Positions 1 to 64,000 of a stretch of DNA of 64,000 bases are shown in pieces. The notes below the pieces were generated by a model. The model did not search any database. It was not told the DNA's origin and saw only the letters and a list, made by a program, of their open reading frames with translations. The stretch comes from Branchiostoma floridae (taxonomy: Eukaryota; Chordata; Leptocardii; Amphioxiformes; Branchiostomatidae). A program made the position numbers and the translations under genes. The stretch is taken from positions 8,160,251-8,224,250 of the forward strand of contig NC_049986.1 of NCBI RefSeq assembly GCF_000003815.2, read 5' to 3'. Positions within the stretch are counted from its first letter, which is position 1. Each line of letters starts with the position of its first letter.

Positions 1-675
1 GTTGTACTATGCACTTAAGTCATAAACGTAACGCACATTCTGTAATTAGGACGCCATGACGTGTGGAAGTTAAAATATACAGTGACACCGCTGATAAAGT
101 AGCGTTCCAGAACTTCGACATTCCCGGCGAGCTTCAATGTTTTAAAGCCTTGTGAAAAAGATACTAAGTAATTTTTGGTATTGAAATGACTTTCTTCGCT
201 ATGCCCATGGGTTGTACTATGCACTTCAAGTGATAAAACTAACGCACATTTTGTAATTTGGACGCCATGACGTACGGAAGTTAAAATATACAGTGACACC
301 GCTGATAAAGTAGCGTTCCAGAACTTCGACATTCCGGTGAGGTTCCCAATGTTTTAAAGCCTTGTGAAAAAGTTACTAAGTAATTTTTGGTAGTGAAATG
401 ACTTTCTTCGCTATGCTCATGTGTTTAACTATGCACTTTAAGTGATAAAAGTAACGCACATTTTGTAATTTGGACGCCATGACGTGTGGAAGTTAAAATA
501 TACAGTGGCACCGCTGATAAACTAGCGTTCCAGAACCCCGAGAATCGGGTGAGGTTCAATGTTTTAAAGCCTTGTGAAAAAGTTACTAAGTAATTTTTGG
601 TAGTGAAATAGCTTCTTACGCTATGCCCATGGCCATGGGTTGTACTATGCACTTCAAGTGATAAAGGTAACGCAC

Positions 676-775
676 NNNNNNNNNNNNNNNNNNNNNNNNN
701 NNNNNNNNNNNNNNNNNNNNNNNNNNNNNNNNNNNNNNNNNNNNNNNNNNNNNNNNNNNNNNNNNNNNNNNNNNN
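676..775. other. Assembly gap (100 N) inside the satellite
   Basis: Exactly 100 N, a size often used for gaps of unknown length. It interrupts a satellite unit, so copy number here is unreliable. Confidence 0.99.
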
Positions 776-1635
776 GATAAAGTAGCGTTCCAGAACTTCG
801 TCATTCTGGGTGAGGTTCAATGTTTTAAAGCCTTGTGAAAAGTTACTAAGTAATTTTTTGTAGTGCTATGACTTTCTAAGCTATGCCCATGTGTTGTACT
901 ATGCACTTCAAGTGATAAAAGTAACGCACATTTTGTCATTTGGACGTCATGACGTTCGGAAGTTAAAATATACAGTGACACCGCTGATAAAGTAGAGTTC
1001 CAGAACTCCGACAATCTGGTGAGGTTCAATGTTTTAAAGCCTTGTGAAAAAGTTACTAAGTAATTTTTGGCAGTCAAATGACTTTCTACGTTATGCCCAT
1101 GGGTTGTACTATGCACTTCAAGTGATAAAAGTAACGCACATTTTGTAATTTGGACGCCATGACGTGCGGAAGTTAAATATACAGTGACACCGCTGATAAA
1201 CTAGCGTTCCAGAACTTCGACATTCCGGTGAGGTTCCCAATGTTTTAAAGCCTTGTGAAAAAGTTACTAAGTAATTTTTGGTAGTGAAATGACTTTCTAA
1301 GCTATGCCCATGGGTTGTACTATGCACTTCAAGTGATAAACGTAACGCACATTTTGTAATTTGGACGTCATGACGTGCGGAAGTTAAAATATACAGTGAC
1401 ACCGCTGATAAAGTAGCGTTCCAGAACTTCGTCATTCTGGGTGAAGGTCAATGTTTTAAAGCCTTGTGAAAAAGTTACTAAGTAATTTTTGGTAGTGAAA
1501 TGACTTTCTTCGCTATGCCCATGGGTTGTACTATGCACTTCAAGTGATAAAAGTAACGCACATTTTGTCATTTGGACGCCATGACGTGCGGAAGTTAAAA
1601 TATACAGTGACACCGCTGATAATGAGGCTCTCGAG

Positions 1636-2050
1636 NNNNNNNNNNNNNNNNNNNNNNNNNNNNNNNNNNNNNNNNNNNNNNNNNNNNNNNNNNNNNNNNN
1701 NNNNNNNNNNNNNNNNNNNNNNNNNNNNNNNNNNNNNNNNNNNNNNNNNNNNNNNNNNNNNNNNNNNNNNNNNNNNNNNNNNNNNNNNNNNNNNNNNNNN
1801 NNNNNNNNNNNNNNNNNNNNNNNNNNNNNNNNNNNNNNNNNNNNNNNNNNNNNNNNNNNNNNNNNNNNNNNNNNNNNNNNNNNNNNNNNNNNNNNNNNNN
1901 NNNNNNNNNNNNNNNNNNNNNNNNNNNNNNNNNNNNNNNNNNNNNNNNNNNNNNNNNNNNNNNNNNNNNNNNNNNNNNNNNNNNNNNNNNNNNNNNNNNN
2001 NNNNNNNNNNNNNNNNNNNNNNNNNNNNNNNNNNNNNNNNNNNNNNNNNN
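1636..2050. other. Assembly gap (415 N) inside the satellite
   Basis: A run of 415 N. The 14 bases before it (1622-1635, ending CTCTCGAG) depart from the satellite consensus exactly at the gap edge, which suggests low-quality or artefactual sequence there. Confidence 0.97.
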
Positions 2051-5000
2051 TTCTAGAACGCCGACAATCGGGTGAGGTTCAATGTTTTAAAGCCTTGTGA
2101 AAAAGTTACTAAGTAATTTTTGGTAGTGAAATAACTTCTTACGCTATGCCCATGGGTTGTACTATGCACTTCAAGTGATAAAAGTAACGCACATTTTGTA
2201 ATTTGGACGCCATGACGTGCGGAAGTTAAAATATATATACAGTGACACCGCTGATAAAGTAGCGTTCCAGAACTTCGTCATTCTGGGTGAGGTCTAATGT
2301 TTTAAAGCCTTGTGAAAAAGATACTAAGTAATTTTTGGTAGTGAAAAGACTTTCTTCGCTATGCCCATGGGTTGTACTATGCACTGAAAGTGATAAAAGT
2401 AACGCACATTTTGTAATTTGGACGCCATGACGTGCGGAAGTTAAAATATACAGTGGCACCGCTGATAAAGTAGAGTTCCAGAACTCCGACAATCTGGTGA
2501 GGTTCAATGTTTTAAAGCCTTGGTGAAAAAGTTACTAAGTAATTTTTGGCAGTCAAATGACTTTCTACGTTATGCCCATGGGTTGTACTATGCACTTCAA
2601 GTGATAAAAGTTACGCACATTTTGTAATTTTGACGCCATGACGTGCGGAAGTTAAATATACAGTGACACCGCTGATAAACTAGCGTTCCAGAACTTCGAC
2701 ATTCCGGTGAGGTTAAATGTTTTGAAGCCTTGTGAAAAAGTTACTAAGTAATTTTGGGTAGTGAAATGACTTTCTTCGCTATGCCCATGGGTTGTACTAT
2801 GTACTTCAAGTGATAAAAATAACGCACATTTTGTAATTTGGACGCCATGACGTGTGGAAGTTAAAATATACAGTGACACCGTTGATAAAGTAGCGTTCCA
2901 GAACTCCGACAATCGGGTGAGGTTCCCAATATTTTAAAGCCTTGTGATAAAGTTACTAAGTAATTTTTGGTAGTGAAATGACTTTCTACGCTATGCCCAT
3001 GTGTTGTACTATGTACTTCAAGTGATAAAAGTAACGCACATTTTGTAATTTGGACGTCATGACGTGCGGAAGTTAAAATATACAGTGACACCGCTGATAA
3101 AGTGGCGTTCCAGAATTTCGACATTCCGGTGAGGTTAAATGTTTTAAAGCCTTGTCAAAAAGTTACTAAGTAATTTTTGGCAATGCAATAACTTTCTAAG
3201 CTATGCCCATGTGTTGTACTATGCACTTCAAGTGATAAAAGTAACGCACATTTTGTAATTTGGACGCCATGACGTGCGGAAGTTAAAATATACAGTGACA
3301 CCGCTGATAAAGTAGCGTTCCAGAACTTCGTCATTCTGGGTGAAGGTCAATGTTTTAAAGCCTTGTGAAAAATATACTAAGTAATTTTTTGTAGTGAAAT
3401 GACTTTCTTCGCTATGCCCATGGGTTGTACTATGCACTTCAAGTGATAAAAGTAACGCATATTTTGTAATTTGGACGCCATGACGTGTGGAAGTTGAAAT
3501 ATACAGTGACACCGCTGATAAAGTAGCGTTCCAGAACTTCGTCATTCTGGGTGAGCTTCAATGTTTTAAAGCCTTGTGAAAAAGTTACTAAGTAATTTTT
3601 TGCAATGGAATGACTTTCTACGCTATGCCCATGGGTTGTACTATGCAATTCAAGTGATAAAAGTAACGCACATTTTGTAATTTGGACGTCATGACGTGTG
3701 GAAGTTAAAATATACAATGACACCGCTGATAAAGTAGAGTTCCAGAACTTTGACATTCGGGGTGAGGTTCAATGTTTTAAAGCCTTCTGAAAAAGTTACC
3801 AAGTAACTCTTTGCAGTCAAATGACTTTCTACGTTATGCCCATGGGTTGTACTATGCACTTCAAGTGATAAAAGTAACGCACATTTTGTAATTTGGATGC
3901 CGTGACGTGCGGAAGTTAAAATTTACAGTGACAACGCTGATAAAGTAGCGTTCCAGAACTTCGACATTCCCGGTGAGGTTCAATGTTTTAAAGCCTTGTG
4001 AAAAAGTTACTAAGTAATTTTTTGCAGTCAAATGACTTTCTACGTTATTCCCATGGGTTGTACTCTGCACTTCAAGTGATAAAAGTAACGCACATTTTGT
4101 AATTTGGACGCCATGACGTGCGGAAGTTGAAATATACAGTGACACCGCTGATAAAGTAGCGTTCCAGAACTTCGTCATTCTGGGTGAGCTTCAATGTTTT
4201 AAAGCCTTGTGAAAAAGTTACTAAGTAATTTTTTGCAATGGAATGACTTTCTACGCTATGCCCATGGGTTGTACTATGCAATTCAAGTGATAAAAGTAAC
4301 GCACATTTTGTAATTTGGATGCCGTGACGTGCGGAAGTTAAAATATACAGTGACACCGCTGATAAAGTAGCGTTCCAGAACTTCGACATTCCGGTGAGGT
4401 TCAATGTTTTAAAGCCTTGTGAAAAAGTTACTAAGTATTTTTTTGCAATGGAATGACTTTCTACGCTATGCCCATGGGTTGTACTCTGCACTTCAAGTGA
4501 TAAAAGTAACGCACATTTTGTAATTTGGACGTCATGACGTGTGGAAGTTAAAATATACAATGACACCGCTGATAAAGTAGAGTTCCAGAACTTCGACATT
4601 CGGGGTGAGGTTCAATGTTTTAAAGCCTTCTGAAAAAGTTACCAAGTAACTCTTTGCAGTCAAATGACTTTCTACGTTATGCCCATGGGTTGTACTATGC
4701 ACTTCAAGTGATAAAAGTAACGCACATTTTGTAATTTGGATGCCGTGACGTGCGGAAATTAAAATTTACAGTGACAACGCTGATAAAGTAGCGTTCCAGA
4801 ACTTCGACATTCCCGGTGAGGTTCAATGTTTTAAAGCCTTGTGAAAAAGTTACTAAGTAATTTTTGGTAGTGAAATGACTAACTTCGCTATGCCCGTGGG
4901 TTGTACTATGCACTTCAAGTGATAAAAGTAACGCACATTTTGTAATTTGGACGCCATGACGTGCGGAAGTTAAAATATACAGTGACACCGCTGATAAAGT

Positions 5001-6120
5001 AGCGTTCCAGAACTTCGTCATTCTGGGTGAAGGTCAATGTTTTAAAGCCTTGTGAAAAATATACTAAGTAATTTTTGGTAGTGAAATGACTTTCTTCGCT
5101 ATGCCCATGGGTTGTACTATGCACTTCAAGTGATAAAAGTAACGCATATTTTGTAATTTGGACGCCATGACGTGTGGAAGTTGAAATATACAGTGACACC
5201 GCTGATAAAGTAGCGTTCCAGAACTTCGTCATTCTGGGTGAGCTTCAATGTTTTAAAGCCTTGTGAAAAAGTTACTAAGTAATTTTTTGCAATGGAATGA
5301 CTTTCTACGCTATACCCATGGGTTTTAGTATGGAATTCAAGTGATAAAAGTAACGCACATTTTGTAATTTGGACGCCATGACGTGCGGAAGTTAAAATAT
5401 ACAGTGACACCGCTGATAAAGTAGCGTTCCAGAACTTCGACATTCCGGGCGCGGGTGAGGTTCAATGTTTTAAAGCCTTCTGAAAAAGTTACCAAGTAAC
5501 TTTTTGCAGTCAAATGACTTTCTACGCTATGCCCATGGGTTGTACTATGCACTTCAAGTGATAAAAGTAACGCACATTTTGTAATTTGGATGCCGTGACG
5601 TGCGGAAGTTAAAATTTACAGTGACACCGCTGATAAAGTAGCGTTCCAGAATTTCGACATTCCCGGTGAGGTTCAATGTTTTAAAGCCTTGTGAAAAAGT
5701 TACTAAGTAATTTTTTGCAGTCAAATGACTTTCTACGTTATGCCCATGGGTTGTACTATGCACTTCAAGTGATAAAAGTAACTCACATTTTGTAATTTGG
5801 ACGCCATGACGTGCGGAAGTTAAAATATACAGTGACACCGCTGATAAAGTAGCGTTCCAGAATTTCGACATTCGGGGTGAGGTTCAATGTTTTAAAGCCT
5901 TGTCAAAAAGTTACTAAGTAATTTTACTAAGTTACTAAGTTACTAAGTAACGCTGATAAAGTAGCGTTCCAGAACCCCGACATTGGGGGTGAGGTTTAAT
6001 GTTTTAAAGCCTTGTGGAAAAGTTATAAAGTAATTTTGGCAGTCAAATGACTTTTTACGTTCTGTCGAGGGGTTTTAGTATGGAATTCAAGTGATAAAAG
6101 TCACACTGACACCACTGATA

Positions 6121-6904
6121 AAGTAGCTTTCCAAATTCACGACCTTATTTGCTGTATTACTCCCTAGGTTTTCTTATTTCTGACAGTATCAGTCGCGTTT
6201 GCCGGAAAAATCTTATCTACTACCCAGAAGTGACCGCTGCCCTCCCAAGGGATCATGGGAGGTAATGATGATCAATCCCGTACAAGGAGATACAAAGATG
6301 GCGGTCGTCTGTCAACGACAATAACATGCAAGATGGTCTCCGCCCTCGACAACAGGAAGCCCCTCCCCTTAGTACGCGTTCTCGATTGATACGTTGCTGT
6401 TGGGCGCCCTAGGATAGAAAACATAAAAAAATTCATTGAAAATTTGTTTTTCCCAGTTAGATGAAAGCCTATGCAACTTCGAATTCCTGACATGCCTGGG
6501 GAAAAATTCTTGACATGCCTACGAAGTTATGGAAATTCTTGTCAAACGGATGCACACCATACTATTAGGCTAGCCCCTGGGGCGTCGCCAAAAAATACCA
6601 AAACCATACCCCCATAAATCTCCCTTTCTTGGAGGTAACAACCTTTCTGCTCGATTTCGCGATCGATTTTTTTGTGTGTTCGATCATTTTTTTGCCAGTC
6701 ATTGTGCGATGATGGAGAATGAAATAAGAGCGAATGTTGTACTTTGTAGTCGCGTCACGTCGAGAATCCTGATGGAGGATTTGAACTTCACAGAACAAAG
6801 CCATTTTGAGGCAGAGGGAGGACCTGGCGTGTTCCATCTGTGTCAGTACAACAGACGAACTCATCTTTCAATGACTGGGACACTGGCGGCAATTCTGGGA
6901 TGTA
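6121..6904. other. No gene or repeat recognised
   Basis: Unique-looking sequence between the satellite and the first MITE. Open frames on both strands around 6272-6972 are under 100 codons, have no recognisable domain and overlap one another, so none is called. Confidence 0.5.
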
Positions 6905-7097
6905 ATATAGTGCAAGTTCACCTTTATACTCAGGGTAACTTATATCCGCTGTTCTTAAAAACAGTGTATTAGATATATCAAGTCGACGGGCGATACAATA
7001 TTTTCAAAATAACTAATCTTTTGAACATATTGAAATTTGATTTGATCTTTTAACAACGACTATAGGTTACCCAGCGGATAAAGGTTAACTAGCGTTA
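6905..7097. mobile_element. MITE family A (copy 1)
   Basis: A palindromic element of about 190 bp. Its left end reads GTTCACCTTTAT...GGGTAACTTATATCCG and its right end is the inverted match, ending GGATAAAGGTTAACTAGCG. The same termini recur at 14.2, 38.95, 48.9, 56.1 and 56.7 kb, with a half copy at 9.5 kb. The family consensus end is TAACGCTAGTTCACCTTTA. No coding capacity. The superfamily is not certain; ends beginning TA would fit a TA target site. Confidence 0.8.
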
Positions 7098-7339
7098 TAC
7101 GATATGTGATAGAAGATAACATGTTTCACACAGTCATTTCTAAGGGTTTTAACAGAATTTTAAGTTTAAAAAATGTTTGATGCAAATTATATTCCGCCAG
7201 TTTGCAAAGATGATCTGTATTTCGTTTTCGATATTCATGATAAACATTAAGTTGTACCTGGTTACAAAAACTTGTGAGGACCTTGGGGCCCAATGCCTAC
7301 GGGTATATCTAAAGCTGGGAAAATACAAAATTTTAGTAA

Positions 7340-7575
7340 AGGTGATATCTCACTGCACTTGGGGCACTGGTGCGGCACTGCGGGGTTCGAAAAATTATTC
7401 AACGCATTTCAAAGATCAAGAACGAATTTTCTTACGTTTTGCGTATTTTGTTGCCATCTATGTCATACTTTTACGTATTACGTAATGTCTAAATTATCTT
7501 ATCTAAAAATCGGCGAAAATAACACAACAGTGCCGCAGTGAACGAACCCCGCAGTGCCGCACCGGTGCCCCATTA
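7340..7575. mobile_element. Harbinger-like MITE (truncated copy)
   Basis: The left terminus AGGTGATATCTCACTGCACT follows a TAA (7337-7339) and continues into GGGGCACTGGTGCGGCACTG. The inverted partner GAACCCCGCAGTGCCGCACC is present near 7545, but the last ~20 bp of the right terminus are missing. It matches the intact copy at 12178-12422. Confidence 0.75.
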
Positions 7576-7944
7576 GCTTGTTTTCGTCTTTATTATGTAT
7601 TTATTGTCATCTTTATAATTACACATTCATAACGCGTTTTCCCTAATGAAATAATTGCAGAAACACCCAGTTTTACAATTCAAATGATCTAATAATGTAC
7701 TACATTATGCATCACTATTCCCAAGTCACATTGGATTACATTAAATTGAAGTTCATTATTGTTCCAGTCGCATATAAAAATCATCACGACATATATAATG
7801 TAATGACTACCTGAGTAAAATACGAATCAACGTTAGAAACAATTATGGAATCGTAAATAGATAGGTTTCTACATATACATGCATGTGGTAATGTTGTCTA
7901 TGAATATACAAACTAGCATAAAAGGGTAAAGGTAAATTAGCCAA

Positions 7945-8220
7945 ATAATACCCTAGGGACCGTGGATTGTTATCCACTGTGTCTAGCTCGAACTTTTGTC
8001 GCATTGGAAGCAGAGCCCATCCCTCTCTTTCCGCTGTATTTTTATCTCCCTAACCGAAGTCAGGTACCCAGTTTTATACCTGGGTGTAAGTGGAGAAAGT
8101 CGAGTAAAGCGTCTTTCTCACAACATCGGCGGTATGTTAGAAGATTCGAGCCCAGGACCTTTGAGTTCTGCATGGGCCAAATACCCAAACCGTTACGACA
8201 CGACGTCAGTGGCATGATGT
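7945..8220 (-). mobile_element. tRNA-derived SINE, minus strand
   Basis: Read on the minus strand it has a tRNA-like head with a B-box-type GGCTCGAATCTTC. A body with CTTTACTCGACTTTCTCCAC and GGGTACCTGACTTCGGTTAG follows. The same body occurs on the plus strand at 46.44 kb and on the minus strand at 52.9 kb, so this is a dispersed family and not a tRNA gene. No cloverleaf can be completed. Confidence 0.65.
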
Positions 8221-9502
8221 ACTTAGCGTAGGTAACATGGAAATAAGTCATAGATTGATTTTATCAAATTAAGTTTTACATGAATCATTTGTCTCAACCG
8301 ATTATGTTTTAGGGGTGAAAAGTACGTTAGGCAAATGTTGTATCTTTGAGCACATTGACAAACATTCGTGTATGTTTTGCACAGACTTAGAAAGAATTTG
8401 TGATGCCAGTAAATAACATCCCCTGAAAGATTAAAACGCTATATTCTCAGGGTGACTCACACGACACCTAACCTAGAAATAGAGACACAGACAGACATTA
8501 TACACATTTATACTAATAGATTGGCTTCCACTAGTTCATAAATAACAATAAGTTATAGTGAGGTGAATTTTATTACCTGTTTATTACATCTTACCATTTA
8601 TTGTTTCTTTATATCCCAGACCTCTAACGTTATACCTTTTGAAGCCGCCGACAGAGAAATAAGGGAACAAATATATGGGGTTTTCTCACGGCTTCTGACA
8701 GCTGTCTTCACTCTTATCCCCTCTGAATAAGTACCCAATCACTACAAATCGATTTCCATGAAAAATACATCGTTCAGTCGGATTTACGTCTCTAAGATGA
8801 CACATCTGAATGGAAAAGAAGTGCCTCTGAGTTGACGTGACATTTTTACAAAATTTGCGACCTTTTAGTGAGGTTTAGACGCTTCAATTTTGTTATCAGA
8901 GGGATATCTATTTGTAACGTTATTCTGGTCACGTTTTGACGGGAAATTAGGGTCTTCTCTCTCAGACAGCTGCAGGCTGGCCGTCAGACGATAGTTGAGT
9001 GATGACGACATCCATCTGTGCCCCACTTTCTCCCAGAGTTCAATGCTCTGTGATGGGCCTTATTCTAGTCTGGGGTCAATGACCTCGTTCAAGTTTAGAT
9101 CGTTCCACTTTTGCTTTAGGGGTGTTACATCTATTTTTCCTCAGAAAATCATGAGAATGCTACAAAAACAGTACAATTTCTGTCTCAAGTGTAGATGGTT
9201 CTTAACAATATTTCTAGACGTTAGGTTTTTTTATAGCAATCGATAAAAAGGTATTAAGTGACAGAAACCCACACCGTTATTAAGAAGTCTGATACTTTAA
9301 TCGATAGAACCTCCTTGGATCCTTTAATCTCACTGACTTCGTGACATGCATTAACTACATGTAGACATGTTTAGTTGATGGCTATTCCCGAAGCATTATA
9401 GATACCAACATTTTCCTGTTATTTGTACCACGATGATACTCGGAGCTAATGTAGAATAACACAACATTTTCACGAAAAATACGGCATCCCTACATTTTCT
9501 GC
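8221..9502. other. No gene recognised
   Basis: AT-rich intergenic sequence. The longest frame (8995-9246, plus, 83 codons) has no domain, no good start context and no splice partner that I can see. Confidence 0.5.
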
Positions 9503-9560
9503 TTTTAAAAACATCGGATATAGGTTACCCCTAGGATAAACGTGAACTGGCGTTATTCAT
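9503..9560. mobile_element. MITE family A, right half only
   Basis: AACATCGGATATAGGTTACC...GTGAACTGGCGTTAT matches the right terminus of family A. No left partner is visible, so this is a solo end. Confidence 0.6.
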
Positions 9561-9841
9561 CAATCGAGTCCCCGAATCTACGCGTCGAAATTTAGCACCC
9601 CTCTCACGCTGTGATTACATTGTCTAGCAGTCCAATATCAAGTCTAATCCAATCATCGGTCTTGTCCAATGAAGCGGAATCAGATATTCCAATGTAAAAG
9701 CTAATGCATTGGTGGCCCTGAATGTGTGTGTGTGTGCATACATGAACGCGCTCAGAGTCACTCGGGAAAAAAAACTGCCATATGAAAGTAAAATCAGGGC
9801 TTTAGATATCGAACCCCCTGCTGTCTGTCTGTGAGTCATAC

Positions 9842-9961
9842 GGTTATCGAGGAAGGGAAAACCATCGGTTCAGCAGCCCGGGCTAGCACTGTAGTGGAGA
9901 TTGTGCATCGCAGAGGCCAGAGGAATTGGGAGTTTGAGAGATCTCTGTTAGAAACAAGAAG
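9842..9961 (+). other. Possible 5'UTR exon of the 13.8-kb gene
   Basis: The segment ends in a consensus donor, AAGAAG|GTAAGTTATC, after 9961. The next plus-strand acceptor that makes sense is TTCATTTCAG ending at 13777, 14 bases before the start codon of the secreted-protein gene. I infer a leader exon joined by a ~3.8-kb intron. The exon start is a guess and no core promoter element is obvious. Transcript data would decide it. Confidence 0.3.
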
Positions 9962-10897
9962 GTAAGTTATCTGTTTCTTTTTGTGACCAGAAATATGTCC
10001 CGAATTCGGATACACAGAAAAATACAGGAATACAGAACATTAGCTATTGTGCAGAACATCGATTTTTTGAGTGTAAAACTCTAATAATGAATTGTGTAGG
10101 AGCGAATTTTGTTATTGCTATGGCAAATATCGAAGCCGAATTCGTTCTTCAAAAATATATTTTATTTAAGTCTGGAAAGAAGGACAGTTTCGCAGTGAGC
10201 TAGGTATGTCTATTGTCCGTATTGCTGTACAACGTAGAGACATAGCATATAATGCTTTTCTCTTAGACTATTATAGGTATCATAGGTTTGGTGTCTAGAG
10301 TTTAATTTGAATTCTACAATATAAAACATTGACAAAGAAAAGCAGTATATACTTTTTCAGCTTTTGTTTTTCCTGCATTATGCACATTTGATGCCAGTTC
10401 TGTCTTTGTGTAGGCTGTAGCGCATGTTATGTACAGCAAACAGCATAATTTCTTTGTTGTGTAATGCACTGAAGAACAAAGGATAAGAAAAGTAAGTTGA
10501 ATATGTGTATGTGGATTAAATAGCACACCACTATGCTGCACGGCCTGGAATATATAATGCCTTTGTTCCCGTAGTCAGACAAAGATACAGACCGGAGTAG
10601 GCACAGACAAAGGCCCCAGATGATAAATATTCAAACAAATTTAACGGTCGTACGGTAGTTACCCAGCCATTTGCAGTTTCTAATCAATGTTTGAACGTAC
10701 TGCCTGCGTACTTGGTTACATGCACTAGATCCTATGCTCTCTCAACAGCCATGTATAGGATTAGTTTCTCCACTCAGAGTGAAGAATGATTGAATGGAAA
10801 TCAATGGCACTTTTCGTGGGTAGACCAAGATTACTAGTATCTAAACTGAAAATACCTTCCTCTTTTGTAGTCAGGTTTGCCTCGATTCAGGATGAGT
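9962..10897. other. Putative 5'UTR intron, nothing recognised
   Basis: Moderately AT-rich unique sequence. I see no domain-coding frame and no repeat family. Confidence 0.4.
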
Positions 10898-11068
10898 TCT
10901 GTAAATGCATTTAAGTTCGCGGGGATTTAATTTCGCGGTAGCACCATGCACTGTAGTCTCTTACTGTTATGGAAAAATGTTCGCGGTGGTTTTAAATTCG
11001 CGGTGGAGCAGCAGCCGCCGCGAAACCGCGAACATTAATCCACCGCGAACATTTCTGCATTTACAGTA
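10898..11068. mobile_element. MITE family B (copy 1)
   Basis: A palindromic element with ends CTGTAAATGCA and TGCATTTACAGTA. GC-rich inner arms repeat GTTCGCGGTGGTTTTAAATT and its complement, around a centre near CTCTTACTGTTATGG. Other copies lie at 12.0 (part), 14.67, 53.86, 54.82 and 61.72 kb. A TA target site with CTGTAAATGCA termini would fit a Tc1/mariner-type MITE, but no transposase is present to prove it. Confidence 0.8.
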
Positions 11069-11397
11069 TTTCTCGTGCATCTCGCATGTATTTCGCCAAT
11101 ACCTTTGAGCAAGGACGTTATATCTTGCTTTGAGTTTCAAATTCGCTATTTCGACCAATTTATAATGATCATATCATTTCAGTTGTACAATATAAGCGCT
11201 TTAAGGTATAGCTTGTTATAGCTTCTATGAAAAATGCTGACTTAGCTCACTCTGTACACAATGCCATTGATGTATAACATTGGAAGTTAGCAGGTAATTA
11301 TATCTTAATTGATGAATGGTCATTTGCATTTCATGGTTAACTCCCCGTTGCAATCTTGATCGCTGTATTCGACTGGACAAAAAGAGTCCATGGATGA

Positions 11398-11866
11398 CTA
11401 TAGGGGATGTTTCATTTTTAACACTTATGGGTGAGATATTCTTGGAGAAATAGATAGATATAAAAACAGAAATATGAAGATAGATCTATAATGATATTAA
11501 GTGTTACAATCATTCTATTAACGTACTACTGGAAGAAATCGCACAACTCGAACCCTTTCTTAGGGGATGTTTCATTCTTTAACATTTAGGGATGCTATGT
11601 TCTTGACAAAATAACGGGAATATATGAAGATACGTAACGTTAGATCTATGATGACATTAATTGTTCGTGCGACAGGAAGAAATGTCACATCTCTCGCCCT
11701 TTTATACGGAATGTTTATTTTTCTAACATTTAGGGATGCTATATCCTTTATAGAATAACGGGAATATAATCATGAAGATAGATCTATGATGAGATGAAGT
11801 GTTACAATCATTTTATTAAGTTAAACGTGCTACAGAAAAAATGACACAACTCGCACCCTTTCATTA
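11398..11866. repeat. Three diverged tandem copies of a ~155-bp unit
   Basis: Copies begin near 11400, 11561 and 11703. Shared words are GGGATGTTTCATT, TTAGGGATGCTAT, AACGGGAATAT, ATGAAGATA and AGATCTATGATGA. They contain stops in every frame and look non-coding. Confidence 0.75.
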
Positions 11867-12018
11867 CTTGGGACGTGTACTATTGATGAATGCGGTGTTC
11901 CTATAAGGGTGACAGAAGGGTGAATAGATAAGGTCAATTAGTCTGCTGTATTGGCCAGCCAGACCGACGACTCCAGGGAATGATGTTATTGAAAAGTTGG
12001 CAGGGCGCAGTGCATGGC

Positions 12019-12105
12019 ACTGTAAATTCAGAGATGTTCGCGGTGGTTTTATTGTCGCGGTTTACGTGGTGAACACTTCACCGCAAATATAAGACCACTT
12101 CGATA
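12019..12105. mobile_element. MITE family B, partial copy
   Basis: ACTGTAAATTCAGAGATGTTC leads into GCGGTGGTTTTA and TTTACGTGGTGAACACTTCA, matching the left half of family B. The right terminus is absent. Confidence 0.6.
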
Positions 12106-12177
12106 ATGTTTCCTTCTTCTGCTCTCCTACCTCCTTGACTACGTGTACGTAATACGTAGTACGTTGTACTATGATAA

Positions 12178-12422
12178 AGGTGGCATTTCACTGCACTTGG
12201 GGCACCGGTGCGGCACTGCGGGGTTCGTTCACTGCGGCACTGTTGTTATTTTCTCCGATTTTTTCATAATTTAGATACAGCACAATTGTAAACGTATGCC
12301 TTAGAAGACAACAAAATACACAAAACGTAAGAAAATTCGCACTTTACCTCTGAAGTTCGTTGAGCAATCTTTCGAACCCCGCAGTGCCGCAACGGTACCC
12401 CAAGTGCAGTGAGATACCACCT
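12178..12422. mobile_element. Harbinger-like MITE, intact (245 bp)
   Basis: Terminal inverted repeats AGGTGGCATTTCACTGCACT and AGTGCAGTGAGATACCACCT are flanked by direct TAA on both sides (12175-12177 and 12423-12425). The inner arms GGCACTGCGGGGTTCG and CGAACCCCGCAGTGCC also pair. A 3-bp TAA/TWA duplication is the hallmark of PIF/Harbinger insertion. The inside is AT-rich and non-coding. The 105-codon minus frame that overlaps it is an accident of the arms. Confidence 0.85.
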
Positions 12423-13261
12423 TAATGGAGACGACCGTTACACTGAAAAGGCACAAAATGACAAATTCAACATTCAATATTTGAACATTGCATGTATATT
12501 TATCAAGAAGTGCCGCAGTGACAGTTGATCCCGACAGTCCTGCCAGTCTGTAGCACCTTTGACCAGTCGCCATAAATTTCCGACTGGCGTTTGTATACAA
12601 AGGGACCGGAATTTCCATTACAGTGCAGGAGCACTATCGAAAACTCAAAACGCACCATTTGAATATTCGAGGGGCCGCCATGCGTTGTTCAACTTGTTTG
12701 CTTGTCATTATGTTTCTTTCTTGTCATCATAAGATGTGAAAGATATTGTGGAAAACGTTTTCCTTCGAAGATCTTACGCCTCAATGAAATCTTTAGGAAA
12801 ATATATGGTTTTAATTTTTATGTCATTGCCGTTCTCTAATTCTGCAAATAATGTTTTGATTAAAATTACATGTGTTTATTATGATCACTTCCTGACATTC
12901 TACGCTTAACGTCACTTGCATAATATGGAAATGTATAATTGTGAAAACACAGACAAACAGACAGACCAAAAACCTCCCCATAAGTAGTCGCCTCTCCCAT
13001 TGCCCCTATGACCTGGACTGTCATGTCTGATTAAGAACTAGTTCTACCACCTTTGAACGCACCAGTCCAGCAAATCTGACGTCCTGCCACTCTGGTGTAT
13101 TGAAATAACTATGCTTACACAGACACACACAGACAAGAATACACCATGAAGGGAGTAGGTAGGTTTGCATTCCCTTAGTACACTCACGTCCAAGGTGGGA
13201 AAACTCCACTGATCCAGGAAATTGGGGGCCGCAGGAGCAGACTGATGGACTAACAAATCTC
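12423..13261. other. No gene recognised
   Basis: Intergenic or leader-intron sequence; short frames only. Confidence 0.45.
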
Positions 13262-13530
13262 ACTTATGGAGAAAAAAAATCGATTTAGTCAAACACTTTT
13301 ATTTTTAGAATAAGGTATAGCGGTAGTATTTGTTTAGGTATAAGTGTACCTTTAGGTTGTAAGTTAGATTTAAGTGATGTTAAGGTGTAAATAGTCTCAA
13401 TGTAATGTGTTAATGTTGTATTATGTAACGTGTTTGTCTCCAGACTCCAGAAAGACTAGTGATGCAGTCTGAAATGTACTCACTAATGGAGATCTTTTGA
13501 ATAAACAATAAGCAATAAACGTGTAAGTTT
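13262..13530 (+). mobile_element. Possible LINE 3' end
   Basis: A T/G-rich tract leads into TGTTTGTCTCCAGACTCCAG and then ATCTTTTGAATAAACAATAA, with AATAAA at 13500-13505 and 13513-13518. This style of tail is seen at 3' ends of dispersed retroelements. No reverse-transcriptase frame is present upstream, so it would be a 5'-truncated copy. It could equally be the 3' end of an unseen transcript. Confidence 0.3.
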
Positions 13531-13791
13531 TGTTGAATTTTCATGTGTCTATTGTAAGTAGTAATGAACTTGTGTCTACGTCCTTTGAGAACTAAATGTT
13601 TTGCTTGTTTATTTGTTTGTTTGGACACACACATTACACATATAAGGGCACACACACACACACACACATGCGTACACCCTTAAGCATACTCTATATTCAT
13701 GACATGTTTTGTGGTAACAGCAATGACTCAGAATTCGTCATAACGAAGATATTCAATATTCTTTGCATTCATTTCAGCGAGAGCATTGACG

Positions 13792-14037
13792 ATGGCCGCC
13801 ATGTACGCTCTATCCGTGCTGGGATTCTTTTGTTTGTGCGGCGTTATTCCAGTTTACGGCGGTCAACAGTCCAGTCAAGTGGGGATCAGTGCGCCTCTGA
13901 CGACACAGTCTGCCCCTAGCCAGAACGGACCCCCTCCGGAGGTCGTCCCCACCCCAGGGGAAGGATTACCGCCTGTTGGGAACAGCCAAACTGTCACGAC
14001 GGGGCAAAGCTCGAGTGTTGGAACGGCAGGTGGACAG
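13792..14037 (+). CDS. Exon 1 of a small secreted or anchored Pro/Ser/Thr/Gln-rich protein (unrecognised)
   Basis: The start is ATG at 13792 with a good Kozak context (A at -3, G at +4). An in-frame upstream TTG is ignored. An acceptor ATTTCAG ends at 13777, so the exon probably begins at 13778 with a short leader. Residues 1 to about 23 (MAAMYALSVLGFFCLCGVIP...) form a typical secretory signal peptide. The rest of the exon is low complexity, rich in S, T, Q, G and P (for example GPPPEVVPTPGEGLPP), with no cysteine and no predicted fold. The exon ends in phase 0 at GGACAG|GTTAGT. It joins 16747-17037 to give 178 aa. O-glycosylation in a mucin-like body is an inference from composition. I do not recognise the family. 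Confidence 0.7.
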
Positions 14038-14212
14038 GTTAGTTAAGTTTGGTGCTTGTTTGTTTTAATGCCTGGCAATACATGCATTACAAAAGAAGTT
14101 TAAAGAACAAGTAATGTGCAATGGTTTAGCATTTTAAAGGGGCGTTCTTTACGCGACTTATGCCTAGATCAGACTGTGTGCTTGTATCTTTTTTTGTTCA
14201 TTATGTGCTGCT

Positions 14213-14466
14213 ACAATGCTAATTCACCTTTATCCGTGGGGTAGCCCATCCGTTGCTTTGAAAATCGCTTTTGAAAATCGTGTTTAGGAATATAAAGTAA
14301 CCGACAGTGGTTTAAATTGCAATGTTTTCAATATATGAAAAATGTTTTTAAAATGCAGTTTGAAACCACCACTTGCATGATTTTTTAACTTTACCTTCCT
14401 AAACACTCAGTCTTTAAAAACAACGAATATAGGTTATCCAGCGAATAAAGGTGAACCAGTGTTGCA
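14213..14466. mobile_element. MITE family A (copy 2)
   Basis: The left end AATGCTAATTCACCTTTATC pairs with the right end ATAAAGGTGAACCAGTGTTG. It lies in intron 1 of the secreted-protein gene. Confidence 0.75.
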
Positions 14467-14673
14467 TCAGTTTTTCGATTGCTACTGGTTTCCGATAGCC
14501 GTCCGGCTCAGTTTCCCTTTTAACGCCTAATGGTTGCAGCTTTAGGTTGGACACGCAGAAAAAAATCAAACCACCAAGAAGTCTATTATTGAGGCTATCT
14601 ATCTTGTGCAGTGTTTGTTAAAAGCTTATCTAAAAACTCCTCGTCCCAGTTAAGTCATGCCGCATCAGAGCAA

Positions 14674-14885
14674 TACTGTAAATGCAGAAACTTTCGCGGT
14701 GGTTTAATGTTCGCAGTTTACGTGGCGGCCGCTTGACCGCGAATTTAAAACCATCGCGAACATTTTCCCATAACAGTAAGAGACTACAGTGTATGGTACT
14801 ACCGCGAAACTAAAACCACCGCGAAAAGTCCATTTTCCCCCTACCGCGAAATTAAATCTCCGAGAACTTCAATGCATTTACAGTA
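14674..14885. mobile_element. MITE family B (copy 2, intact, 212 bp)
   Basis: Perfect 13-bp inverted ends TACTGTAAATGCA and TGCATTTACAGTA. Inner arms carry CGCGGTGG and CCACCGCG words around a centre TAACAGTAAGAGACTAC. It is the best-preserved copy of the family in the window. Confidence 0.85.
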
Positions 14886-16746
14886 CGCGCCACACGGTAT
14901 TCCAGTGCTGAAGACCATACCGTTATAATTAGTGGAAATGTTTGTTTCCAAAGTGGGACAGGACAGACAAAACATCCGTCAATGTAAAGACTACAATTTG
15001 GAGTGGCAGAATTGGGCTAAAACTAAATTGTTGAGCACACACTTAACATAGGGTGTGATTACACCGGCTATTTGGACGCCATGCATACACTACATGATTA
15101 TCCTTCAATATATAGTTCAATTCGTGGTGCAATATTTCTACAGGACGACATTGGGGCCGTTTTTGCCTCAGAAGTATCTATCACAACATTCCTCCGTTAA
15201 AGGCAACCTAAGTAATATTAGCCCGAGTCAGGGTTGTAGAACTTCGATTATCAAAGTCAATGTTTGTGGCACTTTTTTACGTGATAAGATGCAGCAACTC
15301 TATTTCAATCCATACCAACATTCAAGGAGCAAATATTTGATGCCGCAGTAGCGCGAAGACGCCGTGAAGTCTAATATTTGTGGGTTACATTATTTAGGAA
15401 ATCCTATCGCGGCTTGTTTCTGCGCCACTTTTAACCGCTCAAAGTATGAAATATGATGTAAATGTGGGAATATAGTGCAGTAGATATCAATTCCATACAG
15501 ATTGCCTCAGAATATTTCCACTTTTAACACTCTGATATTGGTTAGGTTGCCTTTCAGATCCTAAACATATTTCACGGCGTTAAGAGTCAGTGAGGCAAGA
15601 AATTGACTCCCTTTTCCCCCACGTGATTTATGTGAACTGTCGGATAAAGACAGTTCAGCGTTGATAAATCTCTATTAGGGTGTGTCAACCAGTCTATATG
15701 ACATAATGTGAAGTAAATGGGTATGGGTTCACTTACTGGAAATCAATATGGGGTAATATAGAAGAGCAAATAAGTTGTCGATGATCATAAATTGTTTATT
15801 GTTTCATAAAACAGATAGATGTGACAACTTTAATTTGATCAGCCAGAAAACAAATGTATTTATGTTTAGTCAATTTATTCACTTGAAAGTGGTAAAATTT
15901 CTATAGACAGGTATGAAAATATCATGTATTTTAGGTATCTAAAGTGTCACGAGAAAGGTCAAACTATTATCAGAGCGTTTGTGGGGAGGGGGGCAATAGG
16001 TAGGTGTCTAAAATACAGCATGGTTGTGTGAATATGGACAAGATAGATATACATAGTATTCACAGTGGGGACTAGAAAGAGAACACCATAAGTTCATAGA
16101 TTGATTCTTGCTATGTCAATGTGTAAAGTGTTCTCTTACAATTGTATTCTCTCGGGGATCGGAATATTGGATAGATTAGTGCCCACCGTGTTTAGATCTT
16201 ATCATTGCCTATGCATGTAGATAGCAGTTGATATTGCACTGTTCGCATACAACATTGCAATACGTGCATTAAAGCAGAAATACCGTCACTGCATAAAATG
16301 TCATTTTAAGTACACACTAAAGCACACATAAAGGATATATATGTTCCTTAATTTACTCGAGTGAAAGCATTGAACATATCAACGTATGCTTTAAGGTATA
16401 CGTAAAGATCTGATTTTGTGCAGCCAAGCAAAACTAATCTCTAAGCAGATGTAGGGTTTAACAGGAGGAGGCGAGAAGATACGAAAGGAAGGACAACTAG
16501 AAAAACTTTAAAATGTCTCAAAAAGAAGTGTAAAACAAGCCGGACCTTACATCGCTTAGAGATTAATTCAAAACCCTTTATGAAACGCCGTTATGAAATA
16601 GTGATGCTTGAAACTACAGTGCTTTATTCTATTGTTAATCATTAGAAAGAAAGACTACGTGCATGTTTTGTTGATCATGCGTTATAATCTGAGAAAAAAA
16701 TAGACGGTAAAGGCACAAAAGGTATTGTTTTGAATCGCACACTCAG

Positions 16747-17037
16747 GGTTCCAACACAAAGCAGGGTTCTGCTGTAGCCAATAGTGGTGCCACGCCAGGA
16801 GCGTCCTCTGGCGATCGGGACACGTATCCCACCAGCCTGCCGACCGCCGTCATCAAGACCGCTTCCCCGGCCGCCCCAGCCGCCCCTGCCGCCGACGACA
16901 AGGCATCACAGAACGGACAAGCAACCAACCAACAGACCAGCCAGCAGGGGAACGGTGGAGACAGTTGTAGTATTGACATATTACTCCTTTTGGGGGCTCT
17001 GAGCGCAACTGTGCTGAAAATACGATTAGCGTGGTAA
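16747..17037 (+). CDS. Exon 2 (last) of the 178-aa secreted or anchored protein
   Basis: The acceptor CACACTCAG ends at 16746, and the exon reads in frame (phase 0) for 96 codons to TAA at 17035-17037. The first ~70 residues continue the disordered body, with an Ala/Pro tract (ASPAAPAAPAADD) and a Gln/Asn-rich stretch (NGQATNQQTSQQGNGG). The C-terminus is GDSCSIDILLLLGALSATVL followed by KIRLAW. That is a hydrophobic segment of about 15 residues after small residues, which fits a GPI-attachment signal or a short membrane anchor. The basic residues after it make GPI less than certain. The only cysteine of the mature chain sits just before this segment. The family is not recognised. Confidence 0.7.
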   Translation, partial: GSNTKQGSAVANSGATPGASSGDRDTYPTSLPTAVIKTASPAAPAAPAADDKASQNGQATNQQTSQQGNGGDSCSIDILLLLGALSATVLKIRLAW

Positions 17038-17395
17038 CATGGATGCACTATCAGCACCAAGGACAGACGCCACCTTGCGATTTTAGGAAAAACTGTCAAA
17101 CTACTATCCCTTGTTAGGAAAGTACATTGTACCGTTCGTTGTTTTCATTAGGAGACGAGATCAGTAGTAAATATTGTTGCATATTCAGCTATACATTTGT
17201 TGCAATCCAAATAATGGAACGTCTAACATTGACAGTTTCATTAAACCGTTTGATACGGTTGTTACATGTACCTTACGTACTTCGTTGGATGGGTCGTCAG
17301 CACCAGGGACGGGCGCCATCTTGCGATGTTGGAGCAAACTGCCAAACTAGTTAGCAACCCTCAGTAGATAGCTATTAGGGTACGTCTAGCAATAG
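17038..17395 (+). repeat. 3' flank with two direct copies of a ~100-bp segment
   Basis: ATGGATGCACTATCAGCACC...ACAGACGCCACCTTGCGAT (from 17039) recurs diverged as TGGGTCGTCAGCACCAGG...GGCGCCATCTTGCGATG (from 17288). ATTAAA near 17239 is the only poly(A)-like signal noticed. The segment probably includes the 3'UTR. Confidence 0.5.
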
Positions 17396-20270
17396 TCAAG
17401 CATGTGCACCGCTACATGTTGCCATATATTGAGATATAGCGTACTTACACCGTTTGTCAATGTATGTAGGGGTAGTCAAATGATGTTAGCATGATTAGCA
17501 ACGGGGCTTGGACACAAGCTAATAGATGAATAGTCCTCGAACAGGGAAAGAACGATTTTAGAACACGTTATATACGCATGTTTTGTAAACTGACTGTTTC
17601 ACCGTGAAACTGTGGAAACTAACTAGACCTTTCTCCACCCATTGCTTTACGTCCTGTAGTTTAGTATGTATGATCGATGTGCTCGCTCGCAGGAATTGTT
17701 GATGATTGATCGTATACACAATGCCCTTTACGGGCAAAACAAAAATAGAAAGCGTTGTGTAAGAGTAAAAGTACATATATGTTAGTAAACGGCATTATTG
17801 TGGATATGGAACTAAACATACCAACCTATGTGGGAGGTTTTGAAGATAACCATTTGCATTTATATTCTATTGCTGTTTCCAATTGAAACACTACCAAACG
17901 AATAAGTCGATAGTATGATGTGATATAAGCATGCATGTTCCCTCTAAACATCGATTATTGCTGTCAATTTGTCATGCCCTTTGAACAGTGAACAGTTTCA
18001 GCCATATGTTTATCTTTTTTCATGCGTTATCTTGGGCATGCACACTGTACTTCGCAAGACAATGATATTAATTTCAACTATAATACAACGATAATTTAAC
18101 TGTAGAAAAACAGGCCGGATGATTATTATTGACTTAAATAGTATTTTAGAGATCTCTTCGAGATTTGTGGAAACAGGTCGACAGAGGAAGTTGCGATCGA
18201 AATATGACATTCTGTTTGTAATAGACAGTTGATTCTTAAGGGGGCGTAGGGGTACCATGAACTGGATGTAATACGCCATTCTTGTGGTTGATTAGGGCTA
18301 ATTCAGAAAAAAGAAACAGTTTTGACAATGTTTCTACTTGAAGTTTTAGAACAAAGCGTAAGAGTGACGTTTGTATTTCCAGTGTGTTGTTGTTGTTGGC
18401 TCTTTAACAGGCAAGTGTTCGCCAAGCAATGTCGGTTTCCATGTTTGCCCAATGCACGATAGAGGCAAATGCCTTCTTTTCTTGAACCACGATCACAAAA
18501 GGGCATGTAGGGATATACTAGTTATACTTGTACTTCGGTGTGTTTGTTGCTGATACGTTGCCAATGTCATTAAATTCCAGCCAGGCTGAAGACCCGAAGT
18601 CCTTTGTATTCTAATGGTGCTTGATCTGGAGCCCTCTTTTACTATCTAGCTTTATCGTTCTAAAATCTATATCCTAAATGGACAAGGAAGATAAATTTGT
18701 ATTTATGCGCACCATTTGTGTAAAACATACTCCGCTACGGTTCTCAGCTAACGATGACACGGTAGTATAAAACCTACGATCGACACGGCTGATTTATTAA
18801 CAAAACTACATCTTGATCGATGAGAGGCGAGATCTCATTTCTAGAAACCATTCCGCGCCTTTTTACTCCCCAAATTTAACACGCGTGTTCTTACTCTCAT
18901 TCATCAGTTGGTATATTAGTTACTTAATCTGAAGTAGATATGAGACATTTTATATTTCTTTACTGATAAGATAGCCTTTAAGGCACCCATGAAATGTGAT
19001 TTGAGACTGAAAGGGTCACATAAACGTCAGTGCAATCATCGTCAAGATGGCGGAAGCCATTTTGTAGGTCAACCTTATCCATGACCGCAGCCAACCGTAT
19101 CGATCGTTTTTCCTGAGTTGTAATGACGAGGTGACCTCTGTGATTGACAGGGCAGGTCAATTACGTCTAGAGAGGGGATAAAGCAATTAGCCTTATTCCA
19201 GCTCAGCTCAGCCAATTTGTCGATATGATCATGATAGAATAGTGTGCACAAGAGTATCAACAACACGAATTTCTTTCATGAATTTGAACCATACGAATGA
19301 GGTGTCTCTAAACGTACACGACAGCCTTATCATTACAGTCTGATTGCCGTGGGTGTACATAGGAATCCTCCACTATTCAAGTCTAAAGGATCAAAGATCA
19401 ACTGATCCCTGTAGTGGAAATGCTAGGAGAATTGAAGATGTGATCATTAAACACATGTGTAGACATCTCGTTACCACACTTCATCAATTATTACTGCCGG
19501 ATACTTTGAAGAGACAGAGTTTCATGGATGCGCCCCTGGAGGGTGATATGCAGACCAATTAGATGATGTCAAGCAGTAAGTAAGTTCGATTCTGTGTACG
19601 AAGATGTTGGAGGTTAGAAGCACGCTCGGGTACGGTTACGAGAGGCTACGTACACCCATTCGGATGGTGAGGTAAAGCCGACAGCCCCGTGTCTGTGTGG
19701 GGGGGGGGGGGTGTGAAGTCGTCAAATCTCTGTATATAAAAAGGGCCCAACACACGTATTAAGAAGGGTACCAGGAAATTCCAGCTGTTGCAAAACAGCA
19801 CAACACTACATGCACTACTAATACACTGTGTTCTGCTGCTGCAGTAGTCTGGACACCCTGCAGCTGCAATGAGGCTTTCTTCAACTCTCTCCACATTGTT
19901 TTGTTCATCGTGATCTTCCTTAATTCCCGGATTTAACTGATGCTAGCTACTTGAAAAGCAATGCATTCAAGGTTTACTGCTTTACTCATATTTCGCTTAA
20001 AGTCTGCAAGTACTTCGAAAGTTCCACCAAGTTTTATGTACAATATTTCTTTGCCATGATGTATCCCCTTCTGCATGATGCAAGCCCGATTTGGAGATAT
20101 TCCTCTTTATTACGCTAGATTTATTAACCTTTTGTTGAATGTTGGAACATTTATTAACGGTTAGCGGTTATGAATTCCATCTCCTATAGCCATCTATTTT
20201 GATTCGTGTGCTGATTAGAGTACTCTACCTCAATAATGAATAATAGTAACAGTGCGGCCGTATAAATTCT
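17396..20270. other. No gene recognised
   Basis: Unique-looking intergenic DNA with short frames only. A run of 11 G lies near 19700. The 90-codon-range frames around 18010-18279 and 19646-19894 lack domains and start context. Confidence 0.5.
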
Positions 20271-20492
20271 TGTTATTTCATGTTTTCACGTGTATTTTTT
20301 GTCACAAATACACACACACACACAAACACACATATACACATGCACACTCACACACACCGACAGAAATACAAAAAAAAAACACATTGATTATTCCTAGAAA
20401 CGTGCTTTCTAGCAACTTCATGAATACAATTCTGAAACGTTAGTTCGGGTGTGAAAATTGTCTGATTATCCATCTCTTACATGTACGTCTAC

Positions 20493-20534
20493 GTTTGTTT
20501 GTTTGTTTGTTTGTTTGTTTGTTTGTTTGTTTGT
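20493..20534. repeat. (GTTT)n microsatellite
   Basis: About ten uninterrupted GTTT units. A CA-rich tract lies 150 bp upstream (20308-20358). Confidence 0.9.
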
Positions 20535-21730
20535 GCCATTATTTTGACTCGAATTTAAAAAAAGTGCTCCATTCTGTCGTCGGGCCGCTTTTCGTGGAGG
20601 TTGAGTTGGGAGGAGTGTTGTTAGTCAGAAATAAAGTCATGTGCCCTACTCACTCACGATATAATTCTATGCCATCAAAACGACGAGGAATTAGAAGAAC
20701 AGATGTTTGGGGTTACAGGAGGTCATGATTGGCTGCGTTTGACATGGCAACTAAACAGGTTATGTTCGCAGCCAATCACAGGTCAGGTACAAATTGCCTG
20801 TACAGTGCGATCGATAGACGATTCGCGTTTGTTAGGGACGGTTCAGAAATCATCAAAAGGGATGTGCTGGGATGAACCAAACAAAGCACATCAAGAGTAT
20901 TTGAGTGAAATACAGAACTTGCAAAGAACAGGAGAAATGATTTTCTTTCAGTACTGATTTGCCAAAATGATGCCTTCGACCAAGCTATGAATACAATGGT
21001 TTTTGAAATATAATTTAGAACGTTTTCTGAACGCAGGATATTGAGTCTTATGACAAAGAATTCATGTTGTTATTATACAAGCTTTGTTATAAGACATTTG
21101 AAAAGATACGAAGGAATCCAAAGCTGCTATTCGTACACAATGCGACTTTCTACACAACGGAGGGTGCGTTCAGCACCAAGGACAGGGTCAGCAACAAGCG
21201 CTACCGTGCGACTATAAGTAAAGTGCAGCACTTTTCCATCGCCCGATGTGCATCTATTGCACGTAAAATATCACTACTTCAAATAACATATCCACACACA
21301 CATATCATTACCAATGATTGATCAGCCAATAATAATCATCACATTCTGTAGAAGGTAGATAAGAAGAATATTCGCTAGTGAGAAATTAAACATACTTTCA
21401 CAGCAATTTTTTTCAGATTTACGAAACAGATTTCTCTTCAAATAAAAGCGACGCAGGCGTTTCAGCCACTGATATCGGAATATGCATGAGCGGCCTAAAT
21501 TCAAAGAACAAATAGGTTTAATGTAATCCACCGAAATATGCATGTTGTCGAGCTCTTTGCGAAGGGATCGATTCAGAATTAGCTTTTCAAAGGGACGCTG
21601 TCGGGCCGAGTTGTAAGGGAAATCACCTCATCGATTGTTAGTGACGTTTGCGGTACCAATAAAAGACACAGATGCTAAGCCCTGCTTTACGTAATTGCAC
21701 TTGGCCGTGAGACCGAGGATAAGGGCAAAG
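20535..21730. other. No gene recognised
   Basis: Short overlapping frames on both strands; no domain and no repeat family identified. Confidence 0.45.
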
Positions 21731-21734
21731 AAGG

Positions 21735-22330
21735 AAATTACCAACCGTTTTTTAGTTTCCGCGCGAGGTCAAGTTTCTTCTCTCCACTTTGTTATCTTCA
21801 CGAGAGTACCGACGTGAGAAGAAGTAGTGGTTTATCTGTAAAAACTCACTAATAGCACAAGGATGGATTGTAGTATTCATGATTTTTTTAGATGGCAAAG
21901 CTATATTAAGAGAAGGAAATTACCAGCCGTTTTTAGTTTCCGCGCGAGGTCAGATTTCTTCACTAGCTTCACTTTGTTATCTTCACGAGAGTAGCGACGT
22001 GAAGAAAATGTATAGTAGTAGTGGTGGTTAACTTGTAAAAACTCACTGATAGCAAGGAGCTTTTATCTATAAAAGCTCCTTGCTGATAGCAAAAGAATGA
22101 ATTGTGGTTTTGACAAATTTTCAAGATGGCAAAGATATATTAAGAGAAGGGAATCACCGAACCGTTTTTAGTTTCTGCGAGGTCAAATTTCTTCACTCAT
22201 CTTTGTTATCTTCACTAGAGTGCTGACGTGAAGAAAATGTACACTAGTATGTTTTTTCTTGTAAAACACGCGATATAAGGAGAAATTGTGATTTTGACAC
22301 ATTTTCTAGACGGCAAAGCTATATTAAAAT
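21735..22330. repeat. Three diverged tandem copies of a ~190-bp unit
   Basis: Copies start near 21737, 21915 and 22147. Shared words are GGAAATTACC, CGTTTTTAGTTTC, GCGAGGTCA, CTTTGTTATCTTCAC, GACGTGA, AAAAACTCACT and GATGGCAAAG.TATATTAA. Copy 2 carries an internal hairpin AAGGAGCTTTTATC/AAAGCTCCTT (22055-22082). Non-coding. Confidence 0.75.
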
Positions 22331-22875
22331 AGAAATCGTTTGAAAAATGCATTGCTGCTTGAAGTTATTTCAAATCACTGGTTTAAAACAACTGAAATCC
22401 CATGATGATTGCGCATAACGTTACATGTCGTCCAGTAAAGAATAAGTATAAAATCAAGTACTTAAGATGAATGTCTGAATAAAGATTAGCTAACACTGAA
22501 TGTATATAAGCCTATAAGAGAATAAGTACCGACACGAAATGAAAACAATAATACGACAAAGCACATCGTTAAGTTAACTACTTGACGAATAGGACAATAA
22601 TTTCAAGATGAAACATTTCTGCTACCAGTACTGATACAATAAAGTAAGTGAACAATAGAATAACATCTGCTTTATGCCTCTATTGTAATTCTCATTCCCT
22701 AGATCACTCATAATTTCTTTCACTGTGCATATGTTGATAAGGTATATCAGAATGTTTTCTAAATACCACAGTCTTGTTGAAGTTGTGTGTAACACGTTGT
22801 GAGCTAAAAAAAAAACACCAGTAGTTAGCGATAATCGATCGGACGACGATTCTGCGGCAATCGCCCTAGCCTCGC

Positions 22876-23125
22876 TTATAATGATAACTTTATTGCACAA
22901 CAATTGTACAAGGTACAAAGTATGGCTTACATGTGACAGGTTTACAGGTGAAAAATACGCGCAACGTATGGCCGACTTTCCATCGATACGCCCGAAGATC
23001 GTGATAATGTTACAGGGGTAATAGGACGCTATGGAGGACAGAGAAGTCTGGAAGGAGAGGGTGGACTTGGTCCGGGCAAGCAGCCCGCGATGATGATGAT
23101 GATTAGGACTAAGGCCATGGTCCAC
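22876..23125 (-). mobile_element. 3' tail of a LINE-like element, minus strand
   Basis: Read on the minus strand it ends ACTTTGTACCTTGTACAATT then GTTGTGCAATAAAGTTATCA. The 25.2-kb element has the same tail on the plus strand. The upstream ~200 bp contain a CATCATCATCATCG stretch. The 167-codon minus frame crossing this region is not conserved with anything I know and is not called. A 5'-truncated retrocopy is the likely explanation. Confidence 0.5.
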
Positions 23126-23222
23126 TGTTCATTGTGCTTGTCGAAAAGAGCTAGGGGAATTTCCCTCGTACAGTGAACCTGTAAATACTGTACATGGCGT
23201 CTGTCCTCTCTGTCACAACCAG
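23125..23222 (+). mobile_element. SINE fragment
   Basis: The stretch TTCATTGTGCTTGTCGAAAA...AACCTGTAAATACTGTAC...CTCTCTGTCACA matches the body of the SINE at 49705-49890 closely. The tRNA-like head is missing here. Confidence 0.6.
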
Positions 23223-23819
23223 TGCAAGACTAGCTCTTCAGTGTGCTAAAACTGGATAGAGATTACTTTACTTTCCTTACTATTGGCGAACGAACAAAAA
23301 ATCTATTCGGAAGAATGTGTGATTGACAAACCAACGGACAAAAGACCTATTTGGAAGTCATACTTAAAATGAACACGGGGCCCGGTAATAAATAAACGCC
23401 GTGACCTACCCGAACACCGAACATCCAGCCCTTTTATCGACAGACTATATACATATTACCCGATAAACAGAAATCAGTCCTAGGCTGAATGATAGTGAAA
23501 GAGATATTCTACCAGCCGTTTGGGAATTAATCTGTTTTGTTTTTCACCGTTTAATAGCTCAGCGCAGCGCACCATGAAGGTTCTCAAATATAAGCGATGA
23601 CACGGTTGTACGTAATCTGGCGGACGCATGGCAAACGTATCGACAGGACTCCTACATGATTGACGAGCACAATGAGCTATCCATTTCTCCACTCTCCCCT
23701 CGTGTTTCATTCCCTAAATGATGCGGATCCCGTGTGTAAGTTGTAACACGCGCCAATCGATGTGATAACGTTTGCATTTTCTCGTAGCAGCACGCAATGC
23801 ACTCAGCATTGTCGGTTAA

Positions 23820-25921
23820 AGGTGGGTTTACACCTGCGTATATTTTCAAGTGCGCGTGATTTCCGCATGAAATTTTGTCAGTACGCGGCCGAACGCCCAA
23901 CATTTGGATTTTTTTTGGAATAAATTAAATTGTACGTCGAGCCCATCTGGCGTTTGAATGACGACTTCAGCGTTTTCATTTCGCATGAGATGCGTATGAT
24001 TGCAACAGAAATGCGCAACAAAATTTTCCGTACTGCGAATAGATTCGTATGGGGTACGTATGTTGGGCGTTTTCCGGACGCACACAACGTCTACCGACCG
24101 TATGCCTGACGCACCTGGTGCTAACTGCATTCCAAACGCATTTCAGGTGCGTCAGAGGAACAGTTTCTGTTACATATACTTTTGTTTGCGAGCATTGCCA
24201 ATAGAGTATTTTTGTTAGAGGAACCCTTTGTACTACGTATGCTTTTGTTTACAGGCAGTGCAAGTAGAACATTGACAAGTAAGCAGTGAAGAGGTTTTTT
24301 TATTCATTTGGGAAGCAGTGAAGCAGTGACGCTGTGCTTTTACAGTAATGTGGGCCATCATTTACCTTAAGAAATTATGTGCACTGTTAAGATTGTGTTT
24401 GTTTTCACTTTGTCCTTAATGATTTCCCCTATCATCTTAGTATTTCAACTACTATAAAAACCACACCCATACACACCACAAAACGTATTCAAGATCTTTA
24501 TCAAACACGTAAATTAAACAATTATGAAACCTTACGCCCTCTTTCAAAGTTGTAATATGGCTCTATATTGCACCTTTATATCATGTGGTTCTACACACAA
24601 AAAGTGACATTATCAGCAAATTAAGTCAAATATCTGTTACACAAATTGGCACGTGTGTCACACAAATTGACCCAGTGCTTGAGCAGGTTCCTCTACATCT
24701 TCCCGTCCCTGGAGGCTCTGTTCGGACCAGTGTACTGCATTCATGGTGTCCTGCAAGTTGTGACCATCTCTCCATGCCCCCGGTACAAATTCGTCGGTCC
24801 TGGCCTGGATCTGACATCATAAACCGGAAGATTAAAAAAAAATCCCTATCGACCAGAGGGTTTGTCCATTCTGTCCAGAGCTAATAGAAGACGAATATCA
24901 TTTTATAGTTGTATGTCCCAAATATTCCGATATACGCAATTCTCTTTACAGAAGGCTGTCATTTTGTACACAAGGATTTATCCAAATGGACCTGAAGTGC
25001 AAATTCAAATACATAATCTCATGTGACAATCCCTGCATGGCAGATATACGAAAATATATCAAAGAAGGTTTAGACATTAGAAATTCCCCAAATGATTGTA
25101 AAAGCCTCCAATGATTGTAAGAAACTTATCCCATACTACAACTCCTGTATTAGTTAGATAAGCCTTAAGTTAAGTTATAGCACTGTAGTTATGTAGATGC
25201 CATACTTTGTACCTCGTACAATTGTTGTGCAATAAAGTTATATACATCTTGAGATGATTCTTTTTGTCTGGAGTCAGATGCACCTTCGTATTTATTCCAA
25301 ATCTGGAGTGTGCGTCGATCACGCTATCAGTACGCGTAGTATGCGCAAAGCGATCGCAGAACGCACGGTACTAAATCGTGATCTATGTGTGCATTCGTTA
25401 TACGGTCGCTCATGGTGCGTTGTGTCTGTGCTGTAAGAACGCTATGTACTCGCAATACCGCGATTTCCGCGTATTACTGCGTATAAAGCGCAAACATGTA
25501 GCGTCTTCATAGCGCAATCGACCGACGTGGGACCACTGTATTGCGCATCCATAACGTTTTGGGCACCAAACTGCGTACGAATGATAGTTTTGTGCATGTC
25601 CAAAACTATCAGGCGAACTGGGCGTATATTTTCGTTTGCCTGCGTACGTGAAACTTTCTAAAGACGATTCAGATGCGATAGAGGTGCCCCATACGAATCT
25701 AGTCGCAGTACGGAAAATTTTGTTGCGCATTTCAGTTGCAATCATACGCATCTCATGCGAAATGAAAACGCTGAAGTCGTAATTCAAACGCCAGATGGGC
25801 TCGACGTACAATCTAATTTATTCCAAAAAAAATCCAAATGTTGGGCGTTCGGCCGCGTATTGACAAAATTTCATGCGGAAATCATGCGCACTTGAAAATA
25901 TACGCAGGTGTAAACCCACCT
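23820..25921. mobile_element. 2.1-kb Harbinger-like non-autonomous element with ~240-bp inverted arms
   Basis: Termini AGGTGGGTTTACACCTGCGT and its exact complement end at 25921, with direct TAA on each side (23817-23819 and 25922-25924). The inverted arms run about 240 bp (23820-24060 against 25685-25921), sharing GCGCGTGATTTCCGCATGAA, AACGCCCAACATTTGGATTT and TTTCGCATGAGATGCGTATG. The 3-bp TAA duplication and the AGG...CCT ends match the 245-bp MITE at 12.2 kb, so I assign both to PIF/Harbinger. No transposase is seen. The interior carries a LINE fragment (24863-25250), which suggests a nested insertion. The open frames in the arms are shadows of the inverted repeat. Confidence 0.8.
24863..25250 (+). 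pseudogene. Non-LTR retrotransposon C-terminal fragment and 3' tail
   Basis: A frame from 24863 reads CPFCPELIEDEYHFIVVCP then KYSDIRNSLYRRLS. The C-x2-C...EDE-x-HF...CP-x-Y spacing is typical of the region after the reverse transcriptase of many LINEs. It continues about 80 codons to a stop near 25110. A 3'UTR follows, ending CTCGTACAATTGTTGTGCAA then TAAAGTTATA. The RT core and endonuclease are absent, so this is a 5'-truncated dead copy. It sits inside the Harbinger-like element. Confidence 0.7.
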
Positions 25922-25929
25922 TAATGACG

Positions 25930-26045
25930 GCTTCACACAAGCGTATTTATTCAAGTCCGTATGAGGTCCGTATGGAATTCTTAGCCGCTATTATACAGGT
26001 CGCTGGAAAAATAGGAGGGATTGGAGAAATATAGACATATAACAT
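25930..26045. mobile_element. Fold-back family E, single arm
   Basis: CTTCACACAAGCGTATTTAT...CAAGTCCGTATGAGGTCCGT...GGAATTCTTAGCC matches the left arm of the intact fold-back element at 42975-43254. It directly abuts the Harbinger-like element. No inverted partner is nearby. Confidence 0.6.
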
Positions 26046-27000
26046 GTAATGTATGCAAAGAAATAAAGAACAAAGTTAAAGAGCCCTCAATAGCCTGCTC
26101 TTGCCATGTCGTCAGACGCGTTTGCAATAATTTCCATACGGCAAGTCTGCAGATAGACCACGTGCACCTTAATCAAAGCCCTTGGATTGGTCCTCTATAC
26201 TCAAAACAGCTATCTAAAGCCTCCGAAGTGGAGGAAGGTCATTTTTACAACTGATTCAACAAGTATAGGGTCTTTCCTCACCGCAGCCACTTCCACTGCC
26301 CAGATTTAAAATATAATATCGCCAAGAAAGGCTTTTCAATCGTTCATAGGCACTAACTCTTACGTCACCCGAGAATTATCGTAGAGCTGAACTCGTTACT
26401 ACCGCATACTGTAGGGACATTCTCAATTGATTGCTTTAAACAATGCTTGCAGCTAGATATGGGTTAAGTGTGACAGGTAGTTCAGTGTGATATAACCAGC
26501 TGCTGCCGAGAGCCTGTAACGCTGATGTGTTACTCCAAAGAGATAAATATGCCGGCTATTTGATATGACACAGAACCCAAACTCATTTCAATGAAAGAAA
26601 GTTGTTTATTCTGAGTCTGGTGTGTAACAAATTGACGCTGTACCAACGGCATTGTTCTTGTTGACTTGCTTTTTTTTTTTACAAAACATCTGTGGTGTCG
26701 ACCCAATTATCGTAATTACTACATCGATGATGACCGCAGACAAACGCATCGATCGATAACAAGGCGATTCCTGTTATAGAAATGAAGACTGTCTGACTAA
26801 AAATGATGTTTCAGATACATATTTTAAAGAATGGAAACTGTAGACTGCTTTTCTTCAGTGTTATTTTAAGAAATATATACATATTTGTTGTCATTAGTGT
26901 TCATGACCCATCAAGACCTTGTTAGGTCCAAAGATTCTAAACGTGTCTTCATCATTTTAAAAACAAACGTTCAACCAACCTCTCCGTGTGACACTCACAC
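26046..27000. other. No gene recognised
   Basis: AT-rich intergenic DNA; short frames only. Confidence 0.45.
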
Positions 27001-27004
27001 ACTC

Positions 27005-27420
27005 AAAATTCCATTTCATTTATTGGGAGTGCAAACAATGCATGGCAAGTGGCAGTCAGGCAAGAGTAAGGCTGATAGCGGCTACCACAGATACATAGTA
27101 CAAAACATTACAAGATCTTACAATATACAAGACCTACGGCAAACTATCAATATGTACAGTAGCATCATACAATAGCAGTAGATTATGCAATGAACAAAAT
27201 ACACCATATTCATCATCATCATCAATATAAATAACAAAATATTCAAAATACAAGTAACGTCAATTATGTAGATCTTAGACGATTTTTTTCTCCATCGTTT
27301 TGGTCTGAGGAATTGCCTGCACACCAGTTTATGGCATCCCAAATATCCGTATCATCACAGTTTACATTATTGATGGCGGTGAATATTATCCACTTCAGGC
27401 CTCGATTACAACCTGAGTGT
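27005..27420 (-). mobile_element. Possible retroelement 3' end, minus strand
   Basis: On the minus strand a short frame reads KWIIFTAINN and IWDAINWCAGNSSDQN to a stop near 27268. An A/T-rich 3' region follows, ending CAATAAATGAAATGGAATTT (near 27025), which looks like a poly(A) signal plus a degenerate tail. The frame is too short to place in a family. Confidence 0.3.
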
Positions 27421-27457
27421 TCATAAATCTCCCCATTTTTCAACGACCCTCACATCA

Positions 27458-27665
27458 AATGGCGAGTGACCTCGATATCCTAAAAGCAGGGCGGAATCAA
27501 TCGATACTGTGTAGACGTTGCCCTAATTGGAAGTCTCTAGTAAGAGCAAACCCCCTTGAATATGCTGCAACAGTATGGGACGAAAAACAAGGACACATGT
27601 GTATATGTGATGAATGTCCCCGATTCGATGCCGAAATAAACAGACTATTAAAAAGAGTGTCCTAA
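27458..27665 (+). other. Unrecognised 68-codon frame, possible transposon relic
   Basis: From an internal ATG at 27459 it encodes four cysteines in two CxxC-like pairs (LCRRCPNW and MCICDECP) around NPLEYAATVWD. LEYA-x-x-VWD resembles a phrase found in LINE ORF2 C-terminal regions, but the context does not confirm it. No splice sites or second exon are evident. Probably a mobile-element remnant. Confidence 0.2.
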
Positions 27666-27851
27666 ATGAAACCAAGCTTTCTATTGTTAAAAAAACACGA
27701 AAGATACTCTTCCTGCTAATATCATTGAATCAATCTTATAGAACATATGGGACGTTTAATTTTCAACTGTCTTCAAAGAAGAAGTCAAACCCCGCAATAG
27801 TAACGTAGGTTTAGTACCCTATTCTGTACTGTATGTACATTCAGTTACTTA

Positions 27852-27852
<1 letters not shown>

Positions 27853-27921
<69 letters not shown>
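27853..27921. repeat. (TA)n(TG)n compound microsatellite
   Basis: About 24 TA dinucleotides followed by about 10 TG. A mutable locus. Confidence 0.95.
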
Positions 27922-28829
27922 TAGAATTAAGATTATCTACCTGTATTTAGACCACATTCTATCATTTCATGTATTTGATTTTTTTTCTGTTGTAATTAGC
28001 CCCATGGGCATAAATTTGCAAGAAAACATTACCATTATCAACTGGAGAGGGTGCAAAACCAAGCTGGACGATTCTGCACGAGCAATTACGACAGGATAGT
28101 GTTACCAAAATAAAAACAGTGCAGTGTATATAACTTGAAGACAGGAGAAAAATATCCAGACAATGCATGATGTACAAAATGACGGATCAACTAGTAGATG
28201 TAGCAACTACTGAGCATGTAATAGCAGCTCAGACAAGAACAAGTAATATCCATGCCTTCAAGTACCAAGATTTGTATCCAAGGATTGTTGTGTTCAGATA
28301 TTCGTGCTTTCCTTTCTGTTCAACGTTTTCCGAATCAAAGACGTGTACTGTTATCCTATCCTTTGCTATTTGATATGTATTTGCTGTATTTTCTCTTGAA
28401 AGAGTAGCTGCCACTTAGAGTAGACAGCTAAAGGAGAGATCAGCACTCAAATTAACTCCTGTATTGGTGAACTAAAGGCTGAAACACAATATTCCCGACC
28501 CTACATCTGCTTGGAGATTAGCCGCCTTCCCATCATCCATTTAGGCGTCCACACATCCTCACATTTCAACGGATTTCGAAAATCCCGTCAAACTCTGCCG
28601 TTAGGTCTAACTAAGTCAGCTAAATTAGAGAATGATTCGCCAGCAGACTTAGGGAAGACTACAATGCCTTCACTGGTCGGCAAACTACTCTGGTCAAAGC
28701 TTTTCCTCATCAAGGGCAATTTAGTCGTTCCTAAGTGGAGTTTACTAAATGAAGGTTATGGCAAAGTCCTTCGCCTTTTCTTTGTATGTTGAACATTTTT
28801 CAAGTCCTCTACGGGCTATGGAAGTAGAA
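27922..28829. other. No gene recognised
   Basis: The plus frame at 28511-28792 (93 codons) lacks a domain. No repeat family identified. Confidence 0.45.
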
Positions 28830-28940
28830 ATTGAACGCGTGGCGTCCGGAATCCAGTAGTTAGTGAATGGTGACCCTGTCTCTGAACCAAGAGGTTGAGA
28901 GTTCGAATCCTTTAATAGGAAAGAATGCTAAGCCGCGATC
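28830..28940 (+). mobile_element. tRNA-like SINE head
   Basis: TAGTTAGTGAATGGTGACCC...GAGGTTGAGAGTTCGAATCC has A-box-like and B-box-like words at tRNA spacing, but no 3' acceptor stem closes. I read it as a SINE or tRNA relic. Confidence 0.4.
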
Positions 28941-29191
28941 CATTCTTTATCGTACTCGAGTTGGTTTCATCATCACTGATCATTACACAACTGAAGTGAA
29001 AGATTTCTTACAATCCGAATGTATCATTTCTAACGGTGTGATTTGGACATTGACCCAATAGAATCGATGAAAGCAAACCTAACCGTGACGACATATGACG
29101 TCATCAGAAATGACGTATTGTCCATGTTCCGTTACGGCCATTTTGAAAGAGGTTGTCTCGGAGCAGCAGAGGGCCATATTGTATTATGGAC

Positions 29192-29625
29192 TAGGAGTGG
29201 GTACCGGTACAGAAAATTCAGGTCCAGGTCCAGTTCAGGTCCAGAGGATCAGGTCCAGGTCCGGACCTGAACCTGGACCTAATTCATTATGACTCATACC
29301 AATGATCCGTTTCACTACAAAGAAATCTGTTTGGTGGAGTATTAGACTTACCGCTGGCGTTTTAAAATCCTACAACGCTAACTGCACCTGTACGATTGAC
29401 TGTAAAACTTGGTAGAAATGACTGTAAATTCTACTCTACTCCACTCTTGTTATTTTCTTCCACCTGCAAGCGCCAAAATGCGTGAATGCCTGATGAAATA
29501 ATCTGTTAATTTTCTAATCGGTCCAACATCCGGTCCACCTACTTTTTTCAGGTCCAGTTTTTCTGGACCGGTCCAATAAGAAAAACCGGTTTTGTACCGG
29601 TACGCTGTACCGATACCCAGCCCTA
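29192..29625 (+). mobile_element. hAT-type MITE with perfect 8-bp target duplication (434 bp)
   Basis: It starts TAGGAGTGGGTACCGGTACA and ends TACCGATACCCAGCCCTA, and is flanked by TTATGGAC on both sides (29184-29191 and 29626-29633). An 8-bp duplication with short TAGGG-type ends is the hAT signature. Inside, runs of CAGGTCCAGGTC near the left end can fold with GGACCTGAACCTGGACC. Related copies are at 31.0 (inverted), 46.87 and 51.3 kb. No transposase. Confidence 0.85.
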
Positions 29626-29734
29626 TTATGGACCATTGTAAATACGCGTTATCGTATTTATATCTATAACACTACATACCACGTACTGCAAATTTATACA
29701 CACACTAGAATAGTTACGCAAACAACTGGGTAGA

Positions 29735-29845
29735 TTTGGAAACGGTCAGACGTTTCAAGTAGCATCCACTACCTTTCGTCATTGACAAGGGTTTGGGAAA
29801 CGGTCAGACGTTTCAGGTACCTTCCACTACCTTTCGTAATCTCGT
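29735..29845. repeat. Two tandem copies of a ~60-bp unit
   Basis: GAAACGGTCAGACGTTTCA...TCCACTACCTTTCGT occurs twice, near 29741 and 29798. A diverged third trace is near 30319. Confidence 0.7.
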
Positions 29846-29846
29846 A

Positions 29847-30316
29847 AGGCCACGTTGATTTGATTATATGGATGACATCCGCGCTCGCACTAATTTTCGG
29901 CCATTTCCAAAAAAAAAAAAGTTTTCTACCACACAATAAATTGTGCAAAGCAGCTGTAAAATGAGCACAAATATTCCGTAGATTGAAAAAAAAGTATCAG
30001 AAAACAGATAACAAATGCCATATATATTATGCCAAAATGAATCTAAAGTCAAAGAATAAGATGTGAAAGGACGGAAAGAAAAAAAATCTATTGTTGGTTG
30101 GGAGAGGTACCAGTACAGAAAATTCAGGTCCAGAGGATCATGGTATACCATACTACATTGTATGTGTGTTTAGTCCTATGTTCAACCTTCCTGGCCACTT
30201 TGATTTCATACTGAAGGAAACTTTTTTTTTTGGCCAAACTTTTTTTTATTCGCTCGCTTGCATCAGTTTTGGAGTTCCCGGAGGATGTCATCCATATAAT
30301 CAAATCAACATGGCCT
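29847..30316. mobile_element. Inverted-repeat element (470 bp)
   Basis: The left arm CGTTGATTTGATTATATGGA...TGACATCC is matched inverted at 30272-30316 (GGATGTCATCCATATAATCA...AACATGGCC). A-rich and T-rich tracts lie inside. The same arm recurs at 62848-62890. Non-coding and MITE-like. A truncated hAT-type end (GAGAGGTACCAGTACAG) lies inside, near 30103. Confidence 0.6.
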
Positions 30317-31004
30317 AAGTGACAAGGGTTTGGGGAAATGGTGAGATGTTTCACGTTGCATAACTCTCGCAAGGGACGAGGAGGTTAATCATAATGACTC
30401 AATTATCTCTTCTTGTTTGAGTGCAGGAGCTAATGTTGTCTCGCGAGGATAGAAGGCCCAGGTCCCAAGTGCCAAAAAGTTGGACACGTAGGCCTCCTTT
30501 CCTGTTATTTAAGCCTGTTCAACAGTACAACATAAGCTCCTGCAATTTCCAAAATCTATAAAATCTATCCAACTGCTACATTGGCTATCATCTTACGTAA
30601 GATGTTATCTGGACTTATAACCTTCATCAACGTATTGTCCAGTGCACGGTTTGTCTCATAGTGACAGAAATCGTATGCCTACAATTAAATTACATTGCAC
30701 GCAACTTTGCAAGCAGTCTGCTTTTAGTAACATCCCAGCCAATAACACTCAATCAACCGTCATGTAGATGTATTTGCAAGCGCCTACATGCTTTCGGACA
30801 TAATTGAGTGGGTCTTCATTATCTCTTTTATGACATTTTGATCATCCGTCATAAAATAACTAGAGCACATCACAGAGCAACGAACTCGCATGTCTATTTA
30901 TGAAGGCATGACATCATACTTGTATCATACATGCAAGTATTTTCATGACTGGTACTACATAGTATCTGGTTGGAGAGAAGTTGTATTTCATTGATGCATG
31001 TATA

Positions 31005-31382
31005 TGGAACCGGTTTTTCTTATTGGGCGCGGTCTAGAAAAAACGGACCTGAAAAAAATCGGTAGATCGGTTGTTGGGCCTATTAGGAAATGAACAGATT
31101 ATATGATCAGGCATTCACACGTTTCGGGACTTACCGGTCGACGAAAATAACAAAAGCGAAGTAGAGTAGTCAATAGCACAGAGGCAGTTAGTCTTGAAAG
31201 ATTTTAAAATGCCAGTGGGAGTCGAATACTCCAGAAAACAGATTTCTTTGCTGCGAAATGGACCATTGTTTTGAGTATCGTCCATTCACAAGTTCTCCCA
31301 TCCAGGTTCAGGCCCAAACCCGGACCTGACCCTCTGGACCTGGACCGGTACCGGACCTGAATTTTCTGTACCGAGGCCCCAA
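31005..31382 (-). mobile_element. hAT-type MITE, inverted copy
   Basis: It begins TATGGAACCGGTTTTTCTTA and ends GAATTTTCTGTACCGAGGCC. This is the reverse complement of the 29.2-kb element, including the CAGGTCCGG-type words near 31300. Ends are eroded and no clean target duplication is visible. Confidence 0.7.
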
Positions 31383-32033
31383 ATATGGAACATAAAAGGG
31401 TTTTGCAGTAGACTCAGGTGGTGTGCGTCGGCCGTTGTTGATCTTGTGTCTGTGCGGTATTAATATTAACCAATACTAATGTAGGCTTTGCATGTCATGC
31501 TCTGATTATTATCTATTGTATATAATGACTGCCGGCTGTATCTAAAAATGATACGAGCGCGGAAGAGTTTAAGACGCCCCATTACATCTGCATGTGAAGG
31601 ATACTCAAATCAAATAGGCTAGCTGGAGGTATGTTTACGAGAGTCTTGAATATGTATGTAAAACAGAAAAAGCGGACAAGGAAAAGAAGGAAAGACAAAA
31701 AGAAAACGACTTAAGATAATGGAAAGTACTTAAAATAATGGATAGAGAAATTAAGAGAAAGTACGTGGCGATAGATAGATTAGCAAATACATTAGTAGAT
31801 ACATTAGTAAAATCACCGAGACAATACCTAGTAAAATCACCGAGACCAAAATAGCCTCGAAATTCTCTTGCAACTGTAATATCGTGATGCTTTTTTCTTC
31901 GTCATATGCCAGCAGATACAAACGATTATGAAAATTTAAAAGATAAAGCTGGTATACTTCATTGGTATGTGACCTAAAATTTTCATACCATACACGTTTT
32001 TATGAAATTAGACATCCAGATAAACTATTCAAA
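31383..32033. other. No gene recognised
   Basis: A/G-rich stretch with small direct duplications, such as TAGTAAAATCACCGAGAC twice near 31807-31850. Confidence 0.45.
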
Positions 32034-32243
32034 TTTTCTCTACAGCTAGATAAAAAGAAAAACGAAGATTTACTTCCGGGCATTTCGAATGACTTCCATC
32101 ACTCTTCTTCAGCGTCACTGTTCAATCAGTTTTGCTAGTTATCTGTACATGTATTGAATTGTTTTGCCAGTTCATTCTAGTGGCGCTGAGGATCGAAATG
32201 ATCGGAAGTAAATCTCCGTTTTTTAGCCAGTTGTGTAGAGAAT
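32034..32243. mobile_element. Palindromic MITE-like element
   Basis: The left arm ATTTTCTCTACAGCTAGATA...GATTTACTTCCGG...CATTTCGA pairs with the right arm TCGAAATGATCGGAAGTAAA...TTAGCCAGTTGTGTAGAGAA. About 210 bp. The inner CACTCTTCTTCAGCGTCACTG and AGTGGCGCTGAGG also pair. No coding content. Confidence 0.65.
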
Positions 32244-35200
32244 GTTATACCATATAATTTACTTGCAGTAGCCTAACAGAATTTCAATCATACTGAACTG
32301 TGCGCGCCCTCTAGACACTGACATTGACAGAGCCTCGAATCTCAGGGGTGAAATATGACACCCTTTCCCTCCTCCCGACACCTGAGCGGCTCCCAGAATT
32401 CCCTGGCGACCTCCCCTACTCTCTTCCCGCCATTTCGGCTGACAGATAAATATGGTCTGATATGAGAAACGGCGAGAGTTCACCGTGAAGCCAGCTGAGC
32501 CGACTCACCTTGAAAACAAACATTACAAAGACTCCCGCCTAGTCTAACCAACTTCCCGATACATCATGATTGAACTATGAACGCCTCTCATTTTCTTTTC
32601 AACTTCTTCTGAGTGGCCAATATCAAAGGGCACCCTTTTCTTTAGGAGATTACCTAACACTCGAAGGTGACTGACCGGAGGTACATTGTTGGTGAAAAAA
32701 ATTGTTTTTTATTGAATCTATGCACAAAGATACACAGACAAGATGAATAAGAAAAAATAAAAAACTATCATTTTTGACGTTTTGAAAAAGGGCGCACAGA
32801 ATATCAGAATGTAAGAAAACGTCGTCCGGTACCTCTCTTTTGTTTTTATGTTATAACACTTGAGAGTTCGCTAGATGAGAGATGGCGTTATACAGGGCTA
32901 GATGTTACGATAAGGCATGCAGATATGATGCTAAATGGACTTATTGTAAGAATTTGGGTACAAAAGTTGAAAATATTCTCAAGAACGTTCAAACCTTCAT
33001 GTGAATGGCATGTACAATCAATTTGTACCAGATTTATATTTACATTTTTGTTATGTCTGATGTTTGTGAATTTTATAAATCAAGCTATAACATTGATTTT
33101 CTGAAACCATGTCAAAATAGACTCCTGGTGTTAACGACAATATACTCTATAGAGTGTTTCGGAGGGCTAATTATCTAGGCCCACTCCAGGCTAGCTAGAT
33201 ATACAATTCAGAAGGGTTGATCTAACATATTATCTAAAGAAATGGTAGGAAAATCTACATTGTTATGCTATCGTAATGTTACATAATGGGCCTTTGACAA
33301 ATGTGGTTGGTACAAAGCGATGGATGGCTCCATCTCTTGCCATTATCATTTCTTTGTACAGCAGGACAGGGTTGTTTTGACGACGGTGGGGTAGAGTCTG
33401 CATCTGCCCGGGGGAGATAATGAACCACCTGGGTATGCCATTAGTCATGCATCACGGCAAAACTAAATCTAATTTTCATATCATTTCAACATAAACTAAA
33501 GATTTACTACTCTCGTTACCTACCTAATGTAGCTCCGGTGAAGCATTTAGACTGAGGATGTTTCGAAGGAAAACATATCTGCCTAATTTTGTCGTTGGCA
33601 TTTTTACCTAAATGACGAATAGTTCACCTATACGAAAATGCTTTGAATGTTATGCATATATGCTTTCTGAAAAACATCAAGACACTCGAAAACGTCTATG
33701 TATTATCATTTTTATAGTGTATCGGGAGTTGTACAATTGATGTGAGCATACAATGAACAGATGGAAGAGTAAAGGGTGCATAAAACTTCTCCTTGTAGAA
33801 TACCGTGAATTTTCGTAAAACAATTTTCATTCTTTAAGCAAGAATAGACATAGAAAATAGACAATTCCATGATGAAAATTACGGACTGATAGAAACCTAC
33901 AACTATACTACCCTAAGAAAAGAGGGTTTAGAAGAAATAGCAATTGGCTGGGGTAAAATCATTGTACCAATCACATGTAAAATCAAGCCAAAATCGAGCA
34001 ATGACGAAGTAATTTTTTGCCTCATTTCACTTCTTCATAAAATCACCACCGTGGGAATAGGGACACATAAAAGTAGTCTAACCAGAAAAAGTGAAGCCGC
34101 TTTTAGGAAAGAAATCTGAATATTTGTACACAATTAGAAATCCGTGATTATTCTTTAGTTGCAACGGCTGTAATTAGTTTTGTTGGTGCAAATTGCCAAG
34201 TTGTCACGAACGTTGTTTTATGTGGCCATTATTTACGCATAATTTGATGCTTAAGCATGGACTAGGTTACCAGTTTACTTCATAAATGTTTTTTACTGCT
34301 GATACAATAAGTTAATGCTCTTGTGATTTCTTTGCATTTGAGAGAATCAGACCGAACTACGTTCTGTTTACAAAGAGAAGTTGCCGCCAATGCCATGTTT
34401 TATAATAATTCATTATTTCGAAACACCTATCTGAGATCGTATACGCAATATTCTCCCGAGAAACATAAGCTAGGAAAGATGAGGTGAGTCAAGCTTGTCG
34501 GTCAAGACTTTGAATTTCTTATTTCGAGACAAAGTATTGATTTTTTACCTTTTCTTAATTCAAAGAACAGACATTTTTTTTCTTCTTGTCTGACAAGGTG
34601 TCTTGGTACGGATTGTGCGCATGCGTGTTGACAAGACATATTTGCTGCATGCTGGGAAATGCGGTGTATTATGGGTAGCATAGGGGCAAAAAAACATCAT
34701 TACCATGACAACGTACATGCGGTGCAGGTAAGTTTCTTTGTCCCCCGGGCTACCCACAGTACCCTGCGTCTCCCAGGATGCAACGGGTGTGTAAAAATCC
34801 ATTTGCTTGCTATTCGATAATCTAGCAATTTGTAAAATGAAATGAAACGTTTCCATCATTTCAAAATGTTATTGTAAAAGAATGGTCAATCTGTTCATTG
34901 AATGCCGGGGATTTAACAAAACTATGATCGATATAGTTACAACAGATCGCAGGACATAAATACATTTTGGAAAGTGCCAAATTTTGAAACGAAATAAGCA
35001 AATGGTTTACCCCTGCCGTAGCTCTTAATGGGCCAGGCTGAGTCCTTATCTATGAAGTATTCCTTGCCCTCGGCTGGCCTGACTTTTTCCTCAAATACGT
35101 CAGTATTTTATGATAAATATCTGTGGCATTTAAAGGGGCAAGAACATCAATTGGTCTCGGGAGGGTCTATCAAATCATGGTTCAAGGCTATATAGCTATT

Positions 35201-35606
35201 TTGTGTTTGAAGTCTTAGGCGAAGACCTTGGCGTGATGCCCCATCATCGATAGAACAAGTTTATAGTACCAGGAGCAGCATACATATGCACGCATGCCCC
35301 GCTAAACACACACAGACACGGGCAGAACGGATTGGGTCGACAGCACACATCTATCCATTTTACTAGCGCGCTAAATCCTAGATGGGTACTTAATGTGATG
35401 ACTATGAAGCCCCGTCCACACAAAGGCTGCGTGGAAGCTCCAATCGGACTGGTGATGATGCCGATCAACCCGCGGGCCTTTCATGGGGTGGGCGAAGATC
35501 GATCATTGGTGGCAGCGGTGGTTGATTACCGGGGAGAAATCTGAATTGGTCGGGCCCGATCTTTTATTTACACGTTCCTGGTAGACTAGCGGACAGGGGA
35601 GCGGAG
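32244..35606. other. Upstream region of the 575-aa gene, nothing recognised
   Basis: 3.3 kb without a convincing gene or repeat family. The minus frame 34560-34859 (99 codons) has no domain. Just before the gene, TTTTATTTACACG (near 35562) is the only TATA-like AT-rich word. GGACAG at 35591-35596 could be a weak splice acceptor if there is a leader intron. Confidence 0.4.
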
Positions 35607-37334
35607 ATGGCGAGAGTGCGGGCGGGTTGGACGGCGTTGGTCCTGGTGGTGCTGTGCACGAGCCCGGTAAGCCTTCAAGAACTGGAGTTGGGGGATAGCA
35701 AGAGGGGACGGCCGGATACTGATTTAGGACAGAACGGGAACGGAGAACACCTTCCCAAGGATGGAATATCTGGAGCGCCTGGCTTAGAATACCACAAGTT
35801 ACCCTCGGATGGAAGCAGTCCGGCACCAACGCAAAATGGTTCACCGGTTCGCGAGGACAAGGCAGGAGAGATGGTACCAGCTACTGATGGAACACGTACC
35901 GGGTCGTCCTTGTCGAGTCAGCGGCAGAACGATCCACACGTCCCGCCCACGGCTCCTCCCGGTCCCCGCCCGTCACGGAGACGGTCAGGAGGCCGGAGAA
36001 AAGCGGAGAGGAAGGTGAAAGAACGGCGCAGACATGGACAGCGCCAAACTCATCAAACGTCTCTCAAGAAAAATCAGGTAAAGACGACCCGTAAGACGGG
36101 TCAGCGAAGGAACGCGCCGCAGGGTGAAAGTCAGCGGGAAAGAGAGCATCCGTTACTTCGTGGTCATGCAAGCAAGAAGGAAGGGCGAGAGGAGACCATT
36201 AACCCTGCTTCTCAGGGCCAAGGATCTGTACAGAGGGTAGAGTTCCCGCCGCCAGGCAAGTCTGAACAAAGCCAGCTCACGTCGGGACAAACTACCGGAC
36301 ACATCCGTCAAACCCCGCCGTACGGACGTCAGCAGGCCGGGCAGAAACAGCGCAGTCAGGCCGCGGAGCAGGTGGGCAGCAAACCAGCCGTGCAAACAAG
36401 TATTGTTCAGCCATCTTCCAACACTCCCAAACAGACGCCTCCCGAGATATCGGTTCATGCAAGAGGGAAGGAAACCGATGTAGATCCATCGAATTTCGAT
36501 AAGCAACAGTCTCTTAATCTTGGGGATCGGAAGCTTGGAGACAAAAGAGGACGCTTTGGCTCAATAAGAGATCAGGGCGCGTGGAGTAGCCAAGATGACG
36601 CCTTGCCTTCTCAAAACTCTCAGGGCACTCCCGTCGATAATAAGGAAAGCGACTTCGCAGATGATAGTGACGATAACGGACCAGTATACATCTTCACCCA
36701 AAACGGGAAACCCCCATCCATGGCACAGGATAACCGAAACACACCTCCCAAAGTTCGCCAAGAAAACTTGACGGAAACAAAGAACACAGTGCGGGTCCAA
36801 GGTCCTCAACAAGGAGCCCCGCTTTTGGTAGAACCCACCCCCACCAAACCGTCTAAATCTGAGAAGGAGAACTTTAAAACGAAGTTTTACAACCGTGCGT
36901 ATGACACACCTAAAGGATCAAAAGGATCTAAACCTGTGAAGCAAAAATCAGACGACAGCGGACAAGTTTCGAACGCGGTCCGGCCATTCTCTACGGACAA
37001 CCGACGGTCCAAGGAACCGCACGCCAGGGTCGTCGTGGGCATCGGTAGAAACGGCAACACTCAGTTAGAAGTCGTGGGAGGAAACAAAGCCTCTCGTGCC
37101 AAGAACACCACGAAAAGCAAGCCTGTAGAAATCGACCTGAACGAAACGACGAAGAAAAAGTCATCGAAAGAAAACGAAGGAAGGTTGAGTAGTGAGGAGG
37201 ACGATTTGAAAGATCCAAGCAGTGCTGCGACTCACCAAGGCTCGTTGGAAAGAAGCCAGGCAAACGTCCCTTATAGCACGTTCTTTGTAAGCATACTCTC
37301 TGTGTCTTTAACCTTCCTATACCTCTGTTACTAG
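35607..37334 (+). CDS. 575-aa secreted, cysteine-free, probably GPI-anchored protein (unrecognised)
   Basis: A single open exon from ATG (G at -3, G at +4) to TAG. Residues 1 to about 24 (MARVRAGWTALVLVVLCTSP...) are a strong signal peptide. The body is hydrophilic and disordered: a very basic stretch at about 125-190 (RRRSGGRRKAERKVKERRR), Gln/Pro/Ser-rich segments, an acidic patch near 350 (ESDFADDSDDN), and a short ordered-looking word HARVVVGIGRNGNTQLEVVG near 475. It has no cysteine between the signal and the last three residues. N-glycosylation sequons include NLT, NTT and NET. The last ~18 residues (TFFVSILSVSLTFLYLCY) are hydrophobic and end the protein, as in GPI signals. Length and clean codon use argue that it is real. 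I know no family with this layout; function unknown. Confidence 0.8.
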   Translation: MARVRAGWTALVLVVLCTSPVSLQELELGDSKRGRPDTDLGQNGNGEHLPKDGISGAPGLEYHKLPSDGSSPAPTQNGSPVREDKAGEMVPATDGTRTGSSLSSQRQNDPHVPPTAPPGPRPSRRRSGGRRKAERKVKERRRHGQRQTHQTSLKKNQVKTTRKTGQRRNAPQGESQREREHPLLRGHASKKEGREETINPASQGQGSVQRVEFPPPGKSEQSQLTSGQTTGHIRQTPPYGRQQAGQKQRSQAAEQVGSKPAVQTSIVQPSSNTPKQTPPEISVHARGKETDVDPSNFDKQQSLNLGDRKLGDKRGRFGSIRDQGAWSSQDDALPSQNSQGTPVDNKESDFADDSDDNGPVYIFTQNGKPPSMAQDNRNTPPKVRQENLTETKNTVRVQGPQQGAPLLVEPTPTKPSKSEKENFKTKFYNRAYDTPKGSKGSKPVKQKSDDSGQVSNAVRPFSTDNRRSKEPHARVVVGIGRNGNTQLEVVGGNKASRAKNTTKSKPVEIDLNETTKKKSSKENEGRLSSEEDDLKDPSSAATHQGSLERSQANVPYSTFFVSILSVSLTFLYLCY

Positions 37335-38950
37335 CACTAATGTGAAGTATACATTTTATACACGTAAAAATACTTAGAACATATAATATGTAGGTTTTGT
37401 GGGGAAACTACAATGTAGCTTGTCAGTGTGGATAAAAATTAATCATGATTTTGTTTGATAATTGTAAGTGAAAAATGAGTGAAAATTTGACAAAGCAATT
37501 GTGCAATATTGGCAGGCTTTGGCACATAATAATGGATACGCACAGCGTAATGTATTGTAATATGTACATGGTTGACAATGGAATTGTGATGTCATTTTGT
37601 AGCCATGACTGGCTTGACTGCATGTATACATCTGAATCATGAAAGCACCGTGAGTCATTTGCATGTATGGGAAACAATGGCGAGGTACTAAAACTTCACA
37701 GGCTCACTGGAAAGCCAGGACTTCTGTTACATTGAATGAACTATACATTATTGAGCCATAGCTTTATGTAAACACCGAACAGAATCTCGATATCATAAGA
37801 TAAATCATATGTATGTCGTTCGAAACTAAGCTTATGTCTCTGATTCTATTGATTCAGCCATACAGCAAGATGATATCGACATTTTATGGCGCCTTGGCGA
37901 AGGCTTCAGGCTTATATCATTTTTGAGGCGGCGTCAAATATAAATCAGTTGATCTCGAAATCCTTACCATATCCCCAACAAGAGTTGTTAGATATCGGTT
38001 ATCTTGTATGTTTAAGTAGGTGATAAAGTTTATTAGTTGTCCAGAACATGTTGGACGATCTCTGGACCACTTTACGACCATTTTACGACGCATTACCGGT
38101 TGTAAAACAGACGTGCGTTGTCATGTCCAAAACAAGATCCATCGCCGTGAGAGGGAGGGGGGTTTATATCTACCCACTCCCTACGGAGAACATAGGCTTA
38201 TTAACATTCATAACGTCACGCTTCATCTGATATCAAAACGTACAACGGAATGGACGAGGATTTATACAGCTTAGAGACTTACCACGAAAGGTCGGAAGAG
38301 AAAAGTTAGACTTATCCCATCGCAACCGCCCTAGATGTGACGGTGCATGCTAATATGGATCCGATTTTGTTGAACCTTAGTTAGGCCACACCAATTTTAT
38401 TTGTTGCTTCTCGGATTCGCTTGCCCATTTTCATTTCGGATTCGCTTGCCCATTTTCATTTTCAAGAAAAAAATGGGGAAAAAATAAGTCCCAAGAAAAA
38501 TTGATACAGATTTTGCTATCACAAACCTGCAAATATTACCTTTTAGATTTTAGAACCACATGATTTTAGTCTAAAAACAATTCCTTTTATTCAGAACATT
38601 AGTAACAAATCAAAGGAAGGGATTCATTGTATGAAACGTGTCATTAAACTTCTCAGACTGTTATTTTTGTGTCATTTAAGCCAAATATTTTCACTCCAGA
38701 TCTTTTGAAAAACAATTGACCTGTTGTCCGAGAATCAACAAATAAATTTGGTTTGGCCTTACGTAGAGAAAAAAGAAAACATGCATATTCCATGCCAGTG
38801 AATAATGTATACCGGCGACCAGGTAGCGTTTTTATATTCTCCACGTATGTGGTGGTTTATGATACCCAAGTATTGTAGTCGAGAAATACGCAAGTTTGAA
38901 ATAAAGACGAGGAGGAGTAAAATGGCAAACAGTTGCATCGTTTTGTTTGG
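37335..38950. other. 3' flank of the 575-aa gene, nothing else recognised
   Basis: AT-rich. No canonical AATAAA is close to the stop, and the transcript end is not placed. A 27-bp direct duplication of CGGATTCGCTTGCCCATTTT lies at 38412-38462. Confidence 0.4.
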
Positions 38951-39176
38951 TAACGCCAGTTCACCTTTATCTGTAGGGCAACCTATATCCGTTGTTGTAA
39001 AAAAAAAACATATTTTGAGGTAGCATGTCGGTGGTGTCAAAATGCAATATTTTGAAGAAAAAAATTGTTAGTGTTTCAATCTAAAACCGTCGTCCGTCGA
39101 CTTGATATATCCCTAAATACCCTGTTTAAAAACAGCGGATATTGGTTACCCAGCGGATAAAGGTGAACTAACGTTA
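38951..39176. mobile_element. MITE family A (copy 3)
   Basis: The left end TAACGCCAGTTCACCTTTAT pairs with the right end ATAAAGGTGAACTAACGTTA. About 226 bp. Confidence 0.8.
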
Positions 39177-39505
39177 GACGTTTGGCTGAATGAACGGACG
39201 AAACAACTTTAGAATGTAAAAGTTACGACTTGATGTGGAGAGTAATTTGAATTGAAACAGCGAATATAGGTTACCCCTCGGATAAAGGTGAACTAACGTC
39301 AGACGTTTGGATTGAATGAACGGACGAAGCGACTCTAGAATGTTAATAAGTTACCACTTGATGTAAAGGGTAATTTGAATCGAAACAGCGGATATAGGTT
39401 ACCCCGCGGATAAAGGTGAACTAGAGTTAGACGTTGGGTTGAATGAACGGACGAAGCAACTCTAGAATGATAAAGTTACGACTTGATGTAGAGGGTAATT
39501 TGAAT
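39132..39505. repeat. Three tandem ~125-bp copies seeded by a MITE A right end
   Basis: Copies start at 39132, 39257 and 39385. Each contains the MITE A terminus (ACAGCGGATAT...GGTTACCC...GATAAAGGTGAACTA) plus adjoining flank (GAATGAACGGACGAA, ACGACTTGATGT). The first copy overlaps the MITE at 38951-39176, so flank and MITE end were duplicated together. Confidence 0.8.
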
Positions 39506-40480
39506 CGATGTCGTTCCGAGTGTTGTGTTCGCTAGGGGAGCCATGCCTCTCTAGCCACGGCGGCCGTTAAGGAAGGAATTACGAGCGAATTTTGTCCATT
39601 AAGTCAATCAAGCAGCTTTTGATGATAAACCTACGAGCTGCGAAAAGACTTCCTGATGGATTGAATATGTTGGGAGATTTGAGGGTTTCAGATTAGCAAT
39701 GTGGTAAAGGTCTAGATTGTTTGAGATTCTGCAGTGTGGTATCACAGGATCGAAAAGACGCTGGTTCGAATCCAAGTCTCTTATAGCTTGACGATGTGTC
39801 CTGAACGTGCGTATATATTCAAGTGTGTATGAGATCCGTATGGTGTTCGTAGCCTCTACCGGGCTCCACGTGTCTGGAAACCCCATATAGAAGTCTGGAA
39901 ATTTTGGGGCCAAATTTTACCATCATGTTGGACAACATTCGTAGCTTGGGAAAATGACAGCTAGCTCAGAGACGATATTGGACAAGTTATAATTCATCAA
40001 TCCAGCCAAGAAAATTTCTTTCCGGGTAAGAGAGCTCTAACCATTCCCTTTCTATTTCTATCTCTCAAGTACTCTAAAACTGACACCCTCTTCAAAAATT
40101 ATGTAACGGACTTTAGTATTGGACGTTCATAGTCTACTAACATCTTTACATATAGGTACTCAAAGAATGATTTACGTATAAAACACACTGTACGCTATAG
40201 TGTCTGTGCCAATATAACTATTGGCAATATAATAATACAGACCAATTCCAGACATACCGGCGGCCTCTAACTGTGTATAGGAACAGTAATTGGCCATTTG
40301 GATAAGCCTACTTTGGTTATATACAGTTTTGTAAGCTTAAGTCGGCTTCCAGAAAAGCCAAAGATGTAGTAGATGCATTTTCCAGGATAGAGTCGGCCAA
40401 TAAAGGTTGTTAAGTTGCTCCTTATCAATGAGATAAAAGATAAACGGCATTTGTACTACTACCAGAATGTAAATTGGACT
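39506..40480. other. No gene; one fold-back E arm fragment
   Basis: AACGTGCGTATATATTCAAG...GTATGAGATCCGTATGG at 39803-39842 matches the fold-back family arm. A B-box-like word CTGGTTCGAATCC lies at 39761. Otherwise unrecognised. Confidence 0.45.
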
Positions 40481-40483
40481 ATG

Positions 40484-40523
<40 letters not shown>

Positions 40524-40706
40524 GCGGGTTGTATTTGTAAACTTTACCATCTTTTTGAGAGAGAGAGAAAGAGGGAGAGAGGGAGTGAGAGAGAGAAACA
40601 TACAGGCACAAACACGGACACACACATACACACACGCGCACACACGCACACACGCGCGCGCGCACACGAACACAAAACACACAAACACACACACATACAG
40701 ACACTC
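40484..40706. repeat. (GA)n and (CA)n microsatellite cluster
   Basis: About 17 GA units, a second purine stretch, then a long CA/CG-alternating tract (40607-40700) that could adopt Z-DNA. The open frames on both strands here are products of the simple repeat. Confidence 0.95.
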
Positions 40707-41320
40707 AAAACAGTGCTTTCCTTTTATGGAGGTAACAAACTACATGTACATGTATGACTCTATCTTAGCTAGCAAAGGACGACAGGCCAACCAAACTGTG
40801 CTCCATTTTTATGACTAAGATACCATGAATCATCATAAAACATATCACCCCCATATCCCCCACTGAACGGCGAATCATGACTAAGCTCTGGCAGCAGTCA
40901 GGCGTGAAACGAAGTGACCGTTGCTTGATACAAGGGAATAACAAGCCAATTACGTCTGCCGTCGACCAATCAAACGCGGGCGTGCCGTAACCATGGTGAC
41001 TAGACAAGGGATGCGGTGTCGTTTGGAAAGATGAGTTGTCGACAGAGAGCTTCACATAAACCGGGCTTTAGAGTATCGTGATTTTGATCACAAGTTTTCT
41101 TTCCAATACATATCTGTTTCATTTTCATACCTTTGGTACAGTTTTTGGTTCCGAAAGTGGTATGCGGAGTCAAAGTCACGAAGGGTTGCATATCAGTGAC
41201 CCCATCATGTATTGCATTATCCATAAATATAGAATCTATGGACAAGTGACAGCTATAGAAGCCAATTGACGACATGTATCGAAAGAGTGAATAGAATCAT
41301 CTGCGCACATGTTTTCTGGC
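40707..41320. other. No gene recognised
   Basis: Short frames only. Confidence 0.45.
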
Positions 41321-41426
41321 CTGAGTATCATCCTCCGTAGTAACCGCTGGCTCACGACTTTCGCTTGCTAACCACGGAGCAAGCGAAAGTCTTGAGCCAG
41401 CGGTTACTACGGAGGATGATACTCAG
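41321..41426. mobile_element. Near-perfect 106-bp hairpin
   Basis: Arms of about 49 bp begin CTGAGTATCATCCTCCGTAG and end CTACGGAGGATGATACTCAG. They are separated by a short loop around ACCACGG, with about one mismatch. Likely a very young fold-back element or MITE. No larger copy is in the window. Confidence 0.85.
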
Positions 41427-42974
41427 ACTACATGTTTTCAACCTATTGCTATACAAAATTCCATGGTGGTAGGCAAAAATATAACTAAGAGCGAGGGCAC
41501 ATAGGTCCCCGTACGACCTTTATGCCATAGGATTTTCAAGCAGGCCGTGACAGAACCAACCACTGACATGGATCCAAAACAGAATTCTGTGTACCAAGAC
41601 AGCTGAACTTTCTTGCAGGAGATGCACTTTTTTTGTCCTCTAAAATGCCCAAAGTACGACGATCGCACGACCTATGTGACCATGCCCTACATATCCTGCG
41701 ATATCCGAAACAGATGGGAACAAAGGTCAACGCACATGTGAAAACCCTCATGTAGATCCTCTCAACCCTCGTGTCAATATAGAGGCGACCTAGTTGCATC
41801 TAACCCGATGGGTTTTTAAGTGAAGGGACATTACTTCACAGAAGGTGTCACAGTGATGACCCTGAGTGAACGTGAGCAATATAACATTTATACGGGTCTG
41901 CCAGGAAGAAAAAGGTAACGTTATACTCAAATTTGAAGGGTTACTATCATTCATATGACAAGTTGATAGAACTGATTTTCTTTCTATTGTAACCCTAACA
42001 ACAGTGTTCCACTTATTTATCACACAGCACCATTGGTTAGAACGATGGTTTATGCAGGGTAGCCCATTTTGTTAAACCTTATGATAAAATCTATTGAGCT
42101 AATGATAAGAAATCAGAACATGAACAGTATCAGTTTGGTGCGTCTGTACATAGTATTTACATTATTTAGGCTCAAATGCCTTCAACGTGGCAGCTTTCCA
42201 TTTGGCACAGAAGCGAGACAGCTATAGCTTGCTTGAACATTGTATGCACATTTATACCTCTGTGTCATTCGTGAAATATCTAGAGATTAAAACATGTGTT
42301 TTTAGAATGTCCCAAAATTTACACACTAGTCACGACAATGAAGGGTGTCCTTGCTTCTCTCAATGTGAGTGTTATGTAATTCATGTAACAGCAATCGATG
42401 TATTGAAAAATTCTTACGTTACTCAAGGACAGGCATGCGAAAACATCTTAACACATTACTCTAATATGAAACATAACAGGAATAGAAATCAAAAACAACA
42501 AAAGAACACCTGCAAATATAGTGTCCAGTGAAAACAAAGGTACGCGCTCAGTACGGAAGGACCATAGCGGTCTAAAATGTCTGCATATTGTAGATAACCG
42601 GTTATTTCCGGTTCGTGAAAAACGGAGTCAACTCAAGCATCTTTGAAGTGGAAATCGGGGACATTACTATTCCGTGTAGTTGGCACCGATCGATTCTCGG
42701 TTCAAAAGGCGGCCGTTATTTTTCTAAGGCGAATGCTGTAAAAGCCTTTAAAAGGCCTGACGCTAACGTTGTATCTGAAGGAACAGCGTAGCCTGAGTCC
42801 CTTTTCACAGTGAGGAAAATTGTATCGATCCCCACATAGTTAGTCGTTCTGTCATTTCACTTTCGGCGCGGCCACTTTCGTCCTAGGCCGTTGCATAATT
42901 TTGATGTCGAAGGTTTTTCAAGCAGAACCAACCACTGACATGGATCCAAGACAGCCTCTTCTGATGATGAGCAG
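41427..42974. other. No gene recognised
   Basis: A ~25-bp phrase CAACCACTGACATGGATCCA occurs twice (near 41557 and 42929). The plus frame at 42187-42531 (114 codons) has no domain or splice context and is not called. Confidence 0.4.
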
Positions 42975-43254
42975 GGTTCACACGTGCGTATACATACAAT
43001 CAAGTCCCTATGAGGTCCGTGTGGAATTCTTAGCCTCCATCAGCTCCAAGAGTCGTTAGGAAATATCAGAAATGGAGAAATATAGACACATAACATGCGA
43101 GAGGAGTTAGCTGTCCAAGGAGTATGCTGTACGACCCGCTAACTCCTCTCGCATGTTATCTGGTTATGTTTGTCCGATTTCTGTTATTTTAGGTAAAGGC
43201 TAGGACTTCCATACGGACCTCATACGGACTTGAATATATACGCACGTTTGAACC
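42975..43254. mobile_element. Fold-back family E, intact element with nested inner hairpin
   Basis: The outer arms GGTTCACACGTGCGTATACA... and ...TATATACGCACGTTTGAACC pair over about 60 bp, including CCTATGAGGTCCGT/ACGGACCTCATACGG. Inside, a perfect pair ATAACATGCGAGAGGAGTTA and its complement (43100-43159) forms a second stem. Single arms of the family lie at 25.93 and 39.80 kb. Confidence 0.8.
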
Positions 43255-43539
43255 TATACCTTTACAAGAGAGCAGATACGACATATGCACGACTAGCACA
43301 AAAGCCCCCGGTAGGCGATTGTACAGTGACCTTGTGACGACGATATACCGGACCCTCAGACACGCAAATAAATGTGTATGCAATGTTCCCGTATCAGGAT
43401 ATCGTAGATACTAGTACATGTAGGGTATGATGTGCATGTGAATGGTGAATTGGTCAGCAATTTCAAGTATTGAACTGAAAATAAACGGAGGGCACGTTGT
43501 TATAAAGACCTCTTCACTATCTTTACGCAAACTTTTAGC

Positions 43540-44110
43540 AACGCGTAAAGTTTCTGTTTCTTCTATTCACTCGGTTGAACAAGGCACCTTTACAACCGTT
43601 TTAAGGTATGCTTAAAGATGATTTCCTCACCGCATGAATCTCGACCTTTGCGCAAACTTTTAACAATACGCAAAGCTTGCGTTTCTTTTATTCATACCAC
43701 TAAAATGACACCTTTATGAACACTTTAAGGTGTGACTAAAGATATTATTTTGTGCAGTGCCTATCCTCAGCCAATGTGTGCTTTTGAAACAGCCCAGTGA
43801 CTGCCATTGCCCAACGGAAAGCTTTCGTTTCTTCTATTCACTCGACTAAAGAATGACATCTTTACGAACGCTTTAAGGTATACTTAAAGGGATGATTTTG
43901 TGTAGTGCTTATGCTAAGCCAATGTGTGCTTTTAAAACTGCCCTAGTGATTGCCATCGCCCTACGGAAAGATTTCGTTTCTTCTATTCACTCGACTAAAA
44001 TGCCACCTTTACGAACGCTTTAAGGTATGCTAAAAGATATCATTTTGTGCAGTGCCTATGCTTAGCCAATGTGTGCCTTTGAAACAGCCCCAATACTTGT
44101 TATTGCTCAC
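43540..44110. repeat. Four diverged tandem copies of a ~130-bp unit
   Basis: Each copy has GTTTCTTCTATTCACTCG, CACCTTTACGAACGCTTTAA, GGTATGCTTAAAGAT, TTTTGTGCAGTGCCTATGC and CCAATGTGTGC. A related single piece lies at 16363-16424. Confidence 0.8.
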
Positions 44111-44664
44111 CGTGACAACATCTGACCTCCCCAACCTGCAATTTTCTGCTTCGTTTATCACGCCAAATGTTTTGTTTTAGTCGTCATTTGGGGTCACTCA
44201 AGGTGATAGATCGGTAGTTTGTGCAAGGGTTTACGTACGAATGTAATTGTGGGGTTTGAATAAAGCTTTTATCGTCTGCAATTTGGTGGTTAGGCCCTTT
44301 CGCGAGACAATTTGCCGCGACCGAGGAAGTAAATGGCTCACTGATAGTATCAATTCTTTTCGTGGCTTTTCGCGTTAAGTTCCTGCTTCATCCAATTGTG
44401 TCAGAGAAACCTCTCAGAGTAACACGAAAGTACGTAACCCAAAATGTGCGAACGTGAAGTAATAAGCCAGCTACTGGCATGAATGGTACTGTATGATTGA
44501 ATTGCTCTATCAGAAAAGACCAGCGAAATGAAATTGCGTGGTTCCGTAATGAAGTAAACGAAGGCCACTGTGTTGTAATTTTATACTCGGATGTTTTGCA
44601 AATGTTTAAAGAAAAGGCATCGCAGAGAAGCTGATTACCTTTGGAATTATAGACAGGACATAGG
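44111..44664. other. No gene recognised
   Basis: Flank of the 27-bp minisatellite; nothing identifiable. Confidence 0.4.
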
Positions 44665-44679
44665 ATGCGGGATAGGGGC

Positions 44680-45760
44680 AACATAAAAGGGGACAGAACT
44701 TCAGTACTAAGGACAGGGGGCAGAACTTCAATACTAAGTAAAGGAGACAAAACTGAAGTACTAAGGACAGGAGACAGAGCTTCAGTACTAAGGACATGGA
44801 GACAGAACTTCAGTACTAAGGACAGGGGACAGAACTCCAGTACTAAGGACAGAGGACAGAACTTCAGTACTAAGTACAGGGGACAGAACTTCAGTACTAA
44901 GGACAGGGGACAGAACTTCAGTACTAAGGACAGGGGACAGAACTTCAGCAATAAGTACAGGGGACAGAACTCCAGTACTAAGGACAGAGGACAGAACTTC
45001 AGTACTAAGTACAGGGGACAGAACTTCAGTACTAAGTACAGGGGACAGAACTTCAGTACTAAGGACAGGGGACAGAACTTCAGCAATAAGGACAGGGGAC
45101 AGGACTTAAGTACTAAGTACAGAGGACAGAACTTCAGTACTAAGTACAGGAGACAGAACTTCAGCAATAAGTACAGGAGACAGAACTTCAGTACTAAATA
45201 CAGGAGACAGAACTTCAGTACTAAGTACAGGAGACAGACCGTCAGCACTAAGTACAGGAGACAGAACTTCAGCAATAAGTACAGGAGACAGAACTTCAGT
45301 ATTAAGTACAGGAGACAGAACGTCAGCACTAAGTACAGGAGACAGACCGTCAGCACTAAGTACAGGAGACAGAACTTCAGCAATAAGGACAGGAGACAGA
45401 ATTTCAGCAATAAGTACAGGAGACAGAACGTCAGTACTAAGTACAGGAGACAGAACTTCAGTACTAAGTGCAGGAGACAGAACTTCAGCAATAAGTACAG
45501 GAGACAGAACTTCAGCAATACGTACAGGAGACAGAACTTCAGCAATACGTACAGGAGACAGAACGTCAGTACTAAGTACAGGAGACAGAACGTCAGTACT
45601 AAGTACAGGAGACAGACCGTCAGCACTAAGTACAGGAGACAGAACTTCAGCAATAAGGACAGGGGACAGGACTTCAGTACTAATTGCAGACAGACCTTCA
45701 GTGCCAAGGACAGGGTACAGGACTTCAGTACTAAGTACATGGGACAGAACTTAAGTACAA
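44680..45760. repeat. 27-bp minisatellite, ~39 copies, open on both strands
   Basis: The unit is TACAGGAGACAGAACTTCAG plus TACTAAG, and its length is a multiple of three. On the plus strand it reads as a 9-residue repeat, NFSTKYRRQ, for ~330 codons inside a 369-codon frame (44665-45774). On the minus strand it reads as a Leu/Cys-rich 9-mer inside a 450-codon frame. The left half is mostly GGGGACAG units and the right half GGAGACAG, which shows block amplification. A +1 base insertion near 44797 shifts frame without a stop, which argues against coding constraint. A consensus donor TTCAG|GTAAGG follows at 45765. I treat it as a minisatellite; a coding exon remains possible. Confidence 0.85.
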
Positions 45761-45774
45761 TTCAGGTAAGGTAA

Positions 45775-46437
45775 CAGGACTCCAAGGATGTGAATATGGA
45801 TTATGGATATTGCTGACCACAAAACTTTCCCTCAATTGCTCAAAGTCGTTGAAAAAACTTCTAACACAGTCTATACAACATTGCCACGCCTCGGAGCGGT
45901 TGAGTACACGATCTCGCCCGACACGGTCTCGCCCCAATGTCGAATTCCACACACACACACACACACACACATTCCAGCTGACTAATCCTCTCAGACGCCG
46001 TGTATCATATCACAACACCGCAGATACCACACGCCCAACACGCTCCCACGGCTTCATACCATCTGTCCACCGCCTGATTAAACCCCTCTCAATAACCACC
46101 TCCATCCAAGGCATAAGCCGGTTAATCAAAATGGGATTTAGAGAATAATGACGTTTCATGGCATGTTTGATAAAGAAATGATCCAAGGTGACAGACACAC
46201 TCGGAATGCTAATGGCACCATCTTGACAACTTGCCAAGGCCAAACATGAAAGAAGCGTTTTGTACTGTGGATGCCAGTTATCTTGGTATTTTCAACAGTG
46301 ATTTACGTTCGTGTAGGATATAGATGCCTTTGTTATGCCTGTTGAAGAGTACGTTTCTTGTAGGGAGTTATGCCATAAAAGAAGTTAAAAACGTGTTAGG
46401 TAACGTTATATCGTTAGTAAGTAACGTTAGGTAATGT
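45775..46437. other. No gene recognised; (CA)n at 45950-45971
   Basis: Only short overlapping frames on both strands and a CA microsatellite. Confidence 0.45.
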
Positions 46438-46645
46438 GGCGTCGTGTGTGGCGTAACTGGTAGAGTGGTCGGCTCGGAATCTAGAGGTCCCGAGTTTGAT
46501 ACCCGCCGTGCCCCCGACGTTGTGCCCTTGGGAAAGCCACTTTACACGACCTTTCTCACTTCCGGATCCCCCGGGTATAAAAATGGGTACCTGACTTCAG
46601 GTCGGAATCGGATATATAAAATACTACCTTTATCTTCTGTCTATA
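46438..46645 (+). mobile_element. tRNA-derived SINE, plus strand
   Basis: The head GTGGCGTAACTGGTAGAGTG (A-box-like) and GGTCCCGAGTTTGATACCCG (B-box-like) are at tRNA spacing. The family body CTTTACACGACCTTTCTCAC and GGGTACCTGACTTCAGGTCG follows. Same family as 7.9 kb (minus) and 52.9 kb (minus). Confidence 0.75.
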
Positions 46646-46872
46646 CTATGTATGCGGCACTGTTGATACAAGTTACTAACTTGATTGTAGTCCCTCATTG
46701 TCCTCAATAGAGTTGCGTGTGAACAAGTGTGTTTTCGCACGAGTTCCTGGATGGATATAAAGCTGGGCTACAAAAATTTCCACGATTAAAATCCGTAAAG
46801 TGTGCTTGAAGTAAATCTTGGATATCTGCCTTGAATATAAATTTGTCAAATCACGCAAAATGTATAGTGAGC

Positions 46873-47024
46873 ACTAGGGGTGGGTACTGGTACAGGTACG
46901 GTCCAGGTCCGGACCTGAACCTGATTATCTGTGAAAAGTTTTGAATGGGCTATACAAAACAATGGTCCATTTTTGATACAAAGGAATCTGCTGCATAGAG
47001 TAATCATTAACTATCTTTCGGTGG
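46873..47024 (+). mobile_element. hAT-type MITE, cut by an assembly gap
   Basis: CACTAGGGGTGGGTACTGGT and GTCCAGGTCCGGACCTGAAC, then AACAATGGTCCATTT, match the 29.2 and 51.3-kb copies. The right part is lost in the N run. Confidence 0.75.
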
Positions 47025-47124
47025 NNNNNNNNNNNNNNNNNNNNNNNNNNNNNNNNNNNNNNNNNNNNNNNNNNNNNNNNNNNNNNNNNNNNNNNNNNNN
47101 NNNNNNNNNNNNNNNNNNNNNNNN
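47025..47124. other. Assembly gap (100 N)
   Basis: 100 N between a hAT-type MITE and a large hairpin; repeats probably broke the assembly. Confidence 0.99.
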
Positions 47125-47135
47125 CATTGATCGTA

Positions 47136-47315
47136 GTGAGTGGTAATAGGCTACTACTCTCCAAGCAAAGTTTGATGGAGAAAATCGTGACCTTTTCCTT
47201 AAATACGCCGTCTTTTTCTATGAGGGATACCTGACAGAAAAAGACGGCATATAAGGAAAAGGTCACGATTTTCTCCATCAAACTTTACTTGGAGAGTTAT
47301 ATCCTACCACACTCT
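47136..47315. mobile_element. Fold-back element with ~65-bp near-perfect arms
   Basis: The left arm CTCTCCAAGCAAAGTTTGAT...GGAGAAAATCGTGACC...GTCTTTTTCT pairs with AGAAAAAGACGGC...GGTCACGATTTTCTCC...ACTTTACTTGGAGAG (core 47157-47296). The loop is about 15 bp. Weaker pairing extends outward. Non-coding. Confidence 0.8.
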
Positions 47316-48330
47316 TGTGTATTTGTAGAGTTCTTGAAAACAGGAATAAAAGACTTGTTGGTAGTGAAACAATGTTTTTACGCTTCGATCATTGTTACAT
47401 CGTTCACGGTCTCTATCAATTAGACATTTTTGTCCATCTTGATTTTATCGCTCTCTCACATTAGATTTGAAGTCTACTGAAGATGTTATGTAAAAAATTT
47501 ACTTGCTGCTGCCTAATAGTCCTTAGTTTACTCATGTTAGCTATTCCTTGCATTATTCACCACCACTTACTCCCCATCGATTGCAACATTTACGTCGCTA
47601 TATCCCATTCTGTATTTTGGCAGGCAACGGCGCCATTTCAGACGGTAGTAGCACAAATTGGCCGTTTGACCATTCCAACGTAATACTAGTAATTCTCAAC
47701 TGTCACTTTGAGTTTCAGAAAATATGTCACGAGCATGCCATGAATGCATACCTAAGCTATAACGTTATGAAAGTTGGATTTTTGTTGCTTTGTAGACTAA
47801 TTAATGTACATTGTATATGTTACAGGTTCGATGAATCGTTGGTTACGAACGTTCAGGCCCTGGTAGTGCCTTGTGCAGCAAGTTCCCTTGCCGTTTCAGT
47901 AACAGGGTATATTTTGTACAGGACGCTGCCATTTTACGTTGACAAACTTTCAACGTCTTAACTTAAAAGTGCCAAAATCTCTGTATCCCAAGATGAGATT
48001 GTCTTCAAAACTTTTTTTGTTATCTCGTTAAATATGTGATAGTCACTTCACTGCTTCGTAAAGCTTATCCCCACTACCGTTAACGATTCAGTGTGACGGA
48101 AGTCGGCTATGCAAGCAAAGTCCTACACAGCACAGTACATTACAAGCGGGTCCGTATGTCCGTATGGGGATACTTGGCTCTAGAAAAGGATTATTGCCTA
48201 AAAAACAGATAAGGTAATGTTGCCAAAATTCGGGTGAATTTGTATATAAAAAAAATATTATTTATCAGAAAATAACACTCGCTTCTGGAGTGGAATGCCC
48301 CTTTTTAAATGAAGGATATCAAAATATCCC
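47316..48330. other. No confident gene
   Basis: Plus frames at 47483-47683 and 47548-47961 overlap. The first starts with a hydrophobic run (CLIVLSLLMLAIPC) but is only 66 codons with no partner exon, so neither is called. Confidence 0.35.
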
Positions 48331-48334
48331 CCAT

Positions 48335-48495
48335 TAATTTTACGTCCCTTCCGAAAGACTTGTGCAGCCCCAACCGAGATGCCCTACCCAGGATTGAACC
48401 AATGTTTCCCAGTCACCAACTAATTGAAACCAGGAGCTCAACTGTGAGGCTGCTGGCAGTTGAGCTCAAGGGCCATCCCAGGTTCAATAGAAGCT
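48335..48495 (-). mobile_element. tRNA-like SINE, minus strand
   Basis: Read on the minus strand, ACATTGGTTCAATCCTGGGT gives a B-box, and GGGCATCTCGGTTGGGGCTG follows. An inner inverted pair GAGCTCAACTG/CAGTTGAGCTC lies at 48437-48471. No tRNA cloverleaf closes. Confidence 0.45.
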
Positions 48496-48943
48496 GTTAA
48501 ATTCTTCGAAATGTACAGTGTTCATCTAATAATTTCTCCATATATGAAGGTGGGACATAGGGTATTGATGAAAATACTACAGAGAAATTCTATGGACTTA
48601 AATTTTCCTCTAAGCTCCCAAAAATCAGGAAAGATGGCAAAGCCTAATATAGATTTAGCATAACACTACAGTTGTATGAAAACTTGTATCTAGACTAATT
48701 TCTGGAGCATAAGAAGAAAGACATTTTTTCATCACATTTTTATTCGTGCTGACAATACTATAAATTGTGTACATTGACTTTATCTGATAATGGAAGGATG
48801 GCATGTTCACATATCTCTTTGTAAACATCAACTTAACTAAAACTGTTCCATTTCATTGAACATATTGAAATCTAAATACACATGAAAGAGCCAGTGAGAT
48901 GTAAAACAAGGAAGTATGGGTATAACAATAAAGAAAAGATAAT

Positions 48944-49150
48944 TGTTTACCTTTATATGTGGGGTAACGTATATCCGTTATTTTAAAAAAACAGGATATT
49001 TTGGGATATCATGTCAAAGGATGGTGGTTTCAAACTGAAATACATTTGTATTTTAAAAGTAATTTCCATTGACTTGAAATCCATAAATACCAAGTTTTAA
49101 AAACAACGGATATAGGCTACTCCACAGATATAGGTGAACATGCATTATGA
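48944..49150. mobile_element. MITE family A (copy 4)
   Basis: GTTTACCTTTATATGTGGGG pairs with CTCCACAGATATAGGTGAAC. The inner words AAACAGGATAT and AAACAACGGATATAGG are as in other copies. Confidence 0.7.
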
Positions 49151-49704
49151 CTTTCGCACCTGCAGCTGTTGTTGTCCCTTTCTTCTCATATATGGGCATT
49201 CGCAGCTCTCCTTAGCCAAGACTTAACTGTGAATAAACTCATTTTTTCCTGCAACCTAATGCCTTTCTTCCAATTATCAAGAATATAAGATACATTTATT
49301 CAGTATCACACTGTTACACTCCTCCCCCCCCCAAAAAAAAATCAAAACAAAAAATTGATTGTTTAAATACACCCGAACAGGATAAAACTGTCTTTATTTC
49401 ATTACTTGCAAATGTTTGTTTCTGTTAGTTCCCAAATGGAATACTTTACGGGCTCAAAGCCGAATACTGCCTTGCCTGTATATGTTGTCTTTTACCGGGC
49501 ATTCATTATCGCTTCATGTACAACCTACAGAAAACTTTACCACCAAATTTACCATCCTCAAGTATAATGTATGATAAAAATTGATATGCACTTCTTTTCT
49601 GAAGTACCTTTTTTCCCATACAACATATTCTACAGTAGATGACTTCAGAAGTTGATGAGTAACACATGTTTGGCAACAATTATCTACATGTGCATGAATT
49701 TGTA

Positions 49705-49890
49705 GCATGAATCGCCTCTGGGTTGAGTAGTTGCGAGTTCAAATTCCGGCTATGTCGCTCACCTGACATGCACATTAGCATTGCAGTTCATTGTGCTTGT
49801 CGAAAAGAGCTAGGAGAATTTCTGTGTAACAGTGAACCTGTAAATACTGTACAAAGCATCTGTCTTCTCTGTCACAGTGGCTGAGTAACT
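49705..49890 (+). mobile_element. tRNA-derived SINE, second family
   Basis: The head GTTGAGTAGTTGCGAGTTCA then AATTCCGGC has a B-box. The body CATTGTGCTTGTCGAAAAGA...CTGTAAATACTGTAC...CTTCTCTGTCAC is shared with 23125-23222. Confidence 0.65.
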
Positions 49891-50243
49891 CATCTGTTCA
49901 TTGAGTTCATAGGAGCTAAACTGGTTCAAGATCGCTTTCAGTTTTCTTCATGAGTATTCTTAGATCAGAAATGTGTCATCTTGTTGAAGATTAATCTTTA
50001 ACGTTTTCCCTGCAAAGCTCTCAACTATACACCAACTTTGCACTTGTAATAGCAGGTATTCATTTAAAATGCTTACCATCCTTTGGTAGCAAACCTACCT
50101 AAACAAACATATTATCAAATGCCTTGGCTGTACAATACTTTGAATTACTGACAAACGACTGTTCAAGTTTACTTACTGTAACAGGGTACTTATCCATATA
50201 ACCAAGGAGGTCTATATAACCCCCTTGATATAACGCAATGCTC
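49891..50243. other. Downstream flank of BAG6, nothing recognised
   Basis: AT-rich; no frame or repeat identified. Confidence 0.45.
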
Positions 50244-50249
50244 TTTATT
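50244..50249 (-). terminator. BAG6: Candidate poly(A) signal of BAG6
   Basis: TTTATT on the plus strand is AATAAA on the minus strand, 282 bp past the BAG6 stop. Another AATAAA (50530-50535) overlaps the stop codon itself and is too close to be the usual one. Choice between them is not possible from sequence. Confidence 0.35.
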
Positions 50250-50530
50250 TACAGTGTTGGCGTTTCCAAAAGTCCTGATTACCGTAATCACTAAAGCTGC
50301 CGTGCTTGTGGCATTTTAAGGCAGTCGGAGCAAAAAAATGTAAATAAAGTATACAACACGGTGTGTTCCGTTACAACCGAGGTATCAGCCCATCTATCGG
50401 TAGGAACGCCTGATGGCTAAAGTTATCGCCCAGTCTGGAACACCAGTATCAACGTGGCCCAGGTATGACAGAAGTGGCAATTCTACGTATGATGATGTTT
50501 GATGTGGACGGTCTCTACAGTGAAATACAT

Positions 50531-50629
50531 TTATTGATTGTCCTCTTCAAAGTACTTGTGAGTGCTGGGGAAACGTTCTGGCGTGTAGTTGGGGTCGTTT
50601 CTGAGCCGGCGTCTAACGCTGCTACGCAC
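50531..50629 (-). CDS. BAG6: BAG6 exon 17 (last), C-terminus of the BAG-like domain
   Basis: Acceptor GATCTCTTCAG ends at 50630. The exon reads VRSSVRRRLRNDPNYTPERF then PSTHKYFEEDNQ and stops at TAA (50531-50533). The vertebrate counterpart is LRSDIQKRLQEDPNYSPQRF then PNAQRAF. This is too short for automatic frame finders. It completes the domain that binds UBL4A in vertebrates. Confidence 0.94.
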   Translation of the reverse strand: MRSSVRRRLRNDPNYTPERFPSTHKYFEEDNQ

Positions 50630-53600
50630 CTGAAGAGATCGAGTATCATGGTCATGTTCAAATTCTTCTTAAACTATCGACTGATATATAGAGAGTGTTT
50701 TTGCGTGACGTCGTTACTGTATGCAATTTTGCTTTCCTTGCATTCATAGATCTGATCCTCTAAAATAGCAAATACTGAATGTCTACAGTTCAAAGAAGAA
50801 GATACTGTAAAGTACTTAAAAATTTGCTGGCGAAACAAAAAATTCTGCGCATGCACCCATTAGATGCAAATAGGGAAACCAACATTGTGGTTAGCAACTT
50901 TCTGCTTGCAGATATGAGAGAAAAACATTCTGCAGTATTCTTTGGCGAAAACAAAGAGCTCTTTCTGCAATATTCTTTGGCAAAAAGGAAGAGCTCTTTC
51001 TGCATTATTCTTTGGCAGAAACAAAGCTCTTTCTGCATTATTCTTTGGCAAAAAACAAAGAGCTGTTTTTCTACAAACTGCTCATAAGAATGTGTCGCGT
51101 AGTACCTGCTGTTCATAAGCAGCATGCAAGGTGGCGCTGCTCTCAGCCTCCTCTGTGAACTCCTCCATACTGGTTGTGGGCTGGACCCCTGAGGACAGCA
51201 CGGCCTGCTTCAGGGCCTCGGGAACAACTGATGACATGGAACCGATCTCCCTTCCAGCGTGGGAAGTCTGGTGATGTGATATATGGGAAAAATTAAGCCA
51301 TGGTGCACAATGGTACAGAAAATTCAGGATGCCTGGACCCAATTGTTTGTGAATGGGCGATACTCAAAACAATGGTCCATTTCGCTACAAAGGAATCTGT
51401 TTGGTGGAGTATCCTATCTTCATGTAAATAATGCTAACTGCTTCTGTTAAGTCAGACTGTTAGACCAAGTCTGATTGTAAAAACTTGTTAAAAATGACTC
51501 AACTCTCCTCTACTTTGGTTATTTTCTTGAAACTGACACATGAACACCTGTCGCCGTAGTGCAGGTATAATCTGTTCATTTTCTGATCAGTCCAACATCC
51601 GGTCCACTGATTTTTTTAGGTCCGTTTTTCTGGACTGGTCCAACAAGAAAAAACAGTTTTGTACCGGTTCACTGTACCGGTACCAACCCCTAGTGCACAC
51701 ACAACCTGAAAGATGCAAGGACAAGAATGGATCAAAGAACAGGAATGAAGATGTTGTTACTAGAGGTCCAAATGTGTCCCCACCTTTCTTCTCTTGGCAG
51801 GGATTCCTGTGGAGTAGGCATCACTGAATGGTGGCTGGGGCTGCAGGCTTCTCTGGGTTTCAATGTCCCTCTGGATGACTGGCACCCAATCCTGCAGAGA
51901 GAGATAACACACATTCTTAAATGTAATAAATTATATGATATTGTGGGAATGATATTATGGGAAATGTGTGTGTGAGAGTATCAGCAAAATGTCCGCAATT
52001 TTGGAAGGTTTTTTTTTTTTTCAGAGAAACCTCAAGCTAAAACAGAAAAAAACTTACATGCATTACAAATTGTGTTACCATGGTGACAAGTCCTCCACCA
52101 ATGGGAGGCTACAAAGTTAATCTACTCACAGCAAGCACATCTGACTACCATGGCAGGCCTTATGACAAATAGTGCTACTGTAACAACATGTCTTCCACCA
52201 ATGAGAGGCTACAAAATTGATCTACTGATTGTCATGAAATGATGTTACCATAGCAACAAGTCCTCCACCAATGGGAGGCCACAAAGATAATCTACTCACA
52301 GCAGGTACAACTGACTGCCATGGCAGGCCTTATTAGAAATGGTGTTGCCATAGCAACAAGTCCTCCACTAATAGGAGGCTACAAAGATGCTCTACTCACA
52401 GCAGGTACCACTGACTGCCATGGCAGGCCTGGTGCACCTGCTGGCTCCTCCTCATCATCCATAGCCTCAGGTTCGGGGACACCATTCAGGGAGCCGGCTT
52501 TCTCACTCCTCCCAGTATTCTCCTGGGGAAAATCATGTAGTCACATGTGGAAGCTACTGTAAAATTTAGTTATGTTTGCAGGGACTTCAACTTCTTTTCC
52601 CCATTACTACAGTACACTTCAGTCTTATGTGTAGTATTAGTAGCATTGTGGTAGAATTTTATGAGGAGGTCAACATAAAACAATCCTATATACTTCCAAT
52701 ATTAATAGCAATCTTTGATGCTTCACAATTTCCTAATTCAAGTAAAGGTTTTTTTTTCAACCTCTATTTAGCCTTGAGTTACATACTAGTATCCCTTCAG
52801 CCTAAGTCGGTTTTCAAGGGATCAAGGTTGCAATGGGTTTTTATCTACTGGGTCTAAGGTACAGTATGGGGAGGCCAAACCCAACCCTCTCCTTCCACCA
52901 CCTTTACTGCGGTCACTTCCCCAACTGAAGTCAGATACCACCTTTACACTTTTAGTGGTGTGAGGAAAGTTGTGTTAAAGTGCCTTTCCAAAAGGCACAA
53001 GATTTAGTTGAATGACAGGATTCAAACCCAGACTTTTGGGTTCTGGGCCAAATACCCTACAGTTACTCCACATGACCCCACTTAGGCCACAGCAAGTACA
53101 TTTTATGGATGACATCCTCTGCAGACTGCAAAAATAATGAGATAGGGCGAAAAAAAAACAAGATGGGTAAAAAAAACAAGATGGCAAATTTTCAAAATAG
53201 ACGTTGTAACAAGACTTGAAGTGACAAAATATGGCATCACAGCCAACAAGGCATTCATTCCTGTACTTAAGAAGTGCACCAGTGTAGCTAAAGTGACACT
53301 AGTGTGGTAGACTGGTATCATTAACCATGTTGGCAACTTCACTCATGTGCCACTTTTACAACTAACTATCAAGTTGCACCTCTGCAACTACAGTCAATGC
53401 TACAGAGTTTCTAGTGTCAATTCTACATTCAATGATTAGGTTACAACACAACCTTTACCCATTTTTGTCTATCCGGCCTTCCCTGAAGAAGAAAAAAATT
53501 CTTGTATTTTTTTCTGAAATCAGGCAAAAATTAATGAGCATGTGTCATCCATAAAATTTACTTGCTGTGGCCTTAATCAAGTCCACAATTAAACCCTGAC

Positions 53601-56600
53601 AAAAATACTTAACCCTCCGGAATGGAATATCCTCAAATCTACAATACAAAAAAAATAATAATAGAGATATCATGATATCAAGTCTATTATGTCAGATAGA
53701 TATTTTGCACACTTGTGGTCGGCTTTCTTCAGCATTTGCTCGATCCCTTTTCTGTCCCTGGCAGCTGGTGACCTCCTCTGCCCTGGTAACCTCCTGTGCT
53801 CTATTGTCTGGGGTGGGAGTGACTTCTTCAGCAACCTGTATGGTATAGGATAAAGCGCACATGTACTGTAAATGCATTAAATTTCATGGTAGCAGGAAAA
53901 TGGAGTGTTCGCGGTGGTTTCGAGTTTGCAGTAGTGCCCATCCCGCGAACTTAAATGCATTTACAGTGACTGTACTGTACTCTAGTCTTAAACTGATAAG
54001 AAAACCTGGCGCCTGTACGAACCATAAGTCGGAAACCACTTACTAGTTACTCGGCAAGGGTGCTACAAATGGACAGAACAGTTCACTCTTGACTTGACTA
54101 TGCTGGCATGATCCCCTGTCACTGATCTAACTCTCAATTCATAGTACAGCACAATTTTCTATGTTATGTAGTATGTCGCATGGAGAAATGAATGAAAGTG
54201 TACTCAAAACATTTGTGTCTTGTACTAAGTTGTAGGTATTTGTATGTCCTATGTGACAGGTACCTCAAAAATTCATTATGATACTGTGACAATGTACATG
54301 TATAGTACATACAAGTTTCTCACAGTGCCAGGTGCTGCAGGTGTACTCTCAGGTGCAGTGTGTGCCACCTGTTTGACACATCTGTAACCTACAGCTACGA
54401 CTATAAGTCTTGCAAAGACAAACATTTCTCACAGTGTCAGGTGCTGCAGGTGTGCTGTCAGGTGCAGCCTGTTCCACCTGCGCCGGCTGTGGCTCCCTCC
54501 TGACGTAGTAGTGCTGGATCTGGCTCTCGGGGACACTGACCGTCTGCATCAGGTTCCGCAGGTGTCCTGTGGACATGGTCTGCATCCAGGTCAGGATGGC
54601 TGGGTTCACCTCACCAGCCAGCACTCTCTGTTATAGGGGGGGAGGGGGGCATTGTGAGTAGAGATGTTACAAAGATAGGTACAGGTACAGGTACAGGTAT
54701 TGATTACTGAGGTTAAGGCATAGGTCCAAACCTGTACCTGTACCTGAATATCTTGACAAAGTAAACTGTGGTTGTCATTGAGGATAAAGACTTGAATAAA
54801 CAGTGAACAGAATGTTACTGTAAATGCAGAAACTTTGGAGGTGGTTTAATGCTTTCACGGTGGCTGCTTCACCGCAAGCTTAAAACCACCACAAACATTT
54901 TTCCATGGCAGTAAGAGACAACAGTGCATGGTGCTACCGCGAACTTAAAATCACAGTGAAATGTCATTTTTCCTACTACCGCGAAATTTAATCCCTGCGA
55001 ACTTAAATGCATTTACAGTATTCTTTCTTGTGTATCTTACAAAGGGATCCCATGCTTTTGAGAGAATTTGAGAACAAAGATGGTGCTGTACAAATATGCC
55101 TGAGTGTACAAATTTCATCTTTTTCCAGGGCTGAATTTTTACGTTTTTTATTCTTGCAGATCATTCATACTTTTAGTAACAAAATAAGTCAAAAAGCTTA
55201 AAACACGTGTAAGTCTATTTTGGTACAGTAATTGGTATATTGAGATCTGGGCACAAGACCACTCCTGAAAACATAACCTTGTTGGCAAAGGTAATAACGT
55301 TCAAGCCAAGTAATGTTTGTTATGATACTTACCATCCTGCTGTTAATGATCCTCTCCACGCCTCTCAGTCCGTCTGTTATACAGCTTGTGGACAGCCGCA
55401 GCCATTCCTGTACAGCCACACGACAGGCCTCGAACAGTCGCTGGGCAAAACCTGCATCATCATCTGAAAAGAACATTTCACACTTTTTGAAGAAGCCTTT
55501 TTTTTCCTGCAAACACTGCATGAAGGGGTACAGTCCGAAAATCTGTCAATGAAAATTAACATCACACAATTTCTATTTTCCGTCTGAACCATATAACGTT
55601 ACTCGCTGAAGTAAATATGAGGTATATTGATGTATTCCATTATATTCTATTCTATCTAATTCTATTCTACATGTATTGTATATGAAGGAATTTTTGCAGT
55701 TCTTGTTTGCACATGTATTGTATATGCAGAAAATGTTAGTTTTATGTTGACAATAATTTTAGTTTTATATTGTTTGCCTTTTTCACTGTGATCTCTTTAC
55801 CACAAACTTGAAACCATCACGAAATGCTTGTTCTGTCTTCTGCTTTCCTTAAGCTTTACTTCAACGCTTCCTATTTCAAAATCATAAATAAAGGCACAAA
55901 CATACAAACGCAATTCTGAATGCAAAATTCTACTCTATCCTTATCCTTTCCTATTCTGTTCTGTTCTATTCTATTCCATTTCATTCTTTTCTAATATAAT
56001 ATCTATTCTATTCTAGTCTATTCTAGTCTATTCTATTCCAGTGATTCTATTTCAGTCCATTTTATTCCGGTGTTTAACATTAGTTCACCTTTATCTGCAG
56101 GGTAACCTATATCCGTTGTGTAGCTAAACAGGGTATCCAGGGATATCACGCCAATGGAAGGCAGTTTCAAAATGTACTATTTTCACAATATTGCAGTTGG
56201 AAATCATCATCTGTCGACATGGTATCCCTAAATACATTGTGCTTAAAAAGGACGGATAAAGGTTACCCTACGGATAAAGGTGAACTGGTGTTACTCACCC
56301 GTAGAGTTGGCAATGATGTTCATGACCCTGTACATGTGATGTCTACAGAACTCTGTGTGTGTCCTCACAAGGTCGATGTTGTCATGACCCTGAACTTGGG
56401 CATCATTCTGAGTGAGAGAGAAAAAAGCTCATCACATTGAATAAAGACACATTGTTTTTAAAAGTGCCATTTGAAATTTTCTTAGTTCATAGACCTATAA
56501 GACAATCCATACTCACAATGGCATCTGTGATGTAACACTGCATACTGTCCAGTATCCTACCAACAGCTGCCTGTAAGAGAGAAGACAGTTCCAGTCAGTT

Positions 56601-59600
56601 ACAATGCTAACTGGTATGCCAAGATGATGGCCTCAATAAGGCTATGGAACGTCCTAATCCAGCAGCAAAAAAAATCATGGACAGAGTGATAGCTAATGCT
56701 ATTTCACCTTTATCCGCAGGGCAATCTATATCTGTTCCTTGTAAATTGTAATTTCGTTTCAAAAGTACTAATATTTCTAATTGCAGTTTTGAAACCAATG
56801 TCCGCCAATTTCATATCCCTTACCACATGGATAAAAGTGAACTAGCGTTACAACCATCATCCATCAGTAGTTAATGCCTAAAGATTGCTGATGTACACCT
56901 TCTGAGATAAATGATTGACACCTTCTGAGATAAATGATTGACACCTTCTGAGATGATTGATTGACACCTTCTGAGATAAATGATTGATACCTTCTGAGAT
57001 GATTGATGGACACCTTCTGAGATAAATGATTGACACCTTCTGAGATGATTGATGGACACCTTCTGAGATAAATGATTGACACCTTCTGAGATGATTGATG
57101 GACACCTTCTGAGATAAATGATTGACACCTTCTGAGATGATTGATGGACACCTTCTGAGATAAATGATTGACACCTTCTGAGATGATTGATGGACACCTT
57201 CTGAGATAAATGATTGACACCTTCTGAGATGATTGATTGACACCTTCTGAGATAAATGATTGACACCTTCTGAGATGATTGACACCTTCTGAAATGATTG
57301 ATTGACACCTGAGATAAATGATTGACACCTTCTGAGATGATTGACACCTTCTGAAATGATTGATGGACACCTTCTGAGATAAATGATTGACACCTTCTGA
57401 AATGATTGATTGACACCTTCTGAGATAAATGATTGACACCTTCTGAGATGATTGACAGACACCTTCTGAGATGATTGACTGACACCTTCTGAGATGACTG
57501 ATTGACACCTTCTGACATAAATGATTGACACCTTCTGAGATAATTGATTGACAACTTCTGTGATGATTGATTGACACCTTCTAAGATGCCTTGAGAGATG
57601 ATTGACACCATCTGAGATAATTGACAACTTCTGAGATGCCTTCTGAGATGATTAATTGACACCTTCTGAGATGCCTTCTGAAATGATTGATTGACACCTG
57701 AATTGAATGAGTGACATCTTCTGAGATAATTGACACCTTCTGACATGATTGACTGACATCTGAGATGATTGATTGACACCTTCTGAGATGGTTGACTGCC
57801 ATCTGAGATGATTGATTGACACCTTCTGGGATGGTTGATTGACAGTTTCTCCTCCTCCTTACCTGGATGTTGGCCTGAGTTGGAGGCTGGTCCTGAAGCT
57901 GGCTGGTGACAAACTGTTCCAGCTGGGGGCGCACGTTAGCCAGCGGGGCCGACTGACCGAAGAACAGCCTCATCAGGTCAAGGAAGGTGAAGCTACTGGT
58001 CAGCAACTGGAACAGCTCGGCCAGGAAACCTGGTGGTCACGACAGAAACATCAATCAAACTCAGGATACTCCCAAATGTAGACTACTGATCGAAAGGAGA
58101 ACTACAAAATAGACATACTGCAATGAAAAATACATCAAAACCTCAACTACAACAATACTGTAAGTTATATCTATTGTATTAAATGGTTAAAGCGTAACGA
58201 ATGAGAAAAATGAGAAAATCAATATCAAACAAACAAACAAAAATGACAGAAATAACGACAAACTTAAGTATCTAACAAAGGGAACAGAAAATAATCTAAT
58301 CAATACTTAAAAGATAATAGACAGTCATCTTGACTCAAGACTGTATGGACTTGACCTAAGCAAGTAATCAAGAGTAACCAAATAAAATAACTTGAAAATT
58401 AGAACAATGGCAGTACAGAGAAACAAATCTTAGTCCAAGTTGTTTACTGTTGTCATGTTTACCTTCTTCTTCTTGAATATTGTACTCAGGACTTATCCTG
58501 GTCAGGAAGTCAGCGATGGTCTCTGCGGACGGCTGACCGACCGCTGCCTGCTGCATGAACCCCCCGATCCCACCAATCAGGCTGTGGAACGTCTCGTCCG
58601 ACACGCCGGCTCTCGGGGGCGGGGCGGGGGGCTGGTCGCTCTGATTGGCTGGCTGTGTGCCCGGGGAGGGTTCCGTGGTGGGGCTGCCGGCGGTTGTTGT
58701 TGTTGTTGTGTTTGTGGAGGAACTAGACATCGTGGATTGGGACCCGGCCTTGGAAGTGATACAGAACAACATTTTTACTTTAAAGTTTATTGCAAATTCT
58801 TGCCCGTGGGCTAATTGCAGGTAACATGAGAGATTCAGATAAAGCACCTCCTTGGATAAAGTAAAAACAACATCAAAGGTGTAGTCGAAAACTAGTAAAA
58901 CCTAACTCTAGATCCTGGATTATTGGGTTCGATGAGACCGCTGAACAGACAAGTGCAGAGTGGAGACTAGCCGACTGCTGCCTACCCATGTCAGGGACCC
59001 CAGCAGCAGTATAATCAAATACTGGATACTACTACTTCTACTACCACTACTACCACCACTACTACAACTAGTACTACTTCTACTGTGTGATTAACCAAAA
59101 AACATGAAAGGTAGACCTCTACTCACAAAAGCCTTGAAGCAGTAGAGATAATATTGTTTTATTATCAAAATTGAAAATCATGACATATAGTATACTAATA
59201 CCCTACCTCCCTGATCCCGTCTTGCACAATGTCCTGGAACGTGGTTGAGAAGCTCTGCGCCCCTTGGGGCGTGGCAGGGGGCGGGGCCTGACCCCCAGCA
59301 GAGGAGGCGGGAGGTTGGAGGATGGCATCAAACATGTTGACTATAGCCTGGGGGTTCAGGGGTTGGGTGGGGGGTCCCCTGGGGCCTGTTCCAGGTGCAC
59401 CTTGGGCTAAAAAAAGGGAAATAAAGTGAATTTGAACCAGTTTAAGTACTTTAACTAAATGAAATCAATGAACGGTTAAGCTAGTCTTCTATTGGTCATA
59501 ACAGAAAGACCAAAGATAATTTATACACATTCATTGTTCAAATTCTGTTTTCAATTATACACATTCATTATTCAAATTCTGTTTTTAACTGTTTTCAATT

Positions 59601-62600
59601 GATGTTTGTAAATACTTACCATTGTACTAGTATGTACGTTATTGTTTGTATGAGGTCCAGGAAGATTAGTGGCGTGTCCTCGGGTACGTTATTAGTGGAT
59701 TTTCTAATGAAGTCTCAAAGCCTCAAAGTCCCTTGCTCTTTTTGACAAGCACAATGAACTGTGGACGACAACTTAACATCCCATCCTTAGGACTGCAACC
59801 CTTTCTGGTAGCATGCATGTCATAGCTAACAGTAAGAGAGGACTTACGGTGTAGATACGGGTTCTGCTGCTGCATCAGTCCCTGTAACACACCCTGTATC
59901 ATAGCTAACAGTAAGAGAGGACTTACGGTGTAGATACGGGTTCTGCTGCTGCATCAGTCCCTGTAACACACCCTGTATCATAGCTAACAGTAAGAGAGGA
60001 CTTACGGTGTAGATATGGGTTCTGCTGCTGCATCAGTCCCTGTAACACTCCCTGTATCATAGCTAACAGTAAGAGAGGACTTACGGTGTAGATATGGGTT
60101 CTGCTGCTGCATCAGTCCCTGTAACATTCCCTGTATCATAGCTAACAGTTAGAGTGGACTTACGGTGTAGATACGGGTTCTGCTGCTGCATCAGTCCCTG
60201 TAACACACCCTGTATCATAGCTAACAGTAAGAGAGGACTTACGGTGTAGATATGGGTTCTGCTGCTGCATCAGTCCCTGTAACACTCCCTGTATCATAGC
60301 TAACAGTAAGAGAGGACTTACGGTGTAGATACGGGTTCTGCTGCTGCATCAGTCCCTGTAACACACCCTGTATCATAGCTAACAGTAAGAGAGGACTTAC
60401 GGTGTAGATATGGGTTCTGCTGCTGCATCAGTCCCTGTAACACTCCCTGTATCATAGCTAACAGTAAGAGAGGACTTACGGTGTAGATACGGGTTCTGCT
60501 GCTGCATCAGTCCCTGTAACACTCCCTGTATCATAGCTAACAGTAAGAGAGGACTTACGGTGTAGATATGGGTTCTGCTGCTGCATCAGTCCCTGTAACA
60601 CTCCCTGTATCATAGCTAACAGTAAGAGAGGACTTACGGTGTAGATACGGGTTCTGCTGCTGCATCAGTCCCTGTAACACTCCCTGTATCATAGCTAACA
60701 GTAAGAGAGGACTTACGGTGTAGATACGGGTTCTGCTGCTGCATCAGTCCCTGTAACACTCCCTGTATCATAGCTAACAGTAAGAGAGGACTTACGGTGT
60801 AGATACGGGTTCTGCTGCTGCATCAGTCCCTGTAACACTCCCTGTATCATGTCACCCAGCTGTCCATCACCAGTACTGACAACTCCAGCCTGTGGAAGAC
60901 ATTGTAATTTGACTTTATTCAGGTTGCCACACGTACAAGTACAATACAAGTACAAGTACCATACAAGTCATTGTACTGATGTGAAACTTAAACAGAAACT
61001 TGTTGATGAGATTAGACATCCAGGTAATAAGATACGCCAAAAAGTAGTTACTCAAGCAACTGGATATGATTTTCCAAAATCATATCAAGGGCCAGGATAC
61101 AAACAACAGATACATGAGAGATGCTTTTTCAAAAGATTAGAAATCATTGACGATGTTGCAGCTTACTTGTGGCTGTGGTTGCTGTGGTGGCGGGGCCCGC
61201 GGCTGTTGGTTCTGGTTCTGACGGACCACGAGGAAGTGGCGAGAAGAACACGGCAGGAAAGGGTCGGTGGGGTTCAGTGCGACAGTCCCTGGGACGGCCA
61301 TGGGGCCCCTCCCCGGCTGCCCGGTGGTGAATCGAGGCAGGGGACGACCCATGTTACCCGGGGGCTGTGTGCCAGGTCTACCTGGGGCGGCGGTGCTAGT
61401 TCTTCCATTACCTGTAACGGGATTACATTGTACATTGGTCATATAGTACTAGTGCTGAGCTCCATTGCAAAAAGTTATTTCACTAACTAATGAACAGCTC
61501 TTGCATGTCTAAACCATGTTTGATATAAGGTCCAAAAATGTCATATTCTACACAAACAGACTATGAAAGGGTGCATTGATGGTGAAGGTTAGACATTCAG
61601 ATACATAATACATTAAATATGATAAATTAAACATACTGTAAGGTCTAATATCTAACAGAGTCATACAATATAACCAGCTGTGAACAGTAAACATGTCTTT
61701 GAAGAGAAGTGGACAAAGTACTGTAATTGCATTGAATTTCATGGGAATTCAATTTCATAGTAGGGAGAAAATGGAGTGTTTCTGGTGGTTTCAAGTTTGT
61801 CAGTAGGAAGGCAGGCAGAAAACAATAGATTTTGCAGTGGTTAAAGTTTGTGGTGCAGAGGTCAACATGATAAATGCAAACATAAAACCACTACAAAAAT
61901 GTCTGCATTTACAGAATGCAAATTGTATTGGCCTTATCCAGTTGTTTCTTGTATGAAATTTTGTAGACTGTACGGAACAGTACTGACCAGCTGGCTGTTG
62001 TTGGGGCGGCTGCTGCCCCTGACGCTGCCCAGGACCCGCCATGTTTGCTGCAGCCGTGGCTGCTGCAGTGGCTGCGGCTGCTGCTGCAGTAGCTGTGGCT
62101 GAGGCGGCATGCTGGGATACTTGCTGCATGATCTGCTGCATGAGTTGGGGCGGGGCCATGGGGATGGCTCCTGTGGAGAACCTGGCACCTGGAGGGTGGA
62201 TTAAAGGTCAAGTTACAAAACCTGTTTGTTTTAGCATAAAGTTTATCTGTGTTGGTAGAATATATTATAGAAAAAATGCTAACACTTTACTTCCAACACT
62301 GAATGAAATAAACTTTCTGATACTTTATCACCCCCTCCTGCAAAAGTGGTGTGTTCCTGACGTTACTGCTGGAGATAGAAGGGTCATTCTGTGAACAGGG
62401 TCAACGGAGATTGACCGAAAATTTAGAGGGGTAAGTCCCTATAGTTTAATTCAGTGTAGGAAGTAAAGTGTAAGAATTTTTTCTATAAACTTGTTTGTTG
62501 GTTCTACATTTGTATTTTATTCTATTCTATACTTAACTGGGCAAAGCCCCCTTAAGGCCACAATAAAGGGAATTCTGCTCAGTTGTCAGGAGGTGCAAGG

Positions 62601-63745
62601 TACCTGTGTGGCCGGTGGTGGTTTGATCATAAGGCCACAGGGCTTGAATTTTATTTTGTGGGTTAGGTGCAACCTAAAAAATTGGGTACACCAAAAATGT
62701 TTTGGGTGTACCACATCAAATAAAGTAGAATGTCTGAAAAACCTAATTACAAACCTTACTGCTACTCTTCTGAGCTTGAATCTGAAATGGGAGCTCTGTG
62801 ACAAAAATTCCAATTTTGGATGCACACCCAGTATTTTGAGCCCTAGGCCATGTTGATTTGATTATATGGATGACATCCACGCACACATAAATGTAAGATT
62901 GCTGCAAACACGTCACCATTCATGGTTGTCAGTTTGTTCGAAGATAAAACACACCTGCAGGGTTAGTTGTTGTTGTAAAGTGTCTGGTCACTGTCACACT
63001 CGGTCCAGGGGCGGAGGATGCAGGGGGTGCACCCTGAGCGGTGGAACTTGCAGTGGAACCTGTTGTGCTTGTCCCTGCAGACACACCTGCTATGACATCA
63101 AAACAAAGAACCAGCTAAAAAATGGCTCTACCCCTGTGCTGTTGCCAAGAACAATGTGGGACTCAGAAGCTATTAAAACTTGTAGCACAGAGACTGGTTT
63201 ACCTGGATGCCTGTTAAGGTCCTTTTAGACACACCTGCCATTATATCAAAACTAAGAGCCAGCTGAAAAACTGCTCCTCCCCTGTGGTATCACCAAAAAA
63301 CCTGGGGGGTTCAGAAACTGCTAGAACTTCTTTACCCTGTAGACCCTGACACACCTGTAATTACACAAAAACTAAGAGCGAGCTGATTGCTCCTCCCCTG
63401 TGGTATCACCAAAAAACTGGGGGATTTCGAAACTGCTAAACCTTAAAGCACAATGGCTTCTTTACCCTGTAGACCCGGACACACCTGTAATTACACAAAT
63501 ACAAATGTACTAAGATTCAGCTGGAATATGGTTTTACCCTTGTGGTGTCGCCAAAAAATTGTGGGACTGTTGAAACTGGAGCACAGTGACTGGTTTACCT
63601 GTGGAGGCCTGCTGAGGTCCCTGTCCAGGGGGGTGGATGGTTGCCGTGATACGGTTGATGTAGAAACCCTGGGGACCCATCTCCAGCATCACCAGGGGGT
63701 CAGAGGGGGTACCCCCTCCACCTATCACCTGTCGGAAGGTTGCAC
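50531..63745 (-). CDS. BAG6: BAG6 (BAT3/Scythe) orthologue, 3' 17 coding exons; 5' end off the window
   Basis: Seventeen minus-strand exons join in frame to about 857 codons with matching phases at every junction. Known role of the family: a nuclear and cytosolic chaperone scaffold with GET4/TRC35 and UBL4A. It captures hydrophobic segments, passes tail-anchored proteins toward ER insertion and sends mislocalised proteins to ubiquitination. What the sequence shows: a Pro/Gln-rich middle part, a conserved helical region, a nuclear-localisation-type PAKRRK before the end, and a C-terminal BAG-like domain matching vertebrate BAG6 closely (NDPNYTPERFP against EDPNYSPQRFP). The ubiquitin-like domain and N-terminal third must lie right of 63745. 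Some introns carry tandem copies of exon ends (see findings). Exon 13's donor is the weakest call. Span given; exons listed separately. Confidence 0.95.
50935..51065 (-). repeat. Short tandem repeat in BAG6 intron 16
   Basis: Four to five copies of an ~32-bp unit, CTCTTTCTGCAATATTCTTT plus GGCAAAAACAAAG. Open frames over it are artefacts. Confidence 0.85.
51106..51267 (-). CDS. BAG6: BAG6 exon 16, start of the BAG-like domain
   Basis: Acceptor CACATCACCAG, donor GAACAGCAG|GTACTA. 162 nt, phase 0 to 0. PEALKQAVLSSGVQPTTSME...TLHAAYEQQ aligns with SEAVSRAAKAAGARPLTSPE...EVQESYRQQ. Read-through of the donor stops after seven codons. Confidence 0.95.
51304..51692 (+). mobile_element. hAT-type MITE in BAG6 intron 15
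   Basis: TGGTACAGAAAATTCAGGAT...ACTGTACCGGTACCAACCCCTA, with GTGCACAA before 51312 and GTGCACAC after the element, an 8-bp duplication with one mismatch. The left end is eroded. Confidence 0.7.
51784..51891 (-). CDS. BAG6: BAG6 exon 15 with nuclear-localisation motif
   Basis: Acceptor CTCTCTCTGCAG, donor AGAAAG|GTGGGG. 108 nt, phase 0 to 0. DWVPVIQRDIETQRSLQPQP...FSDAYSTGIPAKRRK aligns with EWVPIIQQDIQSQRKVKPQP...LSDAYLSGMPAKRRK. The PAKRRK basic cluster is the known nuclear signal of the family. Confidence 0.96.
52072..52399 (-). repeat. BAG6: Tandem copies of the exon-14 end plus donor in BAG6 intron 14
   Basis: Units start near 52340, 52243, 52172 and 52072. Minus strand: exon end GCCTGCCATGGCAGTCAG...ACCTGCT|GTGAGTAGA, then a spacer with GTGGAGGACTTGTTGCTATG. 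Full exon-end copies with donor lie at 52302-52330 and 52131-52160; one unit has lost that part. They lack clear phase-neutral micro-exons. Confidence 0.8.
52400..52522 (-). CDS. BAG6: BAG6 exon 14
   Basis: Acceptor TTTTCCCCAG, donor CCTGCT|GTGAGT. 123 nt, phase 0 to 0. EPEAMDDEEEPAGAPGLPWQ then SVVPA precedes the conserved DWVPV of exon 15 (human PW...VPPEWVPI). Confidence 0.92.
52860..53100 (-). mobile_element. tRNA-derived SINE in BAG6 intron 13
   Basis: Minus strand: GTGGAGTAACTGTAGGGTAT, then GTCTGGGTTTGAATCCTGTC (B-box), then the family body ending near GGGTTTGGCC. Same family as 7.9 and 46.4 kb. Confidence 0.7.
53713..53835 (-). CDS. BAG6: BAG6 exon 13 (donor uncertain)
   Basis: Acceptor CCTATACCATACAG. 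It encodes VAEEVTPTPDNRAQEVTRAE then EVTSCQGQKRDRANAEESRP, a charged low-complexity linker. The donor chosen is CCACAA|GTGTGC, which keeps phase 0. GAGGAG|GTCACC and CAGGAG|GTTACC further upstream would also keep phase. Confidence 0.7.
53864..53968. mobile_element. MITE family B, short copy next to the exon-13 acceptor
   Basis: TACTGTAAATGCATTAAATT and CTTAAATGCATTTACAGT ends, 105 bp, with its edge 29 bp from exon 13. Confidence 0.75.
54322..54366 (-). repeat. BAG6: Duplicate of the exon-12 end and donor inside intron 12
   Basis: On the minus strand CAAACAG then GTGGCACACACTGCACCTGA...GCACCTGGCACT|GTGAGA is a diverged copy, 110 bp downstream, of the exon-12 end and donor. Between AAACAG and GTGAGA it reads 45 nt in phase 0 with no stop (VAHTAPESTPAAPGT), so it could be an alternative exon. 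No independent evidence that it is used. Confidence 0.7.
54433..54627 (-). CDS. BAG6: BAG6 exon 12
   Basis: Acceptor CCCCTATAACAG, donor GACACT|GTGAGA. 195 nt, phase 0 to 0. EVNPAILTWMQTMSTGHLRN and QIQHYYVRRE align with VNPSLVSWLTTMMGLRLQ and AILRYVRRV. The tail is Pro/Ala-rich. Confidence 0.95.
54816..55020. mobile_element. MITE family B in BAG6 intron 11
   Basis: TACTGTAAATGCAGAAACTT and ACTTAAATGCATTTACAGTA ends. Inner CCGCGAACTTAAAA and GGTGGTTTAATG words. 205 bp. Confidence 0.8.
55333..55463 (-). CDS. BAG6: BAG6 exon 11
   Basis: Acceptor GTTCTTTTCAG, donor AGGATG|GTAAGT. 131 nt, phase 1 to 0. DDAGFAQRLFEACRVAVQEW aligns with [30 protein letters not shown] aligns with LAAVINGRI. Confidence 0.95.
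55930..56074. repeat. (TTCTA)n-type degenerate pentanucleotide tract
   Basis: CTATTCTATTCC-like words for about 130 bp in BAG6 intron 10. A smaller patch is at 55645-55672. Confidence 0.85.
56075..56293. mobile_element. MITE family A (copy 5) abutting the BAG6 exon-10 donor
   Basis: Ends TAACATTAGTTCACCTTTAT and, inverted, TAACACCAGTTCACCTTTAT. The right end at 56293 is intron base +6 of exon 10: GTGAG belongs to the host and TAAC to the element. Confidence 0.8.
56299..56407 (-). CDS. BAG6: BAG6 exon 10
   Basis: Acceptor CTCTCACTCAG, donor CTACGG|GTGAGT. 109 nt, phase 0 to 1. NIDLVRTHTEFCRHHMYRVM aligns with VDIIRTNLEFLQEQFNSIAA. A MITE lies 5 bases beyond the exon end. Confidence 0.93.
56517..56570 (-). 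CDS. BAG6: BAG6 exon 9
   Basis: Acceptor TCTCTTACAG, donor GCCATT|GTGAGT. 54 nt, phase 0 to 0. AAVGRILDSMQCYITDAI corresponds to the ATHTLITGLEEYVRESF helix. Confidence 0.88.
56694..56850. mobile_element. MITE family A (copy 6, internally deleted) in BAG6 intron 8
   Basis: The left end TAATGCTATTTCACCTTTAT pairs with the right end TGGATAAAAGTGAACTAGCG then TTA. About 157 bp. Confidence 0.75.
56890..57845 (-). repeat. 23-bp minisatellite filling BAG6 intron 8
   Basis: Unit ACACCTTCTGAGATAAATGA plus TTG, alternating with ...GATGATTGATGG (46-bp dimer), about 42 copies with some 19-20-bp variants. It begins 18 bp past the exon-8 donor. On the minus strand all three frames are open for 240-300 codons, because 23 is not a multiple of three and the unit has no stop. 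The peptides (SQKVSIIYLRRCQ...) are therefore repeat artefacts. Each unit also contains TCTCAGAAGGTGTC, with AG and GGTGT splice-like words. Confidence 0.92.
57863..58029 (-). CDS. BAG6: BAG6 exon 8
   Basis: Acceptor CGTGACCACCAG, donor ATCCAG|GTAAGG. 167 nt, phase 1 to phase 0. FLAELFQLLTSSFTFLDLMR and RPQLEQFV...PTQANIQ align with FFGALLSLLCQNFSMVDVVM and QPQLRSFF...PTPSNIR. One of the best-conserved blocks. Confidence 0.95.
58030..58462 (-). other. BAG6 intron 7
   Basis: AT-rich, about 430 bp; nothing recognised. Confidence 0.6.
58463..58748 (-). CDS. BAG6: BAG6 exon 7
   Basis: Acceptor TCACTTCCAAG, donor GAAGAAG|GTAAAC. 286 nt, phase 0 to phase 1. It has a Ser/Thr-rich start (TMSSSSTNTTTTTTAG), a Pro-rich linker, then SDETFHSLIGGIGGFMQQ and ETIADFLTRISPEYNI. 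These align with EFFTSVVQGVLSSLLG and ESIAAFIQRLSGSSNI of vertebrate BAG6. Confidence 0.93.
58749..59206 (-). other. BAG6 intron 6
   Basis: Contains a CTACTAC/ACTACCACC imperfect trinucleotide stretch (59027-59080). Nothing else recognised. Confidence 0.6.
59207..59406 (-). CDS. BAG6: BAG6 exon 6
   Basis: Acceptor CCTTTTTTTAG, donor AGGGAG|GTAGGG. 200 nt, phase 1 to phase 0. It encodes QGAPGTGPRGPP, NPQAIVNMFDAILQPP and FSTTFQDIVQDGIRE. The hydrophobic helices resemble the middle part of BAG6. Confidence 0.9.
59822..60795 (-). repeat. BAG6: 79-bp tandem array: 12 extra copies of the BAG6 exon-5 end with its donor
   Basis: Donors GTAAGT recur every 79 bp from 60794 down to 59846. Minus-strand unit: a 22-nt spacer starting GTAAGTCCTCTC and ending TTACTGTTAG, then 57 nt encoding PMIQGVLQGLMQQQNPYLH when joined in frame. 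The spacer has a donor at one end and a pyrimidine-rich acceptor at the other. Twenty-two nt is below known animal intron sizes, but skipping a unit gives 101 nt. Base changes between copies in the 57 nt are two synonymous sites (Gly, Pro) and one Val to Met. Read straight through, the array shifts frame and stops. Confidence 0.9.
60796..60889 (-). CDS. BAG6: BAG6 exon 5, whose 3' end is copied 12 more times in the next intron
   Basis: Acceptor TGTCTTCCACAG, donor CTACACC|GTAAGT. 94 nt, phase 0 to phase 1. It encodes AGVVSTGDGQLGD then MIQGVLQGLMQQQNPYLH, matching vertebrate AQMVSGLVGQLLMQP. The last 55 bases and the donor are the seed of the 79-bp array that follows. Any of the 13 donors could in principle be used. 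Confidence 0.9.
61167..61411 (-). CDS. BAG6: BAG6 exon 4
   Basis: Acceptor ATCCCGTTACAG, donor CCACAA|GTAAGC. 245 nt, phase 1 to phase 0. It encodes GNGRTSTAAPGRPGTQPPGN, a segment LNPTDPFLPCSSRHFLVV, and a Pro/Gln tail (APPPQQPQPQ). The LPCSSRHF segment looks ordered compared with its surroundings. Confidence 0.9.
61719..61915. mobile_element. MITE family B in BAG6 intron 3
   Basis: TACTGTAATTGCATTGAATT and the end GTCTGCATTTACAG. The inner arms are decayed at CpG sites compared with 14.67 kb, consistent with an older copy. Confidence 0.65.
61988..62188 (-). CDS. BAG6: BAG6 exon 3
   Basis: Acceptor CCACCCTCCAG, donor CAGCTG|GTCAGT. 201 nt, phase 1 to phase 1. It encodes APPQLMQQIMQQVSQHAA, then an Ala/Thr run (TATAAAAAATAAATAAA) and a Gln/Pro tract. 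The Ala run is coded by mixed GCN codons. Plus-strand frames across it are shadows. Confidence 0.9.
62848..62890. repeat. Short copy of the 29.8-kb inverted-repeat arm
   Basis: GCCATGTTGATTTGATTATA...TGGATGACATCCACGC matches arms at 29847 and 30272. It lies in BAG6 intron 2. Apart from this, 62189-62954 shows nothing identifiable. Confidence 0.7.
62955..63086 (-). CDS. BAG6: BAG6 exon 2
   Basis: Acceptor CATAGCAG, donor CTGCAG|GTGTGT. 132 nt, phase 1 to phase 1. A Ser/Thr/Ala/Pro linker (SAGTSTTGSTASS, APPASSAPGPS) ending VTVTRHFTTTTNP; no fold expected. Confidence 0.85.
63087..63598 (-). repeat. BAG6 intron made of four tandem ~120-148-bp copies
   Basis: Unit joints lie at 63229, 63349 and 63479. 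Each joint reads, on the minus strand, acceptor-CAG|GTGTGTC (the start of the downstream exon). At the 63229 joint a degraded copy of the upstream exon's end follows, GGACCTTAACAGGC then ATCCAG|GTAAACC. So the duplicated unit is the whole small intron plus both exon edges. The micro-exons are not phase-neutral (32 nt in one copy) and look like decoys. Confidence 0.75.
63599..63745 (-). CDS. BAG6: BAG6 exon 1 of those in the window
   Basis: Acceptor CCCCTCCCCCAG, donor CCACAG|GTAAAC. It begins with two bases of a split codon and ends with one (phase 1). It encodes ATFRQVIGGGG and DPLVMLEMGPQGFYINRI, the latter resembling EPVVMMHMNIQ of vertebrate BAG6. The previous exon is beyond the window. 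Confidence 0.85.
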
Positions 63746-64000
63746 CTGGGGGAGGGGGTATATGTTAAGTAGACAGCAGTCGGAGTGTACGGAGTGAATG
63801 TCAAAACAATACACATTCTGCCATAATGTTTGCCCTTCCTGCAATTCGCTTGTTCTTGTTCTACGTGTATCTTACAATAAAGAAAAATCCTTTACATGTT
63901 CCTGGAGCCTGATGATTTCTTGATTTCTACCACTAAAAATCACACATCAAGGTACAAACTAATAAGTAATACATACAATCATCAATTTCTATCAAATATA

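Follow-up and report, generated by a model that had tools for sequence, protein, structure and literature searches.

The 64,000-nt stretch of Branchiostoma floridae DNA analyzed here (the window) contains, on the minus strand of a gene identified as BAG6 by its Pfam and PDB matches, a minisatellite in which a 79-bp unit lying across a splice donor is repeated 13 times (array 1, 59820..60850; defined by TRF, donor positions and unit alignment). Structurally, array 1 corresponds to the definition of an amphioxus 'mirage', i.e., a tandem unit across the exon-intron boundary of an amphioxus gene, with the splice signal present in 13/13 units. Our preferred reading, to which we assign a probability of roughly 85%, is that array 1 is such a mirage: a neutral minisatellite that was born at the boundary and is spliced out with the intron starting at the first donor. 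Additionally, BAG6 holds four boundary-spanning duplications of different ages, which are reported here as new.

Identification of the gene was based on several matches. In a Pfam search of 15 frames, 4/15 scored above the curated cut-off. The ubiquitin-like exon of the gene matched PF00240 with 52.2 bits and, in the PDB, four BAG6/HLA-B-associated transcript 3 chains (E 1.8e-10 to 2.4e-10) as well as numerous ubiquitin chains. Two open frames matched the BAG6 family PF12057, scoring 27.1 and 58.4 bits against a cut-off of 25, and the C-terminal exon at 51784..51891 on the minus strand (DWVPVIQRDIETQ...) matched PDB chain 7ru9_D, the large proline-rich protein BAG6 (E 5e-13). On the same strand, the open frame at 51082..51363 scored 29.1 bits (cut-off 22.9) for the Bag6_BAGS (BAG-similar) domain PF20960, and the PDB gave no match to it at E <= 0.1. 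The repeated exon's own frame had no Pfam family above cut-off. Judged by these Pfam and PDB matches, the gene carrying array 1 is BAG6, the gene named in a preliminary description of this DNA. As to the species, two published B. floridae primers, the AmphiAmR11 reverse primer and the amphiER full-length forward primer, each have one exact match in the genome. An amphiER RACE primer had no exact match, perhaps because an exon junction lies within it, and a GFP-family search gave no hit, an outcome that does not demonstrate absence; both results slightly weaken the assignment to this species.

The exon in question ('exon 5', 60796..60889, minus strand, 94 nt) is an open frame encoding AGVVSTGDGQLGDMIQGVLQGLMQQQNPYLH plus 1 nt, with the acceptor TCTTCCACAG and the donor CACC|GTAAGT, and unit 0 of array 1 forms its end. 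The next BAG6 exon (59207..59406, minus strand) is in frame with 60796; its acceptor is CTTTTTTTAG|CCCAAG, in which CTTTTTTTAG before 59406 forms a strong tract, and its donor is GGGAG|GTAGGG. Frame analysis placed a canonical phase-1 intron between the two exons (59407..60795, minus strand), with a length of 1389 nt, or 441 nt when the 12 extra units are subtracted, and the canonical join of 60796 to 59406 given in the preliminary description was right.

For array 1, TRF returned a period of 79, 13.1 copies and 98% matches over the span 59820-60850. Of the 79 bp in a unit, 57 derive from the exon end with its junction and 22 from the start of the intron, and the identical donor CACC|GTAAGT is found in 13/13 units, with the last exon base at 60796-79k (k=0-12, minus strand). 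A TTAG closes 22 nt after the donor in 13/13 units, and in 12/13 units this stretch leads into another unit, so that 12 potential 57-nt exons are defined. Translated in phase 1, these 57 nt give PMIQGVLQGLMQQQNPYLH (19 aa) and are frame-neutral. These measurements bear out what had been noticed earlier, namely the 13 repeated donors in a 79-bp unit with 12 extra copies, the acceptor-like site 22 nt past the donor, and the frame-keeping 57-nt exon of 19 residues. Chance origin of this pattern is excluded by the array itself.

The units of array 1 are nearly uniform. Units 1-12 vary at 5/79 positions, three exonic and two intronic, and their mean divergence is 1.9% (exon part 2.1%, intron part 1.5%). 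Over all 13 copies, the exon part carries two synonymous variants (GGA/GGT and CCG/CCA) and one Val/Met variant (GTG/ATG) that occurs in one unit. The preliminary description had these exon variants correctly but missed the two in the intron part, both of which sit in unit 8 and lower its acceptor-like site from 2.4 to -1.4 bits. Edge unit 0 is the same as units 1 and 2 apart from its first two bases, which differ because they belong to the flank. For mirages, homogenisation of the interior units to the exclusion of those at the edge is a described feature; in array 1 the low divergence of units 1-12 is accompanied by this identity of edge unit 0 with units 1 and 2. A check for a two-unit higher-order repeat gave a slightly higher unit identity at lag 2 (98.2%) than at lag 1 (97.8%).

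Tandem repeats across exon-intron boundaries of amphioxus genes go by the name of 'mirages' in PMC3087553, where one is described in Adh3, with units of 10-72 bp and somatic instability, and others in the globin genes BflGb9 (157 bp) and BflGb6 (150-160 bp; two haplotypes carry 6 and 3 units, respectively). Further mirages, in troponin C and PGBD5, are reported in PMC3902484, and PGBD5 has two of them, with 60- and 108-bp units. Like these minisatellites of B. floridae genes, whose units range over 10-160 bp, array 1 is placed on a boundary and carries splice signals in many units, and the two splice-site arrays within PGBD5 resemble the set of arrays in BAG6. The BAG6 arrays differ from the published mirages in the 13 near-identical units of array 1, in the number of arrays within the gene, four of differing age, and in the repetition of whole introns with both splice sites in array 3. 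As stated in PMC3087553, mirages show length instability, and the Adh3 data and globin RT-PCR presented there suggest that regular splicing is left undisturbed. The preliminary description had offered an unusual tolerated decoy array as one way to read array 1; the tolerated decoy holds, but an array of this kind is not so unusual, being known from amphioxus genes.

Repeats of this type raise the question of mis-assembly, which could have produced array 1 itself or its copy number. At least 12 matches to array 1 were found in the assembly, all of them at C8:8220081-8221150 and thus at one place among the matches listed. The pattern of variants is mixed along the units, and no N is present within the array; these features argue against an artefact, which we regard as highly improbable. 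The copy number of 13 could nevertheless be wrong in the assembly. According to PMC3902484, the two PGBD5 mirages have 2 and 3 copies in one lancelet assembly vs 7 and 6 in another, and PMC3087553 describes one globin mirage that was aberrantly assembled in the draft, although the differing copy number of PGBD5 also fits real polymorphism.

The bases at the junctions of array 1 suggest how it may have been born. The exon reads GAC-ATGA-TACAG, the intron GCT-ATGA-CATG and the unit junction GCT-ATGA-TACAG. The 4-nt ATGA at the unit junction also occurs in both flanks, exonic and intronic, as expected of a microhomology-mediated tandem duplication. A segment that starts within the BAG6 exon and extends some 28 nt into the intron would have been duplicated in tandem at this microhomology, and slippage or unequal exchange could have expanded it to 13 units. 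The spliceosome would take the acceptor at 60889 as defining the exon and join the donor at 60795 to 59406, and the other 12 donors would be discarded with the intron, as published data suggest for other mirages. Tolerance of array 1 would follow from the donor being retained in the copy adjoining the intact exon, and the array would expand and contract neutrally. The three other boundary-spanning duplications in BAG6 may represent stages of the same process of birth and decay.

The consequences of using other donors were followed by joining all 13 donors to 59406, and donor 0 alone kept the BAG6 frame. Use of donor 1 adds 79 nt and shifts the frame, leading to a stop after 83 codons from the exon start, within the next exon read out of frame; use of donors 2-12 leads to a stop after 58 codons. 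Since a later donor results in a frameshift or a stop, selection would keep the use of the outermost donor only. What speaks against silent removal is that the 13 donors are identical, and that proximity effects could favour later ones.

Splice signals were scored with human-type matrices and ranked among the GTs or AGs on the minus strand of the window. By these human-type scores, the array 1 donor reached 2.2 bits (top 2.2% of GTs), the array 1 acceptor-like site 2.4 bits (top 6.1% of AGs), the exon 5 acceptor 3.5 bits (top 3.4%), and the true downstream acceptor, that of exon 6, 6.3 bits (top 0.4%). The acceptor-like site of array 1 is modest. Full matches to the branch-point-like motif yUnAy are situated 8 nt (too near) and 50 nt (rather far) from its AG, and partial matches occur at -25, -27 and -31, so a usable branch point may be available.

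The 22 nt that separate neighbouring units of array 1 are too few to make up an intron. Productive alternative splicing would instead have to take non-adjacent units as 57-nt exons, separated by introns of 101 nt or more, and would give proteins with variable, perhaps polymorphic, numbers of Gln/Leu/Met-rich 19-residue repeats. On the side of this reading, the 57 nt are frame-neutral and inclusion of every second unit leaves the reading frame open through the next exon; the acceptor-like site ranks in the top 6.1% of AGs as given above, 2/3 exonic variable sites are synonymous, and sub-introns of 101-116 nt exist as sequence in array 3 of the same gene. However, divisibility of 57 by 3 is a one-in-three event, the branch-point setting is doubtful, synonymous changes are not significantly in excess (P about 0.10), and no single micro-exon of array 3 is frame-neutral. 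Published mirages are stated to be spliced regularly, and in the case of PGBD5 a gene predictor (JGI) turned the repeats into an exon that the authors of PMC3902484 excluded, reporting that EST or mRNA support was not found. We therefore consider productive splicing of array 1 very unlikely. The preliminary description had proposed proteins of variable repeat number; the frame for these is indeed open, but nothing beyond it supports the idea.

The 12 identical extra donors, each of which leads to a stop or frameshift if used, could also be taken as a regulatory decoy, in which extra donors and acceptors send some transcripts to nonsense-mediated decay or slow splicing, and the copy number tunes BAG6 dose. 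With just three exonic variable sites, two of them synonymous, selection on array 1 is indistinguishable from chance, and this lack of a detectable sign of selection counts against a regulatory role. Additionally, exon boundaries in the gene were not hit above random positions, as detailed below, and the Adh and TnC mirages are said in PMC3902484 not to yield aberrant mRNAs. A regulatory decoy is thus given very little credence, and a neutral mirage removed with its intron is retained as the preferred reading of array 1.

Placement of repeats relative to exon boundaries was assessed for 32 placed BAG6 boundaries (18 donors and 14 acceptors), a count that leaves out 14 of the assumed 46 boundaries as not exactly placeable. 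The 40 nt centred on each boundary were compared with the sequence 30-600 nt away, a comparison that catches array 3 through its acceptor only. Matches of at least 28/40 were obtained for 4/32 boundaries vs 179/1500 random positions of the locus, where the 4/32 leans high because the donor of E20 was listed after its duplication had been noticed. At thresholds of 30/40 and 36/40 or better, the counts were 3/32 vs 165/1500 and 2/32 vs 116/1500, respectively. As hits at the boundaries did not exceed those at random positions, they are read as chance placement of a frequent process. In the 304 kb around BAG6 (64,887 bases of which are N), TRF found 46 arrays with a period of at least 20, covering 37,291 bases. 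The absence of a boundary preference fits the prediction of a blind process.

A preference of minisatellites for exon boundaries was also considered from the side of the arrays. A rough per-array count, made before array 4 was found, placed 3 of 5 arrays on a boundary (P 0.02; 0.10 when array 1 is taken as given). This mild excess per array speaks against blind placement. The preference was rejected because the per-position control was without excess.

The other arrays of BAG6 were recognized by local self-comparison and by reading of the boundaries, with tiles of more than half N skipped. Array 2 (52073..52430, minus strand) is an older donor-spanning repeat, in which the true donor, with its GT at 52399 (CCTGCT|GTGAGT), has copies at 52299 and 52129. 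The donor copies are 82-87% alike over 101 nt, corresponding to 13-18% divergence, and an own-genome search located array 2 at one place in the genome. Array 4 (54316..54480, minus strand) is a two-copy duplication of an exon end, CCTGCAGCACCTGACACT|GTGAGA, with donor GTs at 54432 (the true one) and 54323, and 50/61 bases around the donors are alike in the two copies.

Array 3 (63086..63599, minus strand) is an intron consisting of four units in tandem; every unit has a GTAAA[CG] resembling a donor as well as an acceptor CAG|GTGTGTC, and the best self-match of the array has a divergence of about 30%. Within the intron of 63598-63087, donor-like sites occur at 63598, 63465, 63335 and 63202, and the first exon-side bases of the acceptors are at 63484, 63354, 63234 and 63086. 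This arrangement defines potential sub-introns of 114, 111, 101 and 116 nt and potential micro-exons of 19, 19 and 32 nt. The frame is lost with any one of these micro-exons and with all three, and is kept with 19+32. The exon after array 3 is 132 nt long and frame-neutral, and it opens with the same motif as the array 3 acceptors.

By the human-type matrices, two upstream acceptor copies of array 3 score 3.4 bits, the presumed true acceptor 0.8 and the third copy -0.5. As the upstream copies outscore the presumed true acceptor, silence of the copies is less obvious in array 3. The original donor scores 3.5 bits and the micro-exon donors 1.3-3.5 bits, again by the human-type matrix, and joining the upstream exon to any array 3 acceptor recreates a donor, CAG|GTGTGT, of 5.4 bits. 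Because this recreated donor scores higher than the original one, array 3 might be removed stepwise (by recursive splicing), from which, judging by the sequence, a normal mRNA would result too. We judge it unlikely, though not negligibly so, that the spliceosome makes use of any of the four BAG6 arrays, whether of array 1 for length-variable 57-nt coding exons or of array 3 by stepwise removal; if true, this would mean that multiplication of introns and exons has been caught at four ages.

Related arrangements have been described in amphioxus and elsewhere. The introns of VCBP3 hold complete or partial copies of exons beside their source exons, some of them with canonical splice sites, which is similar to the BAG6 arrays; in contrast to these, the exon copies are not termed tandem minisatellites in the accessible text of PMC2632668. 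In Cryptococcus, intron gain by repeat expansion in CNN00420 (PMC2395259) involves units with both splice sites, as in array 3, whose units likewise hold complete introns by sequence (101-116 nt). The repeated introns of CNN00420 are described as spliced, with EST support, and as polymorphic. Unlike CNN00420, the units of array 1, with 22 nt from donor to acceptor-like site, contain no complete spliceable intron, and single micro-exons of array 3 shift the frame. As in Rogers-type intron gain, tandem duplication supplies a new donor and a new acceptor, but what is duplicated in array 1 is a boundary already present (CACC|GTAAGT) and not an exonic AGGT.

Titles and abstract beginnings of the amphioxus literature on BAG6, mirages and boundary repeats revealed no BAG6 case, and the accessible portions of PMC2206037 and PMC2812944 contained nothing on boundary arrays in amphioxus. 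The BAG6 arrays seem to be undescribed as far as the searched literature goes. The new points are the gene, BAG6, the high and uniform copy number, the four arrays of different age, and the array that repeats whole introns.

Boundary-spanning repeats have been proposed as raw material for intron gain (PMC3087553), and the four BAG6 arrays, with divergence rising from 1.9% over 13-18% to about 30%, provide a time series of the birth and decay of such repeats. Identical donors in natural tandem arrays offer a ready test of spliceosome choice between equivalent sites; a literature search on competition between identical donors found no match. The arrays are also a caution for gene predictors, given that boundary repeats have already produced a doubtful exon in PGBD5.

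Other repeats were observed in the surroundings of the arrays. A minisatellite of 23/46 bp, 950 bp long and without exon sequence, occupies 56895-57844, its edge lying 18 nt inside the intron that follows the BAG6 donor at 57862. Another, with a 27-bp unit and 39.7 copies, extends over 44688-45758 and has open frames of up to 457 aa from stop to stop; these long frames occur on both strands because 27 is a multiple of 3, and they are probably not a gene. Arrays of a 211-bp satellite occupy the left end of the window (1-5925) and are found as far as about 21 kb beyond it on the contig, followed further left by 183-bp satellite arrays. The window includes N runs at 676-775, 1636-2050 and 47025-47124, two of the three being inside the satellite region.
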